From NCBI GenBank assembly GCA_944383135.1, contig CALWOL010000128.1:1-34695 (forward strand): a stretch of 34,695 bases of DNA, read 5' to 3'. This DNA comes from an uncultured Flavonifractor sp. GTDB lineage: Bacteria; Bacillota; Clostridia; Oscillospirales; Oscillospiraceae. Positions 1-34,695 of the stretch are shown here, one piece after another. The position numbers were made by a program, and so were the translations under genes. Under the pieces are notes generated by a model that was given only the letters and a program-made list of their open reading frames with translations, had not been told where the DNA came from and did not search any database. The first letter of the stretch is position 1; the number at the start of each line of letters is the position of its first letter.

Positions 1-21
1 ATCCACCTGAGCTACAGGCGC
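1..21 (-). tRNA. tRNA, 5' part only (Arg-like)
   Basis: The reverse complement reads GCGCCTG-TA-GCTCAG and continues off the left edge. This fits the 5' acceptor strand, U8-A9 and the start of the D arm of a tRNA. The GCGCC...GCTCAG...GGAT start resembles bacterial tRNA-Arg genes, but the anticodon lies outside the window, so the identity is a guess. It lies directly downstream of tRNA-Gly on the same strand, only 3 nt after the encoded CCA, so both are probably processed from one transcript. Confidence 0.6.
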
Positions 22-24
22 GTA

Positions 25-98
25 TGGAGCGGGTGATGGGAATCGAACCCACGCGACCAGCTTGGAAGGCTGGGATTCTACCATTGAACTACACCCGC
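25..98 (-). tRNA. tRNA-Gly (anticodon UCC)
   Basis: This is a complete 74-nt cloverleaf on the minus strand. The acceptor arms GCGGGTG and CACCCGC pair over 7 bp. The anticodon arm is CCAGC-CTTCCAA-GCTGG, giving anticodon UCC. The T arm carries GTTCGATTC. The discriminator base is U, as usual for glycine tRNAs, and the 3' CCA is encoded. It reads GGA and probably GGG glycine codons. Confidence 0.96.
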
Positions 99-131
99 AT
101 GGGCACTGACCTAAAGCATGTCAGCCAAGAT

Positions 132-160
132 ATAGTAGCATATTGAAGCGGGAATGTCAA
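132..160 (-). promoter_or_regulatory. Promoter of the tRNA-Gly / tRNA-Arg unit
   Basis: On the minus strand there is a -35 TTGACA (155-160), a 17-nt spacer and a -10 TACTAT (132-137). Transcription would start near position 125, about 27 nt before the mature 5' end of tRNA-Gly. The match to the housekeeping sigma-A consensus is strong, as expected for a stable-RNA promoter. Confidence 0.8.
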
Positions 161-186
161 TCTTTTTTTCACCAGCATCCGCAAAT

Positions 187-220
187 TTTCCAGCCCGCCG
201 GGTTCCCGGCGGGCTGGAAA
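187..220 (-). terminator. Strong hairpin after the ABC transporter operon, weak U-tract
   Basis: A 16-bp perfect stem (187-202 with 205-220, loop TT) starts 5 nt after the ATPase gene ends. On the minus strand the 3' arm is followed by ATTTGC rather than a long U-run, so it is not a textbook intrinsic terminator. It may end the mRNA or protect its 3' end from exonucleases. The rest of 99-224 holds only the tRNA promoter. Confidence 0.5.
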
Positions 221-224
221 GGGC

Positions 225-1031
225 TCAGTCGTTGGAGAGCAGGATGCGGTCGTTGTCCAGACGTTTACCCGCGCCGGCCCGGAAGCGCTCCAGCAAATCC
301 TCCACAGTAAGGCCGGCCCGCTCTTGTCCCTTCAGATCCAGCACAATGCGGCCGGCGTCCATCATAAAGGTGCGGTTGCCCAGCTCCAGGGCGTTTTTCA
401 TGTTGTGGGTAATCATCATGCAGGTGAGGTGCCCCCCCTCCACAATCTCCCGGGTGAGAGCCAGCACCTTCTCGGCGGTGGCAGGGTCCAGGGCGGCGGT
501 GTGTTCATCCAGCAGCAGCAGCCTGGGGGGCACCATGGTAGCCATGAGCAGGGTGAGGGCCTGCCGCTGGCCGCCGGAGAGCAGGCCCACCGGCTGGCGC
601 ATCCGGTCCTCCAGCCCCATATCCAGCTTGGCCAGCTGCTCCCGGAAAAATTCCTTGTCCGCCTTGGATACCCGGCTGAAAAAGGCCTTCTGGTGCTTGG
701 CGGTGCGGAGATAGGCCAGGGCCAGATTCTCCTCGATGGTCATGTGGGGGGCGGTGCCCCGCATGGGATCCTGGAACAGCCGGCCGATCTGGCGGCTGCG
801 GCGGTAGGCGGGCAGGTAGGTGAGGTCCTGTCCGTCCAGCAAAATAGAGCCCTCATCGGTGTAAAAGTCCCCGGCTACGGCGTTGAAGAGGGTGGATTTG
901 CCCGCGCCGTTGGAGCCCACAATGGTGACAAAATCCCCCTCCTCCAGAGTAACGCTCACATTGTCCAGCGCCTTTTTCTCATTGACGGTGCCGGGGTTGA
1001 AGGTTTTGGAAAGCTGATGCAGTTCCAGCAT
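225..1031 (-). CDS. ABC transporter ATP-binding protein (predicted tryptophan importer, TrpZ-like)
   Basis: This 268-aa protein is the ATPase of the importer encoded by the three-gene operon 225-3071. Visible motifs in order are Walker A GSNGAGKST (about residue 39), Q-loop LFQDP, signature LSGGQRQAL (about 153), Walker B LLLLDE followed by the D-loop TAALD, and the switch histidine in MITHN. It acts at the inner face of the membrane and drives transport by ATP hydrolysis. The ATG follows the permease stop by one base (TGACATG), with GGAAAGGAGG inside the end of the permease gene, so translation is probably coupled. The family fits the ATPases paired with LivH-type permeases. The substrate assignment comes from the UGG specifier of the upstream T-box, not from this protein. 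Confidence 0.93.
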   Translation of the reverse strand: MLELHQLSKTFNPGTVNEKKALDNVSVTLEEGDFVTIVGSNGAGKSTLFNAVAGDFYTDEGSILLDGQDLTYLPAYRRSRQIGRLFQDPMRGTAPHMTIEENLALAYLRTAKHQKAFFSRVSKADKEFFREQLAKLDMGLEDRMRQPVGLLSGGQRQALTLLMATMVPPRLLLLDEHTAALDPATAEKVLALTREIVEGGHLTCMMITHNMKNALELGNRTFMMDAGRIVLDLKGQERAGLTVEDLLERFRAGAGKRLDNDRILLSND

Positions 1032-1032
1032 G

Positions 1033-1965
1033 TCAGGACGCCTCCTTTCCGGCCGCCTGATTCCGGCGGGCGGCCAGTGCGGCCCGCTTTTTCCGCTGGA
1101 AGGCCGCCCACTGTTTCAGGGTGGGGGCGGCGATGGCCAGGGCCACCACAATGGCGGTGACCAGCTTCAGACAGTCAATGGGGATGACGGGGGAGCGGAG
1201 CACCAGAGCGTACACCACCCGGTAGAGGATGCTGCCCACGATGACGGCGAGAACCCCCCGGAACATGGAGCCCCGGCCCACGACGGTCTCCCCGATGATG
1301 AGGCAGGCCAGGCCGATGACCACGATGCCGGTGCCGCTGTTGATGTCGGCGGTTTTCTGAGCCTGCCCCACCACCGCACCGGACAGGGCGGTCATGGCAT
1401 TGGCCAGGCACAGGCCCACGGTAATGGTGAAGGTGGGGTTGATGGAGGAGGAGCGCACCATGTCCCGGTTATCTCCGGTGGCCCGGATGGACAGACCCAG
1501 CCTGGTGCCCAGGAAGGCCACCAGGATCAGGCCCATCACCACGGTGATGCCCCCGGAGAGGAGAATGGCGTACCAGCCGCCCCCGATGCCGGTGTCCCGG
1601 AACAGGGAGAAAATAGTGTCCTGGCGCAGCAGGGCCTGGTTGGACTTCCAGCCCATGGCCATCAGGTTGACGGTGTAGAGCCCGGTGTTGGTGACGATAC
1701 CCGCCAGGATGGAGGGCACCCCCAGCTTGGTCTGGAGGAAGGCGGTGACGAAGCCGGCGCAGGCTCCGGAGACCATGGCGGCGGGGATGGCCAGGAAGGG
1801 GTGGCCGGCGGCGGTGAGGGTCACCGACACCGCGCAGCCCAGGATGAAGCAGCCGTCGGTGGTCAGGTCGGCGATGTCCAGCACCCGGTAGCTGAGGAAG
1901 AGGGCCATGGCCACCAGGGCGTACTGAAAGCCCAGCTCCAGGGCGGTTTGGACAATATAGAGCAT
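1033..1965 (-). CDS. ABC transporter permease, LivH/BPD_transp_2 type (TrpY-like)
   Basis: This 310-aa polytopic membrane protein has about eight to nine hydrophobic segments, starting with a short periplasm-facing stretch and a helix around FQYALVAMALFLSYRVLDI. Motifs such as LTTDGCFILG and GLYTVNLMAMG are typical of the branched-chain permease superfamily members that partner with ABC_sub_bind lipoproteins. It forms the translocation channel, probably as a homodimer because the operon has only one permease gene. The ATG at 1963-1965 has GAAAGGAG 9 nt upstream. The C-terminus is Lys/Arg/Ala-rich and cytoplasmic. It lies between the ATPase gene (1-nt gap) and the binding protein gene (65-nt gap containing a hairpin). 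Confidence 0.92.
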   Translation of the reverse strand: MLYIVQTALELGFQYALVAMALFLSYRVLDIADLTTDGCFILGCAVSVTLTAAGHPFLAIPAAMVSGACAGFVTAFLQTKLGVPSILAGIVTNTGLYTVNLMAMGWKSNQALLRQDTIFSLFRDTGIGGGWYAILLSGGITVVMGLILVAFLGTRLGLSIRATGDNRDMVRSSSINPTFTITVGLCLANAMTALSGAVVGQAQKTADINSGTGIVVIGLACLIIGETVVGRGSMFRGVLAVIVGSILYRVVYALVLRSPVIPIDCLKLVTAIVVALAIAAPTLKQWAAFQRKKRAALAARRNQAAGKEAS

Positions 1966-1991
1966 GGCGGAATTCTCCTTTCAAGCCAAAT

Positions 1992-2011
1992 CCCCCGGCC
2001 ATAGCCGGGGG
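1992..2011 (-). other. Intercistronic hairpin between binding protein and permease genes
   Basis: CCCCCGGC and GCCGGGGG pair over 8 bp around a 4-nt loop, 20 nt after the binding protein stop. There is no real U-tract. Such hairpins in ABC importer operons commonly stabilise the upstream message, so that the binding protein is made in excess over the permease; that role here is inferred from position. Confidence 0.6.
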
Positions 2012-2030
2012 TTGGCGGTGGGACAGGGAT

Positions 2031-3071
2031 TTAATCCTCGGTGGTGGTGACGGGGACCAGGGTGCCCATGGACTCAAATACGGAGTAGTCCAGGCCCAGG
2101 CTCTGGGCGGTCTCGGTGTTGACGGTGATGATGCCGCCGGCCACCTGATAGAAGTCCTCCATGGCGTCCATGCCGTTGGTGATGGCGTCATAGGCCAGGT
2201 CGGCGGTCTGGGCGCCCAAATCGGTGTAGTTGACGCCGCAGGTGGCGTAGGCGCCGTTGCGGACGAAGGAGTCGGCCCCGGTGTAGTGGGGGATGCCGGC
2301 GGCAATCAGATCCTCGTAGATGGCCAGCTCGGCGGCCATGATGATATTGTCGGTGGGGGTGAAGATGGCGTCCACCCCGTCGGCAATGAGGGAGCTGGCG
2401 GCGGCGATGACCTCGTCATTGGTGTTGGCGGTGGCCTCCACATAGCTCACGCCCTTCTCCTCCAGGTAGGCCTTGGCGTCGGCGATGGGGGTGGCGGAGT
2501 TGGCCTCGGACAGGGAGTAGAGCAGGCCGATCTTGGAGGCATTGGGGTTCTGGGCAAAGATCATGTCCAGAATCAGGCTGGTGTCCAGGGCGTCGCTGGT
2601 GCCGGTGACGTAGTCAATGCCGGTGAGCTGGGCGGCGGCGGGGTCGGAGATGGCGGCAAAAACCACCGGGGTCTGACTCTCCTCGGCAGAGACGGCGGCC
2701 ACCTGGGCGGCGGTGGTGGCGATGGGGATGATGGCGTCCACCCCGTCGGCAATGGCCTGGTCGGCCAGCTGGCGCAGCACGCTCTGGTCCCCCTGGCCGG
2801 AGGTGACATCGTAGGTAATGGTGACTCCGTTCTCGGCGGCAATCTCATCCAGCCGGGCGGTGATGGCATTGGCGATCTCATCCAGGGAGGCGTGGTCCAT
2901 CTGCTTGATGACGGCAACCTTGTAGGCGGCGCCGTCGCCGGAGGCGGCGGGGGTGCCGGAGTTGGCGGCGGGGGTCTGGGCGGCGCCCTGGGTACCGCCG
3001 GAGCAGGCGGTGAGGGAGAGGGCCAGCGCGGCGGCGGCGGTGAGAGACAGGATGTTGTGCAGCTTTTTCAT
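2031..3071 (-). CDS. trpX: ABC transporter substrate-binding lipoprotein (TrpX-like)
   Basis: This 346-aa extracellular solute-binding protein is anchored as a lipoprotein. The N-terminus has a Lys-containing n-region, a hydrophobic core and the lipobox LTAC followed by SGG, so mature protein begins at Cys23. A Gly/Ala/Thr/Ser-rich linker (about 24-49) precedes a two-domain fold of the ABC_sub_bind family beginning YKVAVIKQMDHASLDEI; TPTDNIIMAAEL and GADSFVRNGAYATCGVNY are typical of TrpX-like proteins. It should capture the ligand and deliver it to the permease encoded downstream. The ATG has GGAGGAACTACC just upstream. It is the first gene behind a T-box that reads UGG, which makes tryptophan the predicted ligand. 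Confidence 0.9.
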   Translation of the reverse strand: MKKLHNILSLTAAAALALSLTACSGGTQGAAQTPAANSGTPAASGDGAAYKVAVIKQMDHASLDEIANAITARLDEIAAENGVTITYDVTSGQGDQSVLRQLADQAIADGVDAIIPIATTAAQVAAVSAEESQTPVVFAAISDPAAAQLTGIDYVTGTSDALDTSLILDMIFAQNPNASKIGLLYSLSEANSATPIADAKAYLEEKGVSYVEATANTNDEVIAAASSLIADGVDAIFTPTDNIIMAAELAIYEDLIAAGIPHYTGADSFVRNGAYATCGVNYTDLGAQTADLAYDAITNGMDAMEDFYQVAGGIITVNTETAQSLGLDYSVFESMGTLVPVTTTED

Positions 3072-3117
3072 GGTAGTTCCTCCATAACATAAATTTAGGC
3101 GGCAGATGGTGCAGATG

Positions 3118-3157
3118 ATAAAAAACGCTTTTGCCCCAGATATGGGACAAAAGCGTT
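3118..3157 (-). terminator. T-box terminator hairpin before trpX
   Basis: The 10-bp stem AACGCTTTTG / CAAAAGCGTT is extended by CCC/GGG after one mismatch, has the loop AGATAT, and ends in a U-run on the minus strand. It competes with the T-box antiterminator and is the regulated stop for the importer operon. Confidence 0.9.
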
Positions 3158-3400
3158 ACACTTCTGCGATACCACCCAAATTGACGTCGTGAGACGTCCG
3201 CTCGCTTCACGCACCATCATGCGTGCCCGATGGATAACGGGTGGGGTCCCGTCGGCATCTACTTGGTTGCCCGTTCAAGCCGCCCTCGGAAGTCCATTCG
3301 CCGGTCCCCTCACGCCCTGATTCCACCATCCAGGACTCTCTATGCATCGGGTCAGCCGGGTACTTCTCTTCCTCACTGGTTTCCTTTATGGAGCTGTTGT
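3118..3400 (-). promoter_or_regulatory. T-box riboswitch, tRNA-Trp (UGG specifier)
   Basis: On the minus strand the leader contains all T-box parts. Stem I has a base GGAAG / CTTCC, a specifier loop with 5' strand AGAAGTA and 3' strand GAA-TGG-A (specifier TGG at 3294-3296), an AG-bulge AGAGAG and a distal loop GGTGGAA. The antiterminator core GGGTGGTATCGCAG lies at 3163-3177. The terminator hairpin (AACGCTTTTG at one arm, 3124-3157) is followed by six U. Uncharged tRNA-Trp should stabilise the antiterminator and switch on the ABC importer. This leader fills most of the 349-bp gap between trpX and the DMT gene. Confidence 0.93.
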
Positions 3401-3405
3401 AGTGA

Positions 3406-3434
3406 ATTATACGCACCTGCTCAGCCTTTGTCAA
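3406..3434 (-). promoter_or_regulatory. Consensus promoter of the Trp T-box/ABC operon
   Basis: On the minus strand TTGACA (3429-3434), a 17-nt spacer and TATAAT (3406-3411) form a perfect sigma-A consensus promoter. The -35 box lies inside the last codons of the DMT transporter gene and the spacer contains its stop codon. Transcription would begin near 3399, right at the base of T-box stem I. Confidence 0.92.
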
Positions 3435-4335
3435 CCCCTTTTTTCCGGAGGAAGGAGAACTTGGTCTCGGAGCACACCACCGCCAGGAAGATGAGGGCAA
3501 AGCCCAGGAACATGAGAGGGGTGGGGCGTTCGTCGGCCAGCAGGATGGAAAAGACCACGCCGAAGGGAGCCTCCAGGGAGAGAAGGACGGCGGCGGTGGC
3601 GGGGGCGGTGTATTTTTGGCCGATGTTCTGGAAGAGCAGGGCGCCGCAGGAGGCGAAGATAACCAGGTAGGCCAGGCCGAAAATCAGGCTTTTGTCAAAC
3701 ACCTCCGGAGCGATGGCGGTCTGGGTCACAACCACGCCGATCCAGGAAAAGACAGCGAAGGAGGCAAACTGAAGGGTGGTGAGGATGAAGATATCCCGCC
3801 CCTCGGAGTACTTGGCCACCGCCACGATGTGGCAGGCGAAGAAGAAGCCGCCGATGAGGGTGAGCACGTCTCCCAGGTTGAAGGCGGAGGCGTTCTTGCC
3901 GGTGACCGACACCAGTCCGATGCCCACAATGCACAGCACCGCGGCGATGAGGTTGAATTTATCCGGCCGGCGCCTGGCAATGGCCCAATAGAGGAAGGGG
4001 ACGATGACGCAGTACACCGCCGTCAGGAAGGCGTTCTTGCCCGGCGTGGTGCCCGCCAGGCCGAAGGTCTGGAAGGCGTAGGCCACAAACAGGCAGAAGC
4101 CCATGACGGTGCCGCCGATGAGATAGTGCCGGTCGCACACCTTCCACCGGGGCAGGAACACGAGGGCCAGCACAATGGCGGAGGCGCTGAACCGGATGGC
4201 CAGCAGCCAGAAGGTGGGCAGCACATCCACGCTGTTCTTCATCACCACGAAGGAGCTGCCCCAGATGATGGTGGCAAGGACAATCAGCGGGGTGGCAAAT
4301 TTGGCCAGGCCGGAGGTTTCTTTTTGTTGGCTCAT
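3421..4335 (-). CDS. DMT superfamily transporter (EamA family)
   Basis: This 304-aa integral membrane protein has about ten predicted helices in two homologous EamA halves. The first half begins with LATIIWGSSFVVMKNSVDVL and includes TTPGKNAFLTAVYCVIVP; the second repeats the pattern with APATAAVLLSLEAPFGVVFS. These are standard features of drug/metabolite exporters; the substrate cannot be read from sequence. The ATG at 4333-4335 has AAAGGAGAGG upstream. It lies upstream of the Trp importer on the same strand and its 3' end contains that operon's promoter, so read-through into the T-box leader is possible. It is divergent from the DNA glycosylase gene at 4398. Confidence 0.9.
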   Translation of the reverse strand: MSQQKETSGLAKFATPLIVLATIIWGSSFVVMKNSVDVLPTFWLLAIRFSASAIVLALVFLPRWKVCDRHYLIGGTVMGFCLFVAYAFQTFGLAGTTPGKNAFLTAVYCVIVPFLYWAIARRRPDKFNLIAAVLCIVGIGLVSVTGKNASAFNLGDVLTLIGGFFFACHIVAVAKYSEGRDIFILTTLQFASFAVFSWIGVVVTQTAIAPEVFDKSLIFGLAYLVIFASCGALLFQNIGQKYTAPATAAVLLSLEAPFGVVFSILLADERPTPLMFLGFALIFLAVVCSETKFSFLRKKGVDKG

Positions 4336-4397
4336 GGTTGTACCTCTCCTTTGGCTATGGTAAGATAAAATGACATCTGCGAAAGGGGGCCGAGACT

Positions 4398-4982
4398 GTG
4401 GGGAAGCTGGGCCGGGACTTCTTTGACCGGGACACCGTGGAGGTTGCCCGGGATCTGCTGGGGAAGGTGCTGGTGCGCCGGCTGGACGGGATGACCCTGG
4501 CCGGGCGCGTCACCGAGACCGAGGCCTACGTGGGGCGGATGGACAAGGCCTGCCATGCCTACGGCTACAAGCGCACCCCCCGGACGGAGACCCTGTTTGC
4601 TCCGCCGGGCACCGCCTACCTGTACCTCATCTACGGAATCTATCACTGCCTCAACTTTGTCACCGAGGGGGAGGGAGAGCCCGCCGCGGTGCTTCTGCGG
4701 GGCCTGGAGCCGGTGGAAGGGACGGCGGAAATGGCCCGGCGCAGATTTGGGAAGAAGCCGGAGCAGCTCACCTCCTATCAGAAAAAGCATTTTTTGGACG
4801 GGCCGGGAAAGGTGTGCATGGCCCTGGGCCTGACAAGGGCCCAAAACGGGCTGGATTTGACGGGGGAGGAGCTCTTCCTCCTGGATGACGGCGCGCCGCG
4901 GCCGGCCTTTCACACCGGGACGCGCATCGGCATCGACTACGCGGAGGAAGCGGTTTCCTTCCCCTGGAGGTTTTATCTGTGA
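4398..4982 (+). CDS. DNA-3-methyladenine glycosylase (AAG/MPG family)
   Basis: This 194-aa base-excision repair enzyme should remove 3-methyladenine and other alkylated or deaminated purines. Family markers are FFDRDTVEVARDLLGK at the N-terminus, the catalytic glutamate in TETEAYVG (about residue 42), APPGTAYLYLIYGIYHCLN and DGPGKVCMALGL. The length matches the bacterial family. A GTG start at 4398 is chosen because GAAAGGGGG lies 8 nt upstream and the family N-terminus begins there. The stop overlaps the GTG of the HAD gene by 4 nt (GTGA), so the two are co-transcribed and probably translationally coupled. Confidence 0.94.
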   Translation: MGKLGRDFFDRDTVEVARDLLGKVLVRRLDGMTLAGRVTETEAYVGRMDKACHAYGYKRTPRTETLFAPPGTAYLYLIYGIYHCLNFVTEGEGEPAAVLLRGLEPVEGTAEMARRRFGKKPEQLTSYQKKHFLDGPGKVCMALGLTRAQNGLDLTGEELFLLDDGAPRPAFHTGTRIGIDYAEEAVSFPWRFYL

Positions 4983-5605
4983 AATTGTTTGACTTTGACG
5001 GCACCCTGGTGGACTCCAACGGGGTGTGGGTGGAGGTGGACAACACCTTCCTGGCCCGCCGGGGCCTGGAGGCCACCCGGGAGTACAGCGAGACGGTGGG
5101 CCACTCCATTTTCCCCATCGCCGCCCGGTTTACCAAGGACTACTATCACCTGGCGGAGAGCCCGGAGGCCATCATGGCCGAGTGGACCGAGCTGGGCCGG
5201 GCGGCCTACGCCCACCAGGTGGGGCTGAAGCCGGGGGTACGCCCCTATCTGGACAGGTGCCGGCGGGCGGGAGAGCGGATGGCACTGTTCACCGCCTGCG
5301 TGCCGGAATTCTGCCGGGCGGCCATGGAGCGGCTGGGCCTGACGGGGGACTTTGAGCAGGTGCTCTACGTCCAGGAACTGGGGGTGGAAAAGCGGGACCC
5401 CAGGGCCTTTTCCCTGGCCCTGGCGCGGCTGGGGGAGCGGCCGGAGGCCTGCACCCTCTATGAGGATTCCCCCGGGGTGTGCCGCACCGCCAGGGAGGCG
5501 GGGCTGACGGTGGTGGGGGTATATGACCCATTTTACGCCCGCCATGAGGCGGAGATGAGGGCCTTCTGCCACCGGTATATCCGCTCCTTTACGGAGCTTT
5601 TGTAG
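4979..5605 (+). CDS. HAD-family hydrolase, phosphoglycolate phosphatase-like
   Basis: This 208-aa soluble HAD phosphatase has motif I DFDGTLVDSNG at the N-terminus (nucleophile and acid Asp), an alpha-helical cap (about 16-85), motif II threonine in LFTACVPEF, motif III lysine in GVEKRDP and motif IV in YEDSPGVCRTA. Its subfamily resembles beta-phosphoglucomutase/phosphoglycolate phosphatase-like enzymes; the substrate is unknown. The GTG start overlaps the glycosylase stop. A phosphatase next to a base-excision enzyme could clear damaged nucleotides or 2-phosphoglycolate from DNA ends, but that is only a suggestion. A terminator follows at once. Confidence 0.85.
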   Translation: MKLFDFDGTLVDSNGVWVEVDNTFLARRGLEATREYSETVGHSIFPIAARFTKDYYHLAESPEAIMAEWTELGRAAYAHQVGLKPGVRPYLDRCRRAGERMALFTACVPEFCRAAMERLGLTGDFEQVLYVQELGVEKRDPRAFSLALARLGERPEACTLYEDSPGVCRTAREAGLTVVGVYDPFYARHEAEMRAFCHRYIRSFTELL

Positions 5606-5630
5606 GGACGGGCGCTGCCCGTCCCTTTTT
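5605..5630 (+). terminator. Intrinsic terminator after the HAD gene
   Basis: The 9-bp GC-rich stem GGGACGGGC / GCCCGTCCC with loop GCT is followed by TTTTT. Its first base is the last base of the HAD stop codon. The minus strand lacks a U-run, so it mainly serves the plus-strand pair and not the converging helicase gene. Confidence 0.88.
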
Positions 5631-8082
5631 ATTCGGCCTTTTTCATATACTGGGCGGCGGATTTCAGCATCAGCTTTTTGGTGCCCACGGTGTCGAAGGC
5701 AATCTCCACCAGGGCGTCGCCTCCCATGGGGGTGAGCTTGGTAATCAGCCCCTTGCCGAAGGCCTTGTGGATTATCTGTTCTCCCGCCCGGAAGCCGGGG
5801 GCGGAGGGGGCAGGACCCGCGCCCGCGCCGGGACTCTTCCAGTCGGGGGCGGGGGCGGAGGGACCGGAGGGGGAAGGGGTTCCCATGGAGTAGCCCCGGT
5901 CAAAGGTCCGGCGGGGCGGCCGGGGACGCTGGGGCCGCTCCTCCCCGGCGGGCCGCTCCCCATAGGGCAGACGGCCGGATTTTTCCACGTACTCCGGCGG
6001 AATTTCGCTGAGGAAGCGGGAGGGACGGTTGGAGTTGGTGCGGCCGAAGAGCATCCGCTGGGAGGCGCAGGTCATGTGCAGCTTCTCCTTGGCCCGGGTC
6101 ATGGCCACGTAGCACAGCCGCCGCTCCTCCTCCATCTCCTCCGGCTCCCCGATGGCCCGGATGCCGGGGAAGATGCCCTCCTCCACGCCCACCACAAAGA
6201 CCACCGGAAACTCCAGGCCCTTGGCCGAGTGCATGGTCATCATCACCACGCAGTCCTCGCTGGCGTCGTGGCTGTCAAGGTCGGTATACAGGGCGATTTC
6301 ATCCAAAAAGCCCGCCAGGGAGGGGTTCTCCGGGGCGTTGTCCAGGTAGCTCTGGATGGAGGAGAGCAGCTCCCGCACGTTCTCCAGCCGGGTGCGGTCC
6401 TCGATGGTGTGCTTCTGCTCCAGCATGACGGCGTAGCCGGTGCGGGCCATGACCTCCTCGTAGAAGTCGGGGAGGGACAGCTCCCGGGACAGCTTCTGCA
6501 AATCCGCAATCAGCTCGGCAAACTGCCCCAGCTTGGGGGCGGCCTTCTGGAGCTCCGGCCAGTTCCGGGGGCGGCTCACCACCTCCCACAGGGAGAGACC
6601 CTCCTGCCGGGCGATGGCCTGGGCCCGCTCCACGGTGGAGGGGCCGATGCCCCGGGGGGGATTGTTGATGATCCGGCTCAGCCGCAGATCGTCCCCGGGA
6701 TTGTTGACCACACACAGGTAGGAGAGCATGTCCTTGACCTCCGCCCGGTCGAAGAAGCGGATGCCCCCGATGATGCGGTAGGGCACGCCGTTGCGCTTGA
6801 AGGCCTGCTCCAGCTGGTTGGACTGGGCGTTCATGCGGTAGAGCACCGCGTGGTCCTTCCACGTCCGGCCGGCGGAGTAGTCGGCCAGAATCTGGGCGGC
6901 CACGTACTGGGCCTCCTCATGCTCGTTCATGGCGGTATAGCACTGTACCTTGTCTCCCACGCCGTGTTCGGTCCACAGCTCCTTGCCCTTGCGGCCCTCG
7001 TTGTTGCGGATGACGGCGTTGGAGGCCTCCAGAATGTTCCTGGTGGAGCGGTAGTTCTGCTCCAGCCGGATGACCCGGGCCCCCTTGTACTGGCTTTCAA
7101 AGGAGAGAATGTTCTCAATGGTGGCCCCCCGGAAGCGGTAGATGGACTGGTCATCGTCCCCCACCACGCAGATGTTCTCATAGCCTCCCGCCAGGGTGGA
7201 GGCCAGCAGATACTGCAGGTGGTTGGTATCCTGATACTCGTCGATGAGCACGTACCGGAATTTCCGCTGGTAGTAGTCCCGCACGTCCTGGTACTGCTGG
7301 AGCAGGCGGACGGTGTCCAGGATGATGTCGTCAAAGTCCAGGGCGTTGGCTTCCTTCAGCCGCCGCTCGTACTCCACATAGATCTTGGCAATCTTCACCA
7401 GACGGAAATCCCCGGCCTTCTCACACTGGGCCAGGTAGTCCGCCCCGGAGAGCATGGCGTCCTTGGCCCGGGAGACGTACCCCAGCACCGAGCGGGCGGA
7501 AAAGGTCTTGTCGTCCAGGTTGAAGTCCTTCACAATGTCCTTGACCACCCGCTCGGAGTCGGCGGTGTCGTAGATGGTGAAGGAGGAGGAGAAGCCCAGC
7601 CGCTCAATGTCCCTCCGCAGGATGCGCACGCAGGCGGAGTGGAAGGTGGAGGCCCAGATGTCGTTGGCGGCGGGCCCCAGCAGCCGCTCCAGTCGCTCCT
7701 TCAGCTCCCCGGCGGCCTTGTTGGTGAAGGTGATGGCGATGATGGACCAGGGCACCGCCGGGTCCTTGGCGCACAGCCGCTCCTGCTCCGCTTTCCTGGC
7801 CGGGTCCGGGTGGGAGACATAGTCCTCCAGAAAGGCCAAATCGGCCGGGGTCACCCAGTCGGGGGCCTCGTCAAAATCGGAGCCCCGGCCGTACTTCATC
7901 AGGTTGGCGATGCGGTGGATGAGCACCGTGGTCTTGCCGCTGCCCGCCCCGGCCAGCAGCAGCAGGGGCCCCTCCGTGGCCAGCACCGCCCGGCGCTGCT
8001 CCCGGTTCAGATTCTGGAAATCCAGCTCGATGGCCGCCCGGCGGGCCTTGCAGAAGCGCAGTTCTTCCTCTCGGTTCAGCAT
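5629..8082 (-). CDS. pcrA: ATP-dependent DNA helicase PcrA/UvrD
   Basis: This 817-aa superfamily 1A 3'-5' helicase acts in repair and replication-conflict resolution. Visible parts are the Q motif LNREQRRAVLATEGPLLLL, Walker A AGAGSGKTTVL (about 44-54), motif II LIDEYQDTNHLQ, motif III VVGDDDQSIYRFRGA, motif IV RLEQNYRST, motif V TMHSAKGLEFPVVF and motif VI VAMTRAKEKLH. The C-terminal tail has a Pro-rich linker and a PcrA-type Tudor-like domain (KAFGKGLITKL to the end). About 40 charged residues (GSDFDEAPDWVTPADLAFL and following) are inserted between motifs I and Ia. The ATG at 8082 is preferred to an upstream in-frame start at 8184 because the promoter lies between them. Confidence 0.95.
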   Translation of the reverse strand: MLNREEELRFCKARRAAIELDFQNLNREQRRAVLATEGPLLLLAGAGSGKTTVLIHRIANLMKYGRGSDFDEAPDWVTPADLAFLEDYVSHPDPARKAEQERLCAKDPAVPWSIIAITFTNKAAGELKERLERLLGPAANDIWASTFHSACVRILRRDIERLGFSSSFTIYDTADSERVVKDIVKDFNLDDKTFSARSVLGYVSRAKDAMLSGADYLAQCEKAGDFRLVKIAKIYVEYERRLKEANALDFDDIILDTVRLLQQYQDVRDYYQRKFRYVLIDEYQDTNHLQYLLASTLAGGYENICVVGDDDQSIYRFRGATIENILSFESQYKGARVIRLEQNYRSTRNILEASNAVIRNNEGRKGKELWTEHGVGDKVQCYTAMNEHEEAQYVAAQILADYSAGRTWKDHAVLYRMNAQSNQLEQAFKRNGVPYRIIGGIRFFDRAEVKDMLSYLCVVNNPGDDLRLSRIINNPPRGIGPSTVERAQAIARQEGLSLWEVVSRPRNWPELQKAAPKLGQFAELIADLQKLSRELSLPDFYEEVMARTGYAVMLEQKHTIEDRTRLENVRELLSSIQSYLDNAPENPSLAGFLDEIALYTDLDSHDASEDCVVMMTMHSAKGLEFPVVFVVGVEEGIFPGIRAIGEPEEMEEERRLCYVAMTRAKEKLHMTCASQRMLFGRTNSNRPSRFLSEIPPEYVEKSGRLPYGERPAGEERPQRPRPPRRTFDRGYSMGTPSPSGPSAPAPDWKSPGAGAGPAPSAPGFRAGEQIIHKAFGKGLITKLTPMGGDALVEIAFDTVGTKKLMLKSAAQYMKKAE

Positions 8083-8155
8083 AATGTTTCTCTGTTCTCC
8101 CTTGGCAATGGCGGAGCCGCCCACGAATGGACGGCTCCCTCTGTTTTGTGATTCT

Positions 8156-8184
8156 ATTGTACCGGAAACCGGCGGGCAGGTCAA
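8156..8184 (-). promoter_or_regulatory. Promoter of the PcrA helicase gene
   Basis: On the minus strand TTGACC (8179-8184), a 17-nt spacer and TACAAT (8156-8161) form a good sigma-A promoter. The roughly 65-nt leader contains the small hairpin GGAGCCG / CGGCTCC. The promoter position rules out the longer reading of the helicase gene. Confidence 0.78.
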
Positions 8185-8191
8185 CCCCGCT

Positions 8192-8722
8192 TTACGCGGG
8201 GAGATACTCGATGGAGGTGACCACCCCGTCCTCCAAAATGAAGCTGAGGGTCACATCCCCGGCGGTATAGCTCAGCATGCCCTCGGTGCCGCTTTCGCTC
8301 TCGCCGTAGGCGGCGGTGACATCGGCCTCGGCGCTGCCGATGTACACCCCCTCCCCGGTGGAGACGGTGTCGTCGGTGAGGCGGATGGAGTTGACATAAT
8401 CCTCCTCTCCCTCGGGACGGGTGGTGATGACGAAGCCGGGATAGGTGTAGGTCTTGTCCAGCCCCTCGAAGGCGCAGGACTCCGCCTCAAAGTAGCTCTG
8501 CTCCTCCCCCAGAACGGCCAGCACGTCGGCCATGTTGTCGTTGACCGCCACGGTGTTTCCGTTGACGGAGAAGGTATAGGCGGTGCGCTCCCCGCCGGTC
8601 TGGGCGCTGTCCAGGGGGGCGGCGCTCCCGCCGCCGGCGGGGGTGTCGCTGCCGCCGGAGCAGGCGGTGAGAGACAGGGTCAGGCCCGCAGCCAGGGCCA
8701 GGGCAAGCAGTTTCTTGTTCAT
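8192..8722 (-). CDS. Small lipoprotein of unknown function, last gene of the Dlt-like operon
   Basis: This 176-aa protein has a lipoprotein signal (MNKKLLALALAAGLTLSLTAC, cleavage before Cys21) and a Gly/Ser-rich linker (22-46). The remaining domain of about 130 residues is acidic and beta-rich, with VNDNMADVLAVLGEE, YFEAESCAFEGLDKTYTYPG and VSTGEGVYIGSAEADVTAAYG. The second segment looks like a repeat of a short module about when and how the strand pairs form, but I do not recognise a named family with certainty. ATG overlaps the stop of the DltD-like gene (ATGA), and AAAGGAGG lies upstream, so it is co-expressed with that system. An accessory role at the outer membrane face is inferred from context only. 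Confidence 0.75.
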   Translation of the reverse strand: MNKKLLALALAAGLTLSLTACSGGSDTPAGGGSAAPLDSAQTGGERTAYTFSVNGNTVAVNDNMADVLAVLGEEQSYFEAESCAFEGLDKTYTYPGFVITTRPEGEEDYVNSIRLTDDTVSTGEGVYIGSAEADVTAAYGESESGTEGMLSYTAGDVTLSFILEDGVVTSIEYLPA

Positions 8723-9780
8723 TGTGGGGTATCCTCCTTTTGTTCGGCGGCCCAGGCCGCCTCCAGCGCAGTCTTTCTCTGGGCGTAGGTCTCACTTTTC
8801 TCCGCCCAGATGGTCTCGTAGGGCTCCTGTCCCCGGCGGTCCTCCACCTGGGGACAGTGCTGGGTGAGCCAGGCCCCGAACCAGCGGGCCAGTTTCTCCG
8901 CCCCGTACAGATTCAGGTGCAGGCCGTGGTCGTAGGTGTCGGTGCGGAAGTCCAGCCCCGCCTCGTCCACAATCTCCAGACAATTGACATATTGCAGGCC
9001 GCGGGCGGCGGCGTAGTCCTCCATCTGCGCCTCCCACTCGTCGTACCAGTAGGGGTACAGGCTGGGGGCCTTCACCAGCACCAGCTCCACCCCGTGGGAT
9101 TCACACAGCTCCGCCATTTTGTCCAGATACTCGTAGCAGATATCGGCAAACTGGTAGTCCGCCAGGGGCTTGCCCTCGGGCACGTTCTCCGCCGGGCGGA
9201 CCTCCACATTCATCAGATAGCCGCTGTCCGATACCTGGTCCCGGTGGAACAGGTACTCCACGTCCTCCCCGGTGAGCTCGTTCCAGCGGGAGTGGTAGCG
9301 CAGCAGGGGGAAGAGGTAGGAGAGCAGGCTCTCCTCCTCGGTCATGGAGGCGTTCACCGCCGCCAGCTTCTGGGGGGAGAGGCGCATCCCGTCCAGGTTC
9401 AGGCGGTTGTAGGCCTCGCTCTGGGGCTCGCCGTACTGCATGCTCAGCACGTTGAACACCATCACCTTGGGGGTTTCGTATTTCAGGGTCTCCTCCATCA
9501 GGTAGTAGGACTGCCAGATGAGCTGCTGGGCCGAGCCCCGGATGTAGCTGGTGATGCCGTACTCCCGCCACAATACGTCGGGGGAGAAGTTCTCATACAC
9601 CTCGCAGTCCCCGATAAACACCACGTCGTGGCCGGCGGTCTCGTTGTAATACTCGGCGATGAGGGCCCCCTCGGGAATCTCGCTCATGTACTTGGGCATG
9701 AACAGGGCGTTGAGCAGCCACAGGGCCGCCGCCAGGATGACGCACCAGAGGATGCCGGTGAAAATCAGCTTCTTTTTCAT
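8719..9780 (-). CDS. DltD-like SGNH-fold protein with Cys at the nucleophile position
   Basis: This 353-aa protein has one N-terminal membrane anchor (about 5-27) and an extracellular SGNH-hydrolase-like domain. Block I reads VVFIGDCEVYENF; the residue normally Ser is Cys59 (codon TGC at 9604-9606). Block V supplies the Asp/His pair in YDHGLHLNLYGAEKLA near residue 290. Similar proteins accompany MBOAT acyltransferases (DltD, AlgX/PatB-type) and complete transfer of an acyl group to a cell-surface polymer. ATG has AGGAGG upstream and lies 11 nt after the MBOAT gene. The stop overlaps the following lipoprotein gene. The C-terminal 40 residues are charged and Gln/Glu/Ala-rich. Confidence 0.85.
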   Translation of the reverse strand: MKKKLIFTGILWCVILAAALWLLNALFMPKYMSEIPEGALIAEYYNETAGHDVVFIGDCEVYENFSPDVLWREYGITSYIRGSAQQLIWQSYYLMEETLKYETPKVMVFNVLSMQYGEPQSEAYNRLNLDGMRLSPQKLAAVNASMTEEESLLSYLFPLLRYHSRWNELTGEDVEYLFHRDQVSDSGYLMNVEVRPAENVPEGKPLADYQFADICYEYLDKMAELCESHGVELVLVKAPSLYPYWYDEWEAQMEDYAAARGLQYVNCLEIVDEAGLDFRTDTYDHGLHLNLYGAEKLARWFGAWLTQHCPQVEDRRGQEPYETIWAEKSETYAQRKTALEAAWAAEQKEDTPQ

Positions 9781-9791
9781 CTCCGGCCTCC

Positions 9792-11384
9792 TCAGAATTG
9801 GTTGTAGATGAACTGGGTGGCGTCAAAGCCGATGCCGTAGATGCCGAAGATGACCATGCATACCACCAGCGCCGCGCAGCCGCCCCAGGCCAGGTTGGGA
9901 TTGCGGCGGACCAGCTGCTCCCGCATGGGCTCCTTCCGGCCCAGCAGGGAGCAGGCCAGCATGGCCAGGGTGCCGAAAAAGGCCACCATCCAGTCCGCCC
10001 CGGTGATGCCCAGCTCCAGGAAGGAGCCGTTCCACAGCACCGAGGGCCGGAAGGAGGTGAAGATGGTGCCCACCTGCTTGAAGGTGAGGGGCACGTCCCG
10101 GTACACGTCCAGCACCCGGATGGAGCTCATCAGCACAAAGGTGCGGCCCACCTCAAACAGCCGGTAGCCGAAGCTGCCCTTCAGGCCGGGGAAGCGCCCG
10201 TGAAATTTGGCGTACAGGGGCTCGCACTCCTGGGAGACCAGGATGACCACCCCGTTGAGCAGGCCCCAGACGATGAAGTTCCAGCTGGCCCCGTGCCACA
10301 CGCCGGTGACGAACCACAGCAGCATGGTGCACAGGTACACCGACACCCGCTTGCCCGGCTCCCCCAGCTTGGCTCTGGCCTTCTGGTGGAGCTTTAATAC
10401 GCCCTTGCTCACCGACAGGGGGTAGAACACGTAGTCCCTGAACCAGGTGCCCATGGTGATGTGCCAGCGCCGCCAGTACTCGGCGATGTTCTTGGAGAAG
10501 AAGGGCCGCTCAAAGTTCTCGGTGACCTGGACGCCCAGCATCTGGGATACGCCGATGGTAATGTCGATGCCGCCGGTAAAGTCGGCGTACAGCTGCACGG
10601 CGTAGAGGAACATCACCGCCAGCACATATATCCCGGTGTATTGCTCGGGGGCGGACACCAGCTCCCGCAGGGGGATGGCCAGCCGGTCGGCCACAATGAG
10701 CTTCTTGGCAAAGCCCCACACCACCCGCATGCCCCCCATGGCAATCTGCCGGGAGTCCCAGCGGTGCTCGGCATACAGGCTCCGGCTCAGGTCGGAGAAG
10801 CGGCTGATGGGGCCCTGGATGAGCTGGGGGAAGAAGGTGACGAAGAGGGCGAATTTCCCCAGGCTGCGCTCCGGGGGATACTTGCCCCAGTACACGTCGA
10901 TAAGGTAGCCCATGGACTGGAAGGTATAGAAGGAGACGCCCATGGGCAGCACCAGATCGGCCATGGGCAGCCGGGCGGCGGAGCCGGCGGCAGCCAGCAC
11001 GCCGTTGACGTTGCCCAGCACAAAGTCGGTGTACTTCACCACCGCCAGAATGCCGAAGTTCAGCAGCAGGCAGGCCAGGGTCCACCGCCAGCGGACCTTT
11101 TTCCCGGCGGCCTTATAGGCCTTGCGCTGCTCCTTGTCCATCTGGTCCCGGTGCGCCTTGAGCCAGGCGTCCTGCTCCTGCTGGAGCCGGCCCACCTTCT
11201 GGGCCGCCAGCCAGGTGGTCACCGCCGTGACGCCGATGTAGATGAGGCAGTACCACCCGGCGAAGAAGTAGAAGAACAGGCTGCCGGCCAGCAGCAGCTT
11301 CCACTGGTGCCGCCTGGGGATGAGGTAGTACAGGACAAAGAGCACCGCGAAAAAGCACAGAAACTGTGCGGATGCAAAACTCAT
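9792..11384 (-). CDS. MBOAT-family O-acyltransferase (DltB/AlgI-like)
   Basis: This 530-aa polytopic membrane protein carries the MBOAT signature WRRWHITMGTWFRDYVFYPL (about 305-324) and the catalytic histidine H364 in VTGVWHGASWNF. Other family blocks are PMGVSFYTFQSMGYLIDVYWG and LYADFTGGIDITIG. MBOAT proteins of this class carry an acyl or aminoacyl group from a cytosolic carrier through the membrane. It is flanked by a carrier protein gene (9-nt gap) and a DltD-like gene (11-nt gap), which sets its partners. The protein ends exactly in FIYNQF, resembling the C-terminal acyl-relay motif of DltX and AlgI-type proteins. Residues 65-100 form a charged cytosolic loop. Confidence 0.93.
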   Translation of the reverse strand: MSFASAQFLCFFAVLFVLYYLIPRRHQWKLLLAGSLFFYFFAGWYCLIYIGVTAVTTWLAAQKVGRLQQEQDAWLKAHRDQMDKEQRKAYKAAGKKVRWRWTLACLLLNFGILAVVKYTDFVLGNVNGVLAAAGSAARLPMADLVLPMGVSFYTFQSMGYLIDVYWGKYPPERSLGKFALFVTFFPQLIQGPISRFSDLSRSLYAEHRWDSRQIAMGGMRVVWGFAKKLIVADRLAIPLRELVSAPEQYTGIYVLAVMFLYAVQLYADFTGGIDITIGVSQMLGVQVTENFERPFFSKNIAEYWRRWHITMGTWFRDYVFYPLSVSKGVLKLHQKARAKLGEPGKRVSVYLCTMLLWFVTGVWHGASWNFIVWGLLNGVVILVSQECEPLYAKFHGRFPGLKGSFGYRLFEVGRTFVLMSSIRVLDVYRDVPLTFKQVGTIFTSFRPSVLWNGSFLELGITGADWMVAFFGTLAMLACSLLGRKEPMREQLVRRNPNLAWGGCAALVVCMVIFGIYGIGFDATQFIYNQF

Positions 11385-11393
11385 GGGGCCGGC

Positions 11394-11621
11394 TTACGCC
11401 TCATCCAGCCGCTGGATCATCTCCCACAAGGCCTGGGCGGAGTTGAAGTTCTCGGGCACAATCTCCTCGGCGGGCACCGCCACGTCAAAGGCGTCGTTGA
11501 TCTCCGCCACCAGGGAGACGATGTCGATGGAGTCCAGAATCTTGTCGTCGATGAGGGTGGTGCAGTGCTCGAAGTCCACGTCGGGGTGAAGCTCCTTCAG
11601 AATGTCCAGCAGTTCTTCCAT
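11394..11621 (-). CDS. Acyl/aminoacyl carrier protein (DltC-like)
   Basis: This 75-aa carrier protein is acidic and helical. The phosphopantetheine attachment site is Ser31 in LDSIDIVSLVAEI, the usual D-S-[IL]-D/E motif. It would be made holo by a phosphopantetheinyl transferase encoded elsewhere, loaded by the adenylating enzyme encoded upstream, and read by the MBOAT encoded downstream. AAAGGAG lies 9 nt before the ATG. Length matches DltC (about 78 aa). The local sequence alone would also fit other free-standing carrier proteins; neighbours make the Dlt-like role likely. Confidence 0.92.
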   Translation of the reverse strand: MEELLDILKELHPDVDFEHCTTLIDDKILDSIDIVSLVAEINDAFDVAVPAEEIVPENFNSAQALWEMIQRLDEA

Positions 11622-11635
11622 GATGTAATTCTCCT

Positions 11636-13144
11636 TTATTGTTCTTGGTTTGCAGACAGTGCCTTTCGGTCAATCTTTCCATTGGGGGTGAGGGGCAGGC
11701 GCTCCAGCCGCTCCATCTTGTTGGGGAGCATGTACCGGGGCAGCTTCTCCTTCAGGAAGGCGGAGAGGCCGGCGCTCTCCGCCGTGCCGGTGTAGTAGAG
11801 CAGGATTTTGTCCCGCTTCCCGTCGTACACCGCGCAGGCCTGGGCGATTTCGGGATGCATGGCGGCCACCACCTCAATCTCCTGCAATTCAATGCGGTGG
11901 CCCATGTGCTTGATCTGAAAATCCTTCCGGGAGACGAACACCAGCTCCCCCCGCTCGTTGTACCGGCCCAAATCGCCGGTGCGGTAGATGAGCTCGGGGT
12001 AGGCGTCGTTCAGGGGGTTCTGCACAAAGCACTCCGCCGTCTTTGACCGCATCCGGTAGTAGCCCAGGGTGAGGCAGGTGCCCTTGATGCAGATCTCCCC
12101 CAGCTCCCCGGGGGCGGCCTGCCGGTTGTCCTCGGTGAGCAGCAGGATGCCGGTGTTGGGGAAGGGCTGTCCGATGGGGATGACCTCGTCGGGGCCGAAT
12201 TCCCGCTCCACGTGGTAGTAGCAGCTCATCCCCGTGGCCTCGGTGGGGCCGTACAGATTGGTAAATCTGGCGTGGGGCAGGGCGGCCCGCCACAGCTGGA
12301 ACTGCCGGATGGGGAACACCTCGCTGCCGAAGGCGATGGTGTGAAGGTACTCCGGCACATGCTTCTCCAGCACCCGCAGCCCGGAAATCATGGTGAGGGC
12401 GGACACCACCCAGCACACGGTGTTGATTTTGTGGGCGTTGAGGTATTCCACCAGCTTGATGGGAAAGAGGAACAGGCTCTTGGGAATCAGGTAGGTGGTG
12501 GCCCCGAATTTCAGGGTGGGATACAGCTCCTTCAGACAGGCGTCAAAGTACAGGGGAGTCTGGTTGCCGAACACCGTCTTCTCTGAAAAGCCCAGGGTGG
12601 CGGAGAGCTGCTCAATGTAGTCGATGACCGAGCGGTGGCAGGCCACCACCCCCTTGGGCACCCCGGTGGAGCCGGAGGTGAATACGATGTACAGTGGGTC
12701 GGTGTCCAGCTGCCCGGCCCGGATGCGCTCCAGCAGCGGGCCGTCGGGCTCCGCCGCCGCCGCGTCCTCATAATCGCACAAAATGCCCTGATAGCCCAGA
12801 GCCTCCGCCTGGGGGCGGGTCTTTCCGTCGCACAGCACCGCCCGGGGGCGCAGGGTCTGGAAGATGAGCTCCACCCGGTAGGGGGGCATCTCCTCGTCAA
12901 TGGGCACATAAAAGCACCCGGCGTACACCACCCCAAAGAAGGCGGCGATGGAGCGGGGATGCTTCTCCATAAACACCACCACCGGCTCCTGGCGCAGGCC
13001 CTGACCGGCCAGCCAGGTGCCGATGCCCCGGGCCGCCCGGGAGAGCTGGGAGAAGGTGAGGCTGTCGGCGCCGTTGCTGAAGGCCACCTTGTCCGGCAGC
13101 CGGGGGGCGGTAGCCTCCAGATATTCCAATACATTACGCTGCAC
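11636..13144 (-). CDS. Amino-acid adenylating enzyme (DltA-like)
   Basis: This 502-aa stand-alone adenylation domain should activate an amino acid with ATP and load it on the carrier protein. Core motifs are A3 FTSGSTGVPKGVV (155-167), A4 Asp201 in YFDACLKEL, which would hold the substrate amino group, A5 NLYGPTEAT (296-304), A7 YRTGDLGRY, A8 GHRIELQEIE and A10 NGKIDRKAL with Lys490. In DltA the segment FCGEVLP carries the Cys that selects D-alanine; here the aligned segment is AFGSEVFP, with Gly273 in that place. The substrate may therefore not be D-Ala. The start is GTG at 13142-13144 with GGAGG 9 nt upstream, and the gene overlaps the transglutaminase gene by 11 nt. Confidence 0.9.
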   Translation of the reverse strand: MQRNVLEYLEATAPRLPDKVAFSNGADSLTFSQLSRAARGIGTWLAGQGLRQEPVVVFMEKHPRSIAAFFGVVYAGCFYVPIDEEMPPYRVELIFQTLRPRAVLCDGKTRPQAEALGYQGILCDYEDAAAAEPDGPLLERIRAGQLDTDPLYIVFTSGSTGVPKGVVACHRSVIDYIEQLSATLGFSEKTVFGNQTPLYFDACLKELYPTLKFGATTYLIPKSLFLFPIKLVEYLNAHKINTVCWVVSALTMISGLRVLEKHVPEYLHTIAFGSEVFPIRQFQLWRAALPHARFTNLYGPTEATGMSCYYHVEREFGPDEVIPIGQPFPNTGILLLTEDNRQAAPGELGEICIKGTCLTLGYYRMRSKTAECFVQNPLNDAYPELIYRTGDLGRYNERGELVFVSRKDFQIKHMGHRIELQEIEVVAAMHPEIAQACAVYDGKRDKILLYYTGTAESAGLSAFLKEKLPRYMLPNKMERLERLPLTPNGKIDRKALSANQEQ

Positions 13145-14441
13145 TTGCGGATTCCTCCGGATTCTCCGGCGACTGGGCCGGGCTTTCAGATGTGCCGGTC
13201 TCCGCCGGCGGGGTGGGGGCGGGGCCGGGACTGTCCGCCGGGGCCGGACTGCCGGAGGGGGCGGCGGAGGAGCTGGCCTCCGGAGACTCGGCGGCGCCGG
13301 GGGAGGGGGTGGCCTGGGGGGAGGTCTCCGGGGCGGGGGCCTGTGTGGGGGAGACCTCCGGCGAAGCCGTGGCCGTGGGAGAAACCTGCGGCGGGGGCGT
13401 CACGGTGGGCGTGGGCTCCGGCACCGGGGTGGGCGTGGTCTCCGGTACAGGGGTGGGCCTGGGCGTGGGGGTCACCGGAGCGGTGCCCTGCACCACCTCC
13501 ACCGGGCAGGCGTCATAGTCATAGACGTAGTAGTTTTTGCGGATGCCGCTGCACTGCTGGGTGTAGGCCTGCACCTCCGCCTCGGTGAGCAGGAAGGAGT
13601 ACAGGGGGTAGCTGTTGGGGTGGGGGCAGGCGTCAAAGTGATAATAGCCGCTTCCCACGTCCACCAGCTGCCAGTAGTGCCGGGAGTTGCCCCCCACCCG
13701 GGTCAGATCCACATTTGGGATACCCGCCCGGGTGAGCAGGGCCTTGGAGCAGGCGAAGTAGTTGTAGCAGTCCCCGCTGCGGCGGGTAAAGCCCACATAG
13801 GCCCCCACCAGCCAGCTGGACTTATCGGAGGTGCCCACGTATTTGATGTTGTTGTGGACATAATTGTAGATGGCCAGGGCCTTTTCCCGCTGGCTCATGC
13901 CGGCGCTGGTGATGTCGGCCAGAATGTCGTCGGCCAGGGCGTTGACGGTGTCCAGGGTAATTTCCGTGTTCCCGGCCTCCACCACGTCCTCGGTTTCGCC
14001 GGTGTCCTCGTCGTCCACCGTGACGGTCTCCACTACCGTCACGGTGATGGGCACCTCCGTCCGGTTGCCGGCGGCGTCCTCCGCCCAGTAGACGGCCTGG
14101 TATTCCCCGGGCACCGACAGGTTGACCCCGCTGGCGTCCACCTGGAGCTGGACGGTCTCATCCACATCGTCGGTGACCGAGACTCCGGTGCGGTAGCTCA
14201 GGCTCTCCCCCACCGCCACCGTCAAATCCCGGGTGCCCAGGATTTCCGGGGGCTGGGTGTCCTCCGCCGGGGCGGGGGAGTCAGAGCTGTTGGGCGCGGG
14301 GGAGGCGTTCGCCCCGGGGGCGGAGCCGCGGGGGAGCAGAACGGCCAGCAGAATCACCGCCGCCACCGCGCACAGGGCGAGAATCGCCCACAGCAGGGGA
14401 GGACGCCGGGCGCCGCGCTTATGTACTTCCACCATGGGCAT
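13134..14441 (-). CDS. Membrane-anchored transglutaminase-like protein with Ig-like domain and Pro/Ser/Thr tail
   Basis: This 435-aa surface protein has a basic N-terminus and one helix (about 16-36) acting as a signal anchor, a Ser/Pro/Ala linker, and a bacterial Ig-like (DUF5011-type) domain (about 64-136, ending with EDAAGNRTEVPITVTVVE). A transglutaminase-like cysteine-protease fold follows (about 165-285). Its triad is Cys225 in RSGDCYNYF, His255 in SRHYWQL and Asp270 in YHFDACP. The last 115 or so residues (319-435) are almost entirely Pro, Ser, Thr, Ala, Glu and Gly with no LPxTG motif or hydrophobic end. It is the first gene of the Dlt-like operon, with AAGGAAGG before the ATG. The catalytic set is complete, so it may cross-link or cleave wall peptides or proteins; the target is unknown. 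Confidence 0.88.
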   Translation of the reverse strand: MPMVEVHKRGARRPPLLWAILALCAVAAVILLAVLLPRGSAPGANASPAPNSSDSPAPAEDTQPPEILGTRDLTVAVGESLSYRTGVSVTDDVDETVQLQVDASGVNLSVPGEYQAVYWAEDAAGNRTEVPITVTVVETVTVDDEDTGETEDVVEAGNTEITLDTVNALADDILADITSAGMSQREKALAIYNYVHNNIKYVGTSDKSSWLVGAYVGFTRRSGDCYNYFACSKALLTRAGIPNVDLTRVGGNSRHYWQLVDVGSGYYHFDACPHPNSYPLYSFLLTEAEVQAYTQQCSGIRKNYYVYDYDACPVEVVQGTAPVTPTPRPTPVPETTPTPVPEPTPTVTPPPQVSPTATASPEVSPTQAPAPETSPQATPSPGAAESPEASSSAAPSGSPAPADSPGPAPTPPAETGTSESPAQSPENPEESASAA

Positions 14442-14527
14442 GGTCCCTTCCTTCTCGCTCCATCCGGACCTCGGACATCCGGAAAAATGGGTATAGCAAA
14501 ATAAGCAGAGTTGCCCCTGCTTTGGTC

Positions 14528-14557
14528 AGTATAGCGCGCCCCTTCCAGGGCTGTCAA
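14528..14557 (-). promoter_or_regulatory. Promoter of the transglutaminase/Dlt-like operon
   Basis: On the minus strand TTGACA (14552-14557), an 18-nt spacer and TATACT (14528-14533) form a strong sigma-A promoter. The leader is about 80 nt and contains a small stem AGCAG / CTGCT near 14504-14521. No other promoter is visible in the tightly packed genes down to 8192. Confidence 0.82.
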
Positions 14558-14636
14558 CCCCCTAAATCCCCGTCCCTTTCCCCCAATCCGGCGAAATCCG
14601 ACCGGGACAGAAAGGGGTGCAAAGAACGGAGAACTG

Positions 14637-14645
14637 TGATATAAT
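14637..14645 (+). promoter_or_regulatory. Extended -10 promoter of the acetyltransferase gene
   Basis: TGATATAAT gives a perfect -10 (14640-14645) with an extended TGn element. The -35 region (GTGCAA) is poor, as is common with extended -10 promoters. It would start transcription about 25 nt before the acetyltransferase ATG. Confidence 0.65.
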
Positions 14646-14676
14646 CGAAAAGCTGGTTTTCAAGGAGGGAAGGACC

Positions 14677-15246
14677 ATGACGCCATATGTGTTTCGCTCG
14701 GCCCGGCTGTACTATCTGGCGGCCAATCCGGACCTGGCGGCGGCCGCCGCCGCCTTTTTCCGCCGCAACCGGGCCGCCTTCGCCCCCTTTGACCCGGTAC
14801 AGCCGGAGGAATTCTTTACCCCGGCGGGGCAGGCGGACCGGCTGGCGGAGGACCTGAAGCGGGCGGAGGCGGGACGGAGCTTCCGCTTTCTGCTGGTTCA
14901 GCCCCGGCATCCGGGAAAGGTGGTGGGCCTGGTGGGGCTCAACGAAATCGTCCGGGGCGCCTTTCAATCCTGCTTCCTCTCCTATAAGACAGACGCCGCC
15001 CTGTGGGGGCGGGGCTATGGCAGCGAGGCCATCGCCGCGGTGACGGACTGGGGCTTTCGGGTGCTGGGGCTCCACCGGGTGGAGGCCAATATCATGCCCT
15101 GGAACCTGGCCTCCCGCCGGGCGGCGGAAAAGGCGGGCTATGCGGAGGAGGGCCTGTCCCGGCATTACCTGAAGATCAACGGCCGGTGGGAGGATCACCT
15201 CCACTATGTCCAGCTCAACGAGGAGGATACGGATGGAAGAACATAA
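14677..15246 (+). CDS. GNAT-family N-acetyltransferase (RimJ/RimL-like)
   Basis: This 189-aa GNAT protein should transfer acetyl from acetyl-CoA to an amine; the acceptor is unknown. The acetyl-CoA pyrophosphate loop reads LWGRGYGSEAIAAVTDWGF (about residues 108-126), followed by the RimJ/L-type block LHRVEANIMPWNLASRRAAEKAGY. The protein ends with a short beta strand DHLHYVQL. The ATG at 14677 is chosen over an upstream in-frame start at 14617 because CAAGGAGGG lies 9 nt before it and the promoter lies between the two. The gene overlaps the transporter gene by 14 nt. Confidence 0.92.
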   Translation: MTPYVFRSARLYYLAANPDLAAAAAAFFRRNRAAFAPFDPVQPEEFFTPAGQADRLAEDLKRAEAGRSFRFLLVQPRHPGKVVGLVGLNEIVRGAFQSCFLSYKTDAALWGRGYGSEAIAAVTDWGFRVLGLHRVEANIMPWNLASRRAAEKAGYAEEGLSRHYLKINGRWEDHLHYVQLNEEDTDGRT

Positions 15247-16546
15247 GACGGGCGGCAAGTTTACCAGCTCCCTGGGCTTTGTCCTGGCGGCGGTGGGCTC
15301 CGCCGTGGGCATGGGGAACATCTGGCTGTTTCCCTACCGCATCGGACAGTACGGGGGCGGGGCCTTTCTCATCCCCTACTTTTTCTTCGTGGCCCTGTTC
15401 AGCTATGTGGGCCTTTCCGGGGAGTTCGCCCTGGGCCGCCTCACCGGCACCGGCGCCATGGGCGCCCTGGACTATGTGCTGCGCAGAAAGGGAAAGCGGG
15501 GCGGCAGGGTGCTGGGGGTCATCCCCCTGCTGGGAGTGCTGGGCATCGCCATCGGCTACTCGGTGGTGGTGGGCTGGGTGCTGCGGTACACCGCCGGGGC
15601 GGCCACCGGCGCCATTCTGAACGGGGACGCCCAGGGCTTTTTCGGGGCCCTGGCGGTGGACTTCGGCTCCATCCCCTGGCACCTGGCGGCGGTGGCGGTG
15701 ACGGTGATCATCCTGGTGCTGGGGGTATCGGGCGGCATTGAGAAGCTGAGCAAGGTGATGATGCCCGCCTTTTTTCTGCTCTTTCTGGTGATTGCCGTCC
15801 GGGTGGCCTTTCTCCCCGGGGCGGCGGAGGGCTACCGCTATCTGCTCCAGCCCGACTTTTCCCGGCTGCTGGAGGGGGAGACCTGGGTGATGGCCATGGG
15901 CCAGGCCTTCTTCTCCCTGTCCATCAACGGAGCGGGCATGCTCATCTACGGCAGCTATATGAAGAAAAGCGAAAGCATCCTCCGCCACGCGGGGATGACG
16001 GCGGTGCTGGACACCCTGGCGGCGCTGCTGGCGGGCTTTGCCATTATTCCGGCGGTGTTTGCCTTCGGAATTGATCCTACCAGCGGACCGGCTCTCATGT
16101 TTGTCACCCTGCCCCAGGTGTTTGCCCAGATGCCCGGCGGACAGCTTTTCGCCTTCTTTTTCTTCCTGTCGGTGGCCTTTGCCGGAATCACCTCCCTGAT
16201 GAATATGCTGGAGGCCTGCGGCGAGGCCCTCGGCTCCACCGCCCGGCTGTCCCGGAGCCTGTCCCTGGCCCTGGTGGGGGCGGTGACCTTTGGGGCGGGG
16301 CTGTTTGTGGAATCCCTGGCGGGCATGGGGAGCTGGATGGATTTCATCACCATCTATGTCTCCCCCTTCGGCGCCCTGCTGGTGGCGGTGTGCCTCTACT
16401 TTGTGCTGGGACCCGGGGCGGTGAAGGACGAGCTGGCCCTGGGGGGAAAGCGGCCCGGCCGGGCCTTTGATGTGACGGCCCGGGCCTATGTGCTGGTGGC
16501 CGCGGCGGTGTGGGTGCTGAGCATCTGCTACAAGGGCATCGGATAA
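15233..16546 (+). CDS. Sodium-dependent transporter, NSS (SNF) family
   Basis: This 437-aa membrane protein resembles bacterial LeuT-type sodium symporters, with about 11 helices. The first helix has SLGFVLAAVGSAVGMGNIW, the family's sodium and substrate site with its unwound centre. Later blocks include FFSLSINGAGMLIYGSYM (helix 6 region) and FFFLSVAFAGITSLMNMLE (helix 8, second sodium site). It probably imports an amino acid or similar amine with sodium. ATG at 15233 has GAGGAGG upstream inside the end of the acetyltransferase gene, so an in-frame start at 15206 is less likely. Co-transcription with the acetyltransferase may link uptake to modification, but that is speculative. Confidence 0.93.
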   Translation: MEEHKTGGKFTSSLGFVLAAVGSAVGMGNIWLFPYRIGQYGGGAFLIPYFFFVALFSYVGLSGEFALGRLTGTGAMGALDYVLRRKGKRGGRVLGVIPLLGVLGIAIGYSVVVGWVLRYTAGAATGAILNGDAQGFFGALAVDFGSIPWHLAAVAVTVIILVLGVSGGIEKLSKVMMPAFFLLFLVIAVRVAFLPGAAEGYRYLLQPDFSRLLEGETWVMAMGQAFFSLSINGAGMLIYGSYMKKSESILRHAGMTAVLDTLAALLAGFAIIPAVFAFGIDPTSGPALMFVTLPQVFAQMPGGQLFAFFFFLSVAFAGITSLMNMLEACGEALGSTARLSRSLSLALVGAVTFGAGLFVESLAGMGSWMDFITIYVSPFGALLVAVCLYFVLGPGAVKDELALGGKRPGRAFDVTARAYVLVAAAVWVLSICYKGIG

Positions 16547-16550
16547 CGGA

Positions 16551-16584
16551 AAAGCGGAGCGTGCACGGCACGCTCCGCTTTTTT
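16551..16584. terminator. Bidirectional intrinsic terminator
   Basis: A 14-bp stem (AAAGCGGAGCGTGC with GCACGCTCCGCTTT, loop ACG) is flanked by A-rich and T-rich ends, so it has a U-tract on both strands. It ends the transporter transcript (plus) and the spoIIR transcript (minus), whose genes converge here. Confidence 0.92.
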
Positions 16585-16585
16585 A

Positions 16586-17224
16586 TCACTCCGACAGCCA
16601 ATGCTGGAAGCTCTCCCACCACTCCATGGCCCGGAATTTTACCACATAGCCCTCCTCCTCCCCGGTGATGAGGGCCACCTGGTCCTCGCTCAGTCCGGCG
16701 CTGAGGGCGGTCTGGGCGGCACTCTCGCTCACCGAGCCCAGGCACAGGGGGGGAAAGACCACGCACCACCAGTTCTGCCCGCCGCCGTCGCCGATCACCA
16801 CCCGAAGGGCGGTGTATGACCCGGCGGGGAGCGCGAAGTCCTGATATTCCTTGGTGGGGAACCAGCAGTCCTCCTCCAGGGAGACGGTGACCGGGTAAGC
16901 ATAGCCCGCTTCTCCCACCGCCTCCGCCCCGGCGGCGGCCAACTCCTCCAGATGGCTCCCCAGGGCGGCCAGGGCCTCCGCCCGGTCCCCGCCGGCGGGG
17001 AGGAAGGCCTCCGCCTCCGCCAGCACCCGGTCCCGCACCGCCAGTTTCAGGGCTTGGTCTGCCTGGGAGTCGGAATTGGCCAGCACGTGGAGGCGGATAA
17101 CCTGCTCCGCCAGGGCGGCCTGGCCGCGGTCCAGCCAGCCGCCCAGCAGGGCGGCCAGGGCCAGGCCCAGCAGCAGGGCCAGATCCCACCGGCGGAGGGT
17201 ATGTGTCTGAAAAACACGCTTCAT
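16586..17224 (-). CDS. spoIIR: Stage II sporulation protein R
   Basis: This 212-aa secreted signalling protein has an N-terminal hydrophobic signal (about 12-30) and the family hallmark VIRLHVLANSDSQADQALK followed by AVRDRVLAEA. Later conserved blocks are PVTVSLEEDCWFPTKEY and ALPAGSYTALRVVIGDGGGQNWWCVVFPPLC. In known spore formers it is made in the forespore under sigma-F, is exported, and triggers SpoIIGA to activate pro-sigma-E in the mother cell. The ATG at 17222-17224 is chosen because GGTGA lies 7 nt upstream; a TTG at 17242 has no such site. That Shine-Dalgarno lies within a long hairpin. The gene is last in a run of six minus-strand genes. Confidence 0.96.
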   Translation of the reverse strand: MKRVFQTHTLRRWDLALLLGLALAALLGGWLDRGQAALAEQVIRLHVLANSDSQADQALKLAVRDRVLAEAEAFLPAGGDRAEALAALGSHLEELAAAGAEAVGEAGYAYPVTVSLEEDCWFPTKEYQDFALPAGSYTALRVVIGDGGGQNWWCVVFPPLCLGSVSESAAQTALSAGLSEDQVALITGEEEGYVVKFRAMEWWESFQHWLSE

Positions 17225-17231
17225 GTAACAA

Positions 17232-17271
17232 TCACCGTCCAAAATGGATTTGCCTCCATTCTGGACGGTGA
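17232..17271 (-). promoter_or_regulatory. 17-bp hairpin burying the spoIIR ribosome binding site
   Basis: Positions 17255-17271 and 17232-17248 are inverted repeats with one A/G difference that becomes a G-U pair in minus-strand RNA, so all 17 positions pair around the loop GGCAAA. The 3' arm ends in GGUGA, the spoIIR Shine-Dalgarno, 7 nt before ATG. No U-tract follows, so it is unlikely to be a terminator for ispE. In mRNA read through from ispE it should block spoIIR translation. Confidence 0.8.
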
Positions 17272-17286
17272 GATTGGATTTTATAC
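17258..17286 (-). promoter_or_regulatory. Candidate sigma-F promoter of spoIIR
   Basis: On the minus strand GTATA (17282-17286), a 15-nt spacer and GTCCAGAAT (17258-17266) fit the forespore sigma-F pattern (GYATA, then GGnnAnAhT) with one mismatch at the second G. The -10 element lies in the 5' arm of the hairpin, so transcripts would begin near 17250-17252, within the loop. Confidence is limited because the motif is short and was matched by eye. Confidence 0.5.
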
Positions 17287-17292
17287 CTTTTT

Positions 17293-18162
17293 TCAGCAGG
17301 CACCTGCCGCCTCCACCAAAAAAGTTTCCCGGTACAGCGGCTCCAGGGCGGCATAGGCCGCCTCCGCCTCCGCCCGGCCGGGGAACAGGCCGAACACGGT
17401 GGGACCGGTGCCGCTCATGGAGGCCCCCAGGGCTCCGTGCTGGATGAGGGTGTTTTTGATGGCGGCAATCTCCTGGTACCGCCGGCGGGGGAGCACGTCC
17501 TCAAAGACGTTGTACATCCGCCGGGCCACCTCCGGCAAATCCGCCCCCGCCAGGGCGTCCATCAGCCCGGCGGTGTCCGGCCGGCGGAGGATGCGGCAGC
17601 CGTCCAGGGCGCGGAACAGCTCCGGGGTGGACACGGAGAAGGCGGGCTTGCACAGCACCACCTGACAGTGAGGCAGGGGCGGCAGGGGGGTGAGTATCTC
17701 CCCCCTGCCCTCCGCCAGGGCGGTGCCCCCGGCCACGCAGTAGGGCACGTCGGAGCCCACCAGGGCGCCGATTTCTTCCAGCCGCTGCCGGGAAAGCCCC
17801 AGGTTCAGCAGCTGGTTCAGTCCCCGGAGCACGGCGGCGGCGTCGGCGCTGCCCCCGGCCATGCCGGCGCACACCGGGATGGTCTTGTCCAGACGGATGG
17901 CCAGCCCGCCGGGGTCGGTCCCCGTCTCCCGGCACAGGGCCAGGGCGGCGGCGGCGGCCAGATTGTGCTCGTCGGCGGGGAGAAAGCCCAGATTGCTCGC
18001 CATCTCCAGGCCGCGGCCCGTGCCGGTGGTGAGGGTGAGCCTGTCCCGGAGGGTGACGGTCTGCATCACCATCCGCATGTTGTGATAGCCGTCCGGCCGC
18101 TTGTCCAGCACGTCCAGGGAGAGATTCAGCTTGGCGCAGGCAAAAACCTCGGTGGCTGCCAT
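17293..18162 (-). CDS. ispE: 4-(cytidine 5'-diphospho)-2-C-methyl-D-erythritol kinase
   Basis: This 289-aa GHMP-family kinase phosphorylates CDP-methylerythritol in the MEP pathway to isoprenoids. Markers are the N-terminal ACAKLNLSLDVLDKRPDGYHN, the ATP-binding loop PVCAGMAGGSADAAAVLRGLN (about 91-111) and the C-terminal GASMSGTGPTVFGLF. Length matches the family. ATG at 18160-18162 has AAAAGGAGG upstream. It lies 14 nt after the DUF1015 gene and 68 nt before spoIIR; ispE next to spoIIR is a layout known in several Clostridia, as far as I recall. Confidence 0.96.
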   Translation of the reverse strand: MAATEVFACAKLNLSLDVLDKRPDGYHNMRMVMQTVTLRDRLTLTTGTGRGLEMASNLGFLPADEHNLAAAAALALCRETGTDPGGLAIRLDKTIPVCAGMAGGSADAAAVLRGLNQLLNLGLSRQRLEEIGALVGSDVPYCVAGGTALAEGRGEILTPLPPLPHCQVVLCKPAFSVSTPELFRALDGCRILRRPDTAGLMDALAGADLPEVARRMYNVFEDVLPRRRYQEIAAIKNTLIQHGALGASMSGTGPTVFGLFPGRAEAEAAYAALEPLYRETFLVEAAGAC

Positions 18163-18176
18163 GGCGGAGCCTCCTT

Positions 18177-19466
18177 TTATCGAATCTTCCGCGCCTCCAG
18201 ATAGAAGCGCTTGTCATGGGCGTGGCCCATGGAGAAGGTTTTCCGGGGGAGCACTCCGTCCCGGATGACGGTGGGGAAGAGCTGATCCTTCCCCATGGCG
18301 GGAAGGAGAAAGGCCAGGTTGCCCGGCTGCCGGGCCAGCTGCCGGGCCACGTCCTCCCCGTGGATGTAATCCATGCGCACGCCCCGGGCCTTGACATATC
18401 CGTCCAGGAAGCCCTGGAGGGTGCCCACCGCCAGCTGGCTGGCGGGGTGGGGGATGGTGATGGCGCCCGCTCCGCCGGCGTGGACGTAGCGGAGCACGTG
18501 GCCCGCCCCCTCCCCCGGATGGGCGCCGGGGAAGGCGGCGCACAGGCTGGCCGTCACATCCGCCGTATCCACCCCGAAGAGCACCCGGTGGATGGCCTCA
18601 AATTCCAGGGAGGGGTCGTGGAGGTTCACCAGCTCGCACAGGGCGAACCGGGCGGGCAGGCTGTCCCATTTATCCCGGGGAGTAAGCCGCTTCTGCCGCT
18701 CATAGCACTCCTTGGCGGTGGCCAGGGAGTGGTTGCCGTCCCCCACGGCGAAGAGCATCACAGCCCCGCTGTCCGCCCCATATTTCTTCCGGAAGGCGGC
18801 GGGGTCGGCCAGGGCGGACAGGGCGGCGGCGACGTGCTCCATGCTCGCCCCGTCCAGCCGCCAGCCGGTGATGTGCCCTCCCCGCTCCATCAGATCAAAG
18901 TCGTACACCAGCTCCATCTCCGCCGTCCGGGCGGCCAGGGGCTCAATCACGGTTTTGTCCGGGTCGTCGGCCAGCAGCATGGCGTGGGGCAGCTCCAGAG
19001 GGGCGTTTTTCCGCACCGCCACCCGGGGCGGGATACGGGCCATGACGGTACCCTCGGTGGCCCGGATGGCGGCGGAGGAGCCGGGCTCATAGTCGTACTG
19101 CTCCAAATCCACCATGCCCACCAGACCCCGGCGGAGCCTGCCGTCGTCCAGCCGCCGCTCCACATAGACAAGGGAATCCGGCAGCGCCCGGAACCGCTCC
19201 TCCCGCAGGTAGCGGGTCATGGTGTTGTTGACCTCCATGATATCAGTCTCCACATTGGGACCGTCCAGGCAGCTCTCCGGCAGGATGAGCCGCAGGGCGG
19301 AGGGGGCGGAGCCCACGTATTCCTCCACCCGCTGCCAGTATTCCGGCTGGGAGGTGTACTGGTCGCAGGCCACCACCGACCACTTGCCGTAGGCGCAGTT
19401 CTGGGGCAGCAGGATATCGGCGGGGCGGAAGGGGAGCTGGGAAAAGCCATGCATCATGTTTCTCAC
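18177..19466 (-). CDS. DUF1015 family protein
   Basis: This protein of about 429 aa belongs to DUF1015 (PF06245). It begins with a conserved block around FRPADILLPQNCAYGKWSVVACDQYTS; a central motif reads AVGDGNHSLATAKECY (about residue 245). That site occupies the place of the DGHHR motif in other DUF1015 members and recalls ParB/sulfiredoxin-fold nucleotide-binding proteins. The biochemical role is not firmly established; genomic links in other bacteria often point to serine metabolism. Here it sits 14 nt downstream of thrH, a phosphoserine phosphatase homologue, which fits that link. The start is uncertain between GTG at 19466 (AGGAAG only 3 nt upstream) and ATG at 19457. Confidence 0.88.
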   Translation of the reverse strand: MRNMMHGFSQLPFRPADILLPQNCAYGKWSVVACDQYTSQPEYWQRVEEYVGSAPSALRLILPESCLDGPNVETDIMEVNNTMTRYLREERFRALPDSLVYVERRLDDGRLRRGLVGMVDLEQYDYEPGSSAAIRATEGTVMARIPPRVAVRKNAPLELPHAMLLADDPDKTVIEPLAARTAEMELVYDFDLMERGGHITGWRLDGASMEHVAAALSALADPAAFRKKYGADSGAVMLFAVGDGNHSLATAKECYERQKRLTPRDKWDSLPARFALCELVNLHDPSLEFEAIHRVLFGVDTADVTASLCAAFPGAHPGEGAGHVLRYVHAGGAGAITIPHPASQLAVGTLQGFLDGYVKARGVRMDYIHGEDVARQLARQPGNLAFLLPAMGKDQLFPTVIRDGVLPRKTFSMGHAHDKRFYLEARKIR

Positions 19467-19480
19467 TCGCTTCCTGTCTG

Positions 19481-20083
19481 TCAGTCCATGGCGCCGCGGA
19501 TGGCGGCCAGCAGGTCGGGGAATTCCTCATAGGCGGGCAGCTGGGGGTAGTCGGCCTTGATCTGGGGGGTGCTCTTGAACAGGAAGCCCGCCTTGCTGGC
19601 CTGAATCATCCCCAGGTCATTGAAGCTGTCTCCGGCGGCGATGGTGTCGTAGCCGATGGATTGCAGGGCCTTCACCGTGGTGAGCTTGGACTGGGGGCAG
19701 CGCATCTGAAAGCCGGTGATGGCGCCGTCGGGCGCCACCTCCAGGGTGTTGCAGAACAGGGTGGGCCAGCCCAGCTTGCGCATCAGGGGCTGGGCAAACT
19801 GCTCAAAGGTGTCGCTGAGGATGATGACCTGGGTGAAGGAGCGCAGCTCGTCCAGAAACTCCCTGGCCCCCGGCAGGGGGTCGATGGTGGAGATGACCTG
19901 CTGAATCTCCTTCAGGCCCAGGCGGTGCTCCTTCAGAATGTCCAGGCGGAAATGCATCAGCTTGTTGTAATCGGGCTCATCCCGGGTGGTGCGGCGCAGC
20001 TCCGGAATGCCGGTGGCCTGGGAGAAGGCAATCCAGATTTCGGGGACCAGGACCCCCTCCATATCCAGACAGGTGATGTACAT
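19481..20083 (-). CDS. thrH: ThrH: phosphoserine phosphatase / homoserine phosphotransferase
   Basis: This 200-aa HAD-superfamily enzyme has motif I LDMEGVLVPEIW, where the second Asp of the usual DxDGT is Glu, a ThrH hallmark. It also has TGIPELRRTTRDEPDYNKLM, motif II serine in VIILSDTFEQF and motif IV GDSFNDLGMIQAS. In Pseudomonas ThrH removes phosphate from phosphoserine and can pass it to homoserine. Length and motifs agree closely with that family. ATG has AAAAAGGAGG upstream. It is the third gene of the lrp operon, between an aminotransferase and DUF1015, suggesting a serine/threonine-related role. Confidence 0.93.
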   Translation of the reverse strand: MYITCLDMEGVLVPEIWIAFSQATGIPELRRTTRDEPDYNKLMHFRLDILKEHRLGLKEIQQVISTIDPLPGAREFLDELRSFTQVIILSDTFEQFAQPLMRKLGWPTLFCNTLEVAPDGAITGFQMRCPQSKLTTVKALQSIGYDTIAAGDSFNDLGMIQASKAGFLFKSTPQIKADYPQLPAYEEFPDLLAAIRGAMD

Positions 20084-20099
20084 ACCCGTTCCTCCTTTT

Positions 20100-21293
20100 T
20101 TAGCCTTCCTGCGCCCTGGCCTGCTTTTTCTTCAGGTTGGTCAGGAAGTTGTCCAGCCGGGTCAGTGCCTCGGCAATATCCTTCATGGAGGTGGCGTAGC
20201 AGCAGCGGACAAAGCCCTCCCCGCCGGCGCCGAAGGCGGAGCCGGAGATGACCGCCACCTTCTCCTCCATCAAAAACCGCTCGCAGAAATCGTCGGAGCT
20301 CAGGCCGGTGCCGCGGATGTCGGGGAACACATAGAAGGCCCCCTTGGGCTCGAAGCAGGGCAGGCCGATGCGCCGCAGGCCCTCCACCAGATAGCGGCGG
20401 CGGCCGTCGTACTCGTCCCGCATGTGCTCAATGTCCTTGTCCCCGTTGCGCATGGCCTCAATGGCGGCGTACTGGCTGGTGGTGGGGGCGGACATGATGC
20501 CGAACTGGTGGAGCTTGCGCATCTGCTGGACGATGGGGGCGGGGCCGCAGACATAGCCCATCCGCCAGCCGGTCATGGCGTGGCTCTTGGAGAAGCCGTT
20601 GACCACGATGGTGCGCTCATACATGTCGGGCAGGTTGGCCATGGACACGTGGTGCTGGCCGTAGGTGAGCTCGGCGTAGATTTCGTCAGAGAGCACCATG
20701 ATGTCGGTGCCCCGGAGCACGTCGGCAATGGCCTCCAGGTCCGCCCGCTCCATAATGCCGCCGGTGGGGTTGGAGGGGAAGGGGAGCACCAGCACCTTGG
20801 TGCGGGGGGTGATGGCGGCGCGCAGCTGCTCCGGAGTGAGGCGGAACTCGTTCTCCGCCTTCAGCTCCACGTATACCGGCGTACCACCCGCCATGGAGGC
20901 CAGGGGTCCGTAGCACACGAAGGAGGGCACGGGGACAATCACCTCGTCCCCGGGATTGAGCAGGCAGCGCAGGGTCAGATCAATGGCCTCGCTGCCGCCC
21001 ACGGTGACGATGATCTGATGGGCGAAGTCATACCTCAAATCAAACCGGCGGTCCAGGTAGGCGGCAATCTCCCGGCGCAGCTCGGCCATACCGGCGTTGC
21101 CGGTGTACTTGGTGAAGCCCTTTTCCAGGGAGTAGATGCCCGCGTCCCGGATGTGCCAGGGGGTGACAAAGTCGGGCTCCCCGATGCCCAGGGAAATGGC
21201 GTCCTTCATCTCCTCCAGAATATCGAAAAAGCGGCGAATTCCGGAGGGCTTGACCTCCTGGATGCGCTTGCAGAGTATCTCGTCGTAATTCAT
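20100..21293 (-). CDS. PLP-dependent class I/II aminotransferase
   Basis: This 397-aa fold-type I aminotransferase resembles aspartate/aromatic aminotransferases of the PatA type. Conserved parts are ISLGIGEPDFVTP (about 35-47), GNAGMAELRREIA, the PLP-ring Asn in FPSNPTGG, LSDEIYAEL with the PLP-nitrogen Asp, the Schiff-base lysine in VNGFSKSHAMTGWRMGY (about 235) and the C-terminal carboxylate-binding Arg in GFVRCCYA. The exact amino acid is not clear. ATG at 21291-21293 overlaps the Lrp stop (ATGA), so an upstream in-frame start at 21305 is less likely. Pairing with an Lrp-type regulator suggests control by an amino acid. Confidence 0.93.
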   Translation of the reverse strand: MNYDEILCKRIQEVKPSGIRRFFDILEEMKDAISLGIGEPDFVTPWHIRDAGIYSLEKGFTKYTGNAGMAELRREIAAYLDRRFDLRYDFAHQIIVTVGGSEAIDLTLRCLLNPGDEVIVPVPSFVCYGPLASMAGGTPVYVELKAENEFRLTPEQLRAAITPRTKVLVLPFPSNPTGGIMERADLEAIADVLRGTDIMVLSDEIYAELTYGQHHVSMANLPDMYERTIVVNGFSKSHAMTGWRMGYVCGPAPIVQQMRKLHQFGIMSAPTTSQYAAIEAMRNGDKDIEHMRDEYDGRRRYLVEGLRRIGLPCFEPKGAFYVFPDIRGTGLSSDDFCERFLMEEKVAVISGSAFGAGGEGFVRCCYATSMKDIAEALTRLDNFLTNLKKKQARAQEG

Positions 21294-21766
21294 GAGAAAA
21301 TCCACTCCTTCTCCTGCTTCTCCTGCTTTTCAAAGATGAGGTGCTTCTCCTTATACTTGTGCAGGATAAAGTGAGTGGCGGTGCCGGTGACATCCTCCAG
21401 GGTGGACAGCCGCTCCCCCACAAACTGGGCCACTTCCTTCAGGGTGCGGCCGGAGATAATGACAATCAAATCGTAGGCGCCGCTCATCAGATAGACGCTC
21501 TCCACCTCGTCATACTGATAGATGCGCTCGGCCACCCGGTCAAAGCCCTCGCCCCGCTGGGGGGTGACCTTGACCTCGATCAGGGCGGTGACGGATTCCC
21601 GATCCGTCCGGTCCCAGTCCACAATGGCCTTGTAGCCCAGGATAACCTTCTCCTCCTCGTACCGTTTGACGGCGGCCTTTACCTCCTCCACGGACAGATC
21701 GGCCATGGATGCAAGCTGTTCAGGGGTCAGGGTGCAATCATTTTCCAAAAGCTGGAGCAGCTTCAT
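21290..21766 (-). CDS. Lrp/AsnC family transcriptional regulator
   Basis: This 158-aa regulator has an N-terminal winged helix-turn-helix (about 8-50, LTPEQLASMADLSVEEVKAAV) and a C-terminal Lrp/AsnC (RAM) ligand-binding domain (about 60-140, with VTALIEVKVTP and YLMSGAYDLIVIISG). A charged Lys/Glu/Gln tail follows. ATG at 21764-21766 has TTGGAGG upstream; an in-frame start at 21799 lacks one. It is the first gene of the minus-strand operon and overlaps the aminotransferase gene by 4 nt, so it probably senses an amino acid and controls its own operon. Confidence 0.93.
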   Translation of the reverse strand: MKLLQLLENDCTLTPEQLASMADLSVEEVKAAVKRYEEEKVILGYKAIVDWDRTDRESVTALIEVKVTPQRGEGFDRVAERIYQYDEVESVYLMSGAYDLIVIISGRTLKEVAQFVGERLSTLEDVTGTATHFILHKYKEKHLIFEKQEKQEKEWIFS

Positions 21767-21830
21767 AGCGCGAATACCTCCAATCCAGATGATTTCCATG
21801 CAAAATAAACGGAAAACATGATTTCCCTCT

Positions 21831-21859
21831 ATTATATACGCCCTGGGGAAGAATTACAA
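21831..21859 (-). promoter_or_regulatory. Promoter of the lrp-aminotransferase-thrH-DUF1015-ispE-spoIIR run
   Basis: On the minus strand TTGTAA (21854-21859), a 17-nt spacer and TATAAT (21831-21836) form a good sigma-A promoter. The leader to the Lrp ATG is about 58 nt. Gene gaps downstream are 4-nt overlap, 16, 14, 14 and 68 nt, so this may be the main vegetative promoter for all six genes. Confidence 0.8.
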
Positions 21860-21941
21860 TAGCGCACTTTGAACTGCCGCCGCTTGCATAAAGACGACGG
21901 AAAGGAGGGAGGAAAACGGCATATCTTTGTCTATTTTCCCG

Positions 21942-21982
21942 TAGAAACGCCCATGCGGAAGTGCTATGATGACGTATCATCA
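21942..21982 (+). promoter_or_regulatory. Likely promoter and palindromic site of the V-ATPase operon
   Basis: TATGAT (21965-21970) with TAGAAA 17 nt upstream (21942-21947) is a fair sigma-A promoter. It overlaps the perfect inverted repeat TGATGA-CGTA-TCATCA (21967-21982), a possible operator. The remaining leader to 22025 is GC-rich and ends with GGAGGAGG. Confidence 0.5.
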
Positions 21983-22024
21983 AAGGGGCGGCGCCCTGGA
22001 AGGGCGGCCCGGAGGAGGCGCTGC

Positions 22025-22348
22025 ATGGAGTATCTGGACATGGTGCGTCAGATTGTGGCGGCGGAGCACAACGCCAAGACGCTGGCGGAAGAGGGACGCA
22101 GGCAGCAGGAGCAGCTTCAGGCCGGTCTGGAGGGGGAGATTGACCGCCTCCGGGCGGACTATATGGAGCGGGCCCGCCGCCGGGTGGAGCTGGTGGAGCA
22201 GACCGAGCGGGCGGGGGCGGAGGAGACCATCGCCCGGCTGGACGAGAAGCAGCGGCAGGCCATGAAGCGGGTGGAGACGGTTTATGAGCAGAACCGGGAG
22301 GCCTGGGCGGACACCCTCTTCTCCCTGATTGTGGGGGAGCGGCCGTGA
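22025..22348 (+). CDS. V-type ATPase subunit G/H-like (peripheral stalk)
   Basis: This 107-aa protein is one long charged helix rich in Glu, Arg, Gln and Ala (MEYLDMVRQIVAAEHNAKTL to the end), as expected for the G/H stalk subunit (AhaH, NtpF) that forms a coiled coil with subunit E. GGAGGAGG lies 7 nt before the ATG; an in-frame start at 21869 is rejected because it precedes the promoter. The stop overlaps the GTG of subunit C (GTGA). It is the first gene of the nine-gene operon. Confidence 0.85.
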   Translation: MEYLDMVRQIVAAEHNAKTLAEEGRRQQEQLQAGLEGEIDRLRADYMERARRRVELVEQTERAGAEETIARLDEKQRQAMKRVETVYEQNREAWADTLFSLIVGERP

Positions 22349-23403
22349 CTGGGGAGGAGATGCGCTATGGCGCCCTGTCCGCCAAGGTGCACGCCCTGTA
22401 CGGCAAGCGGCTGCGGACGGAGGACTTCCACCGGCTGGCCGGGCTGAAGAGCGAGGCGGAGATTCTGGACGCCCTGCGGCAGTACCCGGGCTGGAGCCAG
22501 GCCCTGTCCCAGTGCGTCCCCGGCAGCTGGAGCTACGTGGGCCGGGTGGAGGTGGAGCAGGTCCTGCGGGAGGAGCTGCGGCTGGAGTATCTCAGCCTGG
22601 TCCACTATGTGCCCCGGGAGGACCGGCCCCTGATGGGCTTCCGGATTCGTATCGCCGAGCGCACCGCCCTGCTCAACGCCCTGCGGCGGCTGAAGGTGGG
22701 GAAATACGGCATGGGCATGCCCCCCGCCTCCCGCATTGTGGTGCTGGGGAAGGTGGACTACAAGGCCCTGCGGGAGTGCGCCAGCTACGATCAGCTGCTC
22801 TCCGCCGCCCGGGGCAGCATCTACTATCCGGCCCTCCTCCATCTGCGCCCCGGCCCGGGGGAGCCCCTGCCCGACTATACCACGGCGGAGTGCCTGCTGC
22901 GCACCGCCTACTTCTCCCACATGATGGGCCTGGCCCGGCGGCAGTACGGCGGGCGTACCAGGAAGGTGCTGCTCCAGGCCATGGGAGGTCAGGCGGATTT
23001 GCTGAACCTCATCCACATTCTGCGGCTGAAAACCTACTTTCCCCAGATTCCCCAGGAGGATTACCTGACCATGCTCCTTCCCTTCCGCCACCGGCTGAAG
23101 CCGGAGGATCTGCGGAGCCTGTGCGCCGCGGCGGGACCGGAGGAGGTGTTCGCCCTGCTGAAGCAGACTCCCTACCGGGACTGCTTTGAAGGGGTGGAGG
23201 TGATGGACGCGGAGGAGTATTACCGCCGGGCCATGTACACCTTCAACCGCCGCCAGCTGCTGTGCGCGCCTCCCTCCATTTACACCGCCATGGCCTATCT
23301 GGATTTGAAGGAGCTGGAGATGATGCTGCTGGTCAACGTCATCGAATCGGTGAAATACGGCGTGCCCTATCACGCGTCCCTGGCGGAGCTGGTGGGCGCC
23401 TGA
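22345..23403 (+). CDS. ntpC: V-type ATPase subunit C (d-type, central stalk to ring)
   Basis: This 352-aa, mainly helical protein matches the V-type ATPase subunit C/d family (vATP-synt_AC39). It starts with MRYGALSAKVHALYGKRL and has typical blocks YLSLVHYVPREDRPLMGFRI and LLNLIHILRLKTYF. It caps the proteolipid ring and couples it to the central stalk. The start is GTG at 22345 overlapping the previous stop, with GGGGAG 6 nt upstream. In the E. hirae operon this gene lies further downstream; here it precedes subunit I. Confidence 0.93.
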   Translation: MTGEEMRYGALSAKVHALYGKRLRTEDFHRLAGLKSEAEILDALRQYPGWSQALSQCVPGSWSYVGRVEVEQVLREELRLEYLSLVHYVPREDRPLMGFRIRIAERTALLNALRRLKVGKYGMGMPPASRIVVLGKVDYKALRECASYDQLLSAARGSIYYPALLHLRPGPGEPLPDYTTAECLLRTAYFSHMMGLARRQYGGRTRKVLLQAMGGQADLLNLIHILRLKTYFPQIPQEDYLTMLLPFRHRLKPEDLRSLCAAAGPEEVFALLKQTPYRDCFEGVEVMDAEEYYRRAMYTFNRRQLLCAPPSIYTAMAYLDLKELEMMLLVNVIESVKYGVPYHASLAELVGA

Positions 23404-23435
23404 GGGTATGAGAACACGAAAAAGGAGATGAGGCC

Positions 23436-25385
23436 ATGTCGGTGGTTCCCATGAAGCTGCTCACTCTGGCCGGGCCGCTGGACAAGTTTGATCAGGTGGT
23501 CAGCGCCTGCGTCATCGACCAGCCCTTCCACCCGGAAAACGCCCTGCGGCTGATGGGCCAGGTGAAGGGAGTGCTGCCCATGGAGGGCGGCAATCCCTAC
23601 GCCGCCCTGCTGCGCCGGGCGGAGGAGGTGGCCCGGGAGGCGGGGGTGGCGCTGGACTACGCCCCCTTCCCGGAGAAGCTGCCCCGGAAGGAGCTGGCGG
23701 CCTATTTTGACGAGGTGGAGGGCAAGGTGACAGCGCTGCTCCGCCGGAAGGAGGAGCTGGAGCGCCAGGGGGCGGAAGCCGCCGCCGTGGTGGAGCAGCT
23801 GGAGTACCTCCGGGGCATCGGCACCGACCTGGACGAGCTGTGGGACCTGGAGTACGCCCGCTTCCGGTACGGCTACCTGCCCCGGGAGACCTATGACAGC
23901 TTCCAGGAGACCCTGAATCAGGAGGAGGATATCCTCTTTGTCCCCACCAGCGTGGGTCCCCGGCGGGTATATGGGGTGTACTTCACCACCAAGCAGGCCC
24001 GCAGCCGGGTGGATATGCTCTTTTCCTCCCTCCACTTCACCCGGGTGAATCTGGAGGTACAGCCCCACGGCACCGCGGAGCGGGCCATTGCCGACCTCAC
24101 CGCCCAGGCGGCGGAGAAGCGGGCCCAGGCCGCCCAGGCGGAGGAGGAGCTGAAACAGCTGCGGGAGCAGGAGAAGGGACGGCTGCTGTCCGACTACGCC
24201 TACCTGCGCTATCACAGCGAATGCCGCCAGCTGCGGCAGTACGCCTGCCGCAGCCGGGACAGCTTCTACCTGGTGGGCTGGGTGCCGGAGGACGCCCTGG
24301 AGGAGCTGCGGAAGAAAATGGAGGGCTTCGACCAGCTCTCCTGCGTGGTGGATGTGGCCGACGATGTGGAGCGGTTCAAGCCCCCCACCAAGCTGAAAAA
24401 TCCCTTCCTGGGCCGGGTGTTCCAGCCGTTTCTGGAGATGTACGGCCTGCCGGCCTACAACGAAACGGACCCCTCCCTGCTGATGGCCGTCACCTACTGC
24501 CTGTTCTTCGGCATTATGTTCGGGGACCTGGGCCAGGGGCTGTGCCTGGCCCTGCTGGGGCTGGTGCTGAGCAAGGTCAAGGGCATGTGGCTGGGGAGCA
24601 TCATCACCTGCTGCGGCCTGTCGGGGGCCCTGTTCGGCTGCGTCTACGGCTCGGTGTTCGGGTTTGAGGACATCCTGCCCGGCTTTAAGATTATGGAACA
24701 GACCACCCTGGACGGGCTGGGCGCGGTGAGCAACGTGCTGCTGCTGCTGGTGCTCTCCATCGCTCTGGGCATCTTCATGCTGCTGCTGGTGATGGCGGTA
24801 AACATCGTCAACGGCGTGCGGCAGCACAATTTTGAAAAGATACTCTTCGGCCCCAACGGCGCGGCAGGCATCCTGTTCTACGCCGGGGTGCTGTTTGCCG
24901 GCCTGGCGGGCACTGCCTTCGGGGTGAACCTGCTGGTGCCCGCCTATGTGCTGCCGGTGCTCCTCCTGCCCCTGGTTCTCATGCTGTTCCGGGAGCCCCT
25001 GTCCCGGCTGTTGGCGGGGGATGCGCAGTGGCGGGACTTCTCCCTGGGAGAGGTGCTGGGCACCGGGCTGTTCGAGCTGTTTGAGACCCTGCTGAGCTAC
25101 CTGACCAACACCCTGTCCTTCATGCGCATCGGGGCCTACGCCATCACCCACGTGGGCCTGATGCTGGTGGTCCACATGCTGGCCGGCCTGGCCGGCGGGG
25201 TGGGGGGCCCGGTGGGGGTGCTCATCCTGGTGCTGGGCAACGCCTTCGTCATGGGCTTTGAGGGCCTGCTGGTGGGCATCCAGGTGCTCCGTCTGGAGTT
25301 CTACGAGCTCTTCGGCCGCTTCTACGACGACGGGGGCGTCCCCTTTGTCCCCCGGAAGATCGACTATACCAGACATACCGACTGA
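23436..25385 (+). CDS. ntpI: V-type ATPase subunit I (a-type membrane stator)
   Basis: This 649-aa protein has a long cytosolic N-terminal part (about 1-330) with two coiled-coil stretches (KVTALLRRKEELERQ and AEKRAQAAQAEEELKQL), and a C-terminal membrane part of about seven to eight helices. The membrane part begins after FKPPTKLKNPFLGRVFQPFLEMYGLP and includes FGIMFGDLGQGL. It ends with the helix NTLSFMRIGAYAITHVGLML, which holds the conserved Arg facing the proteolipid ring. It provides the two ion half-channels. AAAAGGAG lies 10 nt before the ATG. Confidence 0.95.
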   Translation: MSVVPMKLLTLAGPLDKFDQVVSACVIDQPFHPENALRLMGQVKGVLPMEGGNPYAALLRRAEEVAREAGVALDYAPFPEKLPRKELAAYFDEVEGKVTALLRRKEELERQGAEAAAVVEQLEYLRGIGTDLDELWDLEYARFRYGYLPRETYDSFQETLNQEEDILFVPTSVGPRRVYGVYFTTKQARSRVDMLFSSLHFTRVNLEVQPHGTAERAIADLTAQAAEKRAQAAQAEEELKQLREQEKGRLLSDYAYLRYHSECRQLRQYACRSRDSFYLVGWVPEDALEELRKKMEGFDQLSCVVDVADDVERFKPPTKLKNPFLGRVFQPFLEMYGLPAYNETDPSLLMAVTYCLFFGIMFGDLGQGLCLALLGLVLSKVKGMWLGSIITCCGLSGALFGCVYGSVFGFEDILPGFKIMEQTTLDGLGAVSNVLLLLVLSIALGIFMLLLVMAVNIVNGVRQHNFEKILFGPNGAAGILFYAGVLFAGLAGTAFGVNLLVPAYVLPVLLLPLVLMLFREPLSRLLAGDAQWRDFSLGEVLGTGLFELFETLLSYLTNTLSFMRIGAYAITHVGLMLVVHMLAGLAGGVGGPVGVLILVLGNAFVMGFEGLLVGIQVLRLEFYELFGRFYDDGGVPFVPRKIDYTRHTD

Positions 25386-25399
25386 TTCCAAGGAGGCCA

Positions 25400-25846
25400 A
25401 TGATTATGCTGAAATTCATCGTGTTGTGTTTTGCCGCCCTGGCGGTGCTCTCCCCCCTGTTCCTCATCGGCATCCGCAGCTATACCGGCCGGAAGGCCAA
25501 GCGGGCCCTGGGGGTCAACGTGCTGGCCTTCTTCGGCTGCCTGATTCTCTCCGCCGTGGTGGGCATCGGCGGCAGCGCCTCCGCCGCCGGCACCGCGGAA
25601 ACCGCCGCCGCGGCCGCCGCTGCCGGCGCCGGCCTGGCGGAGGGCCTGAAGTACGTGGGCGCCGCCCTGGCCGTGGGCCTGAGCGGCATCGGCGGCGGCA
25701 TCGCCGTGGCCTCCTCCGCCTCCGCGGCCCTGGGCGCCATTTCGGAGAATGAAAAGGCCTTCGGCAAGGCCCTCATCTTCGTGGGCCTGGCGGAGGGCGT
25801 GGCCCTGTACGGCCTCATCGTGGCCCTGCTGCTGCTGTTTGTGTAA
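25400..25846 (+). CDS. ntpK: V-type ATPase subunit K (proteolipid ring)
   Basis: This protein of about 146-148 aa has four hydrophobic segments. The second pair (about 78-148) is a typical proteolipid hairpin: VGLSGIGGGIAVASSASAALGAI, a polar loop SENEKAFGK, and FVGLAEGVALYGLIVALLLLF with the ion-binding Glu. The first pair is divergent, with no carboxylate, and ends in an Ala-rich loop. This layout fits clostridial K subunits with one binding site per four helices. AAGGAGG spacing favours the second ATG (25406) over the first (25400). It is followed by a 183-nt gap full of hairpins. Confidence 0.94.
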   Translation: MIMLKFIVLCFAALAVLSPLFLIGIRSYTGRKAKRALGVNVLAFFGCLILSAVVGIGGSASAAGTAETAAAAAAAGAGLAEGLKYVGAALAVGLSGIGGGIAVASSASAALGAISENEKAFGKALIFVGLAEGVALYGLIVALLLLFV

Positions 25847-25848
25847 TT

Positions 25849-25982
25849 CCAGGGGGTATCCCATACCCCCTGGATACAAAAGCGCCGCGCCGCTCTGGCG
25901 GCACAACGCTTTTGATACCCCCGGCTTCGCGCCCGGGGCGCGGGTCGGGGTGTTTTCCGGAGAAATGAATTCCCCGGAAAAC
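25849..25982 (+). other. Series of hairpins between subunits K and F
   Basis: Three stems follow the K stop. Stem 1: 25849-25859 with 25863-25873 (11 bp, loop CCC). Stem 2: 25877-25884 with 25907-25914 (CAAAAGCG / CGCTTTTG), enclosing GCCGC/GCGGC. Stem 3: 25952-25960 with 25974-25982 (GTTTTCCGG / CCGGAAAAC). GGGGGTATC at 25852-25860 can also pair with GATACCCCC at 25914-25922, giving a competing fold. No U-tract is seen, so these are more likely RNA-stability elements than terminators. Confidence 0.7.
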
Positions 25983-26029
25983 GGATTTGAATTCAGATTC
26001 CGTCGATGGGGGAAAGAGGCGAGGCAGCT

Positions 26030-26338
26030 ATGAAATACTTTGTGATTACCGACTCCACCGACACCCAGGTGGGCCTGCGGCTGGCCGGGGTGGAGGGGGT
26101 GGTGGTGCGGGAGCCCGCCCAGGTGCGCCAGGCCATTGAGACCGCCGCCGCCGACCGGGAGATTGGGGTGCTCCTCATTACCGAGAAGCTGGCCGCCCTG
26201 TGCCAGGATTTGATTGCCCCCATGAAGCTCACCGCCCAGCGGCCCCTGGTGGTGGAGATTCCCGACCGCCACAGCGCCGGTCGGGCCCCCGACTCCATCA
26301 CCCGCTACATTCGGGAGGCCATTGGGGTCAAGCTGTAA
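26030..26338 (+). CDS. V-type ATPase subunit F (central stalk; NtpG in E. hirae)
   Basis: This 102-aa protein has the subunit F pattern: an N-terminal strand MKYFVITDSTDTQVGLRLAGVE, a middle block IGVLLITEKLA and PLVVEIPDRHSAGRAPDSITRYIREAIGVKL at the C-terminus. It is a Rossmann-like small protein that binds subunit D in the rotor. ATG at 26030 follows GAGGCGAGG; a start at 26006 would add residues absent from the family. A 24-nt gap precedes subunit E. Confidence 0.93.
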   Translation: MKYFVITDSTDTQVGLRLAGVEGVVVREPAQVRQAIETAAADREIGVLLITEKLAALCQDLIAPMKLTAQRPLVVEIPDRHSAGRAPDSITRYIREAIGVKL

Positions 26339-26362
26339 CAAGAAGAAGGGAGGGGCCTTTCC

Positions 26363-26968
26363 ATGCCCGATATGACAGACAAACTGGACCGCTTTACCGC
26401 CAAAATCCTGGCGGAGGCCTCGGACGAGCGCAGGCGGGCCATGGACGAGGCGGAGCAGCAGCGGCAGGCCGCCCTGCGCAGGGCGGAGGACCAGGTGGTC
26501 CGGGAGGCCTACGCCTACATCCACGGCGAGGTGGCACGCATCAAGGCCGAGGCGGGGCGGAGCGTGTCCCGCCGGATGCTGGAGCACCGGCGGGCCCTCT
26601 CCCTCCGGCGGGAGGAGATGGCCCGGGAGACCTTTGCTCTGGTGCGGGCCCGCATCGCCGCCTTCACCCGCACGCCGGAATACGGAAAGCGGCTGGAGGC
26701 GCTGCTGGCCGCCGCCCTGGAGAAGCTGCCCGGGACGGAGGAGGTCCAGGTGTGCCTGCGGGAGGAGGACAGGGAATGGACGGACGCCCTCACCCGCGCC
26801 GCCCCGGGCCGGAAGCTGAGCTTCCAGCCGGGGGATTTCCGCATGGGGGGGCTGGTGGCCCTGGCCCCCGGCCTGGGCCTGCGGGTGGATGCCACCTTTG
26901 ACACCGCCGCCCAGGAGCGCTCCGGCCACTTTGCCGAGCTCTTCGGCCTGTCCCTGTCCGACGAATGA
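26363..26968 (+). CDS. ntpE: V-type ATPase subunit E (peripheral stalk)
   Basis: This 201-aa protein has a long N-terminal helix rich in Ala, Arg, Glu and Gln (about 8-110), forming the stalk with the G/H subunit. A smaller C-terminal alpha/beta domain follows (about 115-201, with FRMGGLVALAPGLGLRVDATFD typical of subunit E). GGGAGGGG lies upstream of the ATG. It ends in EMSDE-like ELFGLSLSDE just before the Shine-Dalgarno of subunit A. Confidence 0.92.
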   Translation: MPDMTDKLDRFTAKILAEASDERRRAMDEAEQQRQAALRRAEDQVVREAYAYIHGEVARIKAEAGRSVSRRMLEHRRALSLRREEMARETFALVRARIAAFTRTPEYGKRLEALLAAALEKLPGTEEVQVCLREEDREWTDALTRAAPGRKLSFQPGDFRMGGLVALAPGLGLRVDATFDTAAQERSGHFAELFGLSLSDE

Positions 26969-26985
26969 GAAAGGAGGGCGACTCC

Positions 26986-28755
26986 ATGACGCAAGACAGC
27001 TATACCATTCACGGGGTCAACGGCCCCGTGGTCACCGTCACCGGCGGCCGGGGCCTGGCCATGATGGATATGGTCCATGTGGGGGCGGAGGGGCTGATTG
27101 GCGAGGTGGTCCGGGTGGAGGACGGCCTCACCACCGTCCAGGTGTATGAGGACACCGCCGGCCTGATGCCCGGCCAGCCGGTGGTACCCCTGGGCGCCCC
27201 CATGTCCATTGAGTTGGGGCCCGGCTTGCTCCACAATATTTTTGACGGCATTGCCCGGCCCCTGGAGGTCATTCAGGCCCGGAGCGGCCCCTTTATCGGC
27301 CGGGGGCTGAACCTCCCCTCCCTGGACAGGGCGCGGAAGTGGCAGGTGACCCTCTCCGTCCGGCCGGGGGACGAGGTGGGGCCCGGCACGGAATATGCCA
27401 GCTGCCCGGAGACCGCCGTCATCACCCACCGCTGCCGCGTCCCCGCCGGGCTCGCCGGCCAGGTGACCTGGACGGCCCAGCCGGGGGAGTACACCGTGGA
27501 GGAGCCCCTGGTGGAGGTCACCGACCGCCGGGGTACCGTCCACCGGCTGACCCTGAGCCAGCGCTGGCCCATCCGCACCCCCCGGCCGGCGGCGGAGCGG
27601 CTGCCCATTTCCCGGCCCCTCCTCACCGGCCAGCGCATCATTGACACCCTCTTCCCCGTGGGCAAGGGGGGCGCCGCCGCCATCCCCGGCCCCTTCGGGG
27701 CGGGCAAGACCATGACCCAGCACCAGCTGGCCAAGTGGTCCGACGCCGACATCATCGTCTACCTGGGCTGCGGGGAGCGTGGCAACGAGATGACCCAGGC
27801 CCTGGAGGAGTTCTCCCAGCTGCTGGACCCCAGGAACCAGCGCCCCCTGATGGAGCGCACCATCCTCATCGCCAACACCTCCAACATGCCGGTGGCCGCC
27901 CGGGAGGCGTCGGTGTACACCGGCATGACCATGGCGGAGTACTACCGGGACATGGGCTATCACGTGGCCCTCATGGCCGACTCTACCTCCCGGTGGGCGG
28001 AGGCCCTGCGGGAGATTTCCGGCCGGCTGGAGGAGATGCCCGCCGAGGAGGGATTTCCCGCCTATCTGGCCTCCCGCCTGGCGGAGTTCTACGAGCGGGC
28101 GGGCTGCGTCAGGACGCTGGGCGGGGAGGAGGGCAGCGTCACCGTCATCGGCGCCGTCTCCCCCCAGGGAGGCGACTTCTCCGAGCCGGTGACCCAGAAC
28201 ACCAAGCGGTACGTCCGCACCTTCTGGGGCCTGGACCGCTCCCTGGCCTACGCCCGCCACTTCCCCTCCATCAACTGGCTCACCTCCTACTCCGAGTACA
28301 CCAACGACTTGAAGGGCTGGTATGACGCGAACGTGGGCGCCGATTTCGTGCCCTGCCGCCAGCGGATTTCCAACCTGCTCCAGGAGGAGGCCAAGCTGAT
28401 GGAGATTGTCAAGCTCATCGGCGCGGACATCCTGCCCGAGGAGCAGAAGCTGATTATGGAGACCGCCCGCCTCATCCGGGTGGGCTTCCTCCAGCAGAAC
28501 GCCTATCACGCCATTGACACCTACGTGCCCCTGAGCAAGCAGCTGCGGATGATGGAGCTCATCCTGCGGCTGTACGACGGGGCCCGCGCCCTCACCGCCC
28601 GGGCCATCCCCCTGTCCCAGCTGAAGGCCACCGGCATTTTTGACCAGCTGGCCAAGATGAAGTACCAGGTGCCCAACGAGGACCAGAGCGGCTTTGACGA
28701 CTACCAGCGGCAGATTGACCAGGCCCTGGAGCAGGTGAGCCGGGCCAACAGCTGA
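26986..28755 (+). CDS. ntpA: V-type ATPase catalytic subunit A
   Basis: This 589-aa catalytic subunit has an N-terminal beta barrel (YTIHGVNGPVVTVTGGRGLAM) and the V-type insertion domain (about 115-190). The P-loop is PGPFGAGKTMTQH (about 229-241), followed by the catalytic-site block YLGCGERGNEM, the Walker B region HVALMADSTSRWAEALREIS and the C-terminal helical domain. It hydrolyses or makes ATP at the interface with subunit B. ATG at 26986 has AAAGGAGGG 8 nt upstream; an in-frame ATG at 26965 lies in the subunit E stop region (ATGA) without a site. Confidence 0.97.
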   Translation: MTQDSYTIHGVNGPVVTVTGGRGLAMMDMVHVGAEGLIGEVVRVEDGLTTVQVYEDTAGLMPGQPVVPLGAPMSIELGPGLLHNIFDGIARPLEVIQARSGPFIGRGLNLPSLDRARKWQVTLSVRPGDEVGPGTEYASCPETAVITHRCRVPAGLAGQVTWTAQPGEYTVEEPLVEVTDRRGTVHRLTLSQRWPIRTPRPAAERLPISRPLLTGQRIIDTLFPVGKGGAAAIPGPFGAGKTMTQHQLAKWSDADIIVYLGCGERGNEMTQALEEFSQLLDPRNQRPLMERTILIANTSNMPVAAREASVYTGMTMAEYYRDMGYHVALMADSTSRWAEALREISGRLEEMPAEEGFPAYLASRLAEFYERAGCVRTLGGEEGSVTVIGAVSPQGGDFSEPVTQNTKRYVRTFWGLDRSLAYARHFPSINWLTSYSEYTNDLKGWYDANVGADFVPCRQRISNLLQEEAKLMEIVKLIGADILPEEQKLIMETARLIRVGFLQQNAYHAIDTYVPLSKQLRMMELILRLYDGARALTARAIPLSQLKATGIFDQLAKMKYQVPNEDQSGFDDYQRQIDQALEQVSRANS

Positions 28756-28777
28756 CACCCCATAAGGAGCTGATACC

Positions 28778-30193
28778 ATGAGACTGGAATACATTGGCCT
28801 TTCGGAGCTGTCCGGCTCCCTCATCGCCCTGGAGGGGGTGGAGGGGGTGGCCTACGACGAGATGGCGGAGGCCACCCTGGACAAGGGGGAGCGGCGCTGG
28901 GGCCGGGTCATCCTGCTGGACGGGGACCGGGCGGTGCTCCAGGTCTTTGAGGGCACCCGGGGCATTTCCCTGGAAAACGCCCGCACCCACTTTACCGGCA
29001 AGAGCATGGACATGGCCCTGTCCCGGGAGATGCTGGGCCGGGTCTTTGACGGGGCGGGGCGGCCCATCGACGGGCTGGGAGAGCTTTTTCCCGAGACGCG
29101 CCGGAACATCAACGGCGCCGCCATCAACCCGGTGTCCCGGCAGTATCCCCGCAGCTGCATCTACACCGGCATCTCCGCCATTGACGGCTGCGCCACCCTG
29201 ATTCGGGGGCAGAAGCTGCCCATCTTTTCCGGCTCGGGCATGTGCCACAACGAGCTGGCCGCCCAGATTGTCCGCCAGGCCCGGGTGGCGGAGCAGGAGG
29301 AGGACTTTGCCATCGTCTTTGCCGCCATGGGGGTCAAAAACGACACGGCGGAGTTTTTCCGCCGGAACTTTGAGGAGGCGGGGGCCCTCCAGCGGGTGGT
29401 CATGTTCCTCAACCTGGCCTCCGACCCCATCATCGAGCGCATCCTCACCCCCCGCTGCGCCCTCACCGCGGCGGAGTATCTGGCCTTTGACTACGGCTAC
29501 CACGTGCTGGTCATCCTCACCGACATGACCTCCTACTGCGAGGCGGTGCGGGAGTTCTCCTCCTCCAAGGGGGAGATCCCCTCCCGGAAGGGCTTCCCCG
29601 CCTACCTGTACTCCGACCTGGCCTCCCTCTACGAGCGGGCGGGGATGATTCAGGGCCGGAAGGGCTCGGTGACCCAGGTGCCGGTGCTCACCATGCCCAA
29701 CGACGACATCACCCACCCCATCCCCGACCTGACGGGGTATATCACCGAGGGACAGATTGTGCTGGACCGGTCCATGGAGCAGAAGGGCATCTATCCCCCG
29801 GTGGCCATTCTCCCCTCCCTGTCCCGGCTGATGAAGGACGGCATCGGCGAGGGCTTCACCCGCGCGGACCATCCGGACCTGTCCAACCAGCTGTTTGCCT
29901 CCTACTCCAAGGTGCAGGAGGCCCGCAGCCTGGCCAGCGTCATCGGGGAGGATGAGCTCAGCGACACCGACAAGCGCTACCTCCAGTTCGGCGAGGCCTT
30001 TGAGCGGCACTTCATCCGCCAGGACGCCGGGGAGGAGCGCACCATGGAGCAGACCCTGGACCTGGGGTGGAAGCTGCTCACCATCCTGCCCAGAAGCGAG
30101 CTGGACCGGGTGGACGCCAAGACCCTGGACGCCCACTATGCGGAGGGGGCCTGGGAGGACCTGGGGACCGGGGAAAGCCCCCGGACGGCATAA
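28778..30193 (+). CDS. ntpB: V-type ATPase regulatory subunit B
   Basis: This 471-aa non-catalytic subunit begins [20 protein letters not shown]. It keeps the nucleotide-binding fold, but the P-loop is replaced by [15 protein letters not shown], as normal for B subunits. Other blocks are [37 protein letters not shown] and [18 protein letters not shown]. It alternates with subunit A in the A3B3 head. AAGGAG lies 8 nt before the ATG, and 22 nt separate it from subunit A. Confidence 0.97.
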
Positions 30194-30205
30194 GGGGGGC
30201 GCGCC

Positions 30206-30820
30206 ATGGCCAACCTGCTGCCCACCAAGGGAAACCTGATGGCCGCCAAGCGCTCCCGCAGCCTGGCCCAGACGGGCTATGAGCTGATGGACCGCAAGCG
30301 GAATATCCTCATCCGGGAGCTGATGGCCCTGATGGATACCGCCCGGGACCTCCAGAGCCAGATTGACACCGTGTTTACCCAGGCCTACGCCGCCCTCCAG
30401 GCGGCCAACATCCGCCTGGGCATCTGCGACCGCATTGCCGAGGCGGTGGACGTGGACAACTCCCTGGAAATCCGCTACCGCTCGGTGATGGGGGTGGAGC
30501 TGCCCCACATCCCCGGCCAGTCCCCCGCCCCCCGGCCGGAGTATGGCTTCGCGGGCACCTCGTCCCTGCTGGACGACTGCTATCTGAAATTCCACAAGGT
30601 AAAGGAGCTCACCCGCCGCCTGGCGGAGGTGGAGACCTCCATCTACCGCCTGGCCCAGGCCATCAAAAAGGCCCAGAAGCGGGCCAACGCCTTGCAGAAC
30701 ATTGTGCTGCCCGACCTGGACGACACCATCCGCTTCATCACCGACGCCCTGGAGGAGAAGGAGCGGGAGGAGTTCGTCCGCATGAAGGTCATCAAGCGGA
30801 CCAGCGGGAAGGGCGGATAA
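30206..30820 (+). CDS. ntpD: V-type ATPase subunit D (central rotor shaft)
   Basis: This 204-aa protein has N- and C-terminal helices that form the antiparallel coiled-coil rotor. The family block is LLPTKGNLMAAKRSRSLAQTGYELMDRKRNIL at the start (about 4-35), and the C-terminal helix has AIKKAQKRANALQNIVLPDLDDTIRFI. The ATG follows AAGGGGGGCGC. It is the last gene of the operon, followed by a hairpin shared with the converging uracil-DNA glycosylase gene. Confidence 0.96.
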   Translation: MANLLPTKGNLMAAKRSRSLAQTGYELMDRKRNILIRELMALMDTARDLQSQIDTVFTQAYAALQAANIRLGICDRIAEAVDVDNSLEIRYRSVMGVELPHIPGQSPAPRPEYGFAGTSSLLDDCYLKFHKVKELTRRLAEVETSIYRLAQAIKKAQKRANALQNIVLPDLDDTIRFITDALEEKEREEFVRMKVIKRTSGKGG

Positions 30821-30825
30821 CAAAA

Positions 30826-30863
30826 GGGCCCGCCGCAGAATGAAAAAATTCTGCGGCGGGCCC
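30826..30863. terminator. Hairpin between the converging V-ATPase and uracil-DNA glycosylase genes
   Basis: A perfect 16-bp stem (30826-30841 with 30848-30863, loop GAAAAA) lies between the two stop codons. On the minus strand it is followed by TTTTGTT, a fair U-tract; on the plus strand by CTGTTCC, a poor one. It should end the glycosylase transcript, and may end the V-ATPase transcript less well. Confidence 0.75.
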
Positions 30864-30872
30864 CTGTTCCGT

Positions 30873-31445
30873 TCAGATGGGATAGGTGCGGGAGCAGATT
30901 TCCCGGACCTTGCGCTGGAGTGCTTTCAAATCCACAAAGGCCTCCGGCCGCTTGGCCGGGTCCCGCAGCAGGGCGGAGGGGTGGTACATGGCCATCATCC
31001 ACACCCCCGCCTTTTCCATCCATTGGCCGTGCTCCCGGGTGATTTTGAAATCCTCCCGCATCAGCTTCATGGCGGCAATCCGCCCCAGGCAGACGATGAT
31101 TTTGGGGCGGATGAGGGCCACCTGGTTGCGCAGGTAGCCGATGCAGGCCTCCTGCTCAATGTTCAGCGGGTCCCGGTTGCCCGGCGGCCGGCATTTGACC
31201 ATGTTGCCGATGAACACCTGCTCCCGCTTTATGTCAATCATGGTGAGCATGTCGTCCAGCAGCTGTCCCGCCCGGCCCACGAAGGGGCGGCCGGTCAGAT
31301 CCTCCTGCTCCCCCGGGCCCTCCCCGATGAACATGACCTCCGCGTCCCGGGCGCCCTCCCCAAAGACCACGTTGTGCCGGGTGTCCGCCAGGGCGCAGTT
31401 TCTGCAGGTCATGCAGGCGGCGTAGAGCTCATCCCAGTTCTTCAC
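30873..31445 (-). CDS. Uracil-DNA glycosylase, family 4 (iron-sulfur)
   Basis: This 190-aa repair enzyme should excise uracil from DNA. Four cysteines suit a 4Fe-4S cluster: MTCRNC near the N-terminus, and [10 protein letters not shown] plus EACIGYL in the middle. The family 4 active-site motif is [20 protein letters not shown], and the second motif [13 protein letters not shown] supplies the catalytic histidine. A GTG start at 31443-31445 ([12 protein letters not shown]) is preferred, with GAGAGGGG 8 nt upstream; an open frame to 31520 would run into poorly conserved sequence. Confidence 0.93.
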
Positions 31446-31529
31446 GCTGATGCCCCTCTCTCCGGTGTTTTTTTCATTGTAACACAGGGCGGGACCTTTG
31501 CCTAGGCGGGATTTTGTCAAATTTTACAG

Positions 31530-31558
31530 TTGCTTTTCCCTGGTAAAGCGTTTATACT
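31530..31558 (+). promoter_or_regulatory. Promoter of the aspS-gatCA operon
   Basis: TTGCTT (31530-31535), a 17-nt spacer and TATACT (31553-31558) form a good sigma-A promoter. Transcription would begin near 31565, just before the T-box leader. Confidence 0.82.
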
Positions 31559-31564
31559 ACCCCC

Positions 31565-31823
31565 ATACAGGCGATGAGAACGACCGCCCTCCGTGAGAGC
31601 CGCCAGAGAATCCGGGTCACCGACTGAGAGCCCGGTCCGGCAGGATGGAGCGGCGCAACACGTTTGAGCCGGCGACCCGATGCCCCGCGGGGAGGTAGGT
31701 CCGCCCGTCCCGCCCGCGTTAGGGGCTCCGAGTGGCGTACGTTGCACACGACGGCGCAATTTTGGGTGGTACCGCGGAGTTTATCCGTCCCGAAGCTGTT
31801 TGTACAGCTTCGGGACTTTTTTT
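31565..31823 (+). promoter_or_regulatory. T-box riboswitch upstream of aspS-gatC-gatA (Asn-type likely)
   Basis: Stem I carries the AG bulge AGAGAA (31605-31610), a distal hairpin CCGGG / CCCGG with a GACTGAGAG loop, and an upper stem GCCGC / GCGGC. The 3' strand of the specifier loop reads GCAACACG (31655-31662). AAC (Asn, 31657-31659) is the triplet that fits the downstream pathway, but CAA (Gln) and CAC (His) overlap it, and I cannot fix the register by eye. The antiterminator core GGGTGGTACCGCGGA lies at 31764-31778 and the terminator follows. This leader fills the roughly 400-bp gap between the glycosylase and aspS genes. Confidence 0.9.
31787..31823 (+). terminator. T-box terminator before aspS
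   Basis: A perfect 12-bp stem GTCCCGAAGCTG / CAGCTTCGGGAC with loop TTTGTA is followed by seven T. The 5' arm is close to the T-box antiterminator core, giving the expected competing folds. Confidence 0.93.
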
Positions 31824-31851
31824 ATGTTGATGCAGAAAGGTTGTGAGCGGT

Positions 31852-33150
31852 ATGGTATTCTTGAGACGGCAGGACGAAGAAAAGGTGGTGGCCCGGAATA
31901 ACCAGGCCGCCCGCCTTCACGGCATGGTTCACGCCCTGCGGGACATGGGAGGCATCACCTTCCTCACCCTGCGCACCCGGCGGGGGCTGGTGCAGTGTGT
32001 GTGCTCCGGCAGGGAGGCCCTGGACGGGGCGGCCGAGGGCTGCGCCGTCACCGCCGCCGGGGTCTGGCGGGAGGAGCCCCGGGCCCCCGGCGGCCGGGAG
32101 CTGGCCCAGGCGCGCCTCACCGTTCTCTCCCGACCCGCCGCCCCCCCTCCGGTGCCCCTGGCCAAGAAAAAGCTGGAGCTCCATCTGGACACCGAGCTGG
32201 GCCTGCGCCCCGTGGTGCTTCGCGCACCCCGGCGGCAGGCGGTGTTCCGCATCCAGGCGGCCATCTGCCGGGCCTTCCGGGAGTACCTCCAGCAGGAGGA
32301 GTTTACCGAAATCCACACCCCCAAGATTGTCCGCACCGGGGCGGAGGGGGGCGCCAACATCTTCCGCCTGGACTATTTTGGAAAGAAGGCCTTCCTGGCC
32401 CAGTCCCCCCAGTTCTACAAGCAGACCATGGTGGGGGTATTTGAGCGGGTCTATGAAATAGGCCCGGTGTTCCGGGCGGAGAAGCACGCCACCCAGCGCC
32501 ACCTGAACGAGTACACCTCCCTGGACTTTGAGATGGGCTATATCGACGGCTTTGCCGACGTGATGAGGATGGAGCAGGGCTTTCTCCGCCGCCTGACGGC
32601 GGTGCTGGAGGCGGACTGCGCCGCCGAGCTGGCGCTGCTGGGGGTGGAGCTGCCCCGGACGGAGGAAATCCCCGCCGTCCGCTTTGATGAAATCAAGGCC
32701 CTGGCGGCGGAGCGGTACGGCTACTCCATCCGGGATCCCTATGACCTGGAGCCGGAGGAGGAGGCGGCCATCGGCCGCTATGCCAGGGAGGTGTGGGGGA
32801 GCGACTTTGTGTTTGTTACCCACTACCCCAGCAAAAAGCGGCCCTTCTACGCCATGGACGACCCCGCCGACGCCCGGTATACCCTCTCCTTCGATTTGCT
32901 CTTCCGGGGGCTGGAGGTGACCACCGGCGGCCAGCGCATCCACGACTACGCCGCCCAGGTGGCCAAGATGGAGGCCAGGGGTATGGACCCGGCGGAGTTT
33001 GAGAGCTATCTGATGATTCACAAATACGGCATGCCCCCCCACGGGGGGCTGGGCATCGGCCTGGAGCGGCTGACCATGCAGCTGTGCGGCCTGGACAACA
33101 TCCGCCGGGCCTGCCTGTTCCCCCGGGACCGCACCCGTCTGGAACCGTAA
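31852..33150 (+). CDS. aspS: Aspartyl-tRNA(Asp/Asn) synthetase, archaeal-type, predicted non-discriminating
   Basis: This 432-aa class II synthetase has an N-terminal OB-fold anticodon domain (about 20-95) and a catalytic core with motif 1 around FTEIHTPKIVRTGAEGG, motif 2 FRAEKHATQRHLNEYTSLD and motif 3 GLGIGLERL. It is the short archaeal-type enzyme without the bacterial GAD insertion. Residues His27 and Pro79 align with the positions that are Trp26 and Lys85 in the discriminating archaeal enzyme, and with His/Pro in enzymes that also charge tRNA-Asn. ATG at 31852 is chosen because AGAAAGG is 11 nt upstream; GTG at 31843 would leave only 2 nt. gatC follows after 12 nt. Confidence 0.95.
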   Translation: MVFLRRQDEEKVVARNNQAARLHGMVHALRDMGGITFLTLRTRRGLVQCVCSGREALDGAAEGCAVTAAGVWREEPRAPGGRELAQARLTVLSRPAAPPPVPLAKKKLELHLDTELGLRPVVLRAPRRQAVFRIQAAICRAFREYLQQEEFTEIHTPKIVRTGAEGGANIFRLDYFGKKAFLAQSPQFYKQTMVGVFERVYEIGPVFRAEKHATQRHLNEYTSLDFEMGYIDGFADVMRMEQGFLRRLTAVLEADCAAELALLGVELPRTEEIPAVRFDEIKALAAERYGYSIRDPYDLEPEEEAAIGRYAREVWGSDFVFVTHYPSKKRPFYAMDDPADARYTLSFDLLFRGLEVTTGGQRIHDYAAQVAKMEARGMDPAEFESYLMIHKYGMPPHGGLGIGLERLTMQLCGLDNIRRACLFPRDRTRLEP

Positions 33151-33162
33151 GGAGGAAATACG

Positions 33163-33450
33163 ATGAAGATTACCGAAGAAATGGTGGATTATATCTCCCG
33201 GCTCTCCCGCCTCCGGCTGCCGGACGGGGAAAAAGCGGCCATGACCGCCCAGCTGGAGGGGATTGTGGCCTATATGGATGTGCTGGACGGTCTGGATACC
33301 GCCGGAACGGAGCCCATGAGCCATGTGTTCCCCCTGAAGAATGTGACCCGGCCCGACGAGACGGCGCCCTCCCAGGCCAGGGAGGAGCTGCTGGCCAACG
33401 GTCCGGCGGTAAAGGACGGGGCCTTCCTGGTGCCCAGGACGGTGGAGTGA
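33163..33450 (+). CDS. gatC: Asp-tRNA(Asn)/Glu-tRNA(Gln) amidotransferase subunit C
   Basis: This 95-aa subunit stabilises GatA and GatB in the transamidase. It has the family pattern: ITEEMVDYISRLSRLRL at the start, the middle block LDTAGTEPMSHVFPLKNVTRPD and the C-terminal AFLVPRTVE. GGAGGAAATACG lies just before the ATG. It lies 12 nt after aspS and 10 nt before gatA, so the three form one operon under the T-box. Confidence 0.96.
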   Translation: MKITEEMVDYISRLSRLRLPDGEKAAMTAQLEGIVAYMDVLDGLDTAGTEPMSHVFPLKNVTRPDETAPSQAREELLANGPAVKDGAFLVPRTVE

Positions 33451-33460
33451 GGTGGAGAAG

Positions 33461-34695
33461 ATGGAGCTGTACAAACTGACCGCCCTGGAGCTGGGGGAAA
33501 AGCTCCGCACCGGCGAGGTCACCCGGCGGGAGGCGGCGGAGGCCGCCCTCTCCCGTATCCGGGCCGCCCAGCCGGACAACAACGCCTTTGTCACCATCAC
33601 CCCTCCGGAGGACCTGGAGGGCGTCCTGCCCGCCTCCCCCCTGGCGGGGGTGCCCATGGCCTGGAAGGACAACATCTGCACCCGGGGGGTGCGTACCACC
33701 TGCGCCTCCAGAATCCTGGGGGAGTTCACCCCTTGCTACGACGCCACGGCGGTGGAGCGGCTGACCGCCGCCGGGGCGGTGAGCCTGGGCAAGCTGAACA
33801 TGGACGAGTTTGCCATGGGCTCCACCTCGGAGACCTCCCGCTTCGGCCCGGTGAAAAATCCCTGGGATTTGTCCCGGGTGCCCGGCGGCTCCTCCGGCGG
33901 GGCGGCGGCCGCAGTGGCGGCGGGGGAGGTGTGGTACGCCATCGGCTCGGACACCGGCGGCTCCATCCGCCAGCCCGCCGCCTGCTGCGGCGTCACCGGG
34001 ATGAAGCCCACCTACGGCGCCGTCTCCCGGTACGGGCTGATTGCCTACGCCTCCTCCCTGGACCAGCTGGGCCCCATCGCCCGCTCCGCCGCCGACTGCG
34101 CCGCGGTGCTGGACGGCATGATGGGACGGGACCCCCGGGATTCCACCAGCCTGGACGTGCCCGCCGGGGGGCTGCTGGCCGCCCTCACCGGGGACCTGCG
34201 GGGCAAGCGGATTGGCCTGCCCGCCCAGAGCTTCGGGGAGGGCTTGGACGGGGAGGTGCGCGCCGCTGTGCTGGCCGCCGCCCGGGTGCTGAGGGATCGG
34301 GGAGCGTCGGTGGAGGAATTTGATCTCCCCGCCGCGGCCTACGCGGTGCCCGCCTACTATGTCCTGGCCTGCGCCGAGGCATCCTCCAACCTGTCCCGGT
34401 TTGACGGGGTGAAGTACGGCTGGCGGGCAGAGGGGTGGGAGGATCTGGAGGAACTGTACACCCAGACCCGCACCCAGGGCTTCGGTACCGAAGTGAAGCG
34501 GCGGATTCTCCTGGGCACCTTCGTGCTGTCCTCCGGCTACTATGACGCCTATTACAAAAAGGCGCTTCAGGCCAGAGCGGTGATCAAGGGGGCTTTTGAC
34601 GCGGCCTTTGCCCGGTATGATCTGCTGCTCACCCCGGTGACCCCCACCACCGCCCCCCGGCTGGGGGAGAGCCTGACCGACCCGCTGAAGATGTA
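33461..34695 (+). CDS. gatA: Asp-tRNA(Asn)/Glu-tRNA(Gln) amidotransferase subunit A, cut at the right edge
   Basis: 411 complete codons are present and the frame is open to the edge; the full protein is usually about 485 aa. GatA is an amidase that frees ammonia from glutamine for conversion of Asp-tRNA-Asn or Glu-tRNA-Gln. The Ser-cisSer-Lys triad is visible: Lys in VPMAWKDNI (about 69), cis-Ser in PGGSSGGAAAAVAAG (about 144) and the nucleophile Ser in SDTGGSIRQPA (about 168). It reaches the conserved C-terminal LLLTPVTPTTAPRLGE. ATG follows GGTGGAGAAG. gatB is expected just outside the window. Confidence 0.97.
   Translation, partial: MELYKLTALELGEKLRTGEVTRREAAEAALSRIRAAQPDNNAFVTITPPEDLEGVLPASPLAGVPMAWKDNICTRGVRTTCASRILGEFTPCYDATAVERLTAAGAVSLGKLNMDEFAMGSTSETSRFGPVKNPWDLSRVPGGSSGGAAAAVAAGEVWYAIGSDTGGSIRQPAACCGVTGMKPTYGAVSRYGLIAYASSLDQLGPIARSAADCAAVLDGMMGRDPRDSTSLDVPAGGLLAALTGDLRGKRIGLPAQSFGEGLDGEVRAAVLAAARVLRDRGASVEEFDLPAAAYAVPAYYVLACAEASSNLSRFDGVKYGWRAEGWEDLEELYTQTRTQGFGTEVKRRILLGTFVLSSGYYDAYYKKALQARAVIKGAFDAAFARYDLLLTPVTPTTAPRLGESLTDPLKM

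Follow-up and report, generated by a model that had tools for sequence, protein, structure and literature searches.

A candidate insulator hairpin between ispE and spoIIR in Oscillospiraceae overlays a sigma-F promoter motif, a Shine-Dalgarno sequence and, in most relatives, a terminator-like U-run

In phage T4, the leaders of gene e and of the intron endonuclease gene I-TevI can form a stable hairpin, which masks the start site when early RNA reads through from upstream (PMC3014915, PMC2988022). A stage-specific promoter at the 5' strand of this hairpin yields an RNA that is unable to form it. A hairpin of 20+ bp was proposed to block translation of spoIIG read-through RNA at sigG (spoIIIG) of B. 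subtilis, as stated in the available text of a paper that names Masuda 1988 as its source (PMC5942855), and it cannot form in the RNA from the gene's own promoter. For C. difficile, the accessible part of one report describes spoIIR expression as sigma-F-dependent and sigma-F promoters as marked by a conserved G upstream in the -10 element (PMC3789822). Intrinsic (Rho-independent) terminators have a stem, a short loop, and a U-run.

The leader of spoIIR described here resembles those of the T4 genes in its hairpin, predicted to hide the start site, and in a candidate stage-specific promoter at the hairpin's 5' strand. With sigG it shares the forespore programme and a hairpin that would be unable to form in the own-promoter RNA. 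In the available text the T4 lock acts by translation, whereas most members of the spoIIR element add a U-run, and the gene concerned is a bacterial developmental one. Compared with sigG, both the gene and its neighbour are different, and the available source text gives the sigG hairpin no terminator role. Most relatives' copies have the stem, short loop, and U-run of an intrinsic terminator, but the 5' arm is also the promoter -10 and the 3' arm the Shine-Dalgarno sequence, and the copy in our window is without a full U-run. The promoter-in-hairpin lock itself is already known; the overlay of terminator, promoter, and start site is a new form of it. Judging from sequence comparison and predicted folds, we consider it likely that the element is a short insulator, common to much of the family, which combines an ispE terminator, a sigma-F promoter, and start-site hiding in one hairpin. 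The earlier note on this DNA knew of no described example at spoIIR; likewise, the literature that we looked through on the question, as far as its sources were available and with poor coverage of subscription papers (mostly outside the search), describes no hairpin or terminator there.

The window, i.e., the whole analysed stretch of 34,695 nucleotides from an uncultured Flavonifractor sp., carries spoIIR on its minus strand at 16586..17224, with the ATG start codon at 17224-17222. The SpoIIR match is above the cut-off for PF09551 (149.5 bits, cut-off 25) and slightly below it for TIGR02837 (146.3 bits, cut-off 151.9). Upstream lies ispE (17293..18162, minus strand; TIGR00154, 236.4 bits), separated from spoIIR by 68 nt, the gap given in the earlier note, and closing a housekeeping run. 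The closely spaced ORFs upstream of ispE (18177..21799, minus strand) are the likely source of read-through. They comprise an ORF without an NCBIfam match (18177-19466), ThrH (19481-20083), an aminotransferase (20100-21305), and an Lrp/AsnC-type regulator (21290-21799), all on the minus strand. A sigma-70-type promoter-like site, TTGTAA-17-TATAAT, called by consensus match only, precedes the run on the same strand (21831..21859). Since ispE closes a tight ORF run behind such a site, read-through into spoIIR is a real prospect. At 16550-16585, between spoIIR and a convergent transporter gene, the sequence reads as a bidirectional-looking terminator.

The ispE-spoIIR gap contains an inverted repeat with 17-nt arms that are 94% complementary and a 6-nt loop. 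The order on the minus strand is GTATA, 15 nt, GTCCAGAAT, loop, GGTGA, seven nt, ATG. GTATA (17282..17286) is taken as the sigma-F -35 element from the sequence and from the N15 spacing kept in relatives. GTCCAGAAT (17258..17266), assigned as the -10 element by sequence reading and comparison, lies within the 5' arm (17255..17271), an arm defined by the repeat and by covariation. The loop GGCAAA (17249..17254) holds the predicted sigma-F start, which promoter geometry would place ~6-8 nt past the -10. The 3' arm (17232..17248), defined by the repeat and the fold, terminates in the Shine-Dalgarno GGTGA (17236-17232). It is followed by the spacer TTGTTAC (17225..17231), by its T count a degenerate counterpart of the U-run of relatives. 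All these features are on the minus strand. The earlier note had described the repeat, its full pairing with one G-U in minus-strand RNA, the Shine-Dalgarno at the end of the 3' arm 7 nt before the ATG, and a sigma-F-like promoter with its -10 in the 5' arm; each of these observations is borne out. The predicted fold of the minus-strand RNA of 17200-17300 has an energy of -38.8 kcal/mol, whereas shuffled sequences average -19.2 (z -6.2; 0/200 shuffles as good). A known Rfam leader was ruled out: no leader or riboswitch exceeded its gathering score in 16900-17600, and the single match (E 0.39) reached 20.5 bits against the 64 needed.

The promoter at spoIIR has the sigma-F form GYATA, 15 nt, and a G..A.AMT-type -10. 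The window's -10 mismatches the second base of GGNNANANT, which we take to be the B. subtilis sigma-F -10 consensus. The pattern GYATAA-N14-GNNNANAMT occurs three times in the 2.3 Mb genome of the window, including the spoIIR site (reversed control, 1), and five and six times in two congeners (reversed controls, 1 and 4, respectively). The -10 assignment is further supported by a gene for a SpoIIQ-like protein of the M23-peptidase type, which has the motif GTATA-N15-GTC(C/A)ANA(A/C)T ahead of it in each of 16 congener leaders inspected.

Leaders of spoIIR were gathered from 20/20 congeners, from at least 66 named loci, and from a family draw and a class draw, 286 loci in all. The family draw gave a match in 121/150 genomes (121 of 123 places used), and the class draw in 92/118 (79 used). 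One locus without a usable start (L288) was left out, and removal of duplicates left 264 loci, namely 187 genus, family, and named loci (a few of the named ones from outside the family) and 77 loci of the class draw. Genomes were incomplete in many cases, and start codons were assigned by script, some of them wrongly. A promoter score of at least 16, a threshold reached by 1.5% of shuffled leaders, was obtained for 150/187 genus, family, and named leaders and for 44/77 class leaders; 37 of the 187 have no promoter by this score. The spacing equals 15 in 146/150 relatives and 33/44 class leaders, by a score that ranked other spacings 1.5 lower.

A stable hairpin with at least five paired -10 bases is present in 126 of the 150 promoter-bearing leaders, which are non-redundant and mostly from Oscillospiraceae, vs 8/44 elsewhere in the class; the other 24 have no clear hairpin. 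At least five paired -10 bases are common in shuffles of the 150 (1905/3750). Paired -10 bases with an energy as low as observed were found in 56/3750 shuffles, and paired -10 bases with a U-run of at least 5 T of 8 in 101/3750.

A covariance model was built from 64 leaders, and scoring covered the top 150 candidates of each genome. The best match is at spoIIR in 20/20 congeners, and directly before the start codon in 19; 15 of these 20 matches hold by construction, because the congeners concerned are in the model. No second copy of similar score appears among the best 150 candidates of any congener (for example, the next candidate in G001 scores 39.7 vs 77.2 bits). A repeated mobile palindrome was rejected on this single strong copy per congener. 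In the family draw, 46/61 genomes have some match at E up to 1, with its position at spoIIR checked for part of them, and 15/61 have none at that E. The arm pattern alone has 145 scattered near-matches in the window's genome vs 32 in the reversed control, as counted with individual sites uninspected. In one congener, G017 (L030, G017:C2:13850-13915), the full element lies ~270 nt upstream of spoIIR, and the 3' half of the leader is found at the start codon. In two family genomes without a PF09551 match (L341 and L348, in G098 and G060), the hairpin-promoter precedes short remnants that resemble spoIIR but lack its central part. Two class-draw leaders (L152, L271) show a different lock, in which GTCAATACTC, the -10, could base-pair with GGGTATTGAC within a Shine-Dalgarno stretch that reaches the ATG.

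The arms covary. When 3' arms were swapped among 134 of the 150 loci, without selection for the hairpin, leaders folded at -23.6 kcal/mol with their own arm and at -13.6 with a swapped one. The 80 usable family-draw loci alone gave -23.1 and -12.8, and a small effect was also seen in 36 class loci (-9.0 and -6.7). From 110 leaders in which the hairpin was already present, 64 were chosen and aligned. Their alignment spans the -35 through the -10 without a gap, and 80% of its cells pair. Double-changed cells number 136 vs 48 after shuffling and 21-54 in slid registers, and the covariation score is 0.346 vs 0.153 shuffled and at most 0.097 slid. Double changes fall in 12 of the 17 stem pairs, hardly above shuffles (9.8; reached in 13/500). 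A further count, meant to reduce the influence of kinship, took nearest relatives in 32 disjoint pairs; they contain 43 double changes that keep pairing vs 4-13 in slid registers, in leaders chosen for the hairpin. Pairs gained or lost from one relative to the other number 100 in register, about as many as in slid registers (96-129). In the genus itself, the -10 base that is free to vary covaries with its partner: C, A, or G stands opposite G, U, or U. The alignment of the ispE-spoIIR gap proposed in the earlier note finds both paired arm changes and kept sigma-F boxes across many genera. Some 3' arms (e.g., L052, L060, L110, L163) carry TACATA(A)GGACGG, which recurs in several genera despite bulged pairing and is perhaps retained for its AGGA Shine-Dalgarno.

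The predicted cost of opening the start region was compared between a long RNA coming from upstream and a short RNA assumed to start 6 nt past the -10. In the window it is 17.8 kcal/mol in the long and 7.9 in the short RNA, in line with what the earlier note expected from such folds. The medians for 90 loci of type A, defined below, are 20.5 and 5.8; the values are 10.6 and 4.2 for 20 type-C loci and 6.3 and 5.6 for 36 class loci. The start site is therefore predicted to be sequestered in RNA started upstream. The promoter that would bypass the 5' arm has a motif conserved in place, and its start point is a predicted one.

The earlier note saw in this a lock against read-through, with no terminator between ispE and spoIIR. 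The lock part stands, as pairing and the placement of the -10 and of the start site recur and covary and opening costs more in the long RNA, but it is incomplete, having missed a U-run in most relatives. Among the 8 bases that come behind the last G-C pair, 106/150 relatives have 5 T or more vs 2/44 class leaders. Because the U-run comes after the stem in these 106 leaders, which have both parts of an intrinsic terminator, their hairpin resembles one that would end the ispE operon. The absence of a terminator holds for the window, which has an interrupted U-run with 4 T of 8 and in which a simple scan calls none, whereas the other 15 of the 16 hairpin-typed genus leaders have 5-7 T of 8. The U-run form is carried by the cultured relatives Flavonifractor sp. 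An82 and An112. The scan, which allows no mismatch, called L016 and left L015, L160, and the window uncalled.

We sorted the 150 leaders by script into type A (91; stem, U-run, and nearby ATG), type B (13; U-run or near it, and a more distant ATG), type C (20; nearby ATG without U-run), other (4), and weak (22); the types include wrong start codons (e.g., L127 and L188, labelled B). The 13 type-B loci were read: two have wrong start codons, and 11 are plain terminator-like hairpins with the -10 in the 5' arm and a separate downstream Shine-Dalgarno; nine of these 11 have a U-run of at least 5 T of 8. Type C is heterogeneous; among its members are the window and the named Oscillibacter leaders L055, L058, and L059, in which the arms pair without a U-run. 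The T fraction in the 7 nt before the start codon is 0.57 in all 150 leaders vs 0.43 in the 44 class leaders. We give no weight to the value for type A, 0.84, since that type had been selected for T; the unselected gap is smaller.

The hairpin could act by translation only, hiding the start site in read-through RNA with termination irrelevant. The lock alone fits the window, with its 4 T of 8 and no terminator called, and an Oscillibacter-like group, including the three leaders without a U-run; in the window the element may be nothing beyond a promoter-in-hairpin lock. As an account of the whole family this is unlikely, given the U-run in 106/150 leaders and the type-B loci, where the Shine-Dalgarno is separate (11/13) and the lock weak (median long-short difference of 5.1 kcal/mol in 10 script-typed loci).

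Less likely still, the ispE operon could simply end in an ordinary terminator, whose overlap with the following promoter comes from the shortness of the gap and nothing else, with start-site hiding incidental. The loci with a U-run and the type-B loci agree with it, and so does the position of the ispE stop codon. In 67/117 loci the -35 box supplies this stop codon as its TAA, so an earlier terminator has no room there; in none of the 117 does ispE end at or past the -10, and in 17 it ends more than 30 nt upstream. On the other hand, leaders such as those of the window and Oscillibacter, which belong to the 20 loci of the mixed type C, keep their pairing without a U-run, and the start site in the stem is what is left there. 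A DNA inverted repeat bound by a dimeric regulator, which the near-perfect palindrome of the window could suggest, is very improbable and was rejected, as bases of the outer and inner arm change while RNA-type pairs including G-U are kept, bulges and variable loops occur, and the 20 congeners have no second copy of similar score among their best 150 candidates each.

We therefore return to the insulator reading, in which the 5' arm doubles as the spoIIR sigma-F -10, the 3' arm as its Shine-Dalgarno, and the U-run as the spacer to the start codon, each as suggested by the sequence. The genomic context favours it: with upstream context scored as ispE present or absent, the hairpin was found in 101/113 promoter-bearing loci with ispE upstream and in 16/37 without it, the 37 including three with too little upstream sequence (Fisher p 4e-8, kinship ignored), and the lack of room for an earlier terminator where the ispE stop lies in the -35 box agrees with it as well. 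RNA coming from ispE would fold the whole hairpin and be released at the U-run, and leftover read-through RNA would be untranslatable. Forespore sigma-F polymerase would start in the loop and make RNA without the 5' arm; because this arm is missing, such RNA could not terminate at the hairpin and its start site would be free. For most relatives we expect transcription coming through ispE to stop at the hairpin before translation plays a role. With its broken U-run, the window's species would depend mainly on the translational lock. SpoIIR made outside the forespore would activate sigma-E at the wrong time in B. subtilis, and keeping it out of non-sporulating cells would presumably be of benefit. 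We lean, with somewhat less confidence, towards a four-way overlay in Oscillospiraceae: a ~60-nt stretch with the ispE stop in the -35, the -10 as terminator 5' arm, the Shine-Dalgarno as 3' arm, and the U-run as spacer, in which lineages have shifted between terminator, lock, and both, and the window has lost its U-run.

The SpoIIQ-like gene may have a second read-through lock. Its set comprises 18 good matches in 20 genomes, with two partial ones left out; the M23-peptidase domain was found in L359, and from it we infer the SpoIIQ-like identity. In 16/16 leaders (L418-L433), the Shine-Dalgarno region has its pairing partner in the spacer of the promoter rather than in the -10. An arm swap detected no covariation in these leaders (own, -16.7; swapped, -16.6 kcal/mol). 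The result is flat because the 3' side hardly varies, and the case is therefore a lead only. If true, further sigma-F genes may be locked against read-through.

Separately, sigG is split at the GVP-MIVGEI codons in 11/20 congeners into two parts lying 3-7 kb apart on one contig, and the first part is inverted in three of the 11. In L413 the second part has as its neighbour a large serine recombinase (Resolvase, Recombinase, Zn-ribbon). The split has the look of a skin-type element, a subject on which the literature looked through offered no title or abstract. The gene is unsplit in the other nine congeners, including the window's genome. Two sigG-like genes of nearly full length are present in the window's assembly (G000 C48:34420-35178 and C167:2787-3542), so the bin may be mixed.

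The insulator reading offers a testable way in which a tightly packed genome could silence a sporulation gene beside constantly transcribed genes. With the terminator, the promoter, and the start site on the same bases, the trading of roles among them would be traceable across the family. If the four-way overlay is true, a single ~60-nt stretch ends an operon, silences its leakage, and starts the gene for sporulation's cell-to-cell signal.
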